From contig JARGPL010000021.1 of the NCBI GenBank assembly GCA_029210175.1, positions 1 to 64,000 of the forward strand: 64,000 nucleotides of DNA, read 5' to 3'. The position numbers and the translations under genes are program-made. This document shows, piece by piece, positions 1 to 64,000 of this stretch (its first letter is position 1; each line of letters opens with the position of its first letter). This stretch comes from Minwuia sp. (GTDB lineage Bacteria; Pseudomonadota; Alphaproteobacteria; Minwuiales; Minwuiaceae). A model generated the notes under the pieces. It saw only the letters and a program-made list of their open reading frames with translations. It did not search any database and was not told where the DNA came from.

Positions 1-225
1 TATCCACGGCTTGGCGACGTCACCGGCAGATGCCCGCCCGAGGACATCGGCGGCCTTCCCGGATACGAGCACTTCCTCAGCGCAATCGGCGATCCAGAGC
101 ACCCCGAACACGAAGAACTGACGGAATGGGCAGGCGGGGCAATCGATCCGCGCGTCCCCGACGCAGATGAACTTCGCCTCGACGTCCTCAAGCCCGCAAG
201 GAAATGGAAAGCGCGGAAGAAGTGA
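1..225 (+). CDS. pRiA4b ORF-3-like protein, C-terminal part
   Basis: The frame is open from base 1 to a TGA ending at 225, so only the last 74 residues are in the window. They include the run CPPEDIGGLPGYEHFL and then HPEHEELTEWAGG, which I recognise as the C-terminal signature of the plasmid pRiA4b ORF-3-like family (also found as passenger genes of IS elements). The tail is basic (KPARKWKARKK). The molecular function of the family is not established. It lies 22 bases from a broken IS3 fragment, which fits an accessory or mobile region extending to the left. The family call is from memory of the motif. Confidence 0.7.
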   Translation, partial: YPRLGDVTGRCPPEDIGGLPGYEHFLSAIGDPEHPEHEELTEWAGGAIDPRVPDADELRLDVLKPARKWKARKK

Positions 226-247
226 GCGGCGTCGCCGGACGGTTACG

Positions 248-355
248 ATCGAACTGCGTCGCCAGCTCGCTCATCGTTCTGTCGCCCTTCAAAGCCGCCA
301 ACGCGACCTTCGCCTTGAAAGCGGGGCTGTGGTTCCGCCTGGGTCGTCTTGTCAT
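248..355 (-). pseudogene. IS3-family transposase OrfA, 5' fragment
   Basis: Starting at the ATG at 355 (preceded by a GGAG site seven bases away), the translation begins MTRRPRRNHSPAFKAKVAL and continues AALKGDRTMSELATQFD. This is the N-terminal helix-turn-helix of IS3-family OrfA proteins (IS407-like subgroup). Homology stops after about residue 36, where family members continue with a HPNQIxxWK-type stretch. The frame runs on with unrelated residues to a stop at 188. A normal OrfA is about 90-100 residues, so this is a truncated, non-functional copy. Confidence 0.75.
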
Positions 356-422
356 CTTCACTCCTTCGTCATAGCAAAGCTGCCGGACTAAGAGCAGAAA
401 ATCCACCTAACTCACCTGTTCA
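248..422 (-). mobile_element. IS3-family element remnant
   Basis: Read on the minus strand, the segment holds a possible element end (TGAACAGGTGAG, 422 to 411), a short leader, a strong ribosome site (GAAGGAGTGAAG) and the first 36 codons of an OrfA-type transposase. It then breaks at about 248. No OrfB, no second terminal repeat and no rest of OrfA follow, so the element was cut down to its left end. The assignment of the terminal repeat is tentative because its partner is missing. Confidence 0.5.
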
Positions 423-655
423 GATTTGTCGGGCCACCTCTCCACGTGCCCCCCGAAACGCCATCCGATTCCATCCCGTTTGTGCCGCCAGCAGGGCAAG
501 ACCGGTGATTGCGGCGCGTGCTGGCTTGTCAAACCCGGCGTCGAGCCTGATATTGAGGGTGCCGGCCGGTGCGCCGGTATTCCATCGTCGGCTGGCTGCG
601 GCCCCTGTCGGCTCTGCCCCCGTCCGTTGGCTGAAACTGTCGTGAGAGACCGCAG
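423..655. other. Intergenic stretch with no recognisable gene
   Basis: Short open frames on both strands here show no family signature and no convincing ribosome site. The stretch is GC-rich and probably carries the promoter of psd-pssA near its right end, but I cannot point to a clear -35/-10 pair. The long minus-strand frame crossing it is the antisense shadow of psd. Confidence 0.5.
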
Positions 656-1348
656 ATGAACATGCTCAAGATCGTTGCGGTCCCGATGCACCGGGAAGGC
701 CGGAAGTTCGTGGCAATCTTTGCTGCGGTGTCGGTTGGCCTGGCATTGGTGTGGGAGCCATTGTTCTGGCTCGGCTGCGGACTGACCGTCTGGTGTTACT
801 ACTTCTTTCGTGATCCCGTGCGTGTCGTTCCGCAACAGGAAGGGCTTGTCGTGTCGCCCGCTGATGGCGTGGTTTCCCTGATCCAGGACGTCGTTCCGCC
901 GGCAGAGCTTGGACTGGGTGAAGAGCCGCTGCAGCGGGTTTCCGTATTCATGAATGTCTTCAACTGCCATGTGAACCGCGCGCCTGTTGCAGGCAAGGTG
1001 ACCCACATCGCCTATCATCACGGCAAGTTCCTGAATGCGTCCCTGGACAAGGCAAGCGAAGACAACGAACGCAATGGCCTGACAATCGAATCGCCGGACG
1101 GGGCACGGATCGGCGTGGTGCAGATCGCGGGTCTGGTGGCCCGGCGGATTGTCTGCTTCGTCTCGGTGGGCGCCCCCTTGAATGTCGGGCAACGCTTTGG
1201 CCTGATCCGCTTTGGCAGCCGACTGGATGTCTATCTGCCGAAGGGCGTGTCACCTCAGGTCGCCGTCGGGCAGACAGCCGTAGCGGGTGAGACGATCCTG
1301 GCTGACCTGGTCGGCCCCCAGAGGCAACGCCCCGGGATCATGGAATGA
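656..1348 (+). CDS. psd: Phosphatidylserine decarboxylase proenzyme
   Basis: This membrane enzyme decarboxylates phosphatidylserine to phosphatidylethanolamine. The 230-residue protein has a hydrophobic segment near residues 18-45, the conserved FFRDPxR and VxSPADGxV motifs, an [13 protein letters not shown] block, and the C-terminal [12 protein letters not shown]. The Gly-Ser pair there (Ser188) is the self-cleavage site that yields the pyruvoyl group. The short length and RFGS instead of LGST match the compact alphaproteobacterial form. The start follows GAGAG. The stop overlaps the pssA start (ATGA), so the two enzymes of PE synthesis are made from one message. Confidence 0.95.
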
Positions 1349-2094
1349 AGAAATCCCGCCGCATCAAACTGCGCCACATAGCGCCCAGCATCGTCACCGT
1401 ATTCGCGATCTGCGCCGGGCTGACGTCCGTCAGGATGAGCCTTGAGGGACATCTGGAGACAGGCCTCTACTTCATTCTGCTGGCCGTGTTCCTGGATGCC
1501 GCTGACGGCAAGCTGGCGCGGTTCCTGGACTCCGCCAGCCTGTTCGGTGCGGAGCTGGACACGCTGGCCGACTTCTTCAACTTCGGCATTGCCCCCGGCG
1601 TCCTGCTTTACAACACCCTCTATATCGGAACCGAGCATGCCAATGTCGGCTGGCTCGCGACGCTGGTGCTGGCGGTCTGCTGTGCGCTCAGGCTGGCGCG
1701 GTTCAACCTTTCGCTGAACGATCCCGAGGCATCGGCGCGACGGCCCGTATTCTTTGTCGGTGTTCCGGCGCCCGCGCTTGCCTGCCTCGCGCTGATGCCG
1801 ATCTTCGTTCATCTGCATGGCTGGGAGACGACGGACTTTCCGCTGCTGCTGGCGGCCTACACGATTGGTGTGGGCTTTCTGGCGGTCAGCACCGTGCCGA
1901 CGTTCTCGATCAAGCATGCATCGATCAAACGGTCGCAACTTCCCCTCGCCATCATCATGTCGATCGTCCTGGTGACCTGCCTGATGGTCTATCCCTGGCC
2001 GACGCTGATCGCCGCCAACCTGATCTATCTGGCATCGATGCCATTCTCGTATCTGTCGCAACAGAAGCAGTCGAAGACCCTGGCTGACATCTGA
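1345..2094 (+). CDS. pssA: CDP-diacylglycerol-serine O-phosphatidyltransferase
   Basis: This integral-membrane enzyme makes phosphatidylserine from CDP-diacylglycerol and serine, the substrate of the preceding Psd. The complete CDP-alcohol phosphatidyltransferase motif DG-x2-AR-x8-G-x3-D-x3-D is visible in DGKLAR...[10 protein letters not shown], starting near residue 53. Around it are several hydrophobic membrane segments. The length of 249 residues is normal for the type II (PssA, Bacillus-like) enzyme. It overlaps psd by four bases. Confidence 0.95.
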
Positions 2095-2193
2095 TTGCCT
2101 TGTTGGCATGCGGACTTGTGCTGCCCCCATCTTGACGTTGGCGCACCTGCGGCCTTTCATGATCAGGCTTGGGCGTTCGGGGAGGACAGGGCG

Positions 2194-3099
2194 ATGACAT
2201 CGGAAGACTGGCAGATCAGACGGCTGAGCACGGCACTCGGGGCGGAAGTCACGGGTGTGGTGCTGGCGGACACGGGTGATGCACAGAAGGCAGAGATCCG
2301 CCGTCTGCTGCATGCCAACAAGGTGCTGTTCTTCCCCGGCCAGCACATGAACGCGCCGGACCACATCGCATTCGGGCGCTTCTTCGGCCCGCTGGAGGGG
2401 CATCCCAACCTGAAGGACAGCAACGCGGTGGAACATCCGGAGCTGTTCCGGCTGGTGGCCAGCACCGGCGGCATCGCCGACGAATGGCACACCGACCTGA
2501 CGTTTCAGGAACAGCCCGCGCTGATGTCGATCCTGAACATGAAGCAATGCCCCGAGGTCGGTGGTGACACCATGTGGTGCGACCTGTTTGCGGCCTACGA
2601 GAAGCTGTCACCACCCCTGCAGGACCTATGTGACGGCCTCAGCGCCCTGCACGACGCCCATCCGCACAATCATCCGGAGAAGATGACCATTCATCCTCTG
2701 GTCCGGCAGGACCCGGAAAGCGGGCGCAAGGCGCTGTACGTGAACGAGCATTTCACCCGCCGCATTGTGGAAATGAGCCAGCAGGAAAGCGATCTGCTGC
2801 TGCCCTATCTGACGAGGTGGGTGCAGCAACCGGCATTCACCGTCCGCTATCACTGGACACCGGGCACCATCTGCATGTGGGACAACCGCTTCACCCAGCA
2901 CTATGTGGTGAACGACTTCGAGGGGGAGCGGGTGATCGAGCGGGTCACCGTGATGGGTGACCGGCCCCTGGGCAACGCGCCGCGCTGGGACCCCTGGCCG
3001 AACCACACGAAAAGCTCCGCCATGGTGCGCCACGACCGGCAACTGGTCGGCCACCTGCGCCAGCGGGCGCACAAAACATCGGATCAGGCGGCGGAATAG
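2194..3099 (+). CDS. TauD/TfdA-family Fe(II)/2-oxoglutarate dioxygenase
   Basis: The protein has 301 residues from the ATG at 2194, which has a good GGGGAGG site upstream; an earlier in-frame start at 2095 has none. The fold signature is clear: FFPGQHMNAPDHIAFGRFFG near the N-terminus, the metal pair in EWHTDLTF, a distal TQHYVVND His and ERVIERVTVMGD with the 2-oxoglutarate-binding Arg. Members hydroxylate small substrates (taurine, 2,4-D, alkyl sulfates) and release sulfite or similar groups. The substrate here cannot be told from sequence. It stands alone after pssA and converges on tldD across a repeat. Confidence 0.88.
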   Translation: MTSEDWQIRRLSTALGAEVTGVVLADTGDAQKAEIRRLLHANKVLFFPGQHMNAPDHIAFGRFFGPLEGHPNLKDSNAVEHPELFRLVASTGGIADEWHTDLTFQEQPALMSILNMKQCPEVGGDTMWCDLFAAYEKLSPPLQDLCDGLSALHDAHPHNHPEKMTIHPLVRQDPESGRKALYVNEHFTRRIVEMSQQESDLLLPYLTRWVQQPAFTVRYHWTPGTICMWDNRFTQHYVVNDFEGERVIERVTVMGDRPLGNAPRWDPWPNHTKSSAMVRHDRQLVGHLRQRAHKTSDQAAE

Positions 3100-3176
3100 A
3101 CGCTTCCGCACAGGCAAACCGCAGCATTCCAGGGTCCTGCCGGACCACTGGTTCGCGCGTCTGTCTGGCCCAAATT

Positions 3177-3266
3177 GTCATACCGGCCTTGAGCCGGTAT
3201 CCACGCCTTGCAGTGCGGGTCACCTTGCGAACGCATGGACCCCGGGTCTCTCGCCCGGGGTGACAG
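3177..3266. repeat. REP-like intergenic palindrome pair
   Basis: Two stem-loops sit between the convergent dioxygenase and tldD genes. The first is TACCGGC-CTTGA-GCCGGTA (3181-3199). The second is ACCCCGGG-TCTCTCG-CCCGGGGT (3239-3261). They are flanked by GTCA at the left and TGACA at the right. This layout resembles the dispersed palindromic elements common in alphaproteobacterial intergenic DNA. It may also terminate transcription from both sides, although no clear T-run follows. I see one copy only in this window. Confidence 0.55.
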
Positions 3267-3330
3267 ATGTTGGCCAGGCTGCACCGTCGGCGAAGCGGTC
3301 CACCAGAGCCGGGCGGAGAGCAGACTGCCC

Positions 3331-4761
3331 TCAGCCCGTGCCACCGACGGTCAGACCATCGATGCGCAGCGTCGGCTGCCCCACGCCCACCGGCACGCCC
3401 TGTCCGGCCTTGCCGCAGGTTCCGATACCGGGGTCCAGTGCCATGTCATTGCCGATCATCGCGACCTTCTTCAGCACTTCCTCACCCGAACCGATCAGCG
3501 TCGCGCCCTTCACCGGGGCGCCAAGCTTCCCGTTCTCGATCCGATAGGCCTCCGTACAGGTGAACACGAACTTGCCGGACGTGATGTCCACCTGCCCACC
3601 GCCGAAGCTGGTGGCATAGATGCCGTTCTGCACACTTTCGAGAATCTCCGCAGGATCCCGGTCACCGTTTTCCATCACCGTGTTGGTCATGCGTGGCATC
3701 GGCATGTGGGCAAAGCTTTCGCGGCGGCCATTGCCGGTGGCGGCAACACCCATCAGGCGCGCGTTCAGCCGGTCCTGCATGTAGCCGCGCAGGATACCAT
3801 CCTCGATCAGCACCGTGCGGCTGGTCGGCGTGCCTTCGTCGTCCACGGTCAACGATCCGCGCCGGTCAGGGATGGTGCCGTCGTCCACCACGGTCACGCC
3901 GGGGGCGGCCACCCGCTGTCCCATCAGACCGGAGAAGACCGAGCTCTTCTTGCGGTTGAAATCACCTTCCAGCCCGTGGCCAATCGCTTCATGCAACAGG
4001 ATGCCGGGCCAGCCCGGGCCAAGCACGACCGTCTGTTCACCGGCCGGTGCGGCGATGCTGTCCAGATTGACCAGCGCCTGCCGCAGGGCCTCATCCACTT
4101 CCCCCTGCCAGCGGGCGGGGTCGATGTAGGCCGCATAGCCGGTGCGCCCGCCGGTCCCGGCACTGCCGGTTTCCTGCCGGTCGCCGTCGCCGACCATGAC
4201 GGAGACATTCAGCCGCACGAGGGGGCGAATGTCCGCCACCTCCGCGCCGTCGGGGCGAATGATCTGCACGGCCTTCCAGGACCCGGCCAGCGAACAGGTC
4301 ACCTGCCGCACCCGCGGGTCCAGATCGCGGGCATAGGCATCGATGTCCTGCAGCAGCTTCACCTTGGTCTCGAAGTCGAATTCGTTCAGCGGATTGTCAT
4401 CGACATAGAGGCTGCGGTTGGTCCGCGCCGGGCCATCGGCCAGCGTGCCCTGATGGCCGCGCCGCACCGCGCGCACCGTGTCACCGGCGCGGCTGATGGC
4501 GTCATGCGACAGTTCCGATGAATGGGCATAGCCTTGCGCCTCATCCGCCACCGCGCGCAGGCCGAAGCCCTGGGCGGTGTCGAAGCTTGCGTTGCGCAAC
4601 CGTCCGTCGTCGAACGCCAGCATCTCCGACTGGCTGTACTCCAGATACAGTTCCCCGTCGTCGCAGCCATTCAGCGCCTCCCCCACCTGCCGTTTGGCAC
4701 GATCGGGGTCGAGGCCCGCACGGGTGAAGAACAGCTCTGATGTGGTCGCGAGATCGGACAT
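3331..4761 (-). CDS. tldD: Metalloprotease TldD
   Basis: TldD works with TldE/PmbA as a zinc peptidase that trims unfolded or modified peptides (microcin B17 maturation, CcdA degradation). The 476-residue protein carries the metal motif in LLHEAIGHGLEGD (HExxxH, near residue 260), the preceding glycine-rich stretch GPGWPG, and the C-terminal GxGTCGKAGQ region typical of the family. The start at 4761 has GGAG eight bases upstream. Its partner pmbA/tldE is not in the window. The gene stands between convergent and co-directional housekeeping genes. Confidence 0.95.
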   Translation of the reverse strand: MSDLATTSELFFTRAGLDPDRAKRQVGEALNGCDDGELYLEYSQSEMLAFDDGRLRNASFDTAQGFGLRAVADEAQGYAHSSELSHDAISRAGDTVRAVRRGHQGTLADGPARTNRSLYVDDNPLNEFDFETKVKLLQDIDAYARDLDPRVRQVTCSLAGSWKAVQIIRPDGAEVADIRPLVRLNVSVMVGDGDRQETGSAGTGGRTGYAAYIDPARWQGEVDEALRQALVNLDSIAAPAGEQTVVLGPGWPGILLHEAIGHGLEGDFNRKKSSVFSGLMGQRVAAPGVTVVDDGTIPDRRGSLTVDDEGTPTSRTVLIEDGILRGYMQDRLNARLMGVAATGNGRRESFAHMPMPRMTNTVMENGDRDPAEILESVQNGIYATSFGGGQVDITSGKFVFTCTEAYRIENGKLGAPVKGATLIGSGEEVLKKVAMIGNDMALDPGIGTCGKAGQGVPVGVGQPTLRIDGLTVGGTG

Positions 4762-4844
4762 GGGATGCTCCGCCGAAAAAAGGTTCCCCAGAACATAAGC
4801 CGCCCGCCGCGAATGTCATCAGGGGGATCGAAGATCGCGGGCGC

Positions 4845-5309
4845 TCAAACCCGCTTCTTCTGGAAGAAGCGGCGGAGGAGGTCGGCAGCGCGTTCGGCGT
4901 CGATGCCAGGGTAGACTTCCGGGGCGTGGTGGCAGGTGGGTTGCTGGAAGAAGCGGACGCCGTTTTCCACCGCGCCGCCCTTGGTGTCGCTGGCGCCGTA
5001 ATAGAGGCGGCGGATGCGGGCGTGGCTGATCGCCCCGGCGCACATGGCACAGGGTTCCAGGGTCACGTACATGTCGCAGTTGGTCAGCCGTGGCGTGCCC
5101 ATGGCCATCCCCGCCTGGCGCAGCGCCAGCAGTTCGGCGTGGCCGGTGGGATCGTTGCGCGACAGGGTCATGTTGCCGCTGCGCGCGATGATGCGGCCCG
5201 TGGGGACATGCACGATGACGGCGCCCACAGGCACCTCGTCACGGTTCAGCGCGCCCCCTGCGGCATCCAGCGCGTGGGACATGTGGCTTGGTCTCTCGAA
5301 ATCCATCAT
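4845..5309 (-). CDS. tadA: tRNA-specific adenosine deaminase
   Basis: TadA deaminates A34 to inosine in tRNA-Arg(ACG). The 154-residue protein shows the zinc site of the cytidine-deaminase fold: GHAELLAL (HAE) and PCAMCAGAI (PCxxC). It also has GEVPVGAV-like VPVGAVIV near the N-terminus and RIRRLYYGASDTKGGAVE after the second motif. The first of two adjacent ATGs (5309) was chosen because the residues after it align with the family's N-terminal helix. It lies upstream of tldD on the same strand and diverges from dapE. Confidence 0.93.
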   Translation of the reverse strand: MMDFERPSHMSHALDAAGGALNRDEVPVGAVIVHVPTGRIIARSGNMTLSRNDPTGHAELLALRQAGMAMGTPRLTNCDMYVTLEPCAMCAGAISHARIRRLYYGASDTKGGAVENGVRFFQQPTCHHAPEVYPGIDAERAADLLRRFFQKKRV

Positions 5310-5459
5310 CTGATCGTGCGCCCCAAACCGCTAACCAATCCTTGATAGCAAAGACCGGGCATATCCGGCCAGCGTGATAGCTTGCCCCTGAACCGCGACG
5401 GTGCCAAGACTGGGCAACCACGCTTGGCCATGGTTTCAGATGTTTCCAGAGAGTTCGAC

Positions 5460-6611
5460 ATGACACAGATTTCCGCTGCACCGCAGGCCCTCGACCTCGC
5501 CCGCGATCTGATCCGCTGTTCGTCCGTCACGCCTGTCGACGCTGGCGTGCTGGACGTGTTGCAGACCGAACTTGAGGCGCTGGGCTTCACCTGCCATCGC
5601 ATCACCTTCTCGGACGTGGATACGCCGGACGTGGAAAACCTCTATGCCCGCATCGGCACGGGAAAACCCACGTTCTGCTTTGCCGGGCATGTGGATGTGG
5701 TGCCGGTCGGCGACGACGCCGCATGGACGCAGGGCCCGTTCGCGGCGGAGATCGTCGACGGACAGCTTTACGGGCGGGGCGCGACGGACATGAAAAGCGC
5801 CATCGCCTGCATGGTCGAAGCCTCCGCCCGCGTGCTGGCCGATGGCATTGACGGGTCCATCGCGTTCCTGATCACGGGGGATGAGGAAGGCCCGGCCATC
5901 AACGGCACGGTCAAGGTGCTGGACTGGATGAAGCAGCAGGGTGAAACAATCGATGCCTGCCTGGTGGGGGAGCCGACGAACCCCAGCACGCTCGGCGAAA
6001 TGGCCAAGATCGGGCGGCGGGGATCATTCTCCGGCCATCTGCAGGTCACCGGCACGCAGGGGCATGTCGCCTACCCGCATCTGGCCGATAATCCGCTGCC
6101 GCGTCTGGTCGCGATGCTGGACCGGATCGCAGGGCTGAAGCTGGACGACGGCAACGAACACTTCCAGCCATCGAACCTGGAAATCACCACCGTGGACGTG
6201 CGCAATACCGCGTCCAACGTCATCCCCGCCAGGGGAGAAGCCCGGTTCAACGTCCGCTACAACACGCTGCAGAATGCTGCGGGGCTGGAACGGATGGTGC
6301 GGGAAGCCTGCGATACGGTTGGCGGGTCCTACAGCCTGACCGTGCGCAATTCGGGCGATCCTTTCCTGACCGCACCGGGACCGCTGACAGAGGTTCTGTC
6401 GAACGCCATTCAGGCCGAGCTGGGCGTGACGCCGGACCTTTCCACAACGGGCGGCACTTCGGACGCGCGCTTCATCAAGGACGCCTGCCCGGTGGTCGAA
6501 TTCGGACTGGTCAGCCAGACCATGCACAAGGTGGATGAGCGCGCCGGTGTCGACGACATCGCCCACCTGACGAACATCTACGAGCGGGTGTTGCGCGGCT
6601 TCTTCGGCTGA
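5460..6611 (+). CDS. dapE: Succinyl-diaminopimelate desuccinylase
   Basis: DapE hydrolyses N-succinyl-LL-diaminopimelate in the lysine and peptidoglycan precursor pathway. The 383-residue protein has all M20 dizinc features: [23 protein letters not shown], the catalytic [19 protein letters not shown], and the C-terminal MHKVDERAG with its metal His. The ATG at 5460 begins just before the family N-terminus ([16 protein letters not shown]); an upstream in-frame start at 5382 would add unrelated residues. It is divergent from tadA and convergent with the aminotransferase. Confidence 0.95.
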
Positions 6612-6667
6612 CGGCGGTTGCGCTTGGGCGTGGGCGCGATCGGGCGCGGTCTGGATCAAGCAGGCAT

Positions 6668-8047
6668 TCACCCCTGCCCCAGCACCTCGACGATGGCTTC
6701 CTTCAGCGCGCCAACTACCTGATCGCATTCGTCTTCGGTGATGCAGAACGGAGGCGAGATGCCGATGATGTCGCTTTCCGGCATGGCGCGGGAGATCACG
6801 CCGCGGCGCATCAGGGCCTGGTGCACCTTGACCCCGATGCCTTCCGAGGCATCGAAGAAGGTCGGGCCATGATAGCGGTCCTTCACCAGTTCGACGCCGA
6901 GCAACAGCCCTTCACCGCGAATGTCGCCGACGTTGTCGTGTTCACCCAGCGCGTCGATCAGGTTCTGCTTGAGGTAGGCACCCATCCGGGCGGCGTTCTC
7001 TACCAGCCCCAGGTCATCCAGCAGTTTCAGGTTGGCGATACCGGCGGCGGAGCCGATCGGATGCGCGGCATAGGTCCAGCCATGTCCGAAGGCCCCGAAC
7101 CTGTCGGTGCCGTCCGCCAGACCCTGCCACACCTGCTCCGACACGATGGACCCTGACAGGGGTGCGTAGGCCGACGTCAGTCCCTTGGCGATGGTGATGA
7201 TGTCGGGCTGCATGCCGAAATGGTCCGACCCGAACATCGTGCCCATCCGCCCGAAGCCAGTGACGACCTCATCGGCGATCAGCAGTACGTCATAGCGTTT
7301 CAGGACGGTATGAATCGCGTCCCAGTACCCTTCTGGCGGCGGCACCATGCCACCGGTGGCAAGCGCCGGTTCACCGATGAAGGCGGCGACCGTTTCAGGT
7401 CCCTCCGCCAGGATCATCTCCTCCAGCTTTGACGCACAGTGGCGGCTGAATTCCTGCTCCGTCATGCCGCGATCCTCGCGACGATAGTAATAGGGTGCCT
7501 CGGTATGTTTCACGACACCGAACGGCAGGTCGAACTGGCGGTGGAACAGGTGCAGGCCGGTCAGGGAACCGGTCATCAGCCCCGACCCGTGGTAGCCCCG
7601 CCAGCGGGAGATGATCTTCTTCTTCTCCGGCCGCCCGAGGGCGTTGTTGTAGTACCAGACCAGCTTGATGTTGGTTTCGTTCGCATCGGATCCGCCAAGC
7701 CCGAAGAACACCCGGCTCATGTTGGGCGGTGCCCGGTCGATCACCATCCGCGCCAGAGTGATCGACGCCTCCGTCCCATGCCCGGCATAGGCGTGGTAGT
7801 ACGCCAGTTCCCTGGCCTGGGCGGCGATCGCGTCCGCCACTTCCGGATGGCCGTAGCCGATGTTGACGCAATAGAGGCCCGCGAAGGCATCCAGCAGGCG
7901 ATTGCCGTCGCGGTCCGTGATGTGGACCCCCTTGGCCCCGGTGATGATGCGGTTCGGAATGTCACCCCGTGCGAACTGGGCCAGATGGGTTGAGGGATGG
8001 AAGAATGTCTCCCGATCCCAGGCGTCCAGATGGTCGTTCTTCAGCAT
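6668..8047 (-). CDS. Class III (omega-type) aminotransferase
   Basis: This PLP enzyme of fold type I has 459 residues. Visible motifs are the N-terminal HLAQFARGD, the glycine-rich GLGGSDANETNIKL, LIADEVVTGFGRMG (the Asp that binds the PLP nitrogen) and ITIAKGLTSAYAPLSG with the Schiff-base Lys. The pattern matches the omega-amino acid:pyruvate or putrescine/beta-alanine aminotransferases. It is the last gene of a three-gene minus-strand operon with an amidase and an SDR, which suggests use of an amide-derived amine or amino acid. The exact substrate is not visible. Confidence 0.9.
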   Translation of the reverse strand: MLKNDHLDAWDRETFFHPSTHLAQFARGDIPNRIITGAKGVHITDRDGNRLLDAFAGLYCVNIGYGHPEVADAIAAQARELAYYHAYAGHGTEASITLARMVIDRAPPNMSRVFFGLGGSDANETNIKLVWYYNNALGRPEKKKIISRWRGYHGSGLMTGSLTGLHLFHRQFDLPFGVVKHTEAPYYYRREDRGMTEQEFSRHCASKLEEMILAEGPETVAAFIGEPALATGGMVPPPEGYWDAIHTVLKRYDVLLIADEVVTGFGRMGTMFGSDHFGMQPDIITIAKGLTSAYAPLSGSIVSEQVWQGLADGTDRFGAFGHGWTYAAHPIGSAAGIANLKLLDDLGLVENAARMGAYLKQNLIDALGEHDNVGDIRGEGLLLGVELVKDRYHGPTFFDASEGIGVKVHQALMRRGVISRAMPESDIIGISPPFCITEDECDQVVGALKEAIVEVLGQG

Positions 8048-8090
8048 TTTGTCCCCAATGGGTCAGATGGAATTCATGTCGCAGGCGAGA

Positions 8091-8849
8091 TCAGTGCGAA
8101 CCGCCGTCGATGCGGATGATGGCTGCGGTGGTGTAGGCCGCATGATCCGATGCCAGATAGAGTGCGGCGCCGACAACCTCATCCGGTTCCCCGCCGCGTT
8201 CCAGCGCGATGGACGTCCGGGCGCGTTCATTGAAGGTATCCATGTCCCAGGCGGTGGAGATGTCGGTCAGGAACGGGCCGGGCATGATGCAGTTCACCCG
8301 CACCTTCGGGCCGAGCGCATCGGCGAAGGCTTCCGTCATCGCATTGACCCCCGCCTTGGCCGCCGAATAGGTGATGACATTGGCCCGCGGCCGGACAGCC
8401 GCGCCGCTGGACACGTTGATGATGCTGCCGCCACCGGCCTCGATCATACGCTCCCCGATCACGGCACTCAGCCGGAACGGCCCCTTCAGATTGACGTCGA
8501 GGACCTTGTCGTACAACGCCTCGGAGATATCGACGGGGCGGTCGTAGAGCGGCGACATGCCGGCGTTGTTGATCAGCACATCGACCTTCCCGTGCGCCGC
8601 GTAGACCGATTCCACCAGCGCATCGCACTGATCCCAGTAACCGACGTGGCACGCATGGGCCGTGCAAGTCGCCCCCATGGCGCGGATTTCCTCCGCCGTG
8701 GCGTCACAGGATTCCGCCTTGCGCCCGGCAATCGCCAGATCGGCTCCGGCGGCGGCGAAGCCGAGCGCCATGGACCGGCCAAGCCCCCGACTGCCACCGG
8801 TGATCAGCACGGTCTTGCCCGTCATGTCGATGATGTGATGCTGTTTCAT
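8091..8849 (-). CDS. SDR-family NAD(P)-dependent oxidoreductase
   Basis: This classical short-chain dehydrogenase has 252 residues. It has the cofactor motif TGGSRGLGRS near residue 15, NNAG (INNAGMSP), the catalytic Ser in NVSSGAAV and YSAAK as the YxxxK motif, followed by VNCIMPGPF. It binds NAD(P)H and oxidises or reduces an alcohol or ketone that cannot be named. The start overlaps the stop of the upstream amidase (four bases), and the aminotransferase starts 43 bases after its stop, so the three are probably co-transcribed. Confidence 0.9.
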   Translation of the reverse strand: MKQHHIIDMTGKTVLITGGSRGLGRSMALGFAAAGADLAIAGRKAESCDATAEEIRAMGATCTAHACHVGYWDQCDALVESVYAAHGKVDVLINNAGMSPLYDRPVDISEALYDKVLDVNLKGPFRLSAVIGERMIEAGGGSIINVSSGAAVRPRANVITYSAAKAGVNAMTEAFADALGPKVRVNCIMPGPFLTDISTAWDMDTFNERARTSIALERGGEPDEVVGAALYLASDHAAYTTAAIIRIDGGSH

Positions 8850-10204
8850 GCCAATGCTCCCTCGATCGCTGCACCTGTGCGCAGCAGACGCCCCTCGTCA
8901 AACGGATGACCGATGACAGCCAGCCCCACCGGCATCCCGTCGCTGAATCCGCACGGCAGGCTGAGACCGCACAGACCCAGGTAGTTGACCCTGCGCGTCG
9001 CGATGGAACTCAACAGGGCCTGTCGCCCATGGGCCTTGATGTCATTCTCCACCAGTGCAATCGGCGGCGCGACGACGGGCACCGAATGCATCAGCACGCC
9101 ATCGAACCCGGCGGTGGCAGTCATGTAGGCCCGCTGCAGGTCCATGAATTTGCGCCGCATGGTTTCGGCATCGACGGCGCTGCCGTTCGCGCCCTCCCGA
9201 ATGCGTTCCAGGATCGGGGCGTAGAGGGCATCCGGATTGGCTTCGATGGCGTCATGCCACATCGCCCAGCCTTCCAGCGTCACCGGATTGCCGTGACGGC
9301 TGACCAGTTCATCCACCGCATCGAAGGCGTCCAGGCGACGGGTGATGACCTCCGCGCCAGCCTGACGGCAGCGCTCCACAGCCGCTTCGACAGCCTGCTT
9401 CACGCCCGGCTGCAGCATGTCTTCGTCGTGTCCTGTCGCGTGCAGCAGCCGCATGCCCTGCATCGACGCTCCAGTCAGATCAGCGGGTGGGGTCGCTGAA
9501 AGGATGGCACTGATCGCGTTCGCGTCGGCCACGTCACGGGTCAGCGGCCCCAGCGTGTCCAGCGACGGGGCCAGCACCATCACGCCGTCAAGCGGGATCA
9601 GACTCCAGGTGGTCTTCAGACCGACGATGCCATTGAACGCCGCCGGAATGCGGACGGACCCGCCCGTATCGGAACCGATACCCGCTGGTGCGAGCCCCAG
9701 CGCCACCGACACGCCCGCACCGGCAGAACTGCCGCCCGGCACCCTCGGGTCACCTTCGGGGCTGTGGGCATTGGCAGGGGTGCCGGTATAGGGGTTCACC
9801 CCCAGGCCGGAATAGGCCAGGTCCGGCAGGTTGGTCTTGCCGAGGCAGATCATCCCTGCCGCAGTGGCCCGCTGCAAGGCCAGCGCATCGCGTACCGGCA
9901 ACCGCCCCTTGTAGAGTTTCGATGCCCCCTCCGTCGGGAAGCCGCCGGTATCCACCAGATCCTTCCAGGACATCGGCACGCCATCCAGCGGCGAACGGCG
10001 CGTTCCGTCCGCCTGTCTGCCCCGTGCGGCCGTTGCCTCCGCCAGCGCGCGATCGCCGGTCGTGCGGATATAGATCGTGTGATCCGCATCCATGTCTTCG
10101 ATGCGCGCCAGGAAATGTTCCGTGATGGCGACCGGGTCGAGAGTTCCCGCACCGACGCCTGCGCCCAGTTCAAGGGCGGTCATGTCATGCATCTGCTTGT
10201 CCAT
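8846..10204 (-). CDS. Amidase signature-family amidohydrolase
   Basis: The enzyme is a Ser-cisSer-Lys amidase of 452 residues from the ATG at 10204; the frame extends upstream but without family homology. The catalytic Lys is in MSWKDLVDTGGFPTEGAS. The serine block is GGSSAGAGVSVALGLAP followed by GIGSDTGGSVRIPAAFNG. The C-terminus has LCGLSLPCGFSDGMPVGL. It hydrolyses a carboxamide to acid plus ammonia. As first gene of the amidase-SDR-aminotransferase operon it probably opens a small catabolic route. It is divergent from another SDR at 10303. Confidence 0.9.
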   Translation of the reverse strand: MDKQMHDMTALELGAGVGAGTLDPVAITEHFLARIEDMDADHTIYIRTTGDRALAEATAARGRQADGTRRSPLDGVPMSWKDLVDTGGFPTEGASKLYKGRLPVRDALALQRATAAGMICLGKTNLPDLAYSGLGVNPYTGTPANAHSPEGDPRVPGGSSAGAGVSVALGLAPAGIGSDTGGSVRIPAAFNGIVGLKTTWSLIPLDGVMVLAPSLDTLGPLTRDVADANAISAILSATPPADLTGASMQGMRLLHATGHDEDMLQPGVKQAVEAAVERCRQAGAEVITRRLDAFDAVDELVSRHGNPVTLEGWAMWHDAIEANPDALYAPILERIREGANGSAVDAETMRRKFMDLQRAYMTATAGFDGVLMHSVPVVAPPIALVENDIKAHGRQALLSSIATRRVNYLGLCGLSLPCGFSDGMPVGLAVIGHPFDEGRLLRTGAAIEGALA

Positions 10205-10302
10205 GACCGATACGGTACGGACTGCTCGGACGGATGCAACCGGCCAGAGCGAATGGGGGGCAAGAGGCAGGGTCAGGGCTTGCCTCGACAATACATCGCG
10301 AC

Positions 10303-11046
10303 ATGTCGGGACTGGATATAATTCGCCGAAAGGACACGAGTCGGACGGACATCAAGCGCGCGCTCATCGTTGGCGCAGGACCGGGCATCAGCGCCAGTCT
10401 TGCCCGAAAGCTCAGCAATCGGGGCATTCAGGTAATGCTCGCCAGCCGGTCGACGGACAAGCTGTCCGGACTGGCGTCGGAGATCGGCGCACGGACGGTC
10501 ACTTGTGACGCAGGCGATGCGTCATCGGTCTCGGCCCTGTTCGACGCGGTGGACCGGGACATGGGCGGGGTTGATCTGGTGCTCTACAATCCCAGCATGC
10601 CATCCCGTGGACCGTTGCTCGAACAGGATCCGGCGCAGGTGGAGGAAGCCCTGCGCATCACGTGTCTCGGCGGCTTTCTGGTGGCGCAGGCTGCAGTGCG
10701 CAGGATGGCTGCGCAGGGACACGGCAAACTGTTCTTCACCGGCGCATCGGCCAGCGTGAAGGGCTACGCCCGCTCAGCCCCCTTCGCGATGGGGAAGTTC
10801 CGACTGCGCGGGCTGGCCCAGTCGGTGGCGCGGGAATTCGGGCCGGAAGGCGTGCATGTCGCTCACTTCGTGATCGACGGCGGCGTCCGATCCGACACCC
10901 GACCGGGACGCCAGGATTCGGCAGGGAATCGGGACGCGCTGCTCGATCCGGATGCCGTTGCTGACACCTATCTGGCGACAATGGACCAGCCCAGAAGTGC
11001 CTGGTCGATGGAGGTGGAACTGAGGCCCTGGGTCGAACGCTTCTGA
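10303..11046 (+). CDS. SDR-like protein lacking the catalytic Tyr
   Basis: This 247-residue Rossmann protein starts its fold with ALIVGAGPGISASLARKL, a variant of TGxxxGxG. Where classical SDRs have YxxxK, it has FAMGK (within SAPFAMGKFRLRGLAQSVARE), so the catalytic Tyr is Phe. The downstream HVAHFVIDGGV is typical of a known SDR subgroup with the same change, so this is probably a conserved subfamily and not a mutation. Activity as a dehydrogenase is doubtful. The ATG at 10303 is the only plausible start close to the fold. Confidence 0.75.
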   Translation: MSGLDIIRRKDTSRTDIKRALIVGAGPGISASLARKLSNRGIQVMLASRSTDKLSGLASEIGARTVTCDAGDASSVSALFDAVDRDMGGVDLVLYNPSMPSRGPLLEQDPAQVEEALRITCLGGFLVAQAAVRRMAAQGHGKLFFTGASASVKGYARSAPFAMGKFRLRGLAQSVAREFGPEGVHVAHFVIDGGVRSDTRPGRQDSAGNRDALLDPDAVADTYLATMDQPRSAWSMEVELRPWVERF

Positions 11047-11064
11047 GCTGCGGAACGGACCCTT

Positions 11065-12270
11065 TCAGCTCTGAATCCGGACCCGGCGCGGGGGCAGCAT
11101 GATGGAAACGCTGGTGCCATGCCCTTCCACACTTTCCAGCATCAGATCACCGTCATGCGCCTCGATCATCGCCTTGACGATGGAAAGCCCGAGACCCGTT
11201 CCAGCCTCTGCCAGATAGAGTTCCTGGCCGGCCTGCCCGAAGGGTTCCAGAACAGCCCCCAACTTGTCATGCGGGATACCGATGCCCGTGTCGCTGACCG
11301 TCAAAGTCGGCATGGGCGCTTCGAGGTCCAGCCGCACGGTGATCGTGCCACCTTCCGGCGTGAACTTGATGGCGTTGGAAAGCAGATTGAGCATGATCTG
11401 CTTGAAGGCACGGCGATCGACGATCATGAATGCCGACTTGTCCACGACCTCCGAGAGCAGCAGACTGCCTTCCCTGGCCTTTTCCCGAACCAGGTGAATG
11501 GATTCCTCAACCAGTTCCTGAATATTGACCGGCTCGGGATGGTATTCCATCTGCCCGGCCTCGACCTTGGAAAGATCCAGGATGTCGTTGATCAGCGTCA
11601 GCAGGTGCTGCCCACTGTCGAAGATGTCATCCATGTAGGGGACATAACGGTCGTTGCCGACAGGGCCCATGATCTCGTTGCGCATCAGTTCCGAGAAACC
11701 GATGATCGCATTCAGCGGGGTGCGAAGTTCATGGCTCATGTGTGCCAGGAACTGGCTCTTCGCCGCGTTGGCGTATTCAGCCTGTTCCTTGGCTTCACGC
11801 ATGGCCATCTCGCTGCGCCGCAGCCGCTGTTCCGTCACGAACTGAGCGTAGGCGTAACGGATCGACCGCTCCAGCACGCGCGCAGACAGATCCTTCTTGT
11901 CGATATAGTCAACGGCCCCGGCTTCGAGTGCCGCCAGATCAATGTCGGGATCCGCGCTGCCGGTCAGCAGGATCATCGGCGTCTGGGCGTTGCTGGCCCG
12001 CATGCTGCGGATGAGATCGATGCCGGACTGGTCATTGATATGATTGTCGATCAGGGCGATGTCATGGTCGCCGCGCCGTACAGCTTCACGCGCTTCCGTC
12101 GCAGAAGCGACATGGGAGACCCGATATCGTCGATTGGCTGACTTCAGCAGTCGCTCCACCAGCACGAAGTCCTCGAAATCATCATCAACCATCAACACCC
12201 GTATCGGCCGGTCATCGCGAACGGCAGTCGCGCCGCGCAACTGAACGACGTTGGTGGACTTCGAATGCAA
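11065..12270 (-). CDS. Receiver-histidine kinase hybrid, PleC/DivJ-like
   Basis: The 401-residue soluble protein has an N-terminal receiver domain (about 20-140; MVDDD acidic pocket, phosphoacceptor in ALIDNHIND, switch region GAVDYIDKK). A short coiled coil follows, then HisKA (FLAHMSHELRTPLNAIIGFSEL, about 170-240) and a complete HATPase (NLLSNAIKFT, DTGIGI, GTGLGLSI). It has no sensor domain, so phosphorylation of the receiver is likely its input. The start codon appears to be TTG with GGAG upstream. It follows the Rcp1-like regulator by 89 bases and may share its operon. Confidence 0.88.
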   Translation of the reverse strand: MHSKSTNVVQLRGATAVRDDRPIRVLMVDDDFEDFVLVERLLKSANRRYRVSHVASATEAREAVRRGDHDIALIDNHINDQSGIDLIRSMRASNAQTPMILLTGSADPDIDLAALEAGAVDYIDKKDLSARVLERSIRYAYAQFVTEQRLRRSEMAMREAKEQAEYANAAKSQFLAHMSHELRTPLNAIIGFSELMRNEIMGPVGNDRYVPYMDDIFDSGQHLLTLINDILDLSKVEAGQMEYHPEPVNIQELVEESIHLVREKAREGSLLLSEVVDKSAFMIVDRRAFKQIMLNLLSNAIKFTPEGGTITVRLDLEAPMPTLTVSDTGIGIPHDKLGAVLEPFGQAGQELYLAEAGTGLGLSIVKAMIEAHDGDLMLESVEGHGTSVSIMLPPRRVRIQS

Positions 12271-12359
12271 CGCTTTGGGTCTCCAGAACTTGATCCCGTT
12301 CGCGGGGGAAAATCACACAGGGCTGTAAATATCCGGTAAATGCGAACCGGTGTCGCCGT

Positions 12360-12797
12360 TCACGCGGCAGGAAGAACGCAGGTATTCACCCAATAGGAAT
12401 CGATGTTCCGGATGACCTGGACCAGCGCCTCAAAGCTGCGCGGCTTGGTTATGTATGAATTGGCCCCTAGATCATAGCAGGCCAGGACATCCGGACGCGC
12501 CGGCGAGGTGGTCATGACGATCGACGGGATACGCCGGAAATCGGCACTGAGCTGCAGTCTGGACAGCAGCATGCGCCCATCCATGCGTGGCATGTTCAAA
12601 TCCAGGACAATCAGCCCGACATCGTTGGCAGGACCCTGCCCTGCGAAACGGCCAACACCGGAAAGCAGATCCAGAAGCTCCTGCCCGTCATCGACAAACG
12701 TCGGGTCCAGCGCTGCGCCGGATTTCCGGATCGCCCTTTCAAACAGGATTCGATCGACAGGATCATCCTCTGCCCAAATGGCTCTTGGTGTGGTCAT
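12360..12797 (-). CDS. Single-domain response regulator, Rcp1-like
   Basis: This stand-alone receiver has 145 residues: AEDDPVD acidic pocket, phosphoacceptor Asp in GLIVLDLNMPRMDG, Thr in VMTTSP and Lys in ITKPRSF. The extended loop before the phosphorylation site is typical of Rcp1-type regulators that pair with phytochrome-like kinases. It has no output domain. Its ATG overlaps the stop of the upstream PAS kinase by four bases, so that kinase is almost certainly its partner. It probably relays phosphate onward. Confidence 0.9.
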   Translation of the reverse strand: MTTPRAIWAEDDPVDRILFERAIRKSGAALDPTFVDDGQELLDLLSGVGRFAGQGPANDVGLIVLDLNMPRMDGRMLLSRLQLSADFRRIPSIVMTTSPARPDVLACYDLGANSYITKPRSFEALVQVIRNIDSYWVNTCVLPAA

Positions 12798-15553
12798 GAT
12801 GCTGTCCCCCGCAGCTTGATTGCGTTGCCCGTTCTGCCGGCCTTCACAATTCGAACCTTGAAGCAGGCACCGCCGCCCGCGCTCGTATCGACCCAGACCT
12901 GCCCCGAGTTCATGTCCACGATCCTGCGAACAATGGCAAGGCCCATGCCGGTCCCGGAAATGCCGCTTGTTCTGGAAAGCCGCTTGAACGGCTCGAAAAC
13001 CGACTCAGCATGCCCCGCCGGTATTCCAGGCCCATTGTCGGTCACACTGATCGTGACGTGATTGGCAGTGTTCTCGTCGCACGTGATGACGATCTCCGGC
13101 TGAATCGCGGCGCCAGCGTATTTCATCGCATTGCTGATCAGGTTCTGGAAAATGCGCACAAAGTCGAGTTGCTGCCCAGTCACAGTCGGCATCGGGCCAA
13201 TGGAAATCTGCGCACCTGTCTCACGCACCTGAATCTGCAGGTTTTCGACGGCTTCATCCATGACGTGGCCGAGATCGACCTGCGTCGTGATTTCGTCGGA
13301 ACGCCCGGCGCGTGAAAACATCAGCAGGTCGTCGATCAGCTGTTCCATCCTGTCTGCGCCACTGGTCATGAAGCCCAGGAACGTTCGGGCTTCATCGGGC
13401 AGTGATTCGGCGTAGTCCTCCACCAGAATGCCCCCGAACGACTGAATCTTGCGCAGCGGTTCGCGCAGGTCATGGCTGGCGATGAAGGCAAACTGCTCAA
13501 GGTCCCTGTTCGAGCGAGCAAGTTCGGCTTCGCGGCGTTTCAGGTCTGTCACATCCTGGCGCACGCTGATGAAGCCGCCATCTTCCATCGGATAGTCACG
13601 CCCAAGCATCCACCGGTCATTGCGAAGCGCGATCACGAACGGTTCGGGGTCCCGCGTTCGCGCCGTGCGCCGGTCACGAATCCAGGTCTGGATATCCTCT
13701 TCGGAGCCCATGGCATCCAGCGTGCCCGCGTTGATGTTCGCACGGATGATCTGTTCCCATTTCATCCCCGGTTCCGGTGCTTCGACATCCCGAATGATCT
13801 CGGCATATTTCTCGTTGAAATGGACCAACCGTTCTTCCGCATCAAAGATGCCGATCGCGTCAGTGATGGCGGTCATCGCACTGGCAAGCTGCGACTGCGT
13901 CTCCAGCATCATGGTCTCGGCGAGCCTGATTTCGGACATGTCGCGTACCGAGCTTGCTGATCCGGCAAACCTTCCCTCACGATCGAAGATCGGATTGATC
14001 GAGACCTCGACCTGCCGCTCGGTTCCGTCGCGCGCGCGCTGGATGGTGCGCAGATTGCGAAAGCGCTCACCACGTTTCAACCGGTCCAGGCGCACCATGC
14101 GGGCGGTCTCGCTTTCGTGCCGTGGCACGTCCATGACATTCATGCGAAGGGCATCGTCCGCACTGATGCCATAGATCACTTCGGCTGCACGATTCCAGAT
14201 CGTGATGTTGCCGTCAGCGTCGGTGCCCACGACGCCATCCGCCGTGGCGTCCAGAAATGCCTCCAGTTCCTTCGCCCGATTCTCGACCTGTCGCTTCAAA
14301 CGCACTTCTTCGCGCACATCGCGCAAGCTCAGCGTCGCTCCGGCAAACCCGCCATCATGCATGATCGGAACGGCATTCAGTTCCGCAACAATGCTTGTGC
14401 CATCGACGGCCGTGCGTTGGAACGGCATGGACTTGATCGTTTCTCCGGCCATCAGCCGAGACATGATCTCGGCATTTTCCACCTTGTACTCAGGTCGCCC
14501 GAAAGCCCTGTCGGCATCAAACCTGTCATTTGTCGTTCCGATGAGTTCAAAGACCTTTTCGTTCCAGAGCACGAAATGTCCGTTGCTGTCAGCAAGCAGG
14601 ATACCATCCGGTGCATTCTCGATCGCGGTCCTGTAGCGCTTGAGTTCGAACTCCGACTGGCGACGCTCTTCCATCAACACGGCAACGATCTGCCCGACAC
14701 CAACCGCAAGCAGCAGGAAGACCTGTACCTCGACAATCGCCGATCCGACGTCACCGTCGATGCCCTGAAAAACCGGCGCAACACCCGTGACCGTCAACCA
14801 GGCCAGAGGAATGGCCATCCCTGTACCGGCAAGCCCGACAGCACCGATTCCCATATGTGACGCCATGTAGATCAACAGCGGGAGCATGAGATAGAGGACC
14901 GATTCCAGACCGGTCAGCGTCGCCAGCGCGCCAATGGCCAGCAGGCCACCACAGCACAGAAGGAACACACCCCATTTCAGGAAAAGCCGGACCCAGGCAT
15001 TGCGGGAGATGATGGCGGGCGCGATCAGAAAATTGCCGACCATGTCGGACAGGAACCACCGACGCGCCACCTCTTCGAAGGGCGCATCGTATGCGGCGTT
15101 CAATACTGAAGCACCGATCAAGGCCGCAACAAGGGGGCCAAGCCCCATGGCCAGGGCAGCGAACTGGATGATTCCGCGGCCGGTATCGATCTGTTCCTGA
15201 CGCCAGCCGACAAGCGACAGGCCGCCGATAATGACCGCAAAACCGATCACGTTCGCCGCTGTCAGGCCAAGAGGGACAAGGGTGCCGACGCCGAAACTCT
15301 GATTGGCAACAAAGATCATCAAGGCGGACAGGAACGCAATCAGCAGTCGGCGCTCTGGCCATCGCACCATGAACCCGATCGTCAGGCCGGTGGGCAGCCA
15401 GACCGAAGCGACATTGCCGGCGTTGCGCGTCATCTCGATCCCGATCACGGCGGTCATCAGGACCGCGAGCGCCAGCAGCGGCAAGGCGATCATCGGGCGC
15501 AGATGGAGCAATGCCCCTTCTCTAGACGGGTGGTCGGTCAAGGATTGTTCCAA
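12794..15553 (-). CDS. MASE1-PAS-PAS-PAS sensor histidine kinase
   Basis: This large membrane kinase has 919 residues. An N-terminal MASE1-type membrane region (about 20-300, with ASVWLPTGLTIGFMVRWPERR) is followed by three PAS domains (about 305-425, 430-550 and 555-675). HisKA has FIASHDLREPLRKIQSFG and HATPase has NLISNAMKYA, DNGPGI and GTGMGLAI. The SHDLREPL box is of the phytochrome type that pairs with Rcp1-like regulators, as encoded immediately downstream. The start is uncertain: TTG at 15553 has no clear ribosome site, and an internal ATG lies at 15493 just before the first membrane helix. Confidence 0.87.
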   Translation of the reverse strand: MEQSLTDHPSREGALLHLRPMIALPLLALAVLMTAVIGIEMTRNAGNVASVWLPTGLTIGFMVRWPERRLLIAFLSALMIFVANQSFGVGTLVPLGLTAANVIGFAVIIGGLSLVGWRQEQIDTGRGIIQFAALAMGLGPLVAALIGASVLNAAYDAPFEEVARRWFLSDMVGNFLIAPAIISRNAWVRLFLKWGVFLLCCGGLLAIGALATLTGLESVLYLMLPLLIYMASHMGIGAVGLAGTGMAIPLAWLTVTGVAPVFQGIDGDVGSAIVEVQVFLLLAVGVGQIVAVLMEERRQSEFELKRYRTAIENAPDGILLADSNGHFVLWNEKVFELIGTTNDRFDADRAFGRPEYKVENAEIMSRLMAGETIKSMPFQRTAVDGTSIVAELNAVPIMHDGGFAGATLSLRDVREEVRLKRQVENRAKELEAFLDATADGVVGTDADGNITIWNRAAEVIYGISADDALRMNVMDVPRHESETARMVRLDRLKRGERFRNLRTIQRARDGTERQVEVSINPIFDREGRFAGSASSVRDMSEIRLAETMMLETQSQLASAMTAITDAIGIFDAEERLVHFNEKYAEIIRDVEAPEPGMKWEQIIRANINAGTLDAMGSEEDIQTWIRDRRTARTRDPEPFVIALRNDRWMLGRDYPMEDGGFISVRQDVTDLKRREAELARSNRDLEQFAFIASHDLREPLRKIQSFGGILVEDYAESLPDEARTFLGFMTSGADRMEQLIDDLLMFSRAGRSDEITTQVDLGHVMDEAVENLQIQVRETGAQISIGPMPTVTGQQLDFVRIFQNLISNAMKYAGAAIQPEIVITCDENTANHVTISVTDNGPGIPAGHAESVFEPFKRLSRTSGISGTGMGLAIVRRIVDMNSGQVWVDTSAGGGACFKVRIVKAGRTGNAIKLRGTAS

Positions 15554-15635
15554 CGCTGCAGCGATGCGCGACGATCAGCCTTGAGGACCGGAATCATCGC
15601 CCAATTCAGGTAACCCATAGATTGCCTGATCAAGA

Positions 15636-15650
15636 TTAAACGAGCGTAAA
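15636..15650 (-). promoter_or_regulatory. Possible CtrA-type site upstream of the MASE1 kinase
   Basis: On the minus strand the sequence reads TTTA-N7-TTAA, one base from the CtrA consensus TTAA-N7-TTAA, 83 bases upstream of the kinase start. CtrA is the cell-cycle regulator of alphaproteobacteria. A match of this length with one mismatch is expected by chance at low frequency in GC-rich DNA, so this is only a candidate. Confidence 0.2.
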
Positions 15651-15688
15651 CGCCTGAAAGGTACGGAAGACGGAGACCAGACCCTGGA

Positions 15689-16114
15689 TCAACCCGGGAT
15701 GGCGTCGCGCGCCAGAGTATCTGCACGTTCGTTTCCGACATCGCCGGAGTGCCCCTTCACCCAACGCCAGGTGATCCGATGCGGGGTCGTTGCCGCATCC
15801 AGCGCCTGCCAGAGGTCGGCATTCTTCACCGGTTTCTTTGCCGCCGTCTTCCAGCCGCGTGCCTTCCAGCCCCGGATCCAGTCCGTGATGCCGTCCATCA
15901 CATAGCGACTGTCCGTATGCAGGATGACATCACAGGGCCGCGTCAGCGCGTTCAGGGCAGCGATGGCCGCCATCAGTTCCATGCGATTGTTGGTTGTCGC
16001 CGCCTCACCGCCCGACAGCTCACGTTCCTTCTCGCCGAAGCGCAGGACGGCCCCCCAGCCACCAGGGCCTGGATTGCCGGAACAGGCACCATCGGTCCAG
16101 ATTTCCACCTGCAT
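15689..16114 (-). CDS. rnhA: Ribonuclease HI
   Basis: RNase HI cleaves the RNA strand of RNA-DNA hybrids, for example R-loops and primers. The 141-residue protein has the four-carboxylate active site: [36 protein letters not shown] and [15 protein letters not shown]. The length is that of the E. coli enzyme without extra domains. It starts two bases after the thrB stop, an arrangement common in alphaproteobacteria, so it is the last gene of the ispH-thrB-rnhA block. Confidence 0.96.
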
Positions 16115-16116
16115 TG

Positions 16117-17082
16117 TCAGTAATCCAATCCATATGCGTGCGTGCCGCCGACGCCGCGATGGAATCGCAGCCGATGCCAGTATTCCAACGGGTCCTTGCG
16201 GGTCACCAGAGCGCCTTCGGGCGTGTTCAGCCAGTCGTAGAGCCGCGTCACCAGGAAACGCAGGGCCGCCCCCCGCGCCAGCAGTGGCAAGGCGTCGAAT
16301 TCAGCACGGGAAATCGGTCGCCGGTTGCGATAGGCCTGCAGCATGGCCCGCGCGTGAGTGATGTTGAAGGCACCATCACGTTCGAAGCACCAGGCGTTCA
16401 GGCAGATCGCGAGGTCATAGAGCAGGATGTCATTGCATGCGAAATAGAAATCGATGACGCCGCTGAGTTCATCCCCCATGAAGAAGATATTGTCGGGGAA
16501 CAGGTCCGCGTGGATGACACCGGTTGGCAGGTCCCGCGGCCAGTCCGCGCGCAAAGCCGCCATTTCGCACCAGAGTTCGCCGGAAAGACCCGGCATGACC
16601 GAATCCGCCCCGTCCTCCGTCTGTCTGATCAATTCTGTCCAGCCATCCAGCGACAGCGCGTTGGCCCGGTGCAGCGGGAAATCCGCTGCGGCAAGGTGCA
16701 GCTGCGCCAGGGCGTCACCAAGCGCGGCCATATGCACTGGCCTGGGTTTTCGGGGCCACCGCCCGCGCAGGAAACTGACGATTGCCGCCGGCCTGCCCGC
16801 TGCCGTTGAAAGGGTCTTTCCCTGGCGGGTCCTCACTGGCGAGGGACAGGGGAACCCCCGGGCCGACAGATGATCCAGCAAGCCCAGGAAGAACGGCAGA
16901 TCCGCCGGGTCCACACGCTTTTCGTAGAGCGTGAGAATGTGCATCCCGACGTCGGTCTGGAGCATGAAGTTGGAATTCTCCACGCCCTCCGCGATGCCGG
17001 TGCAGGCCAGCGCCCGACCGATGTCATAGTCCGCCAGCAGACGATCCAGTTCGTCTTCACCAATGTCCGTGTAGACAGCCAA
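16117..17082 (-). CDS. thrB: Homoserine kinase (APH-fold type)
   Basis: This form of ThrB phosphorylates homoserine in threonine synthesis and belongs to the aminoglycoside-phosphotransferase fold, not the GHMP family. The N-terminus [12 protein letters not shown] is highly typical, as is [13 protein letters not shown]. The catalytic loop is [14 protein letters not shown] and the metal-binding Asp lies in GVIDFYFAC. The length is 321 residues. The start codon reads TTG (17082), which fits the conserved MAVYT beginning. It lies nine bases after ispH and directly before rnhA. Confidence 0.95.
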
Positions 17083-17091
17083 TGCCGTGCG

Positions 17092-18045
17092 TCAGTCCAG
17101 CAGGACGCGGGGCAGCTTGAAGGAAATGCCCTCTTCCGCCCCGGCAATGTTCACGACCTCGACCGCATAGCGCTGGCGGAATGCGTCGATCAGTTCCTGC
17201 ACCAGAACCTCAGGCGCCGAAGCCCCCGCCGTGATTCCGACAGTCTTCGCGTCACCGATCAGATCCCAGTCCAGATCGGATGCCCGTTCCACCAGCAGCG
17301 ACGCCCGGCAGCCGATGCGCTCCGCCACCTCGACCAGGCGCCTGGAATTCGATGACGTCGGCGCGCCGACCACCAGCAGGACCTCGCTCTCTGCCGCGAT
17401 GTCCTTCACCGCTGCCTGACGGTTGGTTGTGGCGTAGCAGATGTCTTCCTTGCGGGGCTTGCGAATCGTGGGGAATCGCCGCGTCAGGATATCGAGGATC
17501 GTGGCGGTATCATCGACGGACAGGGTCGTCTGCGTGATGACACCCAGATCTTCCGGGTCAGTCACCTGCACGGTCTCGGCCTGCGCCTCATCCTCGACCA
17601 GCGTGATCGCGCCTTCCGGCAGCTGACCCATGGTGCCGATGACTTCCGGATGACCCACATGGCCGATCATGATGATGTGGTGCCCCGCCTTGTGGTGCTT
17701 CTCCGCCTCCATGTGGACCTTGGACACCAGCGGACAGGTCGCATCCAGATAGACCAGATTGCGGCGCTTCGCCTCCGCCGGGACCCATTTGGGCACACCG
17801 TGCGCCGAGAAGATCACGGTCGCGTCCTCTGGCACCACATCCAGCTCATCGACGAAAATGGCACCGCGTTGCTTCAGTTCCTCGACCACATAGCGATTGT
17901 GGACAATCTCGTGGCGGACATAGACCGGGGCACCATACTTGTCCAAGGTGCGCTCGACGATCTGAACTGCCCGCTCGACGCCCGCACAGAACCCGCGCGG
18001 ATTGGCCAGCAGAATCCGGATTGGCCGGGGACTTGGCGCATTCAT
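17092..18045 (-). CDS. ispH: 4-hydroxy-3-methylbut-2-enyl diphosphate reductase
   Basis: IspH catalyses the last step of the MEP isoprenoid pathway with a [4Fe-4S] cluster. The 317-residue protein has the first cluster Cys in [15 protein letters not shown], the His motifs in HEIVHNRYV and SAHGVP, the second Cys in LDATCPLV, the TQTTLS motif, and the third Cys in [11 protein letters not shown]. The ATG at 18045, with GGAG upstream, gives the family N-terminus; a start 13 codons earlier is possible. It is divergent from the CDGSH gene. Confidence 0.95.
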
Positions 18046-18180
18046 GGACAGGCTCCGCAGGGTCGGTGGGAGGGGTTGTGTCACAGCTTGTGGACTTCTC
18101 CCCCCTCATCTACATTGCGCCCCGTCAGGCGACAAGCATGCCGCCACCTTTTGACCCATGTATCAGGAAGCCAGCGCACC

Positions 18181-18420
18181 ATGTCCGAACCGGTAATCGT
18201 TCAGAAATCTCCGTTCTCCGTCGAAGTGGAAGCGGGCAAGAATTATTTCTGGTGTTCCTGCGGGCAGAGCAGCAAGCAGCCTTTCTGCGACGGCTCCCAC
18301 AAGGGCAGCGATTTCGCGCCGACCAAGTACGAAGCGGAAAAGGACGGCAAGGTGTTCTTCTGCGGCTGCAAGAAGTCGGCGCGCGGCGCGCTGTGCGACG
18401 GCACCCACAACAAGCTTTGA
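18181..18420 (+). CDS. Tandem CDGSH iron-sulfur protein
   Basis: The 79-residue protein carries two [2Fe-2S] CDGSH motifs in a row: CSCGQSSKQPFCDGSH, a full match to C-x-C-x2-S-x3-P-x-C-D-G-S-H, and CGCKKSARGALCDGTH, where the Pro is replaced by Ala. Each motif holds a cluster with three Cys and one His. This double arrangement is that of the bacterial class of small mitoNEET-like proteins, thought to act in redox or cluster transfer. It has no export signal. A weak AGGAA lies before the ATG at 18181. Confidence 0.92.
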   Translation: MSEPVIVQKSPFSVEVEAGKNYFWCSCGQSSKQPFCDGSHKGSDFAPTKYEAEKDGKVFFCGCKKSARGALCDGTHNKL

Positions 18421-18968
18421 GGCGACGACCCTTGCGCTATCCTGCCCTTATCGCGACTGGTCTGGCCCTGACCCTGTCGGCATGCGGCCTTGGTGGACTC
18501 AGCTCCGCAGCCAACGGCCCATGCCCGCGGATCGGTGTTCTGCAGGACGCATCGAATTTCCCGGTCAAGGATCAGGCCGGAAACATCCGCGCCCTTGCGC
18601 GGCTGAATATCATCAGCAACAGCGGCTGCGTTTACGACAAGTCAAATACTGACCGCACCGGTTTCAGCACGATGCGGACCGTCCTGAAGATACAGGTTGC
18701 TGCCGCCCGTTCCGGATCCACGCAGATGTCGAGCGTCACTGTCCCTGTCATCATCGCCACGATCTCGGCAGATGGCCTGCTCACTGGACGCCAGAAAATC
18801 ACTCTGGATGTGCCGTTCAACAATGGCGGTACCGGCAGTGAAGAGGAAGAGGTTGAAGTTCGGATCAACTACAAGGGCTCGGGAGACGCGGATACCCACC
18901 GGATCGTTGCAGCCTTCGATCTGGATCGCGACGAGGTCCTGCTGAACCGCAGCCGTCAGGGCCGCTAG
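18417..18968 (+). CDS. Predicted lipoprotein of unknown function
   Basis: A TTG at 18417 overlaps the stop of the CDGSH gene (TTGA) and gives RRPLRYPALIATGLALTL followed by the lipobox LSAC, a good lipoprotein signal with cleavage before Cys near residue 22. A second TTG at 18432 also works. The mature part (about 160 residues) contains CPRIGVLQDASNF, an Ile/Val-rich central region predicted as beta strands, and an acidic EEEEVEV run near its end. I do not recognise the family. Its tight coupling to the CDGSH gene suggests joint expression. Confidence 0.7.
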   Translation: MRRRPLRYPALIATGLALTLSACGLGGLSSAANGPCPRIGVLQDASNFPVKDQAGNIRALARLNIISNSGCVYDKSNTDRTGFSTMRTVLKIQVAAARSGSTQMSSVTVPVIIATISADGLLTGRQKITLDVPFNNGGTGSEEEEVEVRINYKGSGDADTHRIVAAFDLDRDEVLLNRSRQGR

Positions 18969-19019
18969 ACCCGGTCAACGCAACGATGTCATTGCGCTTC
19001 GGTCGGCTCGCTCAAGGTT

Positions 19020-20717
19020 TCATGAAGCCTGGACAAGCACCGGCGGGCCGCTGAGATCGCCCTGCATCATGTCGCAACCGGCAGCGCGGAAGAACCGTGC
19101 CTCCACTTCCGTCTCCACCCCCACGGCGACAGTCGGTATGAACAGGCTACGAGACAGGCGCAGGACACTCTCGCAGATCGCCCGCGACGATGGCGACTGA
19201 ACCACATCGCGAACAAGCGACCGGTCGATCTTCAAGCGATCAAGGGGCAGCCGCGCAAGGTGTGTCAGGGGCACATCACCCAGACCAAAGTCATCCATCG
19301 ATACCCGCGCGCCGAGGCGGTGGATGCCCTCGATGATCCATTGTGCCCGATCCGCATCACGCGCCAAGGCGGCTTCGGAGATATCGAACTCAAGCGTCCC
19401 ATCTGCGACACCACAGGACTTCACCAGGACTTCCAGCCGATCCAGTACGTCGGCACGGGCAAGCTGCCGGTCGGCCAGGTTGATGCCGATGAAGGGCTTC
19501 GCGTCGGAAATGCCCGTCATCCCTGCCCGGGCCTGCACATCGGCGGCGGTCTTCAGCGCCAGTCTCGTCATGTCCCAGATCAGATCGCTGTTGATGGCGA
19601 CGGCGATGGCGTCCCCTGCGGCGATCTTGACGCCTGCGCCATCGTTCAGGCGCAGCAGTACTTCCATCCCTTCCACGCTGTGTCGGCCGATGCTGACAAC
19701 GGGCTGCGTCGCAAAGGCAATCCGGTTGCCTGCAACCGCGGCAGCGGCCAGGGCATGGACCCTCGACCGACGCAGCAATGCATCGTTCATCAGGTCATCG
19801 AAAAAGGCGATCCGGTTACGGCCAGCTTCCTTGGCCGAATACAGCGCCTGGTCGGCGAGACGCACAAGGTTGTCGAAATCCCGATTTCCAGCCTCACTGA
19901 AAAGAATGCCAACGCTGCTGGTCGTATTGATGACGGCACCACCCACATCGAATGGTTCGGCGATACTCAAACGAATCCGATCCGCAAGCAGTGCGGCATC
20001 GCTCGGGCAATCAACGCCCTCGAAGATGATCGCGAACTCATCTCCCCCCCAACGGGCGATGACGTCGGAGTCACGACAGCAGGCTTCCAGTCGCTTGCCG
20101 ACTTCGATCAGCACTGCGTCACCTGCATCATGTCCAAGGCTGTCGTTGATCGCCTTGAAATGGTCCAGATCCAGGAAGATCAGACCGAAGGCGTTTCCCG
20201 ATCGGCGATTGCTCGCCACCGTCCGTTCCAGTTCCCGATCGAATGCAGCGCGATTGCGCAGGCCTGTCAGGGTATCGGTGGTGGCCTGACGGGTAAGTTC
20301 CAGTTCCTTGTGCTTCTGCCGCAACCCAAAGCGGATCGCGCGCGTCAGCATCGTGGCGTTGACGTCCCGTTTGGCAAGGAAATCCACCGCACCGGCTCCC
20401 AGTGCCGCTCGGTCCAGCGCGTCATCGTTCATGCCCGTCAGCAGAATGACCGGGCCATCAAAACCACTTTCAACAATGCGTCGAACGAACTCCAGACCAT
20501 CGTCCGGACCAAGCCGATAGTCGACCAGGCAGACATCGGGATTGGTTTTCTGCAGTGCATCGAAACCGCTTTCCGCGCTCTCGGCCCATTTCAGACGGAA
20601 ATCCTTGCGCGCCTTTGACGAAAGCATCGCTTCCGTCAGCAGAAAATCCTCGTAGTCGTCATCAATAAAAAGGATATCGATCGGCTTGTTGCGGTCGGCC
20701 ATTTCATTCGGCATCAT
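19020..20717 (-). CDS. REC-GGDEF-EAL protein, EAL domain degenerate
   Basis: This predicted c-di-GMP protein has 565 residues from the ATG at 20717, with CGGAG upstream. The receiver (about 12-130) has FIDDDYEDF and LVDYRLG. The GGDEF domain (about 145-305) has an intact active site in RWGGDEFAIIF and an RxxD inhibitory site (RDSD) five residues before it. The EAL domain (about 315-555) keeps MEVLLRL, GINLADRQL, MDDFGLG and LKIDRS. However, it has FDISE where ELTE is usual and VAVGVETE where the catalytic Glu of AEGVET is expected. Synthesis is therefore likely active, hydrolysis probably lost. Confidence 0.88.
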   Translation of the reverse strand: MMPNEMADRNKPIDILFIDDDYEDFLLTEAMLSSKARKDFRLKWAESAESGFDALQKTNPDVCLVDYRLGPDDGLEFVRRIVESGFDGPVILLTGMNDDALDRAALGAGAVDFLAKRDVNATMLTRAIRFGLRQKHKELELTRQATTDTLTGLRNRAAFDRELERTVASNRRSGNAFGLIFLDLDHFKAINDSLGHDAGDAVLIEVGKRLEACCRDSDVIARWGGDEFAIIFEGVDCPSDAALLADRIRLSIAEPFDVGGAVINTTSSVGILFSEAGNRDFDNLVRLADQALYSAKEAGRNRIAFFDDLMNDALLRRSRVHALAAAAVAGNRIAFATQPVVSIGRHSVEGMEVLLRLNDGAGVKIAAGDAIAVAINSDLIWDMTRLALKTAADVQARAGMTGISDAKPFIGINLADRQLARADVLDRLEVLVKSCGVADGTLEFDISEAALARDADRAQWIIEGIHRLGARVSMDDFGLGDVPLTHLARLPLDRLKIDRSLVRDVVQSPSSRAICESVLRLSRSLFIPTVAVGVETEVEARFFRAAGCDMMQGDLSGPPVLVQAS

Positions 20718-21042
20718 CTTGCACTGACTCCGGTCTGGTGATCTTGTCCGGATACACGCCGTGCGCGCCGAGACAACTGGAAGTCCGTTCGAATCCTCGG
20801 CTCCTGGGCAGAGCACGCATTGTTGGTGACTCTCGCCACTGCAGCATTACTGAACCACACGCCCCCACCACGGACAGACTTCAAGCGTCTGAACATTGAC
20901 CTGGCACGAGTCCGATGTTCCCAAGCGCCGCGCCCCGATGCAACCGTTATTTATCCGCGTGATCACGCCAGAAAGCCGGGTCTGTTGTGTCTGGATGCGT
21001 TAACCAACAAACTCGAAACAGGCATGACTCGGGGGAGAGAAG
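20718..21042. other. Intergenic region between divergent genes
   Basis: These 325 bases separate the REC-GGDEF-EAL gene (minus) from the acyl-CoA carboxylase gene (plus). No open frame has a family signature. A purine-rich GGGGGAGAGAAG directly before 21043 is the ribosome site of the carboxylase. A stretch near 20940-20960 (CCGTTATTTATCC) is unusually AT-rich for this genome and may be part of a promoter. I see no tRNA or riboswitch. Confidence 0.5.
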
Positions 21043-22572
21043 ATGAGCTGGGAAAACAACATCGAAGAGCACGAGCGCAGGGTATCCAAGGCCGAGGCCA
21101 TGGGGTCAACCAAGCGCCTGAAGGAACGCGCAGCGTCCGGCATCATGAACGCCCGCCAACGGATCGAGGAACTGCTCGACAGCGGTTCGTTCCATGAGTC
21201 CGGCCGGTTTGCGGTGTCGGAGCGCCCGGATGCAGCGGACAAGAGCCCCGGCGACGGTGTGGTCGATGGCTACGGTCGCATCAACGGGCGCGAAGTTGTC
21301 GTCTGTGCCCAGGACTTCACCACCCTGGGTTCGTCCAGTGCCATCAACAACGGGCGCAAATCGCAGAAGATGTGGCGAAGTGCCGAGAAGAACGGCGTGC
21401 CATTCGTCTACCTGTCCGAATGTTCGGGCGCCCGCATTCCCGACATCATGGGCGCCGTCGGCATGGGGCGCATCGGCGAAGGCTTCATCTTCTCGCGCCG
21501 CCGTCTGGTGCCCTGGGCAGATGCGGTGCTTGGCATGTCGTTTGGTGGCGGCACGTGGGTTGCCTCCGTTTCCGACTTCGTGGTGATGCGAAAGGGCGCG
21601 GTCATGGCGGTGACCAGCCCCAGGGTCAATACCGTGGCGATCTCCGAACAGATCGACCCGGAGGAAATGGGCGGCTGGCGGGTCCAGACGGAGATCACCG
21701 GCAAGGCCGACCTGGCCGTCGATACCGATGAAGAGGCGTTGCAGGCCGTGCGCCAGTACCTGTCCTATCTGCCATCGAACTGCGAGGAGATGCCGCCTCT
21801 TGCAGATGTCCCCACCGGGTCCGGCGACGACGCGAACCGCATTCTGGACCTGGTGCCGGAGGAACGTCGTCGCACCTATGATGTGCGCAAGGTCATCACG
21901 CTGATCGTTGATCGCGACAGCATGTTCCCGGTCAAGGAACGTTTTGGCCGATCCCTCGTCACCTGCTTTGCCCGCATCGACGGGCGCTCCGTCGGCATCA
22001 TCGCCAACAATCCGATGTTCAAGGGCGGCGCGCTGGACGTGGATTCATGTGACAAGGCCACCAGTTTCATCGCCATGTGCGACAGCTTCAACGTGCCCCT
22101 GATCTTTCTGGCTGATGTGCCGGGCTTCCTGATCGGGGTCGAAGGGGAACACAAGAAGGTGCCAGGCAAGATCATGAACTTCATGCAGGCGCTGGAACTG
22201 ACGTCCGTGCCCGTGCTGTCGATCATCATGCGGAAATCCTACGGCCAGGCGTACATCAACATGGGTGGCGGGCGCTCCGACGAGATGGCGTGCTGGTTCA
22301 CGGCTGACATCAGCTTCGTCGATCCGGCGGTGGCGGCATCCATCGTCACCGGTGTGGACCCCAGGACCGAGCCGGAGAAGTTCGCCGCCGCAGTTGAGGA
22401 ATATTCGCTCGGCTGTTCACCCTACGACCTGGCAGGACAGTACCTGGCACACGACGTGATCGACCCGCGCGACACCCGGCAATGGCTCAGCCGGATGCTG
22501 GATGCGCACCAGCGACGGCGCACCGGCGGTATTGGCGCACATCATATGCAGAGCTGGCCGTTCACATATTGA
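21043..22572 (+). CDS. Acyl-CoA carboxylase, carboxyltransferase subunit
   Basis: This 509-residue protein belongs to the propionyl/methylmalonyl/acetyl-CoA carboxyltransferase family, which moves CO2 from carboxybiotin to an acyl-CoA. Both crotonase-fold halves are visible. The first has GDGVVDGYGRINGR, ECSGARIPD and GMSFGGGTWV. The second has GIIANNPMFKGGALD, FLADVPGFLIGVEGE and IIMRKSYGQAYI. The length is near that of PccB or the methylcrotonyl and geranyl types. The substrate is not resolved. A free-standing biotin carrier follows 58 bases later, but no biotin carboxylase is nearby. Confidence 0.88.
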   Translation: MSWENNIEEHERRVSKAEAMGSTKRLKERAASGIMNARQRIEELLDSGSFHESGRFAVSERPDAADKSPGDGVVDGYGRINGREVVVCAQDFTTLGSSSAINNGRKSQKMWRSAEKNGVPFVYLSECSGARIPDIMGAVGMGRIGEGFIFSRRRLVPWADAVLGMSFGGGTWVASVSDFVVMRKGAVMAVTSPRVNTVAISEQIDPEEMGGWRVQTEITGKADLAVDTDEEALQAVRQYLSYLPSNCEEMPPLADVPTGSGDDANRILDLVPEERRRTYDVRKVITLIVDRDSMFPVKERFGRSLVTCFARIDGRSVGIIANNPMFKGGALDVDSCDKATSFIAMCDSFNVPLIFLADVPGFLIGVEGEHKKVPGKIMNFMQALELTSVPVLSIIMRKSYGQAYINMGGGRSDEMACWFTADISFVDPAVAASIVTGVDPRTEPEKFAAAVEEYSLGCSPYDLAGQYLAHDVIDPRDTRQWLSRMLDAHQRRRTGGIGAHHMQSWPFTY

Positions 22573-22630
22573 TCGCGCCGCATTAGGCTCCGCGCACCAG
22601 ATCAATCGTCCACCAGGGGAGGCAGGACAA

Positions 22631-22852
22631 ATGGCCGACATCGACATCAAATCAGAGATCGCAGGCAAGGTATGGCTGATCGAGGCGGAAGCCGGTCAGT
22701 CGGTGGAAGAGGATGATGCCGTGATCATTCTTGAATCCATGAAGATGGAGATCCCTGTCGCCGCACCCGTATCCGGCAAGATCACCGAGATCCTGGTGGA
22801 AAAGGACGAGGCGGTGGCCGAGGGACAGACCGTCGCCCGCATGGAAGGCTGA
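22631..22852 (+). CDS. Biotin carboxyl carrier protein (stand-alone)
   Basis: This is a 73-residue biotinyl domain. The modification site is ESMKMEI with the biotinylated Lys at residue 38. The flanking halves IAGKVWLIEAEAGQ and VSGKITEILVEKDEAV have the usual pseudo-twofold symmetry. It serves as the swinging arm between a biotin carboxylase and the carboxyltransferase encoded just upstream. GGGGAGGCAGG precedes the ATG. It is shorter than AccB because the proline-rich N-terminal part is missing, as in carriers of dedicated acyl-CoA carboxylases. Confidence 0.93.
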   Translation: MADIDIKSEIAGKVWLIEAEAGQSVEEDDAVIILESMKMEIPVAAPVSGKITEILVEKDEAVAEGQTVARMEG

Positions 22853-22863
22853 CCCCCGGGTCG

Positions 22864-23667
22864 ATGATCCGCCCATTCCGACAGGATACGGCCAAGGGGA
22901 CCATCGACGGGTTTCATGTGGGGCCCGGCGACGGGCCGTCGCTGCTGATGCTTCACGCATCCGGCACGGGCGCTGCAAGTCTGATCAAGCTGGCAGAACG
23001 GGCGGCTGCCAGGGGCTGGTGTGCCGTGCTGCCCAATCTGGATGGCTATGGCGAAACCCGTGTCAGCGGCCCGGATGCCATGACGCGGCACATGGCTGTC
23101 GCCCGGTCCGTGCTGGGCGGGATGGACGGGCCCGTACCGGCCTTCGGTCATTCGATGGGTGGCTTCGTGACCCTGCGCCTGGCTGCAGACGGTGTGCCCA
23201 TGCGTCGTATCAGTGTGTTCGAACCGGTCGCGATCGGTGTCTTGCGGGAACATCCGGAAGACGCCGCCAAGCTCGCCCAGGACACGCGCGCGGTGGAGCG
23301 CATAGCGCCAATGATGGCTGCTGGCCGACCGGAAGACGCGATCCGGGATTTCATATCGCTCTGGAACGGTGACAATTGGGACGACCTGCCTGAAAAGGTC
23401 CGGCAAAGCATCGTGGCCATGGCGCCGCAGATCAACGCCGATACCGCCAGTGTCAGCTTCGATACGCATTCAGCAGCCCATTACGCGGCGATTGACGTGC
23501 CCATGACACTTGCGGGCAGTGAACACGGCCCCGCGCCAGCGCAGGCGATCCTGCACCGGCTGGGCAACGCCCTGCCGCATGCGAGACGGGTGACCATCAA
23601 TGGCGCTGGCCATATGGGACCGGTACAGAAGCCGCACCTGTTCGAAGACGTTCTTCCGCTGGATTGA
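22864..23667 (+). CDS. Alpha/beta-fold hydrolase
   Basis: The 267-residue protein starts 11 bases after the biotin carrier. It has the nucleophile elbow GHSMGG (Ser near residue 97), an oxyanion LLMLHASGTGAASL and a C-terminal GAGHMGPVQKP with the catalytic His. There is no signal peptide, so it acts in the cytoplasm. In this operon with an acyl-CoA carboxylase and an acyl-CoA dehydrogenase it may be a thioesterase or ester hydrolase of the same route, but that is inference from position only. Confidence 0.85.
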   Translation: MIRPFRQDTAKGTIDGFHVGPGDGPSLLMLHASGTGAASLIKLAERAAARGWCAVLPNLDGYGETRVSGPDAMTRHMAVARSVLGGMDGPVPAFGHSMGGFVTLRLAADGVPMRRISVFEPVAIGVLREHPEDAAKLAQDTRAVERIAPMMAAGRPEDAIRDFISLWNGDNWDDLPEKVRQSIVAMAPQINADTASVSFDTHSAAHYAAIDVPMTLAGSEHGPAPAQAILHRLGNALPHARRVTINGAGHMGPVQKPHLFEDVLPLD

Positions 23668-23717
23668 AGCCTTCAGCGGCGCTAGAGTCACGTTCCTGCT
23701 CTGGGGAGGACAGAATC

Positions 23718-24926
23718 ATGGATCTCAGCCTGACCGCCGAAGACCTGAAATTCCGCGACGACATGCGCGCCTGGATTCGCGACAACCTGACAGAAGAGAT
23801 GAAGGACGGCGCGCGCCTGACGACAGGCCCGTTCTCCGAACATGCCATTGGCATGCAGTGGTTCCGCACCCTCGCATCAAGGGGCTGGTCCGCGCCGACA
23901 TGGCCAAAGGAGCATGGCGGCCCCGGCTGGTCACCACTGCAGCTCTATATCTTCGCCGCCGAATGCGCATCGGCAGGTACGCCGGTGCCGCTGGTCATGG
24001 GTGTGCAGATGGTCGGCCCCGTGCTGATGCACTTCGGCACACAGCAGCAACAGGACCATTACCTGCCCCGCATCCTGTCGGGCGATGACATCTGGTGTCA
24101 GGGCTATTCCGAACCTGGATCGGGGTCTGACCTGGCATCGCTGAAGACACGCGCTGTCCGTGACGGCGACGACTACGTGATCAATGGTTCCAAGATCTGG
24201 ACGACCTTCGCGCAGCATGCGAACCGGATGTTCTGCCTGGTCAGGACAAGCACGGAAGGCAAGGCGCAGGAAGGGATCTCCTTCATCCTGATCGATGATT
24301 TCGACGCTCCGGGCATCACCGTCGATCCCATCATCACCATGGCCGGGGATCACGAGGTCAATCAGGTCTTCTTCGAGGATGTGCGGGTTCCTGCCGCAAA
24401 CCTGGTGGGCAAGGAAAACGACGGCTGGACCGTCGCCAAGTACCTGCTGGAGTTCGAACGCGGCGGCAACAGCTACAGCCCCGGCCTGCATGCGGCCCTG
24501 ACCCACCTGAAGGCGGTAGCGGCGACGGAACGTGGCGGCGACGGCGAACGTCTGATCGATGACATCACGTTCCGGAACCGCATTGCGGAGGCGGAATGCG
24601 ATACTCTGGCGCTGGAGCATGTCGAAAAGCAGGCACTCTGCGCCCTGGCGGAGGGTCGGACACCGGGCGCGGCCTCGTCGATGATGAAGGTGCGTGGATC
24701 GGAGATCCTGCAGCTGACGGCGGAACTGACGTCCGAGGCCGTGGGCTATCACGCCTGGCCGGACCAGAAGGCGGCACGCACCGTCGGATCCAACATCTCG
24801 GCGATCGGGCCGGAGCATGCGCTGACCGCCCTGCCCCGCCACCTGAACCATCGCGCAGCAACGATCTATGCAGGCTCCAACGAGGTACAGCGAAACATCA
24901 TCGCCAAGCTGGTTCTGGGACTCTGA
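23718..24926 (+). CDS. Acyl-CoA dehydrogenase
   Basis: This FAD enzyme of 402 residues oxidises an acyl-CoA at the alpha-beta bond and passes electrons to ETF. The N-terminal helices (LTAEDLKFRDDMRAWIRDNL) are followed by WCQGYSEPGSGSDLASLKTRA, the FAD and substrate contact region, and INGSKIWTTFAQHANRMF. The C-terminal part has YAGSNEVQRNIIAKLVLGL. The start at 23718 follows GGGGAGGACAG. It closes the carboxylase operon, so it probably prepares or uses the carboxylated substrate, as in leucine- or terpenoid-type degradation. Confidence 0.92.
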   Translation: MDLSLTAEDLKFRDDMRAWIRDNLTEEMKDGARLTTGPFSEHAIGMQWFRTLASRGWSAPTWPKEHGGPGWSPLQLYIFAAECASAGTPVPLVMGVQMVGPVLMHFGTQQQQDHYLPRILSGDDIWCQGYSEPGSGSDLASLKTRAVRDGDDYVINGSKIWTTFAQHANRMFCLVRTSTEGKAQEGISFILIDDFDAPGITVDPIITMAGDHEVNQVFFEDVRVPAANLVGKENDGWTVAKYLLEFERGGNSYSPGLHAALTHLKAVAATERGGDGERLIDDITFRNRIAEAECDTLALEHVEKQALCALAEGRTPGAASSMMKVRGSEILQLTAELTSEAVGYHAWPDQKAARTVGSNISAIGPEHALTALPRHLNHRAATIYAGSNEVQRNIIAKLVLGL

Positions 24927-25000
24927 CCGGACGCGGCAGGTCCTTGCCCTACCCGTAGCGGCAGGGTATCCGGAACGCGAATTTCGCGACAGTTCATCAC

Positions 25001-25015
25001 TTAACCCTTTGTGAA
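25001..25015 (+). promoter_or_regulatory. Possible CtrA-type site upstream of the Amt-kinase gene
   Basis: TTAA-CCCTTTG-TGAA lies 97 bases before the predicted start of the Amt-histidine kinase fusion and differs by one base from TTAA-N7-TTAA. CtrA binding would link expression to the cell cycle. This is interesting because the kinase domain is of the PleC/DivJ type. The motif is short, and chance occurrence cannot be excluded. Confidence 0.25.
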
Positions 25016-25111
25016 GATGCTGGAAGTACCGTTGACCTGCGCAACGGAACGCTGGTCCTGACGTGATGTTCGCCCTATTGTATTTCTCAGTCCGATTTGT
25101 GGATTGGCCGC

Positions 25112-27262
25112 GTGAGTATCGAGTCCCTCTCAGAAAATATCGACCTTGTCTGGATTATGGTCTGCACAGTCCTGGTCCTGTTGATGCAGCCTGGGTTTGC
25201 CTGCCTCGAGATCGGGCTGGTGCGCGCAAAGAACACCATCAACGTGGCGATGAAGAATATCGCTGACTTCTGCCTCGCGGCCCTGCTGTTCTGGGTGGCC
25301 GGTTACGGCATCATGTTCGGGCTCTCGCAGGGCGGTGTCATCGGATCCTCCCATTTCCTGTTCGACCCGCTGCTCGGGCCGGAGTCACCGGCACAGATGA
25401 TCGCGTTCTTCTTTTTCCAGGCGGCGTTCTGCGGCGCGGCGACGACCATCGTTTCCGGCGCTGTGGCAGAGCGGATGAGCTTTCGCGGCTATTTCGTGGT
25501 CGCCGGACTGATCAGCCTGCTGATCTATCCCCTGTTCGGCCATTGGGCCTGGGGCGGGCTGATGCTGCCGACCCAGGGCTGGTTGCAGCAGGCGGGTTTC
25601 GTGGATTTCGCAGGCTCCACCGTCGTGCATGGCATCGGCGGCTGGGTGGCGCTGGCGGCAATCATCGTTCTCGGACCGCGGATCGGGCGGTTCGGTGCGG
25701 ACGGCGGCCCCATAGAGCCACACAGCCCGCCCACCGCAATCCTCGGCATCTTCCTGCTCTGGATTGGCTGGTTCGGCTTCAACGGGGGCAGCGAACTTGC
25801 CTTGAATGGCAATGTGCCGGGCATCCTGCTCAATACAATGATGGCCGGGGTGGCCGGCAGCCTGACGGTACTGTTGCTGACCTGGTTCCTTGACGGGCGG
25901 CCAGCCGCCATGCCCGTCGCATCGGGTGCGATTTCCGGCCTCGTCGCCATCACGGCCGGTGTCCATGTGATGACCGTACCCATGGCCATGCTGGTTGGGG
26001 GGATCGGTGGTGCCGTGGGGCTGGTCGGAAGCAGTCTGCTTGCACGCTGGCGGATCGACGATGTGGTCAGTGCGGTGCCTTCACATCTGATGGCCGGCAT
26101 CTGGGGCACGCTGGCCGTGGCCCTGTTTGCGGATATGGAACGGCTCGGTACCGGGCTCGGTCGCATCGATCAGCTGGCTGTTCAGGCGCTGGGTGTGGGG
26201 GCCGCGGCGGTTGTCGGGTTCGGCATCACCCTGCCCCTGCTGATGCTGGTCAACCGGATCATGCCGCTGCGGGTGCCCGCAGAATTCGAGCGGGTCGGCC
26301 TGAACGCCTCCGAACACGGGGCCAATACGGCACTGATCGAACTGGTTGGCGCGATGGACGAGCATCGCCAGACCGGCGATTTCAGCCGCCCCGTCCGCGT
26401 CGAACCCTCGACCGAGGCGGGGGATATCGCGACGCAGTACAACCAGGTTCTGACCAGATTCTCGCAGGAGGTCGAAGGGCACCGGTTGACCAGTTCCCAT
26501 CTGCAGGAAGCACTGGGCCGCGCAGAGCTGGCGAATGCGTCGAAATCACAGTTCCTCGCCAACATGAGCCACGAACTGCGCACCCCGCTCAACGCCATCA
26601 TCGGCTTTTCCGAGATCATCCGCGATGAGATGTTCGGCCCCGTCAACAATGATCGCTACAAGGACTATGCCGTCGACATCAACAACGCCAGCAAGCACCT
26701 GCTTTCCCTTATCAACGACATTCTCGACCTGTCGAAGATCGAAGCCGACAAGTTCGATCTGTCAGACGAGCAGGTGGATATCAACGAGGTGCTGACATCC
26801 TGCCAGCGCATGCTGAACGCAAATGCTGAAGAGACGGATGTCGATCTGAGGATAACCGTGGCACCGGACCTGCCGCTGCTCCGCGCCGACAGTCGCGCAA
26901 TCCATCAGATCGTGCTGAACCTGCTGTCGAACGGCATCAAATTCACCCCGGCGGGTGGTTCGGTGTCTCTGGACGTGGTGGTGGAACCCGACGGCCGGTT
27001 GGCGATCACCGTGTGCGATACCGGCGTGGGCATTTCGAAGGAGAATATCTCGCGCGCGTTCGAGCCATTCACCCAGATCACCAACAGCAGCCTGGTCTAT
27101 TCGGCTGAAGGAACCGGGCTTGGCCTGCCTTTGACAGCCGCCCTGACGCGCCTGCATGACGCGTCGATGGTCTTTGATTCAGCGGAAGGAAAAGGCACGA
27201 CGATTGTCGTGCGCTTCCCGCTTGATCGGATCATCCCCCGGAATGTCAGGCTGTCGGCCTGA
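25112..27262 (+). CDS. Ammonium transporter-histidine kinase fusion
   Basis: A full Amt/MEP/Rh channel (about 1-395) is joined to a histidine kinase (716 residues in all). Amt features are the Phe-gate region in FFFQAAFCGAATTIVSGAVAER, VDFAGSTVVHGIGG with the first pore His and the binding-site Asp, WFGFNGGSEL, and the second pore His in AVPSHLMAGIWG. A helical linker leads to HisKA (FLANMSHELRTPLNAIIGFSEI) and HATPase (NLLSNGIKFT, DTGVGI, GTGLGL). The architecture is that of known Amt sensor kinases (Kuenenia Amt5). The start is probably GTG 25112; TTG 25097 is the alternative. Confidence 0.92.
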   Translation: MSIESLSENIDLVWIMVCTVLVLLMQPGFACLEIGLVRAKNTINVAMKNIADFCLAALLFWVAGYGIMFGLSQGGVIGSSHFLFDPLLGPESPAQMIAFFFFQAAFCGAATTIVSGAVAERMSFRGYFVVAGLISLLIYPLFGHWAWGGLMLPTQGWLQQAGFVDFAGSTVVHGIGGWVALAAIIVLGPRIGRFGADGGPIEPHSPPTAILGIFLLWIGWFGFNGGSELALNGNVPGILLNTMMAGVAGSLTVLLLTWFLDGRPAAMPVASGAISGLVAITAGVHVMTVPMAMLVGGIGGAVGLVGSSLLARWRIDDVVSAVPSHLMAGIWGTLAVALFADMERLGTGLGRIDQLAVQALGVGAAAVVGFGITLPLLMLVNRIMPLRVPAEFERVGLNASEHGANTALIELVGAMDEHRQTGDFSRPVRVEPSTEAGDIATQYNQVLTRFSQEVEGHRLTSSHLQEALGRAELANASKSQFLANMSHELRTPLNAIIGFSEIIRDEMFGPVNNDRYKDYAVDINNASKHLLSLINDILDLSKIEADKFDLSDEQVDINEVLTSCQRMLNANAEETDVDLRITVAPDLPLLRADSRAIHQIVLNLLSNGIKFTPAGGSVSLDVVVEPDGRLAITVCDTGVGISKENISRAFEPFTQITNSSLVYSAEGTGLGLPLTAALTRLHDASMVFDSAEGKGTTIVVRFPLDRIIPRNVRLSA

Positions 27263-27326
27263 CATCCATGCCCGGCATCCGGAGCGGGGCGCGGGCCGGT
27301 ACAGTTCCAAAATCGGATGGACCAGT

Positions 27327-28211
27327 CTAGCCCCGGATGCCCCTGGTCCATTCGGCGAGGGCAGAACCGATCTCGTCAGGTGAGTCTTCCTGAATGAAGT
27401 GGCTGCCCTTTACCGTCACCTCGGTCTGATTCTGCCAGCTGCGACAGAACTCCCGAACCTCACCGGTCAGGATCGCGCCAGGCGCTGCGTTGACGAACAG
27501 CTTCGGCAAGCTGTTTGCGGCCATCCAGTCAGAATAGTCCTGCACGATGGCCGTGACGTCTGCCGGTTCACCGGAAATCGGGATCTGGCGCGGCCAGGTC
27601 AGGGTCGGACGGCGATCCTCACCGGCTTCCGCGAAGGGTCTGCGATAAACAGCCATCTCCGCTTCGGTCAGCCCGCGCAACACGGAACCAGGCAGCACCT
27701 TTTCGACAAAGATGTTCTTTTCCAGCACCATCCTGTCACCGGCGGGGGACCGGAATCCTTCGAACACCGGCTTCGAAGCCTCGTTCCATTCCTCCCACAC
27801 CAGCGGCCGCACGATGCCTTCCATGTAGCAGATACCCTGCATCGCTTCCCGATGCCGGTTGGCCCAGTCGAACCCGAGCGCCGACCCCCAGTCATGAATG
27901 ACGAAGATCGCATTCTGCCCCACGCCAAGCGCGTCGAGCAGACCATCCAGATACTGACGGTGTTCGATGAAGCGGTACCTGTCTGGCCCGGATTCCGGCA
28001 GCTTGTCGGAATCTCCCATGCCGATCAGGTCGGGCGCAATGCACCGCCCCAGATCCTGAACGTGCGGCATGATATTGCGCCACAGGTATGACGATGTCGG
28101 ATTGCCATGCAGGAAGACAATCGGATCCCCCTGCCCCATCTCCACATAGGTCATCTTCCGACCATACACCTCGACGGACTTCTTCGGATATTCCGTGCTT
28201 GATATCGCCAT
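27327..28211 (-). CDS. dhaA: Haloalkane dehalogenase, subfamily II
   Basis: The 294-residue alpha/beta hydrolase hydrolyses haloalkanes to alcohols and halide. The full catalytic pentad of HLD-II enzymes is visible. The halide-binding Asn is in [13 protein letters not shown]. The nucleophile Asp followed by the halide-binding Trp is in [10 protein letters not shown]. The catalytic Glu is in [13 protein letters not shown], and the His in [10 protein letters not shown]. The pattern follows LinB and DhaA closely. Natural substrates of such marine and soil enzymes are often unknown. It lies 53 bases after a GAF-type kinase gene on the same strand. Confidence 0.92.
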
Positions 28212-28264
28212 GACTGATCCTCCCCCTGATGGTCAGACCAAACTGGGTCGCACCAGCAGGCAGG

Positions 28265-29539
28265 TCAAGCGCATGCCGCCTCGATCGCAATGGCGGAAAC
28301 ACGATGGGCCGGCAAGACAATGCTCAGGCGGATCAGACGGTCATCCTTTTCCTGCGCCAGAACCGTCCCGCCATGCGCTTCGGCCAACAGCCTCGCGATA
28401 TAGAGGACCACGCCCAGCCCTTCATCATTCGCGAACAGTGAATCAACGGCTGTCTCGAACGGATCCTTCAACGCGTTCCTGGTCTCGGCAATTCCCGACG
28501 ATGAGGCAAAATCCACATTGATTGCCGTTCCACGACCTCCGGTCCGGGCGGACACGTCGATGCTGGTGCCAGGCAATCCCTTCGACACCGCGTGACTGAG
28601 CACATGCATCAGTATCTGGCGCAGGAAGCCCTTGTCGCCATTCACCATCTGACCGAATTCGGCAGATCCCATGCGGTTGATCTTCTGATCCCTCAGTTCC
28701 GCCTCTGCCATCAATTGCTGGATGGAACCGTCGAGAACCTCACCCAGCACGAAATCACTCTCATTGAGCTGCAGCTCACCCCGTTCCAGATTGGTGATCG
28801 ACAGCAGGTGTTCGACATGTGTCAGCAACGTGCGACCACCGCTGGAGATCATGCTGGCGTAGGTCCCGACATCGACGCTCTGTCCACGCTCCAGCTTGAT
28901 GGACATGAGGTCCGCAAAACCGATGACAGCGTTCAATGGCGTGCGAAGTTCATGGCTGACCAGCCTGAGAAACCTTTCCTTGGTCCTGCGCGATTCATCT
29001 GTCGCAAGCTCCAGATCAGCCGTCAAGCCACGCTCGTTATCGACTGCATCCAGCCGCGTCTGCAGCTGGTCCTGCACGATATCGCCAAAATGGCGCAGCC
29101 TGCGCTGCATGTCCGGGTCGAAGCCATCGCGCGGCTTCTGATCAATGATGCAGAGCGTGCCGACGCGCGCGCCACTGACAAGCAGCGGTGCACCGGCATA
29201 GAACCGGATATGGGGCGGGCCAACCACCAGCGCCTTGTCCGCAAACCGCGGGTCCTTGCGCGCGTCCTCAACGATGAACAGGTCATCGTGCATGATCGCG
29301 TGGGCACAGAATGCCTCGTCGCGCGGAGTCTGCGTGTCATCAAGTCCATGGCGCGACTTGAACCACTGCCTGTCGCGGTCGATCAGGGAAACAAAGCACA
29401 TGGGCGCCTGAAAAAAATCCGCTGCAAGACTGGTGATCCGATCGAAGGTCTCTTCCTCATCGGTATCCAGAATGGCAAGCCGGTCCAGCACCGAAAGGCG
29501 ATAAGCCTCATTGATCGGAATCGGATGATCATTTCTCAT
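28265..29539 (-). CDS. GAF sensor histidine kinase with degenerate ATPase domain
   Basis: The protein has 424 residues from the ATG at 29539, with GGGGAG upstream. An N-terminal GAF domain (about 20-170; FCAHAIM, VEDARKDPRFADKALV, GTLCIIDQKPR) is followed by HisKA with an intact LVSHELRTPLNAVIGFADL. The HATPase part is poor. The N-box reads HVLSHAVSKG, where both usual Asn are His. The D-box reads FASSSGIAE instead of DTGIGI, and only GLGVVLY is kept. It may be a phosphatase or a pseudokinase that binds a partner. The ligand of the GAF domain is unknown. Confidence 0.85.
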   Translation of the reverse strand: MRNDHPIPINEAYRLSVLDRLAILDTDEEETFDRITSLAADFFQAPMCFVSLIDRDRQWFKSRHGLDDTQTPRDEAFCAHAIMHDDLFIVEDARKDPRFADKALVVGPPHIRFYAGAPLLVSGARVGTLCIIDQKPRDGFDPDMQRRLRHFGDIVQDQLQTRLDAVDNERGLTADLELATDESRRTKERFLRLVSHELRTPLNAVIGFADLMSIKLERGQSVDVGTYASMISSGGRTLLTHVEHLLSITNLERGELQLNESDFVLGEVLDGSIQQLMAEAELRDQKINRMGSAEFGQMVNGDKGFLRQILMHVLSHAVSKGLPGTSIDVSARTGGRGTAINVDFASSSGIAETRNALKDPFETAVDSLFANDEGLGVVLYIARLLAEAHGGTVLAQEKDDRLIRLSIVLPAHRVSAIAIEAACA

Positions 29540-29616
29540 ATTCTGTGACACTCCCCTTCTGGCAGACCTGACAAAGCAAGAAAGATACCCAAACAACTAT
29601 CTCCTCACCACTGTCT

Positions 29617-29629
29617 TGACCATCGGTCA
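29617..29629. promoter_or_regulatory. Palindrome TGACC-ATC-GGTCA, possible operator
   Basis: A perfect 5-bp inverted repeat with a 3-bp spacer lies in the 137-base divergent region between the GAF kinase and the GMC oxidoreductase, 48 bases before the latter's ATG. Its form resembles TetR-family operators. No regulator gene is adjacent, so the binding protein is unknown. Confidence 0.3.
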
Positions 29630-29676
29630 GTTATACGGCTGAGTTCATTCACGGATCGCATCGGAAGGGCAGAAAA

Positions 29677-31272
29677 ATGGGTCAGTTCGATTTCATCATC
29701 GTGGGTGGCGGATCCGCGGGCTGTGTCCTTGCCAGCAGGCTCAGCGAGGACGTCGCCACACGCGTCTGCCTGATCGAGGCGGGTACCACTGGCGATCACT
29801 GGTCCATTAACGTTCCAGCAGGCCTGGTCAAGACCATGCAGGACAAGCAGACGAACTGGCTGCTGAAGACCGCGCCGCAAAGGAACCTGGGTGACCGGCG
29901 CATGTTCTGGCCGCGCGGCAAGGCCCTGGGTGGATCGAGCGCCATCAACGGCATGGTCTATATCCGTGGCCATCGCGCTGACTACGATCGCTGGGCCAGC
30001 GAGGAAGGCTGTCCGGGCTGGGATTGGGAGAGCGTGCTGCCGCTGTTTCGCCGGTCAGAGAACAACGAACACATCCACAATGACCTGCATGGTCAGGGTG
30101 GACCGCTGAATGTGACGGACCCGCGCAGCCCCAGCCCTTTGGCCACGATGTTCGTGGATGCTGCGGCGGAGACACAGATTGGCCGGACCGACGACTTCAA
30201 TGGCCCCCGGCAGGAAGGCGCGGGACTTTACCAGCTGACCCAGAAGGGCGGGCAGCGCCACAGCGCCTGGCACGCGTATCTGCAGGGGGTCGAGCGTCCG
30301 AACCTCAAGGTCATTTCCGGTGCCCGCGTAACGCGCATCCGGATCGAGGACGGGCGCGCGACCGGCGTCGAGTTCCGTCGCAACGGCCAGGCTGAAGTCG
30401 AAGCGATCGGTGCGAAACGGGAAGTACTGCTTTCAGGCGGCGCGGTGCATTCGCCGCAATTGCTGATGCTGTCCGGGATCGGCCCGGGTCCCGAACTGGC
30501 TGCGCAGGGCCTTGAGGTGCTGCACGACGCGACAGAGGTGGGGCGCAACCTGCAGGACCACCTTGATGTCTCCATCGTTCAGCGGACATCGACAAGGATC
30601 GGCTTCGCATTCACCCTGAACGGACTGAGCCGTCTGCCGGGCGCAATCCGTGAATACCGCCGCAACAGGACCGGTCTGCTGACCAGCAACTTCGCTGAGG
30701 CCGGCATCTTCGCGCGCAGTCAGCCGGACGAACCCCTGCCCGACCTGCAGTATCACTTCCTGCCCGTCATGAGCGACAATCACGGCAAGACGCGGCTCTA
30801 TGCCCATGGGGTGACGATGCATTGCTGTGATCTGCGTCCGAAGAGCCGCGGGCACATCGGCCTCGGATCTGCTGATCCCATGGACGACCCGATGATCGAT
30901 CCGAACTATCTGGACCACCCTGACGATCTGCCCAAGCTGATCCACGGCATCGAGATCGGTCGCCGGGTGCTGTCAGCGCCACCGCTCGGCGATCACATGG
31001 CCGATGAGCTCTACCCGGGCAGCGATGTCCAGGATGTTTCGGCGCTGGAAGCCTTTGTCCGTCGCAAGGCCGAAACCATCTATCACCCGGTGGGCAGTTG
31101 CCGCATGGGCAAGGACGACGCGGCTGTCGTCGATCCCGAACTGAAGGTACGCGGTGTCGAGGGACTGCGGGTGGTGGACGCATCGGTCATGCCGAGCCTG
31201 ATCGGCGGCAACACCAATGCGCCGACAATCATGATTGCGGAACGCGCGGCGGACCTGATCCGCGCCACCTGA
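29677..31272 (+). CDS. GMC-family FAD oxidoreductase (choline dehydrogenase-like)
   Basis: This 531-residue flavoprotein starts with the ADP-binding FIIVGGGSAGCVLASRLSE, has the GMC signature WPRGKALGGSSAINGMVYIRG and the second signature GAVHSPQLLMLSGIGPG. It ends with YHPVGSCRMG and a GGNTNAPTIMIAERAADLI region holding the active-site His/Asn area. It oxidises an alcohol, with choline, alkanols or glycols as usual substrates, and probably passes electrons to the respiratory chain. It is a monocistronic unit followed convergently by asd. Confidence 0.92.
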   Translation: MGQFDFIIVGGGSAGCVLASRLSEDVATRVCLIEAGTTGDHWSINVPAGLVKTMQDKQTNWLLKTAPQRNLGDRRMFWPRGKALGGSSAINGMVYIRGHRADYDRWASEEGCPGWDWESVLPLFRRSENNEHIHNDLHGQGGPLNVTDPRSPSPLATMFVDAAAETQIGRTDDFNGPRQEGAGLYQLTQKGGQRHSAWHAYLQGVERPNLKVISGARVTRIRIEDGRATGVEFRRNGQAEVEAIGAKREVLLSGGAVHSPQLLMLSGIGPGPELAAQGLEVLHDATEVGRNLQDHLDVSIVQRTSTRIGFAFTLNGLSRLPGAIREYRRNRTGLLTSNFAEAGIFARSQPDEPLPDLQYHFLPVMSDNHGKTRLYAHGVTMHCCDLRPKSRGHIGLGSADPMDDPMIDPNYLDHPDDLPKLIHGIEIGRRVLSAPPLGDHMADELYPGSDVQDVSALEAFVRRKAETIYHPVGSCRMGKDDAAVVDPELKVRGVEGLRVVDASVMPSLIGGNTNAPTIMIAERAADLIRAT

Positions 31273-31318
31273 GGATCAGGTCCTCAAAGGCGGCGCGAAC
31301 CGGTTCCGCTATTCAGCG

Positions 31319-32341
31319 TCAGGCCGCCTTCTTCAGGAAGCGGTTGCCAAGGGTTTCGGCAATCTGAACCGTATTCAGAGCCGCGCCCTTGCGCAGGTTG
31401 TCGGACACGATCCAGAGATTGAGACCGTTTTCGACGGTGCCATCCTCCCGAATGCGGCTGATGAACGTGGCATAGTCGCCAACGCATTCGACCGGCGTGA
31501 TGTACTGTTCTTCCTTCGGGTTATCGATGACCATGCAACCCGGCGCTTCCCGCAGCAGTTCACGCACTTCATCAGCGGAGAGTGGCTCTTCCAGCTCCAG
31601 ATTGACCGATTCCGCATGCCCGACAAAGGTCGGCACCCGCACGCAGGTCGCGGTCAGCAGGATCTTCGGGTCGAGGATCTTCTTGGTCTCGACCACCATC
31701 TTCCACTCTTCCTTCGTATAGCCATCCTCATGAAACACATCGATGTGCGGGATGACGTTGAAGGCGATCTGCTTGCTGAACTTGCGCGGTTCGGCGGGCT
31801 GATTGACGAAAATGCCCTTGGTCTGGCTGAACAGTTCATCCATCCCCTCACGCCCGGCGCCGGACGTCGACTGATAGGTCGACACCACCACGCGACGGAT
31901 ACGCGCCCGGTCGTGGATCGGCTTCAGCGCCACAACCAGCTGGGCCGTGGAACAGTTCGGGTTGGCGATGATGTTGCGCTTGGCATACCCGGCCAGGGCA
32001 TCGGCGTTCACTTCCGGCACCACCAGGGGCACGTCCGGGTCCATGCGGAATGCCGAGCTGTTGTCGATCACGACGCAGCCCTGGGCGGCAGCCTTTGGCC
32101 CGAATTCCTTGGCTATCGTGCCGCCAGCGGAAAACAGCGCCATGTCGTAGCCGGTGAAGTCGAAATCATCGAGGGCCTTCGTTTTCAGGGTCTTGTCGCC
32201 GAACGTGACTTCAGTCCCGAGGGAGCGTCGGCTTGCAACAGCCGTCACTTCATCGGCGGGGAACAGACGTTCCTCCAGGATGTTCAACATTTCGCGGCCC
32301 ACATTCCCCGTGGCACCGACGACGGCGACGCGATATCCCAT
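31319..32341 (-). CDS. asd: Aspartate-semialdehyde dehydrogenase
   Basis: Asd makes aspartate semialdehyde for lysine, threonine and methionine. The 340-residue protein begins with YRVAVVGATGNVGREML, shows the nucleophile in NPNCSTAQL, the substrate-binding QSTSGAGREGMDEL, and EVNADAL and FNVIPHID motifs. The ATG at 32341 with GAGGGAG upstream fits the family start; an upstream extension of 30 codons lacks homology. Together with dapE and thrB in this window it belongs to the aspartate pathway, although they are not clustered. Confidence 0.96.
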   Translation of the reverse strand: MGYRVAVVGATGNVGREMLNILEERLFPADEVTAVASRRSLGTEVTFGDKTLKTKALDDFDFTGYDMALFSAGGTIAKEFGPKAAAQGCVVIDNSSAFRMDPDVPLVVPEVNADALAGYAKRNIIANPNCSTAQLVVALKPIHDRARIRRVVVSTYQSTSGAGREGMDELFSQTKGIFVNQPAEPRKFSKQIAFNVIPHIDVFHEDGYTKEEWKMVVETKKILDPKILLTATCVRVPTFVGHAESVNLELEEPLSADEVRELLREAPGCMVIDNPKEEQYITPVECVGDYATFISRIREDGTVENGLNLWIVSDNLRKGAALNTVQIAETLGNRFLKKAA

Positions 32342-32371
32342 CTCCCTCGTCCTTTCGATAACAGGATAGAC

Positions 32372-32394
32372 CTTCGCGCCCAAATAGCGCGAAG
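32372..32394. repeat. Inverted repeat upstream of asd
   Basis: CTTCGCGC-CCAAATA-GCGCGAAG forms a perfect 8-bp stem with a 7-base loop, 31 bases before the asd start. It could be an operator or part of the leader RNA. I do not recognise a known riboswitch in it. Confidence 0.4.
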
Positions 32395-32488
32395 TGGCCG
32401 GAGAGATACGCCCTGCCCCAGCAACAGGCAAGGGCTGCGCGGCTGAAAATTCCTAAGGTGTGCGATCGCGAGGGTCGGGCAGTCGGGC

Positions 32489-32965
32489 CTATCCGGCGGC
32501 GGAATGCGCCGCGAAGCGCGCCCGCAGACGCCGCAGGATCCAGCCGATCAGGGGCAGGCGTTCATACATCTGACCCGCAGCGTCCCAGTAATCGACATGC
32601 TCGCTGACCAGTCCGTTCGCATCAAACCGGATGATGCTGACTCCTGTCACCACCCAGCGCTCCGCCCCCAGCGGGCGGACAAACCCGCTCATCGTCCATT
32701 TCAGCCAACCGGTATCACCCTTGCGGACATGATCATCGACGACCAGCTGATAATCGCGAACGTCGCGCAACATGGCCGTGAAGACCCTGGCCAGACGGTC
32801 ATGGCCGCGCAGGTCACTGAACGGATCCTTGAAGCGGGCATCGGGTGTGAAGACTTCCGGGATGCGGGCAATATCGGCCTGCGTCATCCCCTCGAAGAAA
32901 TCGATGTAGCATTCAAGAGGATCGGCTTCGCGTGACTCTGCGGACGAGGGGGAAATAGAGGCCAT
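32489..32965 (-). CDS. NTF2/SnoaL-like protein
   Basis: The 158-residue protein has a cone-shaped NTF2-type fold pattern: ECYIDFFEGMTQADIARIPE, FTPDARFKDPFSDLRGHD, and the C-terminal EHVDYWDAAGQMYERLP followed by a basic LRRLRARF tail. I recall proteins with this ending beside SDR genes in ChrR/sigma-E (singlet oxygen) clusters of alphaproteobacteria. No catalytic role is proven. Its start lies inside the end of the upstream SDR gene (53-base overlap), so translation is coupled. Confidence 0.8.
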   Translation of the reverse strand: MASISPSSAESREADPLECYIDFFEGMTQADIARIPEVFTPDARFKDPFSDLRGHDRLARVFTAMLRDVRDYQLVVDDHVRKGDTGWLKWTMSGFVRPLGAERWVVTGVSIIRFDANGLVSEHVDYWDAAGQMYERLPLIGWILRRLRARFAAHSAAG

Positions 32966-33677
32966 AGGGCAGGCACCTCACCAGTTTCATGATCGTGGTG
33001 AAAACAAACGGGAAAGAGACTTCGAAACTGCGGCCAAGCACACCGTCCACCAGACGCTTCGCAGCGGCATCAACCGGCATCAGGAAAGGCATGGGAAAGT
33101 CGTTCCTGTCCGTTGCCGGTGTCTTGACAAACCCCGGATTGACGAGCCCGAAATGGATGCCGTGGGGCCGCAGTTCGGTATGGAATGCCTCTGCCATGTT
33201 GATCATGGCAGCCTTGGACGCACCATAGGCCGCCGATCGCGGCAGACCGCGATACCCGGCGACTGACGCCACCATGAATATCCGCCCGGCCTTGCGCGCC
33301 ATCATCCGCGGCAGCAGGGGTTCCAGACACCTGGCGGACCCGACAACATTCAGGTCCATCGTGGCGCGGATTGCTTCCGCGCTGAACGTCTCCACCGTCA
33401 TCGGCTGAAAGCCGCCGGCATTCAGCAAGGCCGTGTCGATGGTGCCAAGGTCTTCCTCGATCGCCGCCACGACCGAAGCAATGCCTTCGGCATCCGTGAT
33501 GTCGCCCGGAAAGGCGGTCACATCGCCCAGCTGGCCCGAAGCCTCATCCACCAAGGTGGCCAGCTCATCCGCACGGCGCGCTGTGGCGGCCACGCGATAT
33601 CCCCGGCGCGCGAACTCCAGCGCAGCCGCACGCCCGATGCCGGAACTGGCACCCGTAATCCAAACAATCCCGCTCAT
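32913..33677 (-). CDS. SDR-family oxidoreductase
   Basis: This 254-residue short-chain dehydrogenase has WITGASSGIGRAAALEFARRG, a catalytic Ser in MVASVAGYRG, and YGASKAAMINMAEAFHTEL with YxxxK. Between them LLNAGGF stands for NNAG. It has VNPGFVKTPAT after the active site and a slightly basic, hydrophobic C-terminus that could contact the membrane. The ATG at 33677 overlaps the stop of the DUF6134 gene. With DUF6134 upstream and the NTF2-like gene downstream it forms a coupled three-gene operon. Confidence 0.9.
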   Translation of the reverse strand: MSGIVWITGASSGIGRAAALEFARRGYRVAATARRADELATLVDEASGQLGDVTAFPGDITDAEGIASVVAAIEEDLGTIDTALLNAGGFQPMTVETFSAEAIRATMDLNVVGSARCLEPLLPRMMARKAGRIFMVASVAGYRGLPRSAAYGASKAAMINMAEAFHTELRPHGIHFGLVNPGFVKTPATDRNDFPMPFLMPVDAAAKRLVDGVLGRSFEVSFPFVFTTIMKLVRCLPYGLYFPLVRRVTRSRSS

Positions 33678-34393
33678 TGAAGGTTCTCCGCTATCCCGTT
33701 GGCGGCCCTGCACTGTTCGCAGCGATATTCGATCTGTTCGCCGCCCTTGGTCAGGAACCGCAGCTTTACCCACCGACCGTCACTGTCATACCAGACATCG
33801 ACGTCATGCAGGTCACCGGAGAACAGATAACGATCAGCGCGGACTTCTCCATGGGCCGTATCGACCATTTCCTGCCCCACCAGGTCCATCGACACACCGC
33901 CAACACCACCGGTCAGCGTATTCAGGACGCGGGTCTGGCCGATGACACCGGGGTGCCAGTGATTGGATGGGAAAAGCACGCCCTCCACCCGGCGCAGGCC
34001 ACGGGTACCGTCAACCACGATTTCCTCGCCATAGCGGCGCGCATTCACACCGCCTTCGGTACCATCATCGTTGACTGCAGCGTCAATCGACGTGAGCGTT
34101 GAGCCATCCCAGGTGGCACTGGAACCGTATTCGAACCGGTATGCCGTGATGCCGAGAATGCGGACCCGCACCTGAAAATCGATCTGCACGTCCAACTGGT
34201 CGCCATCGCGGCGGAACTGAACCACGTGGGTGCCGATCTGATTGCCTTTCCGCCAGACGCTGAACCGCACTTCCGGTCCATAGGCGACCAGCGGATCAAA
34301 GCTGTTGTAACGCTCGGCCTGGACCACGGACGTGGCCAGCAGGGCCATAACGGCAACACATGTGGCCGCAATCATGTTGCGAATTCGGTTCAT
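33674..34393 (-). CDS. DUF6134-family secreted protein
   Basis: The 239-residue protein has a clear signal peptide (MNRIRNMIAATCVAVMALL, cleavage likely after VVQA near residue 26). The mature part is rich in beta strands: FSVWRKGNQIGTHVVQFRRD, a central NHWHPGVIGQTRVLNTLTG, and LHDVDVWYDSDGRWVKL. It ends with a CEQC pair that could bind metal or form a disulfide. The overall pattern is that of DUF6134, whose function is unknown. It is the first gene of the DUF6134-SDR-NTF2 operon and so likely acts with those two in the envelope or on lipids. Confidence 0.75.
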   Translation of the reverse strand: MNRIRNMIAATCVAVMALLATSVVQAERYNSFDPLVAYGPEVRFSVWRKGNQIGTHVVQFRRDGDQLDVQIDFQVRVRILGITAYRFEYGSSATWDGSTLTSIDAAVNDDGTEGGVNARRYGEEIVVDGTRGLRRVEGVLFPSNHWHPGVIGQTRVLNTLTGGVGGVSMDLVGQEMVDTAHGEVRADRYLFSGDLHDVDVWYDSDGRWVKLRFLTKGGEQIEYRCEQCRAANGIAENLQ

Positions 34394-34500
34394 TGGCGCT
34401 CTGTTGCTTTTCGGCTTGATTGCTTACCTACGCTATCGACCGCCGACCGGATCATCAGCACCCTTGCAGGCTTGGCCTTTCAGCCGGGATACCCGAGACA

Positions 34501-35466
34501 TTGACCTACCTACTGATCAGCATCATTGGCCTTACCGTCCTGTTTCTCGCCGGACCACGCGCCCGCGCACATGGTCGACTGACCTATCGGCCCGGCGAAC
34601 TCGGCGATGATCTGGATGCCGCTCTGGCAGCCCGTGAAGCAGCCTGGCCAGACATTCGGGACGGCATGCAGAAGGAAATCATCTGGCGTGATCCGGCAGC
34701 CCGCGACAAGCGCCCCTGGGCAGTCGTCAACATTCATGGTTTCTCTGCCACCAAGGAAGAACTTCGGCCGCTGCCGGACCTGATTGCGGACGGCCTGGAC
34801 GCCAATCTGTTCCTCACCCGTCTCGCCGGGCACGGACGCTCGGCAGAGGCAATGACGGAGCCGACGGCTGACGACTGGCTGGACGACATGGCAGAAGCCC
34901 TGGAAATAGGGCAGTTGCTGGGGGAGAAGGTGCTGGTCATCGGCATGTCGACCGGTGCGACGATGGCCGCCTGGGCGGCAATGCGCGACGACATGCGCGA
35001 TCAGATGGATGCCATTGTATTCATCTCACCCAATTTCGAGATCCGCGGCGACAGCACCCGGTACATGGTCATGCCCTGGGCACGGCAGCTGCTGCGGCTG
35101 TTCATGGGAAAGGTCGATCCGGTACGACCCGACAATGCAGGCTTCAAGAGCCCCTGGACAAGCGGATACCCTGCAGAAGCATGGCTGCCCATGGCCGCCG
35201 CTGTCAGATACGTGCAGGGGCTGCGGATTGACAAAGCCAGTCACCCGGCATTGTTCATCCATTCACCTGCCGACAGGGTGATCCATGTCCCGCACATGAA
35301 GGCCGTGCACGCGCTCTGGGGCGGCACGCCGAAAGACATCATCGAAGTCACGGACGCCGAAGACCCGATGCAGCACATCATCGCCGGACGGATTATCAGC
35401 CCGACGCCGACAGGCCGCTTGTCGCGTCAGGTGCTGGACTGGGTGCGGTCGCTGCCTGCGAACTGA
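34501..35466 (+). CDS. Membrane-anchored alpha/beta hydrolase
   Basis: The protein (321 residues) is read from the TTG at 34501, which begins just before a hydrophobic anchor (LLISIIGLTVLFLAGPR). Earlier TTGs are possible but have no ribosome site. It has an oxyanion loop VVNIHGFSATKEE, nucleophile elbow VIGMSTGATMA, acid region IHSPADRVI, and the His probably in PMQHII. The fold is of the esterase/lysophospholipase type. It is divergent from the DUF6134 operon and overlaps the 3' end of the next gene by 40 bases in antisense. Confidence 0.75.
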   Translation: MTYLLISIIGLTVLFLAGPRARAHGRLTYRPGELGDDLDAALAAREAAWPDIRDGMQKEIIWRDPAARDKRPWAVVNIHGFSATKEELRPLPDLIADGLDANLFLTRLAGHGRSAEAMTEPTADDWLDDMAEALEIGQLLGEKVLVIGMSTGATMAAWAAMRDDMRDQMDAIVFISPNFEIRGDSTRYMVMPWARQLLRLFMGKVDPVRPDNAGFKSPWTSGYPAEAWLPMAAAVRYVQGLRIDKASHPALFIHSPADRVIHVPHMKAVHALWGGTPKDIIEVTDAEDPMQHIIAGRIISPTPTGRLSRQVLDWVRSLPAN

Positions 35467-36335
35467 CCGATCTGGCGGGAAATCTCGTCAGGAATCTGGT
35501 GCGCGATCCAGTGATCGTTCTCCGGGTAGCGCACGATCCGGATGTCCGGCCCCGCCTCCGGCATCCGGTTCAGGCATTCAGGCGCGAAATAGGGATCGCC
35601 CTCCCCCCACAGCACCAGCGTCGGCACGGAGACCCGGGTATCCGCGACACGGCGCGGCGCCGCATCGTCACCGCTGGGTGGTCCGGACTTGTTGGCGCGG
35701 TAGTAATACAGGCCGGCAGTCAGTGATCCGGGCGTCAGCCAGTGCACCATGTAGGCCGCAGCGTCCTCCTCCGTCAGGTGCCCTGCCTGCAGCCCCGGTT
35801 CCAGTATGTTGGTCCGCAGGCCCGCATGGTCATCGCGGGTAACCAGCTCTTCAGCCTGATCGGACCGGAACGCCAGCATGTACTGGCTGCGCGTTGCCTG
35901 CTCGCTGTCCGGCTCATGCAACAGTTCACTCATGATACCGGGATGGGCGCAGTTGATGATCACCAGCTTCTCGATCAGGTCCGGGCGACGGATGGCCACT
36001 TCCCAGGCCATGAAACCGCCCCAGTCATGCCCGACCAGCACCACGCGCTCCCGTCCATAGGCTGCGATTATGCCAGCCACATCATCCACCAGGTTGCCGA
36101 TCTCGTACCCCGCCAGATCAGCGGATTGTTCTGTGCGATTGATTCCACGACAGTCCGGCGCGACACAAAGCCAGTCACCGGACAGCGTTTCCAGCTGTTT
36201 CCGCCACGCATACCAGAACTCAGGAAAGCCATGCAGGAACAGGATCATCGGGGCAAGGGGATCGCCCGCTTCCGCACAATGGAACCGGAGTCCGTTGGCC
36301 TGCACATCGACGTGGCGAATGACATCTTCAGCCAT
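35427..36335 (-). CDS. Epoxide hydrolase-like alpha/beta hydrolase
   Basis: The 302-residue enzyme has FLHGFPEFWYAWRKQLE (oxyanion HGFP), the Asp nucleophile in VGHDWGGFMAW, a lid region, and the catalytic His in ENDHWIAHQIP. This set is typical of soluble epoxide hydrolases and fluoroacetate dehalogenases; lid residues do not let me choose safely. GGAGGACTGATCACC precedes the ATG. It follows the DUF1330 gene by only five bases, so the two share an operon. Confidence 0.87.
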   Translation of the reverse strand: MAEDVIRHVDVQANGLRFHCAEAGDPLAPMILFLHGFPEFWYAWRKQLETLSGDWLCVAPDCRGINRTEQSADLAGYEIGNLVDDVAGIIAAYGRERVVLVGHDWGGFMAWEVAIRRPDLIEKLVIINCAHPGIMSELLHEPDSEQATRSQYMLAFRSDQAEELVTRDDHAGLRTNILEPGLQAGHLTEEDAAAYMVHWLTPGSLTAGLYYYRANKSGPPSGDDAAPRRVADTRVSVPTLVLWGEGDPYFAPECLNRMPEAGPDIRIVRYPENDHWIAHQIPDEISRQIGQFAGSDRTQSST

Positions 36336-36340
36336 GGTGA

Positions 36341-36742
36341 TCAGTCCTCCCGAAAGCGCCCGTAGGCCTGTTCACTGGCAATGATCACATGGGCGGCGCA
36401 ACCGTTCAGGCGATGATGGTTTTCTGCCTCATAGTCCCTCGACGTGATGAAATCCCGAAACGCCGCCTTCGACGGATAGCGCACCAGGGCAACAAAATCC
36501 CAGTCTCCGAATTCAGCCGGGCCAAAGGACGCGCCCTTGGCATCGCCGGTCCAGACGATACCGCCGCCAACGGCGCGGATCAGGTGATTGACGCCCTTCG
36601 AATAGCGCACATAGGCGTCCCAGCCGGAACCATCGCCATCCAGCGACTTCTCGCGGAACTTCATCAGATTGACCATGACCACTGGCGTTCCATCCGCCAT
36701 GCGGTCCAGCGTCTGGTCGTGCAGTTCATCAATCGCGGCCAT
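36341..36742 (-). CDS. DUF1330 domain protein
   Basis: The 133-residue protein has a dimeric alpha-beta barrel pattern: GTPVVMVNLMKFRE, an internal WTGDAKGASFGP, WDFVALVRYPSKAAFRDFITSRDY, and a terminal IASEQAYGRF. These are the marks of DUF1330 proteins, small ferredoxin-like fold proteins of unknown role often found near oxidoreductases. It has no signal peptide. It leads into the epoxide hydrolase-like gene. Confidence 0.8.
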   Translation of the reverse strand: MAAIDELHDQTLDRMADGTPVVMVNLMKFREKSLDGDGSGWDAYVRYSKGVNHLIRAVGGGIVWTGDAKGASFGPAEFGDWDFVALVRYPSKAAFRDFITSRDYEAENHHRLNGCAAHVIIASEQAYGRFRED

Positions 36743-36767
36743 GCCTCATCTCCACGTCAAACCGTCC

Positions 36768-36804
36768 TGAAAGCAACAGGGGCCGACCAAATGGCCGACC
36801 CCTG
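36768..36804 (-). terminator. Rho-independent terminator of the liv-type operon
   Basis: On the minus strand, CAGGGGTCGGCC pairs with GGTCGGCCCCTG across the loop ATTT: 12 pairs including two G-U. A T-rich tail (TTGCTTTC) follows. It sits 29 bases after the stop of the substrate-binding protein gene (36833). Confidence 0.85.
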
Positions 36805-36832
36805 AAGCGTATCGTGATGCGTTCGGGAAAGA

Positions 36833-38005
36833 TCAGTAGGCGATGTTCGTGCCGATCTTCACCCAGCGACCGTTCTGCACCTGCGACAGGAAGGATTCGT
36901 TGGAACCCTGCCGCTTTTCCGGGCCGAAGCTCTGCACCGGGCCGCCGAAGATATCGCGGTAGCCCTTCATGCTTTCAAAGCCTGCGATCATGCTGTCCGT
37001 TGTCAGATCGCGACCGGCGTTCTGCAGCGCAACCACAGTCATGTCAGCATAGATGTAGCCGAGCTGAGCCGGAAAATCCGGGTTCTTGCCGAATTTTTCC
37101 TTGTATTCGTTGTACCAGTTCTGGACCAGTGGATCGGGATCGTCACCATAGGCCATCTGGAAGCCGGTCATCGCCATGTAGCCTTCCGTTACGCCCCCCT
37201 TCGCGCCTGCCGTATAGCTGGTGTAGGTAGAGATCGGCCCCACGAAGTCGACATCCCAGCCCATCGAACGGGCAGTCGCGTAAGGAATGATCGTGTCAGA
37301 GACGATGGTGCCCATGTAGACCACATCGCAGCCGGCCTCACGCAGTTTGGTGATCGACGCCGTAAAGTCCTTGTCCGTCGGCTTGTGCGCGGTTTCGGCG
37401 ACAAGCGTCTGTCCCATGACCTTGGCCTGGTCCAGAACACCAAACTCGGTCTCGCGCCCGAAATCCGTATCCTGATACATGGTGCAGGGCTTGGTCTTGC
37501 CCCGGGTTTCTGCGAAGAGCTTGTACGCTGCACGAATCTGATCGTAGTAGGAAGAGCCGCCCACGAACTTCAGCTTGTGGAATGGCTCATGCATTTGCCT
37601 GGCCGATGAGAACGGGAACAGGTTCGGAATGCCCGCTGCCAGCTGACGCGGCAGCACGGCATTGTTCATCGGGGTGCCGATGGCACCCAGTATCGTGAAA
37701 ACACGGTCGCGATTGATCAGCTTGTTGCCAGCCTGCACCGCCTTCGGCACCTGATACTCACTGTCCTCGACCAGTAGCCGTATCTGGCGACCATGAATGC
37801 CGCCGGCGGCATTCACCGCGTCAAAGCGCTGGCGCATGCCTTCAACCGAGGGCACACCCCAGACCGCAACCGGGCCGGAAAGCGCGGTATGTGTGCCGAT
37901 CAGGATTTCCTTGTCGGTCACACCTCGCTGTGCGGCCTGCGCCCCACCAGCAATCACTGTTGCCACTGCTGCAACCGCAGCCAGGCCAAGAAGCTTCTTT
38001 TTCAT
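36833..38005 (-). CDS. ABC transporter substrate-binding protein, LivJ/K type
   Basis: This periplasmic binding protein has 390 residues. A signal peptide MKKKLLGLAAVAAVATVIAG with cleavage near AQA is followed by EILIGTHTALSGPVAVWG, the typical start of branched-chain-type binding proteins, and AGGIHGRQIRLLVEDSEY. The start at 38005 has GGGAGG. It belongs to the liv cluster on the same strand, separated from it by an acyl-CoA ligase gene. The ligand may be an organic or aromatic acid instead of an amino acid, given the adjacent ligase. Confidence 0.92.
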   Translation of the reverse strand: MKKKLLGLAAVAAVATVIAGGAQAAQRGVTDKEILIGTHTALSGPVAVWGVPSVEGMRQRFDAVNAAGGIHGRQIRLLVEDSEYQVPKAVQAGNKLINRDRVFTILGAIGTPMNNAVLPRQLAAGIPNLFPFSSARQMHEPFHKLKFVGGSSYYDQIRAAYKLFAETRGKTKPCTMYQDTDFGRETEFGVLDQAKVMGQTLVAETAHKPTDKDFTASITKLREAGCDVVYMGTIVSDTIIPYATARSMGWDVDFVGPISTYTSYTAGAKGGVTEGYMAMTGFQMAYGDDPDPLVQNWYNEYKEKFGKNPDFPAQLGYIYADMTVVALQNAGRDLTTDSMIAGFESMKGYRDIFGGPVQSFGPEKRQGSNESFLSQVQNGRWVKIGTNIAY

Positions 38006-38151
38006 ACGATCCTCCCTGTTGTCGGTCCCATTCACTTCAGGACCTCTTTCTTCGTGACCCTGCCCTGCCTTTCCGGCCAGGCCCGGTCTCTTCAAACAAG
38101 TCTACCAGAGTTCCGCCAAGGACACAGCATGGCAACCGAATGTGACCTGAA

Positions 38152-40026
38152 TCAGGCCGCTTCCGAATACATGCTGTCGATCAGGTCCTCGTACTTCTTC
38201 TCGACAAATTTGCGTTTCAGTTTCATCGTCGGTGTGACTTCCTCGTCCTCCGCATCAAGCTGCCTGTCGATGACGCGGAACTTCTTGATCGTCTCGACCC
38301 GCGCGAACTTGGTGTTCACCCGCTCGATCTCCTGCTCCACCAGTGCGACGACTTCCGGCGCACGTGCCAGGGACGCAAAGCTGGTGAAGGCAATGTTGCG
38401 TTCCTGCGCGAATTTCTCGACCATTTCCTGATCGATCATCACCAGCGCCGTCAGGAATTTCCTGCGATCACCGATCACCACGGCGTCGGAAACATAGGGG
38501 GAGAACTTCAACTCGTTCTCGATCTCCGACGGGGTGATGTTCTTGCCCCCGGCCGTGATGATGATGTCCTTCATCCGGTCGGTGATCTTGACATAGCCTT
38601 CGTTGTCGATGGCCCCGACGTCGCCGGTGTGCAGCCAGCCATCGACCACTGTCTCGGCGGTCTTCTCCGGCTGGTTCAGGTAGCCCATGAAGATGTGGCG
38701 GCCCCGCAGCAGAATCTCGCCCTCCGCCGACAGCTTGCATTCGCCATAGGGCGCGCAACGCCCCACCGACCCCAGCTTGATGTCGCCGGGCAGGTTGGTC
38801 GTCGCCAGCCCCGTATTCTCCGTCTGGCCATAGAGTTCCAGCATCTCTACGCCCAGCGCCATGTACCAGCGGATCAGCTGCGGCGAAATCGGCGCCGCAC
38901 CTGTGCCGACCCAGTCCACGCGGGAAAGCCCCAGCACGTTGCGGATGTTGCGCAGCACCAGGAACTGGCCGATACGGAATTTCAGCACCTCAATCGCTGA
39001 TGGTTGCTCCCCGGCCAGTTTCCTGTCGGCGACGGCAAACCCCCAGTTGATCGCGGTCTTGTATGCAAACTGCTGCAGCGCCGTGGCGTCACGCACCGCG
39101 ATGTTGATCTGGGAATAGAGCTTTTCCCATATACGCGGCACGGCGAACAACGTTGTCGGCTGGATTTCCTGGATGTTCTCGAACACGGTCTCCGGACCCT
39201 CGACGAAGTTCACGATATTGCCCGAATAGAGCGAGAAATAGATCAGCGTCCGTTCCGCAATGTGGCACAGAGGCAGGAACGCGACGCGCTCCCCACCGAT
39301 TTCCTGCGGCAGAATCAACGTGCCATTGACCATCTGGAAACACAGGTTGTCGTGGCTGATCATTGCCCCCTTGGGCGGCCCCGTGGTGCCGGAGGTATAG
39401 ACCAGAATTGCCAGGTCCGACGGTTCGGCGACCTTTACCAGCTCTTCCCAGCGACCGGCGCTGGCCGCGTCATGGGCCTCCCCTTCCGCGCAGAAGTCCT
39501 TGAAGCTCATGACCATGTCATCATCAAAGCTCGCCAGGCCTTCCATGTCGAAGACAACGATGCGTTCGAGTTTCGGGCATTTCCCGCGCACGCTCATCAT
39601 CTTGTCGAGCTGTTCCTCATCTTCGACGAAGATCACGCGGGCGCCTGAATCATTCAGCAGGTATTCGACCTGTGCCGCCGCGTCAGTGGGATAGATGCCC
39701 GCACAGACTGCGCCGATCCCCTGGATGCCCATGTCGCAGAACATCCACTCCGGCAGCGTGTTGGACAGGACAGCGGCGACATCCCCCTTCGCCAGGCCCA
39801 TCTTGTCCAGGCCCATGCCGATCCTGCGTGCCTCGGCACCGAACGCGCGCCAGGTGATGGCCTTCCAGATGCCATGGTCCTTCTTGCGCATGGCGGTCCG
39901 GTCAGCCCAGTTGGTGGCCCGATACCAGAACATCTGCGACACGGTCGGTGCGTCGGGATCATCACGAATGATCATCTCCCGACCATCATCGGCCATCTGT
40001 CGTGTTTCCGTCAGCTTTGCGGTCAT
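38152..40026 (-). CDS. AMP-forming acyl-CoA synthetase
   Basis: The 624-residue ligase activates a carboxylic acid to its CoA thioester. It has the P-loop YTSGTTGPPKGAM, LYGQTENTG as the A5 motif, WLHTGDVGAIDNEGYVKITDRMKD and the A10 Lys region. Its length and C-terminal extension fit long-chain acyl-CoA synthetases of the FadD15 type. It lies inside the liv cluster between livF and the binding protein, so it probably activates the imported acid. Confidence 0.92.
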   Translation of the reverse strand: MTAKLTETRQMADDGREMIIRDDPDAPTVSQMFWYRATNWADRTAMRKKDHGIWKAITWRAFGAEARRIGMGLDKMGLAKGDVAAVLSNTLPEWMFCDMGIQGIGAVCAGIYPTDAAAQVEYLLNDSGARVIFVEDEEQLDKMMSVRGKCPKLERIVVFDMEGLASFDDDMVMSFKDFCAEGEAHDAASAGRWEELVKVAEPSDLAILVYTSGTTGPPKGAMISHDNLCFQMVNGTLILPQEIGGERVAFLPLCHIAERTLIYFSLYSGNIVNFVEGPETVFENIQEIQPTTLFAVPRIWEKLYSQINIAVRDATALQQFAYKTAINWGFAVADRKLAGEQPSAIEVLKFRIGQFLVLRNIRNVLGLSRVDWVGTGAAPISPQLIRWYMALGVEMLELYGQTENTGLATTNLPGDIKLGSVGRCAPYGECKLSAEGEILLRGRHIFMGYLNQPEKTAETVVDGWLHTGDVGAIDNEGYVKITDRMKDIIITAGGKNITPSEIENELKFSPYVSDAVVIGDRRKFLTALVMIDQEMVEKFAQERNIAFTSFASLARAPEVVALVEQEIERVNTKFARVETIKKFRVIDRQLDAEDEEVTPTMKLKRKFVEKKYEDLIDSMYSEAA

Positions 40027-40095
40027 CTTCGGCTCCGCCTCTCCGTTGAAGCGATCAGGTCGGTCTGAAAGCGCCTTTCAGCGCCCATACGAGAC

Positions 40096-40869
40096 CTATC
40101 GCCAGAGCTTCTTTTTCTTCCAGCGACGCTCTGCGCGTGCGCCTTCGTCTTTCACACCAAGGTAGAATTCCTGAATGTCCTCACGCTGGACCAGCTTCTC
40201 GCAGGGGTCCTCCATGACGATCCGGCCGACTTCCAGCACATAGCCGAAATCGGCGGTCTTCAGCGCCATGTTCGCGTTCTGCTCCACCAGCAGCATTGTC
40301 ACGCCGCGTTCCTTGTTCAGCAGGACAATGATCTCGAAGATTTCCTTCACCAGGCGCGGACTCAGGCCCAGCGACGGCTCATCCAGCAACATCACCTTTG
40401 GTCGAGACATCAGTGCCCGGCTGATGGCCAGCATCTGCTGTTCACCGCCCGAAAGCTGCCCGGCCGGCTGTTCCCGCCGTTCCTTCAGGACCGGAAAGTA
40501 GTTGAAGACCATGTCGACGTCGTCGGCCACGCCCTTGGCATCCTTGCGGGTAAAGGCCCCCATGCGCAGGTTTTCCTGTACGGACAGGAACGGAAAGACC
40601 TCCCGCCCCTCCGGCACGTGGCTGATACCGCGGCGCATGACCCAGTCGGGTTCATGCGATGTGATGTCCTCGCCTTGAAATGTCACCCGACCCTTGCGCG
40701 GGTCCATGACACCGGAAATCGTCTTCAGGATCGTTGTCTTGCCCGCGCCATTGGACCCGAGGACCGTCACGATATCACCTTCGTGGACATCGATGCTGAC
40801 GCCACGGATGGCCTGGATCGGACCATAGTAGGTCTCGACATTGGACACTTTCAGGATGGGTTCACTCAC
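40096..40869 (-). CDS. livF: Branched-chain-type ABC transporter ATP-binding protein LivF
   Basis: This ATPase subunit has 257 residues with Walker A GSNGAGKTT, signature LSGGEQQMLAISRAL, Walker B VMLLDEPSLGLSP and a following His-switch region. VETYYGPIQAIRGVSIDV and the DITSHEPDWVMRRGISHVPEGREVFPFLSVQENL stretch are typical of LivF. It has a basic tail rich in Arg and Lys. The start is GTG at 40869. It follows livG by three bases. Confidence 0.93.
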   Translation of the reverse strand: MSEPILKVSNVETYYGPIQAIRGVSIDVHEGDIVTVLGSNGAGKTTILKTISGVMDPRKGRVTFQGEDITSHEPDWVMRRGISHVPEGREVFPFLSVQENLRMGAFTRKDAKGVADDVDMVFNYFPVLKERREQPAGQLSGGEQQMLAISRALMSRPKVMLLDEPSLGLSPRLVKEIFEIIVLLNKERGVTMLLVEQNANMALKTADFGYVLEVGRIVMEDPCEKLVQREDIQEFYLGVKDEGARAERRWKKKKLWR

Positions 40870-40872
40870 CGG

Positions 40873-41631
40873 TCAGCCCCCCAGGTAGGCGCGAATGACT
40901 TCTTCGTTCGACTGCACCTCGGAAGGGCTGCCGAGCGCGATCACGCGGCCGTAGTTCATTGCCAGGACCCGGTCGGATACCCGGTTCACGAGGCTCATGT
41001 CATGTTCCACCATCAGGACGGTGATGCCCAGCAGATCGCGGATATCCTTGATCCAGAACGCCATGTCGCCGGTTTCCTCCACATTGAGGCCCGATGACGG
41101 CTCATCCAGCAGCAGCAGCTTCGGCTCGGTACAGAGGGCACGCCCCAGTTCCACGACCTTGCGCACACCATACGGCAGATTGGCGATGCGCTGATCGCGG
41201 TACCGCGCCAGGTCCAGGAACTCGATCACCTTCTCCACCACTTCGCGATGGGCCAGTTCGGAGCGCCGGGTCGATGGCAGGAAGAAGATGTTGGTCAGCA
41301 GGTTGCCGCTGCGGTGGGCATGCCGCCCGATCAGCAGATTTTGCAGCACCGTCGCCATTTCGAACAGTTCGATGTTCTGGAACGTTCGCGCAATGCCCCG
41401 CCCCGCGATCAGGTGCGGCGCGGTTTCGGTGATGTCTTCATCCTCCAGGATCAGCTTCCCTTCGGTCGGATCATAGATCCGGCTGATCAGATTGAAGATC
41501 GTGGTCTTGCCGGCACCGTTGGGGCCGATGATCGTGAAGATCTCGCCCTTGCCGATCTCGAAATCGACGCCATCCACGGCCTTCACGCCGCCAAAATGGA
41601 TCGCCAGTTTGTCCGCCTTGAAGAAGGTCAC
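40873..41631 (-). CDS. livG: Branched-chain-type ABC transporter ATP-binding protein LivG
   Basis: This ATPase subunit has 252 residues with GPNGAGKTTIFNLI (Walker A), LPYGVRKVVELGRAL in place of the LSGGQ signature as usual in LivG, LLLDEPSSGLN (Walker B) and MVEHDMSLV. The loop RTFQNIELFEMATVLQNLL is LivG-typical. The start codon is GTG and overlaps the livM stop by four bases. Confidence 0.94.
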   Translation of the reverse strand: MTFFKADKLAIHFGGVKAVDGVDFEIGKGEIFTIIGPNGAGKTTIFNLISRIYDPTEGKLILEDEDITETAPHLIAGRGIARTFQNIELFEMATVLQNLLIGRHAHRSGNLLTNIFFLPSTRRSELAHREVVEKVIEFLDLARYRDQRIANLPYGVRKVVELGRALCTEPKLLLLDEPSSGLNVEETGDMAFWIKDIRDLLGITVLMVEHDMSLVNRVSDRVLAMNYGRVIALGSPSEVQSNEEVIRAYLGG

Positions 41632-42803
41632 TTCAACCGCTCCGTCTTCACATAGGATTTCTGCCGCGCGAACGTCGCCTTCTTGTAGAGCGGGAAGAGA
41701 TCGAAATAGGTCTTTATCTTCAGCCAGCGGCCATAGAGGCCCATCGGTTCGAAGATGATGAACGCCACCAGCAAGGCACCGAAGATGCCCGCCTCCAGCC
41801 CCGGCGAGTTGACGAAGCGGACCAGGCCGCCAAGCATCTCCACGCCACCCGCGCTCGCGGTCACCTCATCACGCATGATCGGGATGAAGGAACGCAGCAG
41901 GATCAGGAATGCAGCCCCAAGCACCGCGCCCTGAATGGTGCCGATGCCGCCCACGACACAGATCAGCAACAGCTCGATCGAGATGAAGATGTTGAAGGCG
42001 TCCGGTGCCAGGTGGGAGATCTGATGCGCGAAAAGACCACCGGCCAGACCCGTCACGAAGGCGCTGACGCCAAAGGCCGTGGTCTTGTAGTGCGCCAGAT
42101 GGATACCCATCGACTGCGCCGAAATCTCTGAATCGCGGATGGCAACGAAGGCGCGCCCGGTCGGGCTGCGCAGCAGGTTGCGTGCGATCAGCGCCGCCAG
42201 TACCAGAACGACCACGCAGATGTAATAGAGGGACACGGGCGACCAGAGTTCCGTCCAGCCGACATGCAGCCCCCCGACGGAGAACCACTGCCCCTGATAC
42301 ATCGGCTTCAGCTGGATCGACAGGAAGTCAGGTGCTGCCACCGGCAGACCATCAAAGCCGCCGGTCACCGACGACCATTTGGACATGACCTCCTGCGCGA
42401 TCAGCGCAACCGCCAGTGTCGCGATGGCGAGATAGATACCGTGCATCCTGAGCGTCGGCAGGCCAACCGCCACACCGATCGCGCCCGCCAGCAGTCCGCC
42501 AAGCGGCAGCGAAAAGACAAAGGGTACGCCGTGCTGCAGCAGGTAAGCGTGGGTATAGGCCCCGATGCCGAGGAACGCGGAATGGCCAAGGCTGGCCATG
42601 CCCGTGAAACCAACGGCAATCATCAGCCCCATCGCGGCGATGGAATAGATGATCCACAGATTGGCCTCACCCACGTAATAGACCCCGGCGAAGATGGGCA
42701 GGGCCAGCAGGGCGATCAGGAAGATGCCATAGCCGATCAGGTCGCCGTTATGGCGCCAGAGCCGCAGATCCTGTTCGTAGCGTGTCTTGAAAACAAAGCG
42801 CAT
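41628..42803 (-). CDS. livM: Branched-chain-type ABC transporter permease LivM
   Basis: The membrane protein has 391 residues and about ten hydrophobic segments. GFTGMASLGHSAFLGIGAY and the EAA-like loop GRAFVAIRDSEISAQSMGIHLAHYK identify LivM. VVGGIGTIQGAVLGAAFL follows. The N-terminus carries an extra cytoplasmic stretch (RYEQDLRLW). It lies four bases downstream of livH. Confidence 0.93.
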   Translation of the reverse strand: MRFVFKTRYEQDLRLWRHNGDLIGYGIFLIALLALPIFAGVYYVGEANLWIIYSIAAMGLMIAVGFTGMASLGHSAFLGIGAYTHAYLLQHGVPFVFSLPLGGLLAGAIGVAVGLPTLRMHGIYLAIATLAVALIAQEVMSKWSSVTGGFDGLPVAAPDFLSIQLKPMYQGQWFSVGGLHVGWTELWSPVSLYYICVVVLVLAALIARNLLRSPTGRAFVAIRDSEISAQSMGIHLAHYKTTAFGVSAFVTGLAGGLFAHQISHLAPDAFNIFISIELLLICVVGGIGTIQGAVLGAAFLILLRSFIPIMRDEVTASAGGVEMLGGLVRFVNSPGLEAGIFGALLVAFIIFEPMGLYGRWLKIKTYFDLFPLYKKATFARQKSYVKTERLK

Positions 42804-42807
42804 CGGA

Positions 42808-43692
42808 TCAGACCTTCTTCCGGCCCATCTGGGAGAAAATGCCCTGCGGGCGAACCACCATCACGGCGAGCAGCACGGAAAATACCATGATGTCCTTGTA
42901 GCCGGGTGCCAGCAGATAATCGGAGAACTGCTCCACCAGGCCGATGATGATACCGCCGACAAGCGCGCCGGGGATGGAGCCGAAGCCGCCCACGACCGCG
43001 CCCGCGAAGGCCTTGATGGCGATGAACCCGATGGAAGGGTCCATCACGTTGGCAATCGGCATCATCATGACACCGGTGATCGCCGCGACACCGGCGGAGA
43101 TGCCCCAGATCATGGAGAATATCAGCGCCACCGGAATGCCCATGTAATAGGCCGCCAGCTGGTTCTGCGAGGCTGCCTGCATGGCAACGCCGATCCGGGT
43201 CCGCTGGAAGAACATGTACAGCCCGGCGCAGAGCACGAGCGTGCCAACCACGGTCGCAAGCTTGCCGGCATCCAGCGTGATTGCGGCAAACTGCACCGCC
43301 TTGCCCGTGAAGGGCGTCAGGAAGGCAATCTGTTCCACATTGAACGCGTAGGGCATGATGAACCGCACGACATAACCGATGCCGATGGTTGCCATGACGA
43401 TGGAAAACTGAGGCTGGCCGATCAGTCTGCGGATGACGACAACATCCAGCAGGAAGCCGAGCACGATCATGACAAGGACCGTGATCAGGAACCCGACCCA
43501 GAAGTTGAAGCCGATCCCGGCGATCAGACCAAAGGCGATGAACGCGCCGACCATCATCAGGTCGCCCTGCGCGAAATTCACCATCTCCGTCGCCTTGTAG
43601 ATCAGCACGAAGCCGAGCGCGATCAGACCGTAAATACAGCCGAGCGCGAGTCCGTTGATGAACAACGAGATATAAATCTGGACGGAATCCAC
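42808..43692 (-). CDS. livH: Branched-chain-type ABC transporter permease LivH
   Basis: This permease has 294 residues from a GTG at 43692, chosen because AGGGGAGG lies nine bases upstream; an ATG nine codons earlier has a poorer context. The family beginning LFINGLALGCIYGLIALGFVLIYKATEMVNFAQGD is clear. Next come the loop GVAMQAASQNQLAAYYMGI and AGAVVGGFGSIPGALVGG. It is the first gene of the transporter operon and is divergent from the MBL-fold gene. Confidence 0.93.
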   Translation of the reverse strand: MDSVQIYISLFINGLALGCIYGLIALGFVLIYKATEMVNFAQGDLMMVGAFIAFGLIAGIGFNFWVGFLITVLVMIVLGFLLDVVVIRRLIGQPQFSIVMATIGIGYVVRFIMPYAFNVEQIAFLTPFTGKAVQFAAITLDAGKLATVVGTLVLCAGLYMFFQRTRIGVAMQAASQNQLAAYYMGIPVALIFSMIWGISAGVAAITGVMMMPIANVMDPSIGFIAIKAFAGAVVGGFGSIPGALVGGIIIGLVEQFSDYLLAPGYKDIMVFSVLLAVMVVRPQGIFSQMGRKKV

Positions 43693-43876
43693 GTCCCAGC
43701 ATCCTCCCCTGAGCCGCACATGGCGGCGATGCCCTACCTTCAGGGGGACTGATCCTTATGTTGGATCTTGCCGCCTCCCCAATTCGATTACGCGGGTTTC
43801 GTCGCGCAACGGCTAAGGTAGGATAGGGGTCAGAATGCGGCTGTCAATTCGTCACGACGTGGGGAGGACCAAGATT

Positions 43877-44773
43877 TTGGCTTATGCAATACCGTTCATC
43901 AGGGAGCTTGAATTCGAATACGGGGAACCGGCGAGGTTGAGCCCGTTGATCCGCAGGGTGATCTGCAACAATCCCGGCGGCTTCACGTTTCATGGCACCG
44001 GCACCTACATCATCGGCGAAGGCAATGTGGCCATCGTCGATGCCGGTCCGATGGATGAACGGCATGCGGAGGCGGTGCTGCGCGCCGTCGATGCTGAGGT
44101 GGTCACCCATCAGCTGATCACCCACACGCATCTGGACCACAGCCCGGCATCCCGCCTGGTGAAACATGCGACCGGCGCGGAGACCTGGGGCTACGGCCCG
44201 CATGGCGGCGACCGCGGTGGCCCGAAGGTGGAAGAAGGCGGCGACCATGACTTCGTGCCCGATCATGTGGTCCGCGACGGCGACATCATCGAAGGCAAGG
44301 GCTGGTCCGTGGAGGCGGTTCATACGCCCGGCCATACGTCCAATCATGTCTGCTTCGCCCTGCGCGAGGAGAAGGCGCTGTTCACCGGTGATCATGTCAT
44401 GGGCTGGTCGACGACCGTCGTCTCACCGCCGGATGGCAACATGACCGACTATTTCAATTCACTCGACAAGCTGCTGACGCGCGACGACCAGCGCTATTAC
44501 CCGACGCACGGCGCCCCCATCGACAATGTGGCCGACTATGTCCGTGCCTACCGCGCCCATCGTCAATTGCGTGAGAAGCAGATCCTCGACCTGCTGCAAC
44601 GCGGGCCCCAGACCATCGAAGGCATGGTCGCAATCATGTATGCCGACGTGCCGAAGAACCTGCATCCTGCTGCGTCACGGTCCGTCCTCGCCCACCTGAT
44701 CCACATGGTGCACGACGGGCGGGTGGTAACCGATGGCGATGCGTCTGCTGCCGCCACCTATCGCGCGACCTGA
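43877..44773 (+). CDS. MBL-fold metallo-hydrolase
   Basis: This metallo-beta-lactamase-fold hydrolase has 298 residues with the metal motif THTHLDHSPAS (HxHxDH), VHTPGHTSNHVCFAL, TGDHVMGWS and YPTHGAP. The C-terminal winged-helix part (QRGPQTIEGMVAIMY) is like that of LACTB2-type proteins. A TTG at 43877 is chosen because GGGGAGG lies nine bases upstream; an ATG at 43835 is in frame but has no ribosome site. It begins an operon of five tightly spaced genes. Confidence 0.88.
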   Translation: MAYAIPFIRELEFEYGEPARLSPLIRRVICNNPGGFTFHGTGTYIIGEGNVAIVDAGPMDERHAEAVLRAVDAEVVTHQLITHTHLDHSPASRLVKHATGAETWGYGPHGGDRGGPKVEEGGDHDFVPDHVVRDGDIIEGKGWSVEAVHTPGHTSNHVCFALREEKALFTGDHVMGWSTTVVSPPDGNMTDYFNSLDKLLTRDDQRYYPTHGAPIDNVADYVRAYRAHRQLREKQILDLLQRGPQTIEGMVAIMYADVPKNLHPAASRSVLAHLIHMVHDGRVVTDGDASAAATYRAT

Positions 44774-44785
44774 GGAAGGACATCC

Positions 44786-45832
44786 ATGTTGCAGGAACGC
44801 ATTGAGGCGAAGTGGATCGACGCCTTCGCCACGACGTTCGGGCTGTGTGACGTGAAACCGGGGGAGGTCTGCGCCATCCTCTCCGAAACGCAAAGCCGGA
44901 AGGTGAATGTCGAGCTGGCGGAACTGGCCCTGCAGCGCATGGGCGCGCAGGTGTTTCATGTCGTCCTCCCCTCCCCGCGCCAGAGCAGCGCAGCGCCGAT
45001 CCGCTCCACCGGTGCATCCGACGCGATCGGAGGGCTGGGTCCGGTCATCGATGCCCTTGGCGCGTCAGGTCTTGTTGCCGACTGCACGGTCGAGGGCCTG
45101 CTGCACGCAAAGGAACTGCCAGCGATCCTGAAGGGTGGCGCACGGGTGCTGATGGTATCCAACGAACACCCCGAACTGCTGGAACGCCGGACGCCGACGC
45201 CGGATCTGGAGGCAAAGGTAAAGACCGGCATCAAGATGCTGCGCGATGCCCGCCAGATGCGCGTCACCTCCGCCGCCGGAACGGACCTGACAGTGGATGT
45301 CGCGAAGGCACCGGCAGGCGGCGGCTGGGGCTATACCAGGCGCGCAGGCACCATCACGCACTGGCCCGGCGGCCTGTGCCTCTGCTTCCCGGCACCCGGA
45401 TCGGTCAACGGCACAGTGGTGATGAACACCGGCGACGTGAACCTGACCTTCAAGCGCTATGTGGACCGTCCGATCCGCCTGACGGTGGAGAACGATTACA
45501 TCACCGACATTTCCGGCGATGGTGTCGATGCCGCCCTGTTCGAAAGTTACATCGCGGCCTGGGGAGATCGGGAAGCGTACGCGGTCAGCCATGTCGGCTG
45601 GGGCATGAACCCCGCAGCGCGCTGGGATTCGCTGACCGCCTATGACAAGAGCCAGGTGAATGGCACCGAGCTTCGCGCATTCGCCGGCAATTTCCTCTAT
45701 TCCACCGGCGCGAACGAGGTCGCGGGCCGCTACACGCTGGGCCACTTCGACCTGCCCATGCGCGGCCACACGGTCAGACTGGATGGCACGGATGTCGTCA
45801 GGGACGGCGTCCTGCAGGGGGAACTGGCATGA
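44786..45832 (+). CDS. NicX-like (2,5-dihydroxypyridine dioxygenase family) protein
   Basis: This 348-residue protein of the M29 aminopeptidase/NicX fold resembles 2,5-dihydroxypyridine 5,6-dioxygenase from nicotinate degradation. Seen motifs are the HWPGGLCLCFP block, GDVNLTFKRYVDRPIRLTVENDYITDISG, AVSHVGWGMNPAARWDSL, and the C-terminal YTLGHFDLPMRGHTVRLDG. His and Asp residues in the last two may bind iron. It is followed with overlap by an alpha/beta hydrolase, which is reminiscent of the NicX-NicD pair. The true substrate is unknown. Confidence 0.8.
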   Translation: MLQERIEAKWIDAFATTFGLCDVKPGEVCAILSETQSRKVNVELAELALQRMGAQVFHVVLPSPRQSSAAPIRSTGASDAIGGLGPVIDALGASGLVADCTVEGLLHAKELPAILKGGARVLMVSNEHPELLERRTPTPDLEAKVKTGIKMLRDARQMRVTSAAGTDLTVDVAKAPAGGGWGYTRRAGTITHWPGGLCLCFPAPGSVNGTVVMNTGDVNLTFKRYVDRPIRLTVENDYITDISGDGVDAALFESYIAAWGDREAYAVSHVGWGMNPAARWDSLTAYDKSQVNGTELRAFAGNFLYSTGANEVAGRYTLGHFDLPMRGHTVRLDGTDVVRDGVLQGELA

Positions 45833-46605
45833 GCGTGATCCCGACCTTCACGGATCAAGGCAGCGGCGCGCCAGTCATCTTCCTGCATGGCATCGGTGGC
45901 AATGCCGGTAACTGGCAGCCGCAGGTGGCGGCGCTGTCGGCGGAATTCCGCTGTATCGCCTGGAATGCGCCGGGCTATGCCGATTCCCCTGCCCTGCCGG
46001 AGATGACGTTCCCTGCGCTGGCGGATTCGCTGGCAGCGCTGATGGATCATCTGAAGCTGGATAAGGCCGTGATCTGTGGCCTGTCCATGGGCGGCAATGT
46101 GGCGCAGGAGTTCCTGGTCCTGCATCCCGCCCGGGTACGCGCCATGATCCTTATGTGCACCAGCGCCTCCATCGGCAAGCCCGGCAGCGACTTCCAGCAG
46201 AAGTTCCTCGCCGCGCGGCTGAAACCGATCGAGGAGGGAAAGACGCCGGCCGACATCGCACCCGACGTGGTGGCTGGCATCGTCGGCCCCCATGCAGGAC
46301 CGGAGGTAGCACGGATCCTGACCGGATCCATGAGTGGGATCAGCCCGGAAACCTATCGCCAGGCGCTCCACTGTCTGGTCAGCTTCGACCGGCGCGACGC
46401 GGTGAAACGGATTGCAGTGCCCACCTGCCTGATCGCGGGTGAAGCGGACACGACGGTCCCCGCCGTGGTCATGGAACGCATGGCCGAACGCATTCCCGGC
46501 AGCGCCTTCCACATCATCGAAGGTGCAGGCCATATCGCCAACCTGGAGGCTCCGGACGAGACAAACCGCCTGATCGGCGCCTTTGTGAGAGGATTGTCCG
46601 CATGA
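45829..46605 (+). CDS. Alpha/beta hydrolase, NicD-like by context
   Basis: The 258-residue hydrolase has the oxyanion loop FLHGIGGNAGNW, the nucleophile elbow ICGLSMGGNVAQ, the acid region LIAGEADTTVP and the terminal EGAGHIANLEAP. It overlaps the NicX-like gene by four bases. In nicotinate degradation NicD deformylates the ring-cleavage product, and this gene sits in the same place. The role is proposed from context; sequence alone says only serine hydrolase. Confidence 0.85.
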   Translation: MSVIPTFTDQGSGAPVIFLHGIGGNAGNWQPQVAALSAEFRCIAWNAPGYADSPALPEMTFPALADSLAALMDHLKLDKAVICGLSMGGNVAQEFLVLHPARVRAMILMCTSASIGKPGSDFQQKFLAARLKPIEEGKTPADIAPDVVAGIVGPHAGPEVARILTGSMSGISPETYRQALHCLVSFDRRDAVKRIAVPTCLIAGEADTTVPAVVMERMAERIPGSAFHIIEGAGHIANLEAPDETNRLIGAFVRGLSA

Positions 46606-47264
46606 GCATGTGGTCCGACTTTGACCTGACCGACCGCCAGCGTGAACTTGTCGGTCGGGCCACGGAACTGGATCCGGTCTTTGCCGAACGCGCGCCGGAT
46701 TCCGATCGGGAAGCGGCATTCCCGCACGCGAACTATCAGACCTACTTCATGGTGGCGTCGGAGATCGGACGGCACTGCGGTGCCACGGCGCTGACCCTGA
46801 ACATGCATTCCTGCTCCATGCTCTGGTCCGGCCCGCTGGCGGACGACCTGCCTATGACGGATGAGGAACGTCGCGGCCATCAGGAAAGGCGGGCTGCACT
46901 CTATGATCTGGTGCTGAACGAACAGGCGATCTTCGCCCAGCCGTTCTCCGAACCCCATACCCAGGCGGCGACGGGCAAGGCACCGTTTGGCACGACCGCG
47001 CGGAATGTTGATGGCGGCTATGTCGTCAACGGCATGAAGCATTTCGCTTCCCTCGCCGGTGCCGCAACGCATTATTCGGTGCTCTGCACGGAAGAACGTG
47101 ACGGGAAGGACCTGGACCCGAAAGACACGATCATGAAGAAGTTCCCGCTGGAGCGGTATTACCGCGACAGCCGCTGCGGTTCCCTGATGCTGCCCTGGTC
47201 GGCGGAGGCCTGTCTGGAAAGGCTGGGCCGTGAATGCCTCTATGAACGCGGGGAAACCGACTGA
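46602..47264 (+). pseudogene. Acyl-CoA dehydrogenase with two in-frame internal deletions
   Basis: The frame (220 residues) retains three blocks of an acyl-CoA dehydrogenase of a normal length near 390. The first 46 residues end FPHANYQ. A middle block runs from YFMVASEIGRHCGATALTLN through NGMKHFASLAGAATHY to DPKDT. The C-terminal block is MKKFPLERYYRDSRCGSLMLPW. The helix bundle between the second and third blocks, with the catalytic Glu, and a segment near residue 46 are missing. Both losses keep the frame. It is therefore almost certainly inactive as a dehydrogenase. It overlaps both neighbouring genes. Confidence 0.75.
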
Positions 47265-47701
47265 TGGCAGGCATTCCGGCGCTGCCGCTACTGTTGTCGG
47301 TCCTGGGGCTGATCCCCTTCGTCGGCGGCGTCATCGCCATCGAATTCGCCGAAGGTGGCTACAAGGGCTGGGCGATCTATTCCCTGCCCGTCTATGGCGC
47401 GCTGATCCTGTCATTCCTGGGGGGCACCACCTGGGGCCTTGCGCTGGGCGATGCGCAAAGGCGCTTCGTGGCCCCCCGTCTGATCCTGGCCATGGCCCCC
47501 AGCATTGCCGCATGGATGATCATGTTTCAGCCGCCGTCCAACCGGATGCTGCTGCTCGCGGCCTGCCTGATCGTCTGGGCTGTCGTGGATCACCTGATGG
47601 CACGCCGCGACCTGCTGCCCGCCTGGTACCCGAAACTGCGCTGGCCCATCACGCTGATTGCTGCCGCGTCGCTGGTGGTTGGTTCGTTTCAGATCGGGTG
47701 A
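47264..47701 (+). CDS. DUF3429 membrane protein
   Basis: The 145-residue protein has about five hydrophobic helices: PALPLLLSVLGLIPFVGGV, IYSLPVYGALILSFLGGTTWG, and two near the C-terminus. The FLGGTTWGLAL motif is that of DUF3429 proteins, whose function is unknown. The ATG overlaps the previous stop (TGATG). It is the last gene of the operon and converges on the M81 peptidase gene. Confidence 0.8.
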   Translation: MAGIPALPLLLSVLGLIPFVGGVIAIEFAEGGYKGWAIYSLPVYGALILSFLGGTTWGLALGDAQRRFVAPRLILAMAPSIAAWMIMFQPPSNRMLLLAACLIVWAVVDHLMARRDLLPAWYPKLRWPITLIAAASLVVGSFQIG

Positions 47702-47710
47702 GGTCGCTGA

Positions 47711-49189
47711 TCACCGCGCATTGATCAAATCCAGCGGATAGACCGGGCGGCGGACGTTTTCGTAGTTCAGCAGGCTGTTGTCGGATGTGGTCACACCAAC
47801 ACCGTCCAGGGTCAGTGTCGCCTTCGCCAGCGGAGCGAAACCGGCGCGATAGTGGATGCGGGATTTCAGCAGCAGATAGCGTTCATGCAGCGGATCGATC
47901 CCGACCGAGGTGAAGACGCCGGTGTCCCAGGGCTCGTGATTCTGCGAGACAACCACGATCTTCATGCCGCCGGTTTCCAGCACGGCGGTCGGACCCATGC
48001 GAACCGTGACACCCGTGTACATCGGCCCGCGACAGATCCACTCGCCATCGGTCAGGGTTCGTACCTTGCCGGTCAGTTCCAGCGGTGCGCCCGCCCGGTC
48101 GATGGACGGCATGTCTGTCCGCCCGCCGAGGGACAGCGTCAGCGTCGCACCGACGCCGGCGGCCTGCATCTGTTTCACCGCCTCGGGGTCGCAGACGGCC
48201 GCGACCGCGACACCTTCCAGCCCCTGGCGCAGCACCTCCGCGATCACGGTCATCACGTCCTGGGTGCCACCGGATCCGACATTGTCCGCATGATCCAGCA
48301 GAATGACCGGGCCATCGGTCAGGTCCTTCGCACTGGCAACAGCTTCCTCCAGCGGCCGGTGCGGATAGATGAAGGCTTCCCGCTGTTTCCAGGCTGCGGC
48401 CATGATTTCGTCACGCACCTGCCCCGCCAGCGCCGGATCATTGTCTGTCACGATGATGACCGACGTTCCCGCATCAGGAATATCGGCCAGGGCAAAGCCA
48501 CCGAAGACCGTCGCCGCCAGCACGCCGGGGCGCTGTTCCGCCGCCCGCGCCATGGCGATCAGCCCCTTCATCGGCTCGTCATCCGTCCCCTGCATCAGGG
48601 TCTGTGACAGCAGCGGCAGGTTGCCCCAGCGCATCACCGGCTGCACCTCACCGTCGATCATGCGCAGCAGAACCTCGCCGATCTGCTGCCCCATTTCATG
48701 CATGTCCACGTGGGGGTAGGTCTTGTAGCCGATCAGGGCATCGCAATTGTCGACCATGTCGTTGGTCAGGTTGCAGTGCAGGTCGCAGGTCACGGCAATC
48801 GGCACGTCCGGGGCGACGGCGCGAATGCGGCGCAGCAACTCCCCTTCCCCGTCAAAGGTATGTTCGGCCACCATCGCGCCGTGCAGATCCAGCATTACCG
48901 CGTCACAACCATCCGCCACTGCATCGACAATGGCCCCGGCCATGATTTCGTAGGCTTCGCGCTGCACCTTGCCCGACGGCATCGCCTCCGCCGCGACCGG
49001 TGTCACGATCTCCGCGCCACGCGCCCGCGCCAGATCCAGGTAGGCGGCAAAGGGCATCCCCGTGCCGTCGTAGGCGGCCAGCGCCTCATCCGCCAGAAAG
49101 CTGCCCCAGCCGGTGAAGCGCGCCCAGTCGGTGACCACCGGTGAGAATGTATTGGTCTCATGTTTCATCATGGCGATGACGATGCGCAT
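47711..49189 (-). CDS. MlrC-family (M81) metallopeptidase
   Basis: The 492-residue protein begins MRIVIAMMKHETNTFSP, the typical MlrC start with a metal-binding His/Glu. It continues with AVMLDLHGAMV, VTCDLHCNLTN and YKTYPHVDMHEMG (metal His), then VILLDHADNVGSGG and the C-terminal domain. MlrC degrades linear microcystin fragments, but most relatives sit in unrelated pathways. GGGGGAGAACGCCG precedes the ATG. It is monocistronic. Confidence 0.9.
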   Translation of the reverse strand: MRIVIAMMKHETNTFSPVVTDWARFTGWGSFLADEALAAYDGTGMPFAAYLDLARARGAEIVTPVAAEAMPSGKVQREAYEIMAGAIVDAVADGCDAVMLDLHGAMVAEHTFDGEGELLRRIRAVAPDVPIAVTCDLHCNLTNDMVDNCDALIGYKTYPHVDMHEMGQQIGEVLLRMIDGEVQPVMRWGNLPLLSQTLMQGTDDEPMKGLIAMARAAEQRPGVLAATVFGGFALADIPDAGTSVIIVTDNDPALAGQVRDEIMAAAWKQREAFIYPHRPLEEAVASAKDLTDGPVILLDHADNVGSGGTQDVMTVIAEVLRQGLEGVAVAAVCDPEAVKQMQAAGVGATLTLSLGGRTDMPSIDRAGAPLELTGKVRTLTDGEWICRGPMYTGVTVRMGPTAVLETGGMKIVVVSQNHEPWDTGVFTSVGIDPLHERYLLLKSRIHYRAGFAPLAKATLTLDGVGVTTSDNSLLNYENVRRPVYPLDLINAR

Positions 49190-49245
49190 CGGCGTTCTCC
49201 CCCAGATCGAATCCGCGCGCCATTCTATGGCGGAATCCTGCCGCC

Positions 49246-49281
49246 ACAAAAGAAACGGCCCGGTGATCGCTCACCGGGCCG
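49246..49281 (-). terminator. Rho-independent terminator of the BI-1 gene
   Basis: CGGCCCGGTGA-GCGA-TCACCGGGCCG is a perfect 11-bp stem with a 4-base loop on the minus strand, followed by TTTCTTTTG. It lies 33 bases after the stop at 49314. Confidence 0.93.
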
Positions 49282-49313
49282 CTCCGAACTCAGGCTGGTT
49301 TGATCGTGTGACC

Positions 49314-50036
49314 CTATTCGCGGTCACCCAGCAGATGCATCAGCATCATGAACATGTTGATGAAGTTGAGGTACAGCGCCACCGCGTCCATCACGGCAGA
49401 GCGGACAGCGACATCGCCTTCCATGCGGTGCTGGATGTAGGTGGACTTGATCCGCTGCGTGTCAAATGCGGTCAGGCCGGCGAAGATCAGCACACCCACC
49501 ATCGAGATGACCAACTGCATCATCGAGGATTCCAGGAACATGTTCACCACCATCGCGATGATCAGGCCGATCAGGCCCATCATCAGGAAGCTGCCCATGC
49601 CGGACAGACTCTTCTTGGTGGTATAGCCGAACAGGCTGAGGCCCGCGAAGGAGGCGGAGGTGATCAGGAACACCCGTACGACCGAGGCATCCGTGTAGGC
49701 AATGAAGACGGTCGACAGCGACACGCCAAACATCGCCACCATCAGCCAGTAGAGCCCCTGCATGACCGGGGTGCTGATCTTGTTCTGGGCGAAGGACATC
49801 ACCAGCAGGATGCCAAGCGGTGCCAGCATGACCACGAAGGCCAGACCGGACCCGAAGATGGCCTGCATCAGCGACGGTGAACTGGATACCAGCAGCGCCA
49901 CGACACCGCTGACAAGCAGACCGGACGCCATGTAGTTGTAAACGCCCAGCATGTACTTGCGCAGGCCCTGGTCGAGAGCAGCGGCATCTACGCCACTGGC
50001 CGTCGACGCATAGCGCTGGTCAGCATTGGTTGCCAT
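49314..50036 (-). CDS. Bax inhibitor-1/YccA family membrane protein
   Basis: The protein (240 residues) starts at the ATG at 50036 with AAAGGAGT upstream. It has seven hydrophobic segments. The signatures are DQGLRKYMLGVYNYMASGL, YTDASVVRVFLITSASFAGLSLFGY, a paired-Asp-like FDTQRIK and the terminal NFINMFMMLMHLLG. These belong to the BI-1 (UPF0005) family of pH-dependent calcium leak or stress-related proteins. Its bacterial role is not well defined. It stands alone between an inverted repeat and a terminator. Confidence 0.92.
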   Translation of the reverse strand: MATNADQRYASTASGVDAAALDQGLRKYMLGVYNYMASGLLVSGVVALLVSSSPSLMQAIFGSGLAFVVMLAPLGILLVMSFAQNKISTPVMQGLYWLMVAMFGVSLSTVFIAYTDASVVRVFLITSASFAGLSLFGYTTKKSLSGMGSFLMMGLIGLIIAMVVNMFLESSMMQLVISMVGVLIFAGLTAFDTQRIKSTYIQHRMEGDVAVRSAVMDAVALYLNFINMFMMLMHLLGDRE

Positions 50037-50139
50037 GTCAGACAGACTCCTTTGAGTTGAAACAGGTTCTGCCAGTGATATTGGCGGACGCCCCTGCGGA
50101 ATCAAGGAAAACCGGAACGTCCATCGAACATATTCCCGA

Positions 50140-50164
50140 CCTTGATAGCCCCAGACTATCAAGG
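50140..50164. repeat. Perfect inverted repeat upstream of the BI-1 gene
   Basis: CCTTGATAG-CCCCAGA-CTATCAAGG is a 9-bp perfect palindrome about 104 bases before the BI-1 start and after the MttB-family stop. No T-run follows on either strand, so an operator is as likely as a terminator. Confidence 0.45.
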
Positions 50165-50267
50165 TGATGAAACATCGGGCTTACGGTGTCCGGAACCCGA
50201 ACGCCTCAGCCAGGGCACGGCTGTAATACCTGTCCCCCAGCGTCATCGCCGTCCGGTCACTGTCCTT

Positions 50268-51860
50268 TCAGGCAAAGGCGTCAGGCATCGAATCCTTCTT
50301 GCGGCGAATGAAGTCATTCAGGGCCTCGTCGATCGACGGATCCAGCGGCGGGGCCTCATAGGCGTCCAGCCACTTGCGCACCAGATCGCGCCCGCGATCC
50401 TCCAGGCGCCGTTCGCCTTCCGCCGCCCACTGTTCATAGGAATTGTTGTCCGTCAGCGGCGACAGATAGAATGCGGACTTGAAGTTTGCCTGGGTATGGG
50501 CGCAGCCGAGATAGTGCGCACCCGGACCGACTTCGCGGATCGCGTCCATCGCCTGGCCGTTGGGGGTCAGATCGATGCCTTCCGCAAAGCGCTGCATCAT
50601 GGCCAGCTGATCACAGTCGAGCACGAATTTCTCGAACGACGATACCAGGCCGCCTTCCAGCCAGCCCGCACTGTGGAGGGCGAAGTTCACGCCACCCATG
50701 ACTGTCGGGATCAGGGTCGCCTGACTTTCATATGCCGCCTGCGCATCCATGACCTTGGACCCGCAAAGCGCGCCGCCAGACCGGAACGGCACACCCAGAC
50801 GACGCGCAAGCTGCGCCGCGCCGTACAGGATCAGGGCCGGTTCCGGCGTGCCGAACGTCGGCGCACCGGACTGCATGGACATCGAACTGGCAAAGCTGCC
50901 GAAGATCACCGGCGCACCGGGACGGCAAAGCTGCGTGAACGCCATGCCGGCCAGCGCTTCTGCCAGGGTCTGCGTCAGCACACCCGCCGGTGTCACGGGT
51001 GCCATGGCACCGGACAGGATGAAGGGCGTGACAATGCAGGCCTGGTTGGCGCGCGCGTAGATCTTCAGCGCACCAAGCATCGTGTCATCGAAAACCATCG
51101 GCGAATTGGCGTTGATCAGCGAGACCGTAACGCAGTTCCGATCAACGAAATCGGCCCCGAACAGCATCTTCGACATCTCAACCGTATCCGCAGCCCGGTC
51201 CGGGTGCGTGACCGACCCCATGAACGGTTTGTCGGAGTACTTGATGTGGGCGTGGATCATGTCGAGGTGGCGCTTGTTGACCGGCACATCGACCGGCTCA
51301 CAGACCGTCCCGCCCGAGTGGTGCATGGCAGGGGCCATGTACGCCAGCTTCACGATGGTCTGGAAATCCGCGATGGTCGCATAGCGCCGCTTGCCGTCCA
51401 GATCCCGGACGAACGGCGGGCCGTAGACAGGTGCGAAGACCGTGTTATTGCCGCCAATCTCCACATTCCGTTCCGGATTGCGGGCGTGCTGCGTGAAGGT
51501 ACGCGGTGCGGTGGCGATCAGGCTGCGGCAGAGGCCGCGCGGGAACCGGACCCGTTCGCCGTCCACATCGGCGCCTGCATCGCGCCACATCTGCAAGGCC
51601 TCGGGGTCGTCGCGAAACTCGATGCCGATTTCCTCCAGCACCGTATCGGCGTTGTGTTCGATCAGTTCCAGGCCCTCATCGGTCAGAACCTCGAATGGTT
51701 TCAGTTTCCGGGTGATGAAACCGAGCTTCTCCACGCCGCTGCCGCGACGGCCTTCGCGCCGGTTCTCGGCACCGCCACCGCGACGCCCGCGCCGACGACC
51801 GCCGCTTTCGGCACCATCAGCCGTCACCGCAGCTTCGTCGTTGTTGCTGTCATCAACCAT
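50268..51860 (-). CDS. MttB-family methyltransferase (non-pyrrolysine)
   Basis: The 530-residue protein is of the trimethylamine methyltransferase superfamily: LTDEGLELIEHNADTVLEEIGIEF, YGPPFVRDLDGKRRY, TGxxxP-like VTPAGVLTQTLAEALAGM, and a barrel with PVIFGSF, SGGALCGSKVMDAQAA and PNGQAMDAIREVGPGAHYLG. No in-frame TAG codon interrupts it, so it is one of the Pyl-free members that demethylate glycine betaine, proline betaine or similar. An Arg/Gly-rich stretch occupies residues 20-45. It is divergent from the gene of its likely corrinoid partner. Confidence 0.9.
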   Translation of the reverse strand: MVDDSNNDEAAVTADGAESGGRRRGRRGGGAENRREGRRGSGVEKLGFITRKLKPFEVLTDEGLELIEHNADTVLEEIGIEFRDDPEALQMWRDAGADVDGERVRFPRGLCRSLIATAPRTFTQHARNPERNVEIGGNNTVFAPVYGPPFVRDLDGKRRYATIADFQTIVKLAYMAPAMHHSGGTVCEPVDVPVNKRHLDMIHAHIKYSDKPFMGSVTHPDRAADTVEMSKMLFGADFVDRNCVTVSLINANSPMVFDDTMLGALKIYARANQACIVTPFILSGAMAPVTPAGVLTQTLAEALAGMAFTQLCRPGAPVIFGSFASSMSMQSGAPTFGTPEPALILYGAAQLARRLGVPFRSGGALCGSKVMDAQAAYESQATLIPTVMGGVNFALHSAGWLEGGLVSSFEKFVLDCDQLAMMQRFAEGIDLTPNGQAMDAIREVGPGAHYLGCAHTQANFKSAFYLSPLTDNNSYEQWAAEGERRLEDRGRDLVRKWLDAYEAPPLDPSIDEALNDFIRRKKDSMPDAFA

Positions 51861-52117
51861 CGCAAACCTCCCCCGTGGACAAAGGCCGGGCCTCACGAAC
51901 ATACCCGTCATGACTGATTAAACCCTGCCCCCTCCGTTCACTTGCCATTTCGCGCCACGCGAAGGCCGCGACGGGAACAGTCACGCACTCACATTTGTCT
52001 GAATACGTCGCGATGAAAGGGGCTACCTGTCGTTATCGACACACCGGGCCGGCCACGGCATCGCCATATTGACCAATAGCTTGAGCCCATCCCGGTTGCG
52101 TGCGGAGACCAGTTGCC

Positions 52118-52825
52118 ATGGCTGATGAAGACGAAGAGATCGTCCTGTCCGAACTTGATGATGCCGATCTTGTGCAGCAGATGCACGACGACCTCTATGA
52201 CGGTCTGAAGGAAGAGATCGAAGAGGCCGTCAACATCCTGCTGGCGCGCGACTGGACCCCTTATGACATCCTGACCAAGGCGCTGGTCGAGGGGATGCGG
52301 ATCGTCGGTATCGACTTCCGCGATGGCATCCTGTTCGTGCCGGAGGTGCTGCTGTCCGCCAACGCAATGAAGGCCGGGATGTTCATCCTGCGGCCGCTGC
52401 TGGTGGAAACCGGCGCACCGAAGGTCGGCAAGATGGTCATTGGCACCGTGAAGGGCGACATCCACGACATCGGCAAGAACCTTGTCGGCATGATGATGGA
52501 AGGCGCGGGCTTCGAGGTGATCGACCTGGGCATCAACAACCCGGTCGAGAACTACCTGGACGCGCTGGAAGAGCACAAGCCGGAGATCCTTGGCATGTCT
52601 GCCCTTCTGACCACGACCATGCCCTACATGAAGGTCGTCGTGGACACGATGAAGGAAAAGGGCATTCGCGACGATTACATCGTGCTGGTCGGCGGTGCCC
52701 CGCTGAACGAGGAATTCTCGATGGCGGTGGGCGCGGACGCCTATTGCCGCGACGCCGCCGTCACTGTCGAGACCGCCAAGGACCTGATCGCACGTCGCCA
52801 TAATCAGCTGGCGTCCAACGGCTGA
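52118..52825 (+). CDS. Corrinoid (cobalamin-binding) methyl-carrier protein
   Basis: The 235-residue protein has an N-terminal helical cap (LKEEIEEAVNILLARDWTPYD) and a Rossmann B12 domain with GDIHDIGKN holding the cobalt-ligand His, then LGMSALLTTTMPYMK and LVGGAPLN. This is the MtbC/MtmC-type subunit that accepts a methyl group from the MttB-like enzyme encoded next to it. The start is at 52118, with GGAG upstream. The divergent arrangement with 257 bases between lets both be regulated together. Confidence 0.93.
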   Translation: MADEDEEIVLSELDDADLVQQMHDDLYDGLKEEIEEAVNILLARDWTPYDILTKALVEGMRIVGIDFRDGILFVPEVLLSANAMKAGMFILRPLLVETGAPKVGKMVIGTVKGDIHDIGKNLVGMMMEGAGFEVIDLGINNPVENYLDALEEHKPEILGMSALLTTTMPYMKVVVDTMKEKGIRDDYIVLVGGAPLNEEFSMAVGADAYCRDAAVTVETAKDLIARRHNQLASNG

Positions 52826-52965
52826 TCCAGCGGCACCGCGCGATCAAGGTGGCGTTGCCGCCCCCGCGTCACCGTGCGGGATCGGGTTGGCGCGTAATCG
52901 TCTGACGGAACCGGATACATGCGTCCGGGTTGGCCCCGCAGATGACCACTTTTGAAAGACCGAGA

Positions 52966-53616
52966 ATGCCTGATACGACGCCCGCCCGCAGATCGCTGAC
53001 CAGTGCATTGCCCGATCTGGGTGAACTGGCACAGGACCGCACCCTGATCATTGCCTGCGGCGCCCTCGCCCGCGAGATCGGCACCGTGATCGGGCGCAAT
53101 GGTCTGAGCCATCTGGCACTGCGGTGTCTGCCCGCCACCCTGCACAATACCCCTGACAAGATCCCCGAAGCCGTGCGCGCAGCCATTCATGCGTCCCGAG
53201 AGAAATATGGCCGCATCATTGTCGGCTACGCCGATTGCGGCACAGGCGGTTTGCTCGACAAGGTCTGCGCCGAAGAGGGCGTGGAACGCATTCCCGGGCC
53301 GCATTGCTATGCCTTCTATACCGGCAACGCCGCTTTCGAGGCGGCTGGCGATGACGACATGACCAGTTTCTACCTGACCGACTTCCTGGTCCGGCAGTTC
53401 GACACGCTGGTCATCAGGACGCTCGGCCTCGACCGGCACCCGGAACTGCGCGACATGTACTTCGGCAATTACGAGAAGGTCATCTATCTGGCGCAGACCG
53501 AGAACGCCGAACTGACCGTGGCCGCCGAGCAGGCTGCCGAAAAGCTGGGACTGGCGTTCGAGCGCCGTTTTGTGGGCCTGGGCGACCTGGCCCGCTTCAT
53601 CAACGACGTGAACTGA
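52966..53616 (+). CDS. DUF1638 protein
   Basis: The 216-residue protein has TLIIACGALAREI near the N-terminus, CLPATLHNTPDKIPEAVRAAI, YGRIIVGYADCGTGG and ERIPGPHCYAFYTG, then FYLTDFLVRQFD and YLAQTENAEL. These are DUF1638 motifs; the Cys and His residues could bind metal or corrinoid. Such genes occur beside MttB/corrinoid pairs and may supply a further methyl-transfer or maturation step. The start is either 52966 or 52942; both are ATG. It overlaps the hydrolase gene 3' end by 17 bases. Confidence 0.8.
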   Translation: MPDTTPARRSLTSALPDLGELAQDRTLIIACGALAREIGTVIGRNGLSHLALRCLPATLHNTPDKIPEAVRAAIHASREKYGRIIVGYADCGTGGLLDKVCAEEGVERIPGPHCYAFYTGNAAFEAAGDDDMTSFYLTDFLVRQFDTLVIRTLGLDRHPELRDMYFGNYEKVIYLAQTENAELTVAAEQAAEKLGLAFERRFVGLGDLARFINDVN

Positions 53617-54511
53617 GCGCCTTCGCGTCCAGAACGGCCCGGGCGAAGTCCGCCGGGGCTTCCTGCGGCACATTGTGGCCCACGTCCTGAAACACGCGAT
53701 GTTCATGGCCGCCGGTGAACCGGGCTGCATGGTGTGCCGTGCCCCCGGCCCCCATGACCCCGTCACTGTCGCCGTCGATTGTAATGGTCGGAACACTGAT
53801 GGCAGGTTGTGCAGCCAGTCGTTGTTCGATCGCCAGGGCGTTCCGATCCCCATCCACCAGTCCGAACCGATGCCGATAGGAATGGATCACGACATCCACG
53901 AAATCGGGATTCTCGAAGTGTTCCGCTGTTGCATCGAAGGTTGCATCATCAAAACGCCACTTCGGTGACCAGAGCCGCCAAAGCAGATGGCAGATCGCCC
54001 GGCGATTTTCGGTCAGTCCTGCACGGCCCCGCTCCGAATGGAAATAGTACTGATACCAGTAGGCATATTCGTCCTCGGCGGGGGCCGGCCGCATGCTGCG
54101 GGCGATGTTCTGGATGTTGTAGCCGTTCACGCTGACCAGCGCCGAGACCCGTTCGGGCCAGAGGGCGGCAACCACGCACCCGGCACGCCCGCCCCAGTCG
54201 TAGCCGCCAAGCACCGCCTGCGGGATATCCAGCCCGTCCATCAGGGCCAACAGATCGCTGCCGAGAACCGCCTGTTCGCCGGATCGCAGTGTTCCGGACT
54301 TGCGAAAACGTGTCGGGCCATACCCCCGCAGGAACGGCACGATCACCCGGGCACCGGCCGCTGCCAGTACCGGCACCACCTCCCGATAGCTCTCCGGGCC
54401 ATAGGGAAAGCCATGCGAAAGGATGACGGGCCAGCCATCGGCTGACCCGCTTTCCTGAATGGCGATGACCAGAACAGCCGTCTGGACGGTTCTGCTGGAC
54501 ACAGCCGTCAA
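53600..54511 (-). CDS. Alpha/beta hydrolase, Asp-nucleophile type
   Basis: The 303-residue protein has LSHGFPYGPESYREV, GGYDWGGRAGCVVA with Asp as probable nucleophile (epoxide hydrolase or dehalogenase-like, with Tyr instead of the His before it), and QDVGHNVPQEAP with the His. The start reads as TTG (54511) four bases after the LLM gene stop; a GTG three codons later is possible. Neither has a good ribosome site, so translation may depend on coupling to the LLM gene. Confidence 0.78.
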   Translation of the reverse strand: MTAVSSRTVQTAVLVIAIQESGSADGWPVILSHGFPYGPESYREVVPVLAAAGARVIVPFLRGYGPTRFRKSGTLRSGEQAVLGSDLLALMDGLDIPQAVLGGYDWGGRAGCVVAALWPERVSALVSVNGYNIQNIARSMRPAPAEDEYAYWYQYYFHSERGRAGLTENRRAICHLLWRLWSPKWRFDDATFDATAEHFENPDFVDVVIHSYRHRFGLVDGDRNALAIEQRLAAQPAISVPTITIDGDSDGVMGAGGTAHHAARFTGGHEHRVFQDVGHNVPQEAPADFARAVLDAKALSSRR

Positions 54512-54515
54512 GGGA

Positions 54516-55781
54516 TCATGCAGCCTTGCCCTTGTTGACCTGCACCGACTTCACGGATGCGCGGACGATCGGAATATCCTCATCCTTCATGGTCGGCATC
54601 TTCTGCTTTCGGGACAGCGCGGCCTCGATATAGGGGGCCAGCTCGGCCTCCTTCGCGGCTGCCTTGGCCGCCTGCTTGGCCTTGAACTCGGGCAGCACTT
54701 CCTCGGCGAACAGATTCAGCGAGTCGCAGATCTGTTCGTGCGTATTCCGACCGGCCTGCTGCAGGAATATGATCTGGTCCACCCCGGCTTCCTCGAACTT
54801 GCGCACATGGGCGCGGAAGTCATCGGGTGTGCCGATACCGGGGGCGTGCATAAGCCCGGCGGCATCATTCTCGTTCTGCCCGGCGGCGGCGGCGACCATC
54901 TCGTCATCATTGACTTTCCGCTGTGCCTGGAAATCCTCCCAGATCGTCGTCCGGCCCGGCTTCACATCCTCGGCCACCAGCTGACGCATGGCGAATCCGA
55001 AGAACTCGAAGCCCTCCTGCCCCTGCCGGATCGCGGTTTCCCGGTCGTGATGCAGGGAAAAGGCGGAAACCATCGCGATGTTGGCATTCACGGCGTGGCC
55101 GATGGGCACACATTCGTCCGACTTGATGATGTCGTAGTAGATCTTCGACCAGTTGCGCGCCTCATCCGGGTCCAGAAAGCTGAAGGCCAGCGCCCCGACG
55201 CCCAGTTTCGCCGCCACCCGGATGGTGTCGCGGTTGGTGCAGGCCATCCACATTGGCGGATGCGGCTTCTGCAGCGGCTTCGGCACCACATTGCGGCAGG
55301 GCACGGAGAAGTTTTCGCTCTCGTAGCCGGGATACGGGTTCATCACCAGCATGTTGGCGACCTGTTCTGCCGCCTCCAGCGCCATGTTGCGCTTTTCCCT
55401 TGCCGGGATGCCGAACCCGTGCAGTTCCAGACGGGTCGCCCCTTCACCGATGCCGAACTGCGCGCGACCGTTCGACACCAGATCAAGCGTTGCAATCCCC
55501 TCTGCCGTCCGTGCGGGATGGTTGTAGTTGGGAATGACCTGGCGAATGCCGTGCCCGATCTTGATGTTCTCGGTCCGGCCAGCGGCCGCGGCCAGAAAGA
55601 CCTCTGGCGATGCGCAATGGCTGTATTCTTCCAGGAAGTGGTGCTCCACCGCCCACGCGTAGTCGATGCCGAGCCGGTCAGCCAGTTCCACCTGTTTCAG
55701 TGAGTTCTGGAACAGGCGATGCTCGTCACCTTCATTCCACGGCTTTGGCAATTGCAGTTCGTAGAACACTCCGAATTGCAT
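54516..55781 (-). CDS. LLM-class flavin-dependent oxidoreductase
   Basis: This luciferase-like monooxygenase has 421 residues. It has the N-terminal MQFGVFYELQ, the ADRLGIDYAWAVEHHFLEEYS block, GRTENIKIGHGIRQ, FGIGEGATRLELHGFG, and PHPPMWMACTN, with a charged, Ala/Lys-rich C-terminal region. It uses FMN or F420; the F420 biosynthesis operon lies 2 kb away, which makes F420 possible. The substrate is unknown. The alpha/beta hydrolase follows in the same operon. Confidence 0.9.
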   Translation of the reverse strand: MQFGVFYELQLPKPWNEGDEHRLFQNSLKQVELADRLGIDYAWAVEHHFLEEYSHCASPEVFLAAAAGRTENIKIGHGIRQVIPNYNHPARTAEGIATLDLVSNGRAQFGIGEGATRLELHGFGIPAREKRNMALEAAEQVANMLVMNPYPGYESENFSVPCRNVVPKPLQKPHPPMWMACTNRDTIRVAAKLGVGALAFSFLDPDEARNWSKIYYDIIKSDECVPIGHAVNANIAMVSAFSLHHDRETAIRQGQEGFEFFGFAMRQLVAEDVKPGRTTIWEDFQAQRKVNDDEMVAAAAGQNENDAAGLMHAPGIGTPDDFRAHVRKFEEAGVDQIIFLQQAGRNTHEQICDSLNLFAEEVLPEFKAKQAAKAAAKEAELAPYIEAALSRKQKMPTMKDEDIPIVRASVKSVQVNKGKAA

Positions 55782-55865
55782 GATAATATCTCCCCATTGG
55801 ATGCTTGTTGTTACCGGAGAGTAGCAGAAGCAACCTGCGAGTTAAAGATTACTGGAGGCATTGCC

Positions 55866-56573
55866 GTGGCACACCCCAAGGCCCTGTTGTTCGACGTGTT
55901 CGGCACTGTTGTTGACTGGCGCACGTCCGTCGCCCGTGAGATCGAACGGATCGGGGCGGCGAAGGGCTTCACCGTCGACGGTCATGCCTTCGCGATGGCC
56001 TGGCGCAAGCGCTATCAGCCCGCCATGGCCGGTATCCGGGAGAACAATCGTGGGTTTGTGCCCCTCGACATCCTGCATATGGAGAACCTGCTGGAAGTTC
56101 TGGCGGAATTCGGCATCGACGGCCTTTCGGAGGCGGAGATCAACGACCTCAACATTGTCTGGCATCGCCTGGATACCTGGAACGATTCCGTGGGTGGCGT
56201 GAACCGGCTGAAGTCCCGCCACATCGTTGCCACCTGTTCCAACGGCAACATCGCGCTGATGGTCAATCTGGCCCGCCGAACAGGCCTCAACTGGGACATG
56301 GTGCTGGGCGGCGAAGTGGCTCAGGCCTACAAGCCGGAACGGGAAGCCTACCTGCGATCCGCCGCGTTCCTGGGGCTGGCACCGGAGGAATGCTGCATGG
56401 TAGCGGCCCACAACGAAGACCTGACCGCCGCCCGATCCTTTGGGCTGCAGACCGCCTATGTGGAGCGTCGGAACGAATTTGTCGCCGCCGGTGGCGCCCC
56501 GCGTCCCGCCAGCCAGGAATGGGAATGGGTCGCCAGCGATTTTCTGGACCTGGCGACAAAGATGGGGTGCTAG
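55866..56573 (+). CDS. L-2-haloacid dehalogenase type II (HAD superfamily)
   Basis: The 235-residue HAD enzyme converts 2-haloacids to hydroxyacids. Nucleophile Asp and Thr lie in LLFDVFGTVVDWR. ATCSNGN is motif II, the Lys of motif III is in AYKPEREAYL, and MVAAHNEDLTAARS is motif IV. GTG at 55866 is the start, with TGGAGG eight bases upstream. It is divergent from the LLM gene. A haloalkane dehalogenase is also present in this window, so haloorganic use is possible. Confidence 0.87.
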   Translation: MAHPKALLFDVFGTVVDWRTSVAREIERIGAAKGFTVDGHAFAMAWRKRYQPAMAGIRENNRGFVPLDILHMENLLEVLAEFGIDGLSEAEINDLNIVWHRLDTWNDSVGGVNRLKSRHIVATCSNGNIALMVNLARRTGLNWDMVLGGEVAQAYKPEREAYLRSAAFLGLAPEECCMVAAHNEDLTAARSFGLQTAYVERRNEFVAAGGAPRPASQEWEWVASDFLDLATKMGC

Positions 56574-56776
56574 GTGGCCGTCATCTGCCCTGTTGGTCAG
56601 TCAGAAACACGCGCCGTTGGAATATCGGGTTATCACAGGCGGCTTCCCGGCCTATGATGACGATCGCCAAATAGGCAAAACATTGTTCCAGCGTGTTTCC
56701 GGAGAGTACCAGCCCACAGGCTCGGGCATCCCTTCGTTTCCATACTGAGATCACGACCAGTCACTGGAGATACCCC

Positions 56777-57016
56777 ATGCAGCGTTCGACACCCAGCAAG
56801 GCCGAAGAGAAGGTTGCTCTGGAAGAGCGCAAGGCGAGGCAGATCGTCAAGGACAAGGAAACGGCCCGGGTCGCCCGCAACGCCAAGGTCGAGAAGCTGA
56901 AGGCATTGCGTCTGGCCAAGGAAGAGGCCGAACGGGAGGCCAAGGCCGCCGAAGCGGCGGCGAAGCCCGCCCCGAAGAAGCGCAAGGCTGCCGCAAAGAA
57001 AAAGCCCACAGCCTGA
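56777..57016 (+). CDS. Small Ala/Lys/Glu-rich coiled-coil protein
   Basis: The 79-residue protein starts at the ATG 56777, with TGGAGAT upstream. The middle is a long charged helix (EEKVALEERKARQIVKDKE and further heptad-like repeats), and the tail is histone H1-like (APKKRKAAAKKKPTA). I do not recognise a family. Such proteins may bind nucleic acid, but this is based on composition only. Confidence 0.6.
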   Translation: MQRSTPSKAEEKVALEERKARQIVKDKETARVARNAKVEKLKALRLAKEEAEREAKAAEAAAKPAPKKRKAAAKKKPTA

Positions 57017-57258
57017 CCTGTCACATCACAGTCACATCGTGCCTGTGTCGCAGCTCCCTGCCCTTGAAATGACACAATCCGAGGCGACATACCGGATGCT
57101 ATGAACAATGCCGTCGAAAGTCCGGCTGTGGCAGTTCCCTGCCATCCGGATGACAGACGGTTGTCGGGGTCCGGTCCGGTAATGGCCAGGACCTCCATCG
57201 GGCGCGCAGCCATCGGGCCAGCGGCTCCGGGCATTTCCATCGGAAGGGAAATCTTGCC

Positions 57259-57861
57259 ATGAAGCCAGTACGCATTCTCGCCGCCGGTCTGTTGATGCTC
57301 GTCGTCACGGCCTGCAGTGGCATCCATTCGAACGATACCTACAAGCGTGGCGAACTCGGCCGCTCAGCACAGATCGAGAAGGGCGTCATCGTCAGCGTGC
57401 GCGAAGTCAATGTGGAGGGCACCCGGTCCGGTGTCGGAACCGTTGGTGGCGCTGTCGCGGGTGGTGCCATCGGTTCCACAATCGGGGGCAATGATTTCGT
57501 GCGCGTGGCAAGCGCCGTCGGCGGCGCGGTCATCGGTGCCGTGGTCGGCACGGCGGCGGAGGAGGGCGTGACGTCCGGCCCTGCAACGGAATTCATCATC
57601 CGCAAGGCGAACGGCGATACCTTCGTCATCATCCAGAATGATGGTGAGGCGATGAAGGCGGGCCAGCCTGTGTTGATCATCTATTCCGAAAAGACCCGCA
57701 TCGTGCCCGATCAGGGTCAGGAGATCACGCAGGCGGCCGGCAAACAGTCGACCATGATCACCGAGCCCACGAATGGCCGGCCAGCAGCGGATCCGTCTGC
57801 GACCGATACCCAGCAGACGGATACCCTGTCGACGTTCAAGGAAGTGAAACCCGCTTCCTGA
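57259..57861 (+). CDS. Glycine-zipper outer membrane lipoprotein
   Basis: The 200-residue protein has a signal MKPVRILAAGLLMLVVTAC with lipobox VTAC. A central glycine-zipper region follows (GTVGGAVAGGAIGSTIGG and SAVGGAVIGAVVG), as in 17-kDa antigen/SlyB-like lipoproteins. After it come EFIIRKANGDTFVIIQND and QPVLIIYSEKTRIV, then a Thr/Asp-rich tail. It likely sits in the outer membrane. It is convergent with the cofD operon. Confidence 0.87.
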   Translation: MKPVRILAAGLLMLVVTACSGIHSNDTYKRGELGRSAQIEKGVIVSVREVNVEGTRSGVGTVGGAVAGGAIGSTIGGNDFVRVASAVGGAVIGAVVGTAAEEGVTSGPATEFIIRKANGDTFVIIQNDGEAMKAGQPVLIIYSEKTRIVPDQGQEITQAAGKQSTMITEPTNGRPAADPSATDTQQTDTLSTFKEVKPAS

Positions 57862-57896
57862 ACCGCATCGAAACAGACTCTCATTCGGAATTGAGG

Positions 57897-58841
57897 TCAG
57901 GGGCCGATTGCGAGAACGGCTTCTGCCAGGGCAATGCGGTCGTCCAGGGTTTGCATGACGGTGCCCGTGACCGTAATCCGCAGCCCCAGTTCGGCGAGGT
58001 CTGATGCATCCGCCCGGTCCTGATTGTCGATCACCAGATGGCTGATGATGTCGCGATATCGACGGGCGATGGCACCGACACTGGGCGTTTCCCCCAGTTC
58101 GCGGAACATCTTGGCCGTTGGTCCCTTGATGGCGTCCCCGCCAACGATCGGTGAAACACAGACGATGGGCGTGCCCGTCTGCTTGAGCGCCTTGAGACGC
58201 GTGCAAACGCCGGTCAGATCAAGGATCGGGTCAATGGAGATGAACGGGTTTGACGGCCCGACGATCACCATGTCCGGCCGGTCCAGCGCCGCCATGACTT
58301 CCACCGTCGGGGCGACCGCCACGCCACCGTGCAGGGCGAAACCCGTGACCACCGGGGCGGCGTGCAGCCGAACGAAATAGTCCTGAAACGGCAGCGCACC
58401 ATCGACTGTGTTGATGATGGTCGGTGCCGCCTGATCCGTCATCGGCAGGATGCGCGGCCCGACCCCCAGCGCCGATGCAAGATGCGTCGTGACCTCTGTC
58501 AGTCGCGCACCGGCGTTCAGGCGGCGGGTGCGTTCCACATGCATGGCCAGGTCATGATCGCCGAGAAAGAACCAGTCCGGCCCGCCAAGTTCCCGCATCG
58601 CGGTCATGAAACTGTCGGTTTCCCCCGTTCGGCCCCAGCCCTGGGCCGTATTGGCGCGGCCCGACAGCGTATAGACCAGCGTGTCGATATCAGGGCAGAT
58701 ACGCAGGCCCAGGTGATCGAAGTCGTCACCGGTATTGGCAATGATGCTCAGATCGTCGGCAGGCAGCACCTGCGCCAACCCGAGCGCCAGCTTGGCCCCG
58801 CCAACCCCGCCGGACAGATAGGTGATCGCGCGTCCGCTCAT
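57897..58841 (-). CDS. cofD: 2-phospho-L-lactate (or PEP) transferase, F420 biosynthesis
   Basis: CofD joins the phosphorylated C3 unit to Fo to make F420-0 (or its dehydro form). The 314-residue protein begins YLSGGVGGAKLALGLAQ, followed by IANTGDDFDHLGLRICPDIDT, WFFLGDHDLAMHVERT, IGPSNPF-like IVGPSNPFISI and VCVSPIVGG. All are CofD motifs. The start overlaps the cofE stop by four bases. It is the last gene of npdG-cofE-cofD. Confidence 0.94.
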   Translation of the reverse strand: MSGRAITYLSGGVGGAKLALGLAQVLPADDLSIIANTGDDFDHLGLRICPDIDTLVYTLSGRANTAQGWGRTGETDSFMTAMRELGGPDWFFLGDHDLAMHVERTRRLNAGARLTEVTTHLASALGVGPRILPMTDQAAPTIINTVDGALPFQDYFVRLHAAPVVTGFALHGGVAVAPTVEVMAALDRPDMVIVGPSNPFISIDPILDLTGVCTRLKALKQTGTPIVCVSPIVGGDAIKGPTAKMFRELGETPSVGAIARRYRDIISHLVIDNQDRADASDLAELGLRITVTGTVMQTLDDRIALAEAVLAIGP

Positions 58842-59602
58842 CGAAACAGGTCCATGCCCGGTTGCCGTACCAGATCGTGCGCCGTGCCGCGGGGGCCATC
58901 GAAGGTCATGCCGCGCACCAGCACGACCGGCACGCCTTCAGCCCCCTGCCCCATGACGATGGATGCGGCGGCGGACACTTCATCAGCGATGCCAAGCTCG
59001 CTCGCCTGCAGTTCCCGGCCATCGCGATCCGGCTGGCCCCGCAGGTCCTGTACCGCAGGCAGGCCGGCGACGCCGATGGCGATCCCGGCGCTGCCCACCC
59101 GCCAGGCCCGCCCCGGGCTGTCGTTGATGACGACGGCCAGATCCACACCCGATGCCGCCACCAGCGCACGGCGCAGGGATGCGGCACTGCCGTCCGGATC
59201 CTTTGGCAGCAGCAGGATGCGTTCGCGCCCCTGCCCGTCGCGCGGCACATTGGATGCATCGATACCGGCATTCGCCAGCACATGCCCCAGATGATGACGG
59301 ACAATCAGCACGCCCGGGCGGTGGCGAACCACCTCCGACGCTTCCGACAGCACCACCTCCACCTGGCGGGGGTCCTTGTCACACTGGGCAGCGATGCGGA
59401 CAGCGCGCGCCGACGGCACGACGTCATCCAGCACGACGTAGCGGTCCTCGGCCTTGGAAATGACCTTCTGCGCCAGGACGACGACATCGCCCGCTCGCAG
59501 ACCGCCGACGGCCGCCGCTGCCTGCAGGATCATGCCCGCAAGATCAGCGCCCGGCAGCACTTCAGGCAGCCCATCCAGCCCGATCAGTTCCAGCCGTCGC
59601 AT
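58838..59602 (-). CDS. cofE: F420-0:gamma-glutamyl ligase
   Basis: CofE adds glutamates to F420-0 with GTP. The 254-residue protein has a beginning MRRLELIGLDGLPEV, GDVVVLAQKVISKAEDR, RQVEVVLSEASEVVRHRPGVLIVRHHLG with the family His, DASNVP, and NDSPGRAWRVGSAGIAIG. It lacks the C-terminal FMN domain found in actinobacterial FbiB. The ATG at 59602 gives the family start; a GTG three codons earlier is in frame. It follows npdG by 26 bases. Confidence 0.92.
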   Translation of the reverse strand: MRRLELIGLDGLPEVLPGADLAGMILQAAAAVGGLRAGDVVVLAQKVISKAEDRYVVLDDVVPSARAVRIAAQCDKDPRQVEVVLSEASEVVRHRPGVLIVRHHLGHVLANAGIDASNVPRDGQGRERILLLPKDPDGSAASLRRALVAASGVDLAVVINDSPGRAWRVGSAGIAIGVAGLPAVQDLRGQPDRDGRELQASELGIADEVSAAASIVMGQGAEGVPVVLVRGMTFDGPRGTAHDLVRQPGMDLFR

Positions 59603-59628
59603 TTGCCCCACGCCCCGGTCAGGGCCGG

Positions 59629-60303
59629 TCAGTCCATGTCCGGCAGGTTGGTGATGCGGATACCGGCGCCCGGGCTCTTGTAGCGCTTGTTCATGAAGAT
59701 CAGCACGGATGTCAGGGCTTCGGCCACGGCTGCATTGTCGATGGGGCCAACGTGATAGCCCTTCATGCCACAGACCTCCACCAGTTCGATCACCTGTTCG
59801 CGCGCGGCAACCACATTGCCAGCGACCAGCACGTCACAGTCCGGGTCATGGTCGAGGTCAGCCAGATGATCTGCGGCGACGTTCTGGAAGGCGGATACCA
59901 CCTGCACATCCGGACCGAGGAAGTCCTGCGCGGCCTTGCCGGCGGACCCTTCGGGCGGCATCTGCACCCGGCTCACCTTCGGCGGCACCAGCGGCACGGT
60001 CACATCGACGACGATCTTGCCCTGCACCAGTTCACGCACTGATTCCAGGGTCGGGCGATGGTGGGAAAACGGCACCGTCATGACAACGATCTGGCCTGCG
60101 GCGGCGGCGGCCAGATTGTCGACACCCTGCACGTTGGTGCCGGGGAACCGTGCATTCAACTCGGCGGCGGCGGCTTCGGCCTTGTCCGCCGTGCGACTGC
60201 CGATGACAACCGGATATCCGGCGCGGACCCAGCGCAGGGCAAGTCCGCCCCCCAGATCACCCGTGCCCCCGAGGACGGCGATGGTAGGTTTGGTGTCAGT
60301 CAT
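59629..60303 (-). CDS. npdG: F420-dependent NADP reductase (NpdG/Fno)
   Basis: This 224-residue enzyme transfers hydride between NADPH and F420. It has the nucleotide motif VLGGTGDLGGGLALRWVRAGY and VIGSRTADKAEA, the central VVMTVPFSHHRPTL, DVTVPLVPP and VVSAFQNVAADHL, and the terminal EVCGMKGYHVGPIDNAA. All are typical of NpdG/Fno. It is the first gene of the operon, so the cell can both make and reduce F420. The promoter must lie in the 69 bases before it or further upstream. Confidence 0.93.
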   Translation of the reverse strand: MTDTKPTIAVLGGTGDLGGGLALRWVRAGYPVVIGSRTADKAEAAAAELNARFPGTNVQGVDNLAAAAAGQIVVMTVPFSHHRPTLESVRELVQGKIVVDVTVPLVPPKVSRVQMPPEGSAGKAAQDFLGPDVQVVSAFQNVAADHLADLDHDPDCDVLVAGNVVAAREQVIELVEVCGMKGYHVGPIDNAAVAEALTSVLIFMNKRYKSPGAGIRITNLPDMD

Positions 60304-60372
60304 GGAAATGTCCTGTCGTCAGATCATTGATTTGGGAAGAGCGGCTCTCGGGCTGTCATACGCAAGCGGCGG

Positions 60373-61476
60373 TCATCCGGTCCAGTCGGTATCATCGACG
60401 GTCAGGATACGGCGGATCTCGTCACTGACGAAACCGATGGCCATCGGGCGCTTCACACCGGGCATCAGGGTGACATCATACAGCTCTTCCACCACCCCTT
60501 CGATGCGCAACCAGTGCACGATATCGCCCGTACGCAGGTCGATGACATAGATGGCGCAGCGTGGATCCGCATCCGCACCCTTCAGCCGGTCATCCAGCGG
60601 CAGGCCGCTGAACGTCTTGTTCTCGCGCGGCTTCGACAGGCCGACCACGGCATAGTCGCCGATCAGGGTCAGACCGCGCAGGAAACCCGGACAGAATGTC
60701 ACCGGTTCGAACCGGCCCGCGTCCATGTCGATGTAACCGAACTCCCCCGTTCCGGCGTTCGACAGCCACAGCTTGCCCTGATGCCAGCGCGGGCTGTGCG
60801 GCATGGACAGGCCTTCCGCCACGATTTCGTTCGTTGCGACGTCGATGACGACACCGCCATCCACCCGGCGGTCGCGCCAGCCATCGGCCACGTCGGAGCG
60901 GCTGACCGCCGTGACGAAGCCCGGCACACCGTCGCGCATCGCCAGACCGTTCAGATGACAGCGATCCTCCGCCGCCAGCTTCGACAGGAAAGGCGGCTTC
61001 CAGACCGGCTTGAAGGAAAACCGTTCGCTGGGTTCCGCGATGCAGCCGAACAGCGTGGCAATGAAGTTCACCTGGCCCTCTGCCGTCACCGCAATGTCAT
61101 GGGTATCGACGTCGCCGGTGGTATAGCCGACCTGGGGCACATAGACCCGGTCGTAGCCCTGATGCGACTGGCCGGCTGGCAGGATGTTCTCGAACCGCCA
61201 GAGCTGATAGAGCGAGCTGAGCCAGATTGTCTGGCCATCCGCCCACATGCCCATGCAGCGGTTGAACGTGCGCTCGAACACCGACAGGCGACCATCGTCG
61301 CGCCGCCCGATCATGAACATCTTCCCCGCCTGGTAGGTCGAGAACCCCAGGCTGATATCCATATCCTTGAGCCAGTCGCCGAACTGCCGCGACGGCGTGA
61401 GGGAGAGTTTCTCGTCCGGATCGGTCGTGTTCCCGGCTGCATCCACGGCGGTCACGTCAACGTCGGTCATGGTCAT
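60373..61476 (-). CDS. TIGR03032-family protein
   Basis: The protein has 367 residues. The beginning SRQFGDWLKDMDISLGFSTYQAGKMFMIG, ERTFNRCMGMW, QTIWLSSLYQLWRFEN and RWHQGKLWLSNAGTGEFGYID are marks of TIGR03032. The repeat pattern of beta strands suggests a propeller. The function is unknown. It overlaps the TIGR02466 gene by four bases and is the last gene of a three-gene operon with a glycosyltransferase-like protein. Confidence 0.85.
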   Translation of the reverse strand: MTMTDVDVTAVDAAGNTTDPDEKLSLTPSRQFGDWLKDMDISLGFSTYQAGKMFMIGRRDDGRLSVFERTFNRCMGMWADGQTIWLSSLYQLWRFENILPAGQSHQGYDRVYVPQVGYTTGDVDTHDIAVTAEGQVNFIATLFGCIAEPSERFSFKPVWKPPFLSKLAAEDRCHLNGLAMRDGVPGFVTAVSRSDVADGWRDRRVDGGVVIDVATNEIVAEGLSMPHSPRWHQGKLWLSNAGTGEFGYIDMDAGRFEPVTFCPGFLRGLTLIGDYAVVGLSKPRENKTFSGLPLDDRLKGADADPRCAIYVIDLRTGDIVHWLRIEGVVEELYDVTLMPGVKRPMAIGFVSDEIRRILTVDDTDWTG

Positions 61477-62132
61477 TCCTGCATGGTCTTGCCCAAGCGT
61501 GGCTGTACCACGGTGGCATTGAAGACAACAGTGATGCGTTCACCGTCGCCGAAGAACGGATGCACCAGGTGCTTGCAATAGGCGGGGAACACCACGATGT
61601 CTCCGGCCAGGGGGTGGACGCGGCAGTGGGTCTTGGCGAAGCCGCGCAGGAACGTCATCTCCTGCAGGTCCAGCGGGTTGAGAATATCCAGACAGCCCTG
61701 CGGCTCCGGCTTGCCCGGCGGCACCTGCACGTAATAGATGCCGCTGATCGTGGTGCCTGCATGCACGTGCGGCGTCTGGTAATCCCGTTCCCGGTGCAGC
61801 CCGACCCAGGCGGATATCTCCACCCGCCCCTGCCGCAGCGATCCGCCCAGCACCCGGGTGATATAGTCCGTCACCGCCCTGGCAACGATGGGCTGCAACT
61901 CGGCGGCACCGTCGGGTGCATCCTGAAAGAACGTCACATCCGAATAGAACCCGCCCTGATGCGCGCGGTAATCGTCATCCGACGGGCCGCTGTGGGCCAT
62001 GTTGCGCACCGTCTGTGCAAGTCGCGCGTTCAGGGCGTCCGACCCCTGCGCCCGCCGCACCATGATCGGGCTGGCGAAGGCCCCGATCATCCGGGTTTCC
62101 GGCTCCGGGTTCTGCGCGTCGTCACTCATCAC
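61473..62132 (-). CDS. TIGR02466-family 2OG-Fe(II) oxygenase-like protein
   Basis: The 219-residue protein has a double-stranded beta-helix pattern: SAWVGLHRERDYQTP, the metal region HVHAGTTISGIYYVQVPPG, DIVVFPAYCKHLVHPFFGD with the distal His, and ERITVVFNATV with the likely oxoglutarate-binding Arg. The N-terminal FASPIMVRRAQG fits TIGR02466. It probably hydroxylates a macromolecule or sugar. It overlaps both neighbours (ATGA type), a sign of a coupled function with the glycosyltransferase-like and TIGR03032 proteins. Confidence 0.87.
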   Translation of the reverse strand: MMSDDAQNPEPETRMIGAFASPIMVRRAQGSDALNARLAQTVRNMAHSGPSDDDYRAHQGGFYSDVTFFQDAPDGAAELQPIVARAVTDYITRVLGGSLRQGRVEISAWVGLHRERDYQTPHVHAGTTISGIYYVQVPPGKPEPQGCLDILNPLDLQEMTFLRGFAKTHCRVHPLAGDIVVFPAYCKHLVHPFFGDGERITVVFNATVVQPRLGKTMQE

Positions 62133-63163
62133 TGTCCCTCCAGGGCCTTGTCGAGCATCGTCCGGGCAATCCGGGGGTGCCCGGCAGCCGCATGCAAGGT
62201 GGCAAGGCGCATGGCCTCCACCGATCCGGTCTGGCGCAGTTCAGCCATCCGGTCCTCGCTCAGTTCGGGCAGGCCATGACGCTGGATCTCCGCCACAAGT
62301 TGCGTGCGCGACAGGGACGGCAGGTTGGGCGCCACCCGCGCGGCGATGAGTCGATAGAGCGCCGCGGATCTGTCCTGCGCCCCCTCCCGCAGGCAGGCGA
62401 ACGCCGCCCGCAGCAGGTCCTGATCATGGCGGCTCCGCAGGCCGGGACGGTGATCGATGATGGGCCGCCCGATCAGATGCCGTTCCTCCGCCCCGCCGCG
62501 CCAGTTCCAGGTTTCGGGCAACCGCGCCCAGGTGAGGCCGAGCGGGTTTCGAACCGGGCTGAAACATTCGGCCAGCGCCACCTGATCGAAATAGAGCAAT
62601 TGCCGCCGCCGCGCCGGATCATCGATATGACCGACAAGCGCGTGTTTCACGGTCGCTTCCGGCGCATCGGCCATGGCCAGATTCCGCGCCAGTGCGGCCT
62701 GCCATTCGGCCAGCAGCCCCTGCACCTTCTCGCTCCGGCGAAACAGGATCACGCCCGCGTTGAAAATGGGCTGCCCCAGCAGTTGCCGCGTCAGGCTGGC
62801 GTCCGGCTGCGCCTCTGCGAATGCGATGTCCACCCGATCAAGAATCGCGAAAACCTGCCTCAGTCCCGGCTGAACCAGCCGTGCATCGGTATCCAGCGCA
62901 AAGGTCCGCTCATAGGGACTGTCCGCCAGCGCCGCCAGCCGCGCCCGCTTCGCCCCGCCTTCCGCACCGCCATCGTCACCCACAAGGTCCAGATGGCGCA
63001 CGGCATCAAACGGCGGGGTGCTGGCCAGCAGGTGTTCCGGCTGGTCGGTGAACAGAGTCACTGCCACGTCCGCCGCCAGCCGTTTCACCGACCGGGCGGA
63101 AAGGAACGCTTCCTCCACATATCGCGGCATCCGCACCGCTGTCTGAATCACACCTTGTTGCAT
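62129..63163 (-). CDS. Glycosyltransferase-like protein (GT-A pattern)
   Basis: The 344-residue protein has a GT-A-like start (VIQTAVRMPRYVEEAFLSARSV with VAVTLFTDQ), a DxD-type motif in FALDTDARLVQP, an acceptor-side PIFNAGVILFRRSEKV (typical of GT8-like enzymes) and YFDQVALAECF. The C-terminal 80 residues are helical. The sugar donor is unknown. It starts the operon with TIGR02466 and TIGR03032 genes. The amidase ends 58 bases upstream. Confidence 0.65.
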   Translation of the reverse strand: MQQGVIQTAVRMPRYVEEAFLSARSVKRLAADVAVTLFTDQPEHLLASTPPFDAVRHLDLVGDDGGAEGGAKRARLAALADSPYERTFALDTDARLVQPGLRQVFAILDRVDIAFAEAQPDASLTRQLLGQPIFNAGVILFRRSEKVQGLLAEWQAALARNLAMADAPEATVKHALVGHIDDPARRRQLLYFDQVALAECFSPVRNPLGLTWARLPETWNWRGGAEERHLIGRPIIDHRPGLRSRHDQDLLRAAFACLREGAQDRSAALYRLIAARVAPNLPSLSRTQLVAEIQRHGLPELSEDRMAELRQTGSVEAMRLATLHAAAGHPRIARTMLDKALEGQ

Positions 63164-63221
63164 GTGTTTCAGATACCGCAGATGACGGCGCGGTTCACGT
63201 GATCACGTGTACCGGATGGCT

Positions 63222-64000
63222 TCAGATCTCAGGCCTATGCCGGTGCCAGTCGGTTGCCTGCTGGTATGCGTGGGCGACGTTGAGGACGGTGGCTTCGTCG
63301 AAGGCGCGACCGGCGATCTGCAGGCTGGCCGGCATGCCGTCGGGCGCGAAGCCACAGGGCACGACGACAGCGGGCAGGCCGGTGAGGTCGAACGGTTCGG
63401 TATTGCGCAGGATCGCGCCGAAGATCGCTTCCTCGGTGCCATTGATGTCCACCATCTCGTCACCGATGGGCGTTGCCGTGATGGCAATACCGGGGCTGAC
63501 CAGCACGTCGACCTGCGACAGCGCTGTCGCCATCGACTGGCCCAGCAGGGTGCGATAGCGCTGGGCGTGCAGGTAGTCCTTGGCGAGGATCTGGTCGCCG
63601 ATATCCAGGAATGCCCTCACCTGCTCCGTATAGAGGTCGGCGCGGTCGTCCAGCGTGTCATCGTGATAGGCCGTCGCCTCCGCCGCATAGATCGCCATGG
63701 CGCCGGAACCGGAAAATTCGATGTAGGGCACCTCGATCTCCACAACGTCGGCCCCGAGCGCCGTCAGTTCGGCCACGGCGGCATCCACCAGCGCCACGAC
63801 CTGACCCTGTGCCTGATCGTAGAAGTACCGGCGCACGACACCGACCTTCAGACCCTTGATGTCCCCGGTCAGGGCGGCGCGATAATCCGGCACGGGCCGG
63901 TCGGCGCATGCGGCGTCGCGCGGGTCATGCCCGGCCACCACGCCGAGGAAGATCGCGGCATCCATCGCCGAACGGGTCAGTGGTCCAGCGTGATCCATCG
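63222..64000 (-). CDS. Amidase signature-family protein, C-terminal part
   Basis: The gene runs off the right edge; 259 codons are visible, with the stop at 63222. MDHAGPLTRSAMDAAIFLGVVAGHDPRD and GLKVGVVRRYFYDQAQG, then DVLVSPGIAITATP and GLPAVVVPCGFAPDGMPASLQIAG, match the second half of amidase-signature enzymes. The Lys and Ser-cisSer catalytic residues lie outside the window. It is a different enzyme from the amidase at 8846. Confidence 0.87.
   Translation of the reverse strand, partial: MDHAGPLTRSAMDAAIFLGVVAGHDPRDAACADRPVPDYRAALTGDIKGLKVGVVRRYFYDQAQGQVVALVDAAVAELTALGADVVEIEVPYIEFSGSGAMAIYAAEATAYHDDTLDDRADLYTEQVRAFLDIGDQILAKDYLHAQRYRTLLGQSMATALSQVDVLVSPGIAITATPIGDEMVDINGTEEAIFGAILRNTEPFDLTGLPAVVVPCGFAPDGMPASLQIAGRAFDEATVLNVAHAYQQATDWHRHRPEI

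Follow-up and report, generated by a model that had tools for sequence, protein, structure and literature searches.

Glycosylation of an adhesin in the cytoplasm has a precedent in HMW1C (PMC3983070), and the hydroxylation of a residue followed by glycosylation of that same residue, by 2OG and glycosyltransferase enzymes, is known from LH3/PLOD3 and from the collagen-modifying enzymes of mimivirus (PMC9546862). The Skp1 pathway, too, is a precedent in which hydroxylation, here of a prolyl residue, precedes glycosylation; its AgtA has a WD40 domain that binds Skp1, according to the title of a work cited in PMC6939170 (ref67). This study concerns three genes of Minwuia sp. at 60373-63163 of a 64,000-nt stretch of DNA, hereafter the window, encoding a putative GT-A-type glycosyltransferase (GT), a 2OG-Fe(II) oxygenase (OX), and a predicted beta-propeller of TIGR03032/DUF4915, a family without known function. 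The reading that we favour, tentatively, is that the trio is a functional unit that would modify one or several large exported proteins in the cytoplasm, with the propeller as the presumed docking or processing partner.

The three open reading frames are all intact and all lie on the minus strand, with GT (344 aa) at 62129..63163, OX (219 aa) at 61473..62132, and TIGR03032 (367 aa) at 60373..61476. The 4-bp overlaps that the first-pass annotation described at both joints were seen, the one between GT and OX being conditional on an OX start at GTG. This joint (62129..62132) reads GTGA with the GTG start and becomes a 1-base overlap, TGATG, with the start at the next codon, ATG 62129; the joint between OX and TIGR03032 (61473..61476) is a clear 4-bp ATGA overlap. 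A crude hydropathy check revealed no apparent signal peptide or transmembrane helix in any of the three proteins. A perfect 14-bp palindrome, CACGTGATCACGTG, occupies 63196..63209 (no strand assigned), some 33 bp upstream of where GT starts; it is the sole copy in the window, where 0.01 would be expected allowing up to one mismatch, and it was absent from the fetched loci of other genomes. The palindrome is a possible operator, with a putative function. A horizontal origin of GT-OX was unsupported by composition, as GC and GC3 are like those of the neighbours. Elsewhere in the window, an ammonium transporter is fused to a histidine kinase (25097-27262).

Direct searches with GT gave no creditable match in Pfam, NCBIfam, or PDB sequences, and a PDB sequence search with a GT profile likewise gave no credible match. 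The profile, built from three homologues, retrieves more distant proteins, and one of these, the intermediate L087, passes PF03407 Nucleotid_trans, for which GT itself has no direct match above the cut-off. The motif set of GT comprises D91-x-D93, N135-x-G137, D193-Q194, N220, and H238; DxD, NxG, N220, and H238 are kept in all 11 aligned GT-related sequences, and DQ in nine of them. Based on this motif set and the intermediate sequence to the Nucleotid_trans/GT8-like families, GT is probably a GT-A-type transferase, as had been proposed for the first gene, and its described catalytic motif, LDTDARL, is intact as D91-x-D93. The single-sequence AlphaFold2 model of GT reached a pLDDT of 40.7, and only the predicted C-terminal helices (276-344) are usable. 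Scans of viral contigs, run with each of GT and OX and also with the GT profile, yielded no relatives. GT paralogues in Minwuia (L094, L004, L005, and in the window's own genome) carry DSHCRL at the expected place of DxD and may be inactive transferases.

OX matches PF13759 2OG-FeII_Oxy_5 (E=1.9e-17; 63.9 bits against a gathering score of 27), and the putative residues for metal and 2OG of the HxH...H...R pattern are present as H122-V-H124, H188, and R199; in an alignment to 2rg4 and 3bvc, it is H188, not H191, that takes the place of the distal His. The intact HVH motif with distal His and Arg, noted earlier, was thus found. Of the earlier label of a TIGR02466 2OG-Fe(II) oxygenase-like protein, the oxygenase part holds, whereas the TIGR02466 score (47.6 bits) falls below the curated cut-off of 62.5, so that the protein is better called TIGR02466-like. 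Judged by profile and residues, OX is a probable hydroxylase of PF13759. Literature searches returned passing mentions only of TIGR02466 and PF13759. On Streptomyces plasmids (L199:4983-6707 and L207:3953-5807), a TIGR02466 gene is directly followed by a YncE-type propeller gene; these pairs resemble the trio in the succession of oxygenase and beta-propeller, but the propeller is of another family and no GT is adjacent.

The third gene clearly belongs to its family over the full length, scoring 483 bits against TIGR03032 (cut-off 251.5) and 463 bits against PF16261/DUF4915 (E=5.5e-139; threshold 35). The AlphaFold2 model, computed from 35 sequences, is a confident six-bladed propeller (pLDDT 88.6, pTM 0.87); its nearest structural matches are six-bladed propellers of the YWTD type (nidogen 1npe, Z 23.9), followed by the SMP-30 type (Z ~20); the model and its structural matches bear out the propeller fold that the first-pass annotation considered likely. 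Across 62 homologues, two motifs are kept almost without change, EDRCHLNG and SMPHSPR. A PDB sequence search with TIGR03032 gave no credible match, and PF08450 (SMP-30/gluconolactonase) was not matched by profile. One blade nevertheless aligns with SMP-30 at 96% probability, the invariant His227 standing at the position of the metal-ligand Glu of SMP-30. The family is distributed across proteobacteria, cyanobacteria, and planctomycetes, and no mention of TIGR03032, DUF4915, or PF16261 was found in the open-access papers searched.

Conserved co-occurrence of the three families was searched in a sample of 289 alphaproteobacterial genomes, including the window's own (G000). Close homologues of GT (>180 bits) were present only in G000, G125, and G239, and those of OX (>370 bits) in the same three genomes, all of which also contain TIGR03032. 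In G239, the three genes are adjacent, in an order that differs from that of Minwuia and with TIGR03032 divergent, and their identity to the window trio is 37% for GT, 50% for OX, and 59% for TIGR03032. Since the trio recurs in a second genome at this level of identity, its linkage exceeds chance. OX and TIGR03032 are adjacent in G125, where GT is on another contig; in G700, from the genus of G125 and G239, the OX-TIGR03032 pair lies at a contig edge and the position of GT is beyond the visible sequence. The arrangements in these three genomes support a functional linkage of the trio. As G125 and G239 belong to the same genus, they represent one independent lineage with the trio besides Minwuia; the full set of three is rare, with two genera known to carry it. 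The TIGR03032 gene of G239 (L085:10357-11456) carries one frameshift, and a 91.6% identical region of G700 has an intact frame; the frameshift may therefore reflect either an error in sequencing or a gene lost recently.

Four relatives within Minwuia (L008-L011) have kept TIGR03032, with GT and OX absent from the locus; TIGR03032 therefore works without either gene beside it. The interval between an amidase gene and TIGR03032 (61476-63222) is variable in Minwuia: GT-OX occupies it in the window, L010 has nothing there, L009 has genes for a histidine kinase and NMT1, and L011 carries DabA together with an Mrp-type subunit. Downstream of TIGR03032, the F420 genes npdG-cofE-cofD (57897-60303) are found in all five Minwuia genomes. 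A more distant OX adjoins TIGR03032 in four further genomes (G187, G268, G165, and G253). The overlap of OX and TIGR03032 at the genome level is modest (p ~0.005-0.012), and their adjacency gives p ~5e-12 under a uniform-placement null that uses an approximate OX copy count and ignores relatedness. The trio thus recurs in one further genus; a widely conserved operon of the three families is unsupported, as close Minwuia relatives are without GT and OX and most TIGR03032 loci are without OX. The fixed stoichiometry that had been read from the overlaps is unsupported because gene order and strand vary, with TIGR03032 divergent in the other genus and GT on another contig in one genome.

The neighbours of TIGR03032 were counted in 67 loci from alphaproteobacteria, betaproteobacteria, cyanobacteria, planctomycetes, and others, with adjacency defined as at most 1 kb; the sample is biased to similarity with the window TIGR03032, giants were recognised partly by repeat motifs, and relatedness is uncorrected. 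Under this definition, TPR-GT41 glycosyltransferases adjoin TIGR03032 in 17 loci, RTX/FG-GAP giants in 15, autotransporters in seven, and OX in four (with two more OX slightly past 1 kb); at least one of these four kinds is present in 40 of the 67 loci. The TPR-GT41 genes, giants, and autotransporters are mostly immediate neighbours rather than being spread over the outer flanks. Among the first 37 loci, none had an OX next to TIGR03032, nor was OX adjacent to it in the betaproteobacterial loci, and G239 was the only one of the 67 with a GT homologue beside it. In the autotransporter-bearing loci L158, L160, and L163, OX and TIGR03032 are separated by a gene that weakly matches alpha/beta-hydrolases. 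Plasmid loci of TIGR03032 agree with these counts: those of Phyllobacterium, Loktanella, and two Novosphingobium carry autotransporters, and others carry a cadherin-like protein (Nostoc), VCBS (Nostoc C052), an Ig-like protein (Gloeothece), FG-GAP (Acaryochloris), and choice-of-anchor Q proteins (Planctomyces and Synechocystis).

Fusions provide the strongest evidence linking TIGR03032 to group-transfer enzymes. The fusion partner of DUF4915 is TPR-GT41 in Acaryochloris and GNAT in Gloeothece, on two Nostoc plasmids, and in one Comamonadaceae genome, while a protein of Synechocystis 6714 joins DUF4915 to TPR and matches GT9 weakly. The TIGR03032 gene of Diaphorobacter shares a 4-bp overlap with a gene whose protein carries Asp/Asn hydroxylase and sulfotransferase domains, and the locus adjoins an IPTL-CTERM protein. 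Together, these contexts and fusions suggest a concrete, testable role for TIGR03032 in the modification of giant exported proteins.

Under the favoured reading, OX would hydroxylate side chains of a target protein and GT would transfer a sugar to it, possibly onto the new hydroxyl, so that the protein may be hydroxylated and then glycosylated. The propeller would serve as a cytoplasmic adaptor that docks or processes the substrate and whose partner enzymes vary, being an oxygenase and a GT-A-like transferase in the window, and the giant protein would be decorated in the cytoplasm before export. We infer that the acceptor is a protein and, with this, which protein and which of its residues are modified, what sugar is added, in what order the steps occur, and the adaptor role. 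Concerning possible targets, the window's genome encodes an RTX/FG-GAP giant measuring 4475 aa or more, beside which lie ABC and HlyD genes for type I secretion, as well as a 2981-aa RTX/VWA protein; such RTX/FG-GAP giants are the candidates here. FG-GAP repeats occurred in all six Minwuia genomes tested, most of them in giant frames, and in none of three genomes of other families. Several observations speak against the favoured reading: no gene for a giant surface protein adjoins the Minwuia trio, whose TIGR03032 is followed by F420 genes, TIGR03032 stands without GT or OX in four Minwuia genomes, the trio is rare, and OX is not adjacent in the betaproteobacterial loci. A literature search for FG-GAP combined with modification enzymes found nothing.

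The substrate of the trio might instead be a small molecule, a lipid, or a glycan, with TIGR03032 as a metal-dependent hydrolase like SMP-30/gluconolactonase, OX hydroxylating a metabolite, and GT glycosylating a metabolite or polysaccharide. The structural resemblance of the modelled propeller to SMP-30/lactonase (Z ~20) may leave room for an enzymatic role, and the single blade alignable with SMP-30 and the active-site-like look of the invariant motifs in the 62 homologues point the same way, as do a similar TIGR02466-like OX that neighbours both an SDR and a true SMP-30 gene (G231; L162:5547-8035), SDR genes near several TIGR03032 loci, and a Qingshengfaniella locus in which glycosyltransferase genes occur together with those for SDR and acyl carrier protein. 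However, the blade matches a different blade position in SMP-30, the invariant His stands where SMP-30 has its metal-ligand Glu, and the binding propellers of nidogen and LRP reach higher scores than the SMP-30 type. As the fusions with TPR-GT41 and GNAT and the giant surface protein neighbours point to protein substrates, we consider a small-molecule or glycan substrate rather unlikely.

It is somewhat less probable still that GT and OX form a small modification pair beside which TIGR03032 is a chance operon neighbour in Minwuia, its true partner being the F420 cluster. The constant TIGR03032-npdG-cofE-cofD arrangement in the five Minwuia genomes and the location of GT-OX in the variable amidase-TIGR03032 interval would fit such a pairing, but the three genes stand together in another order in the unrelated genus of G239, OX-TIGR03032 pairs recur in further lineages, and the loci from outside Minwuia showed no F420 genes next to TIGR03032. 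The propeller could also serve giant exported proteins as a chaperone or secretion factor, the modification enzymes being only co-recruited to the same loci, since many TIGR03032 loci have giants or autotransporters as neighbours and no transferase or OX nearby. The GT41 and GNAT fusions and the hydroxylase-sulfotransferase overlap of Diaphorobacter favour a role with group-transfer enzymes instead, making a chaperone or secretion function improbable.

In a wider and distinctly speculative extension of the protein-modification reading, TIGR03032 could mark an unrecognised, widespread class of surface-protein decoration systems in bacteria, in which a conserved propeller adaptor of the cytoplasm combines with interchangeable enzymes (GT41, GT-A, GNAT, hydroxylase-sulfotransferase, or 2OG oxygenase) to act on giant RTX/FG-GAP, cadherin, or autotransporter targets. 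The version in the window would then carry out hydroxylation-primed glycosylation.

Compared with described systems, the TIGR03032 loci share with the HMW1C type (GT41) a soluble cytoplasmic transferase encoded beside a giant exported protein, and TPR-GT41 is a frequent companion of TIGR03032. HMW1C, however, is a GT-B enzyme without TPR, whereas the GT of the trio looks like GT-A and is not beside a giant gene; the HMW1C-type arrangement of a GT41 beside the gene of its exported substrate is thus not that of the Minwuia locus. To our knowledge, no propeller or hydroxylase belongs to the HMW1C system. The Skp1 pathway is similar in uniting a 2OG hydroxylase, a glycosyltransferase, and a propeller in one cytoplasmic pathway, but it is eukaryotic, uses other families, and has the propeller fused to the last transferase, so that the likeness is one of logic and no homology is claimed. 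LH3/PLOD3 and the mimivirus enzymes differ in their collagen lysine substrate, in the fused domains of LH3, and in having no separate propeller. Should the trio indeed hydroxylate a target before glycosylating it, it would represent a bacterial counterpart of the hydroxylation-glycosylation logic of the eukaryotic Skp1 and collagen systems.
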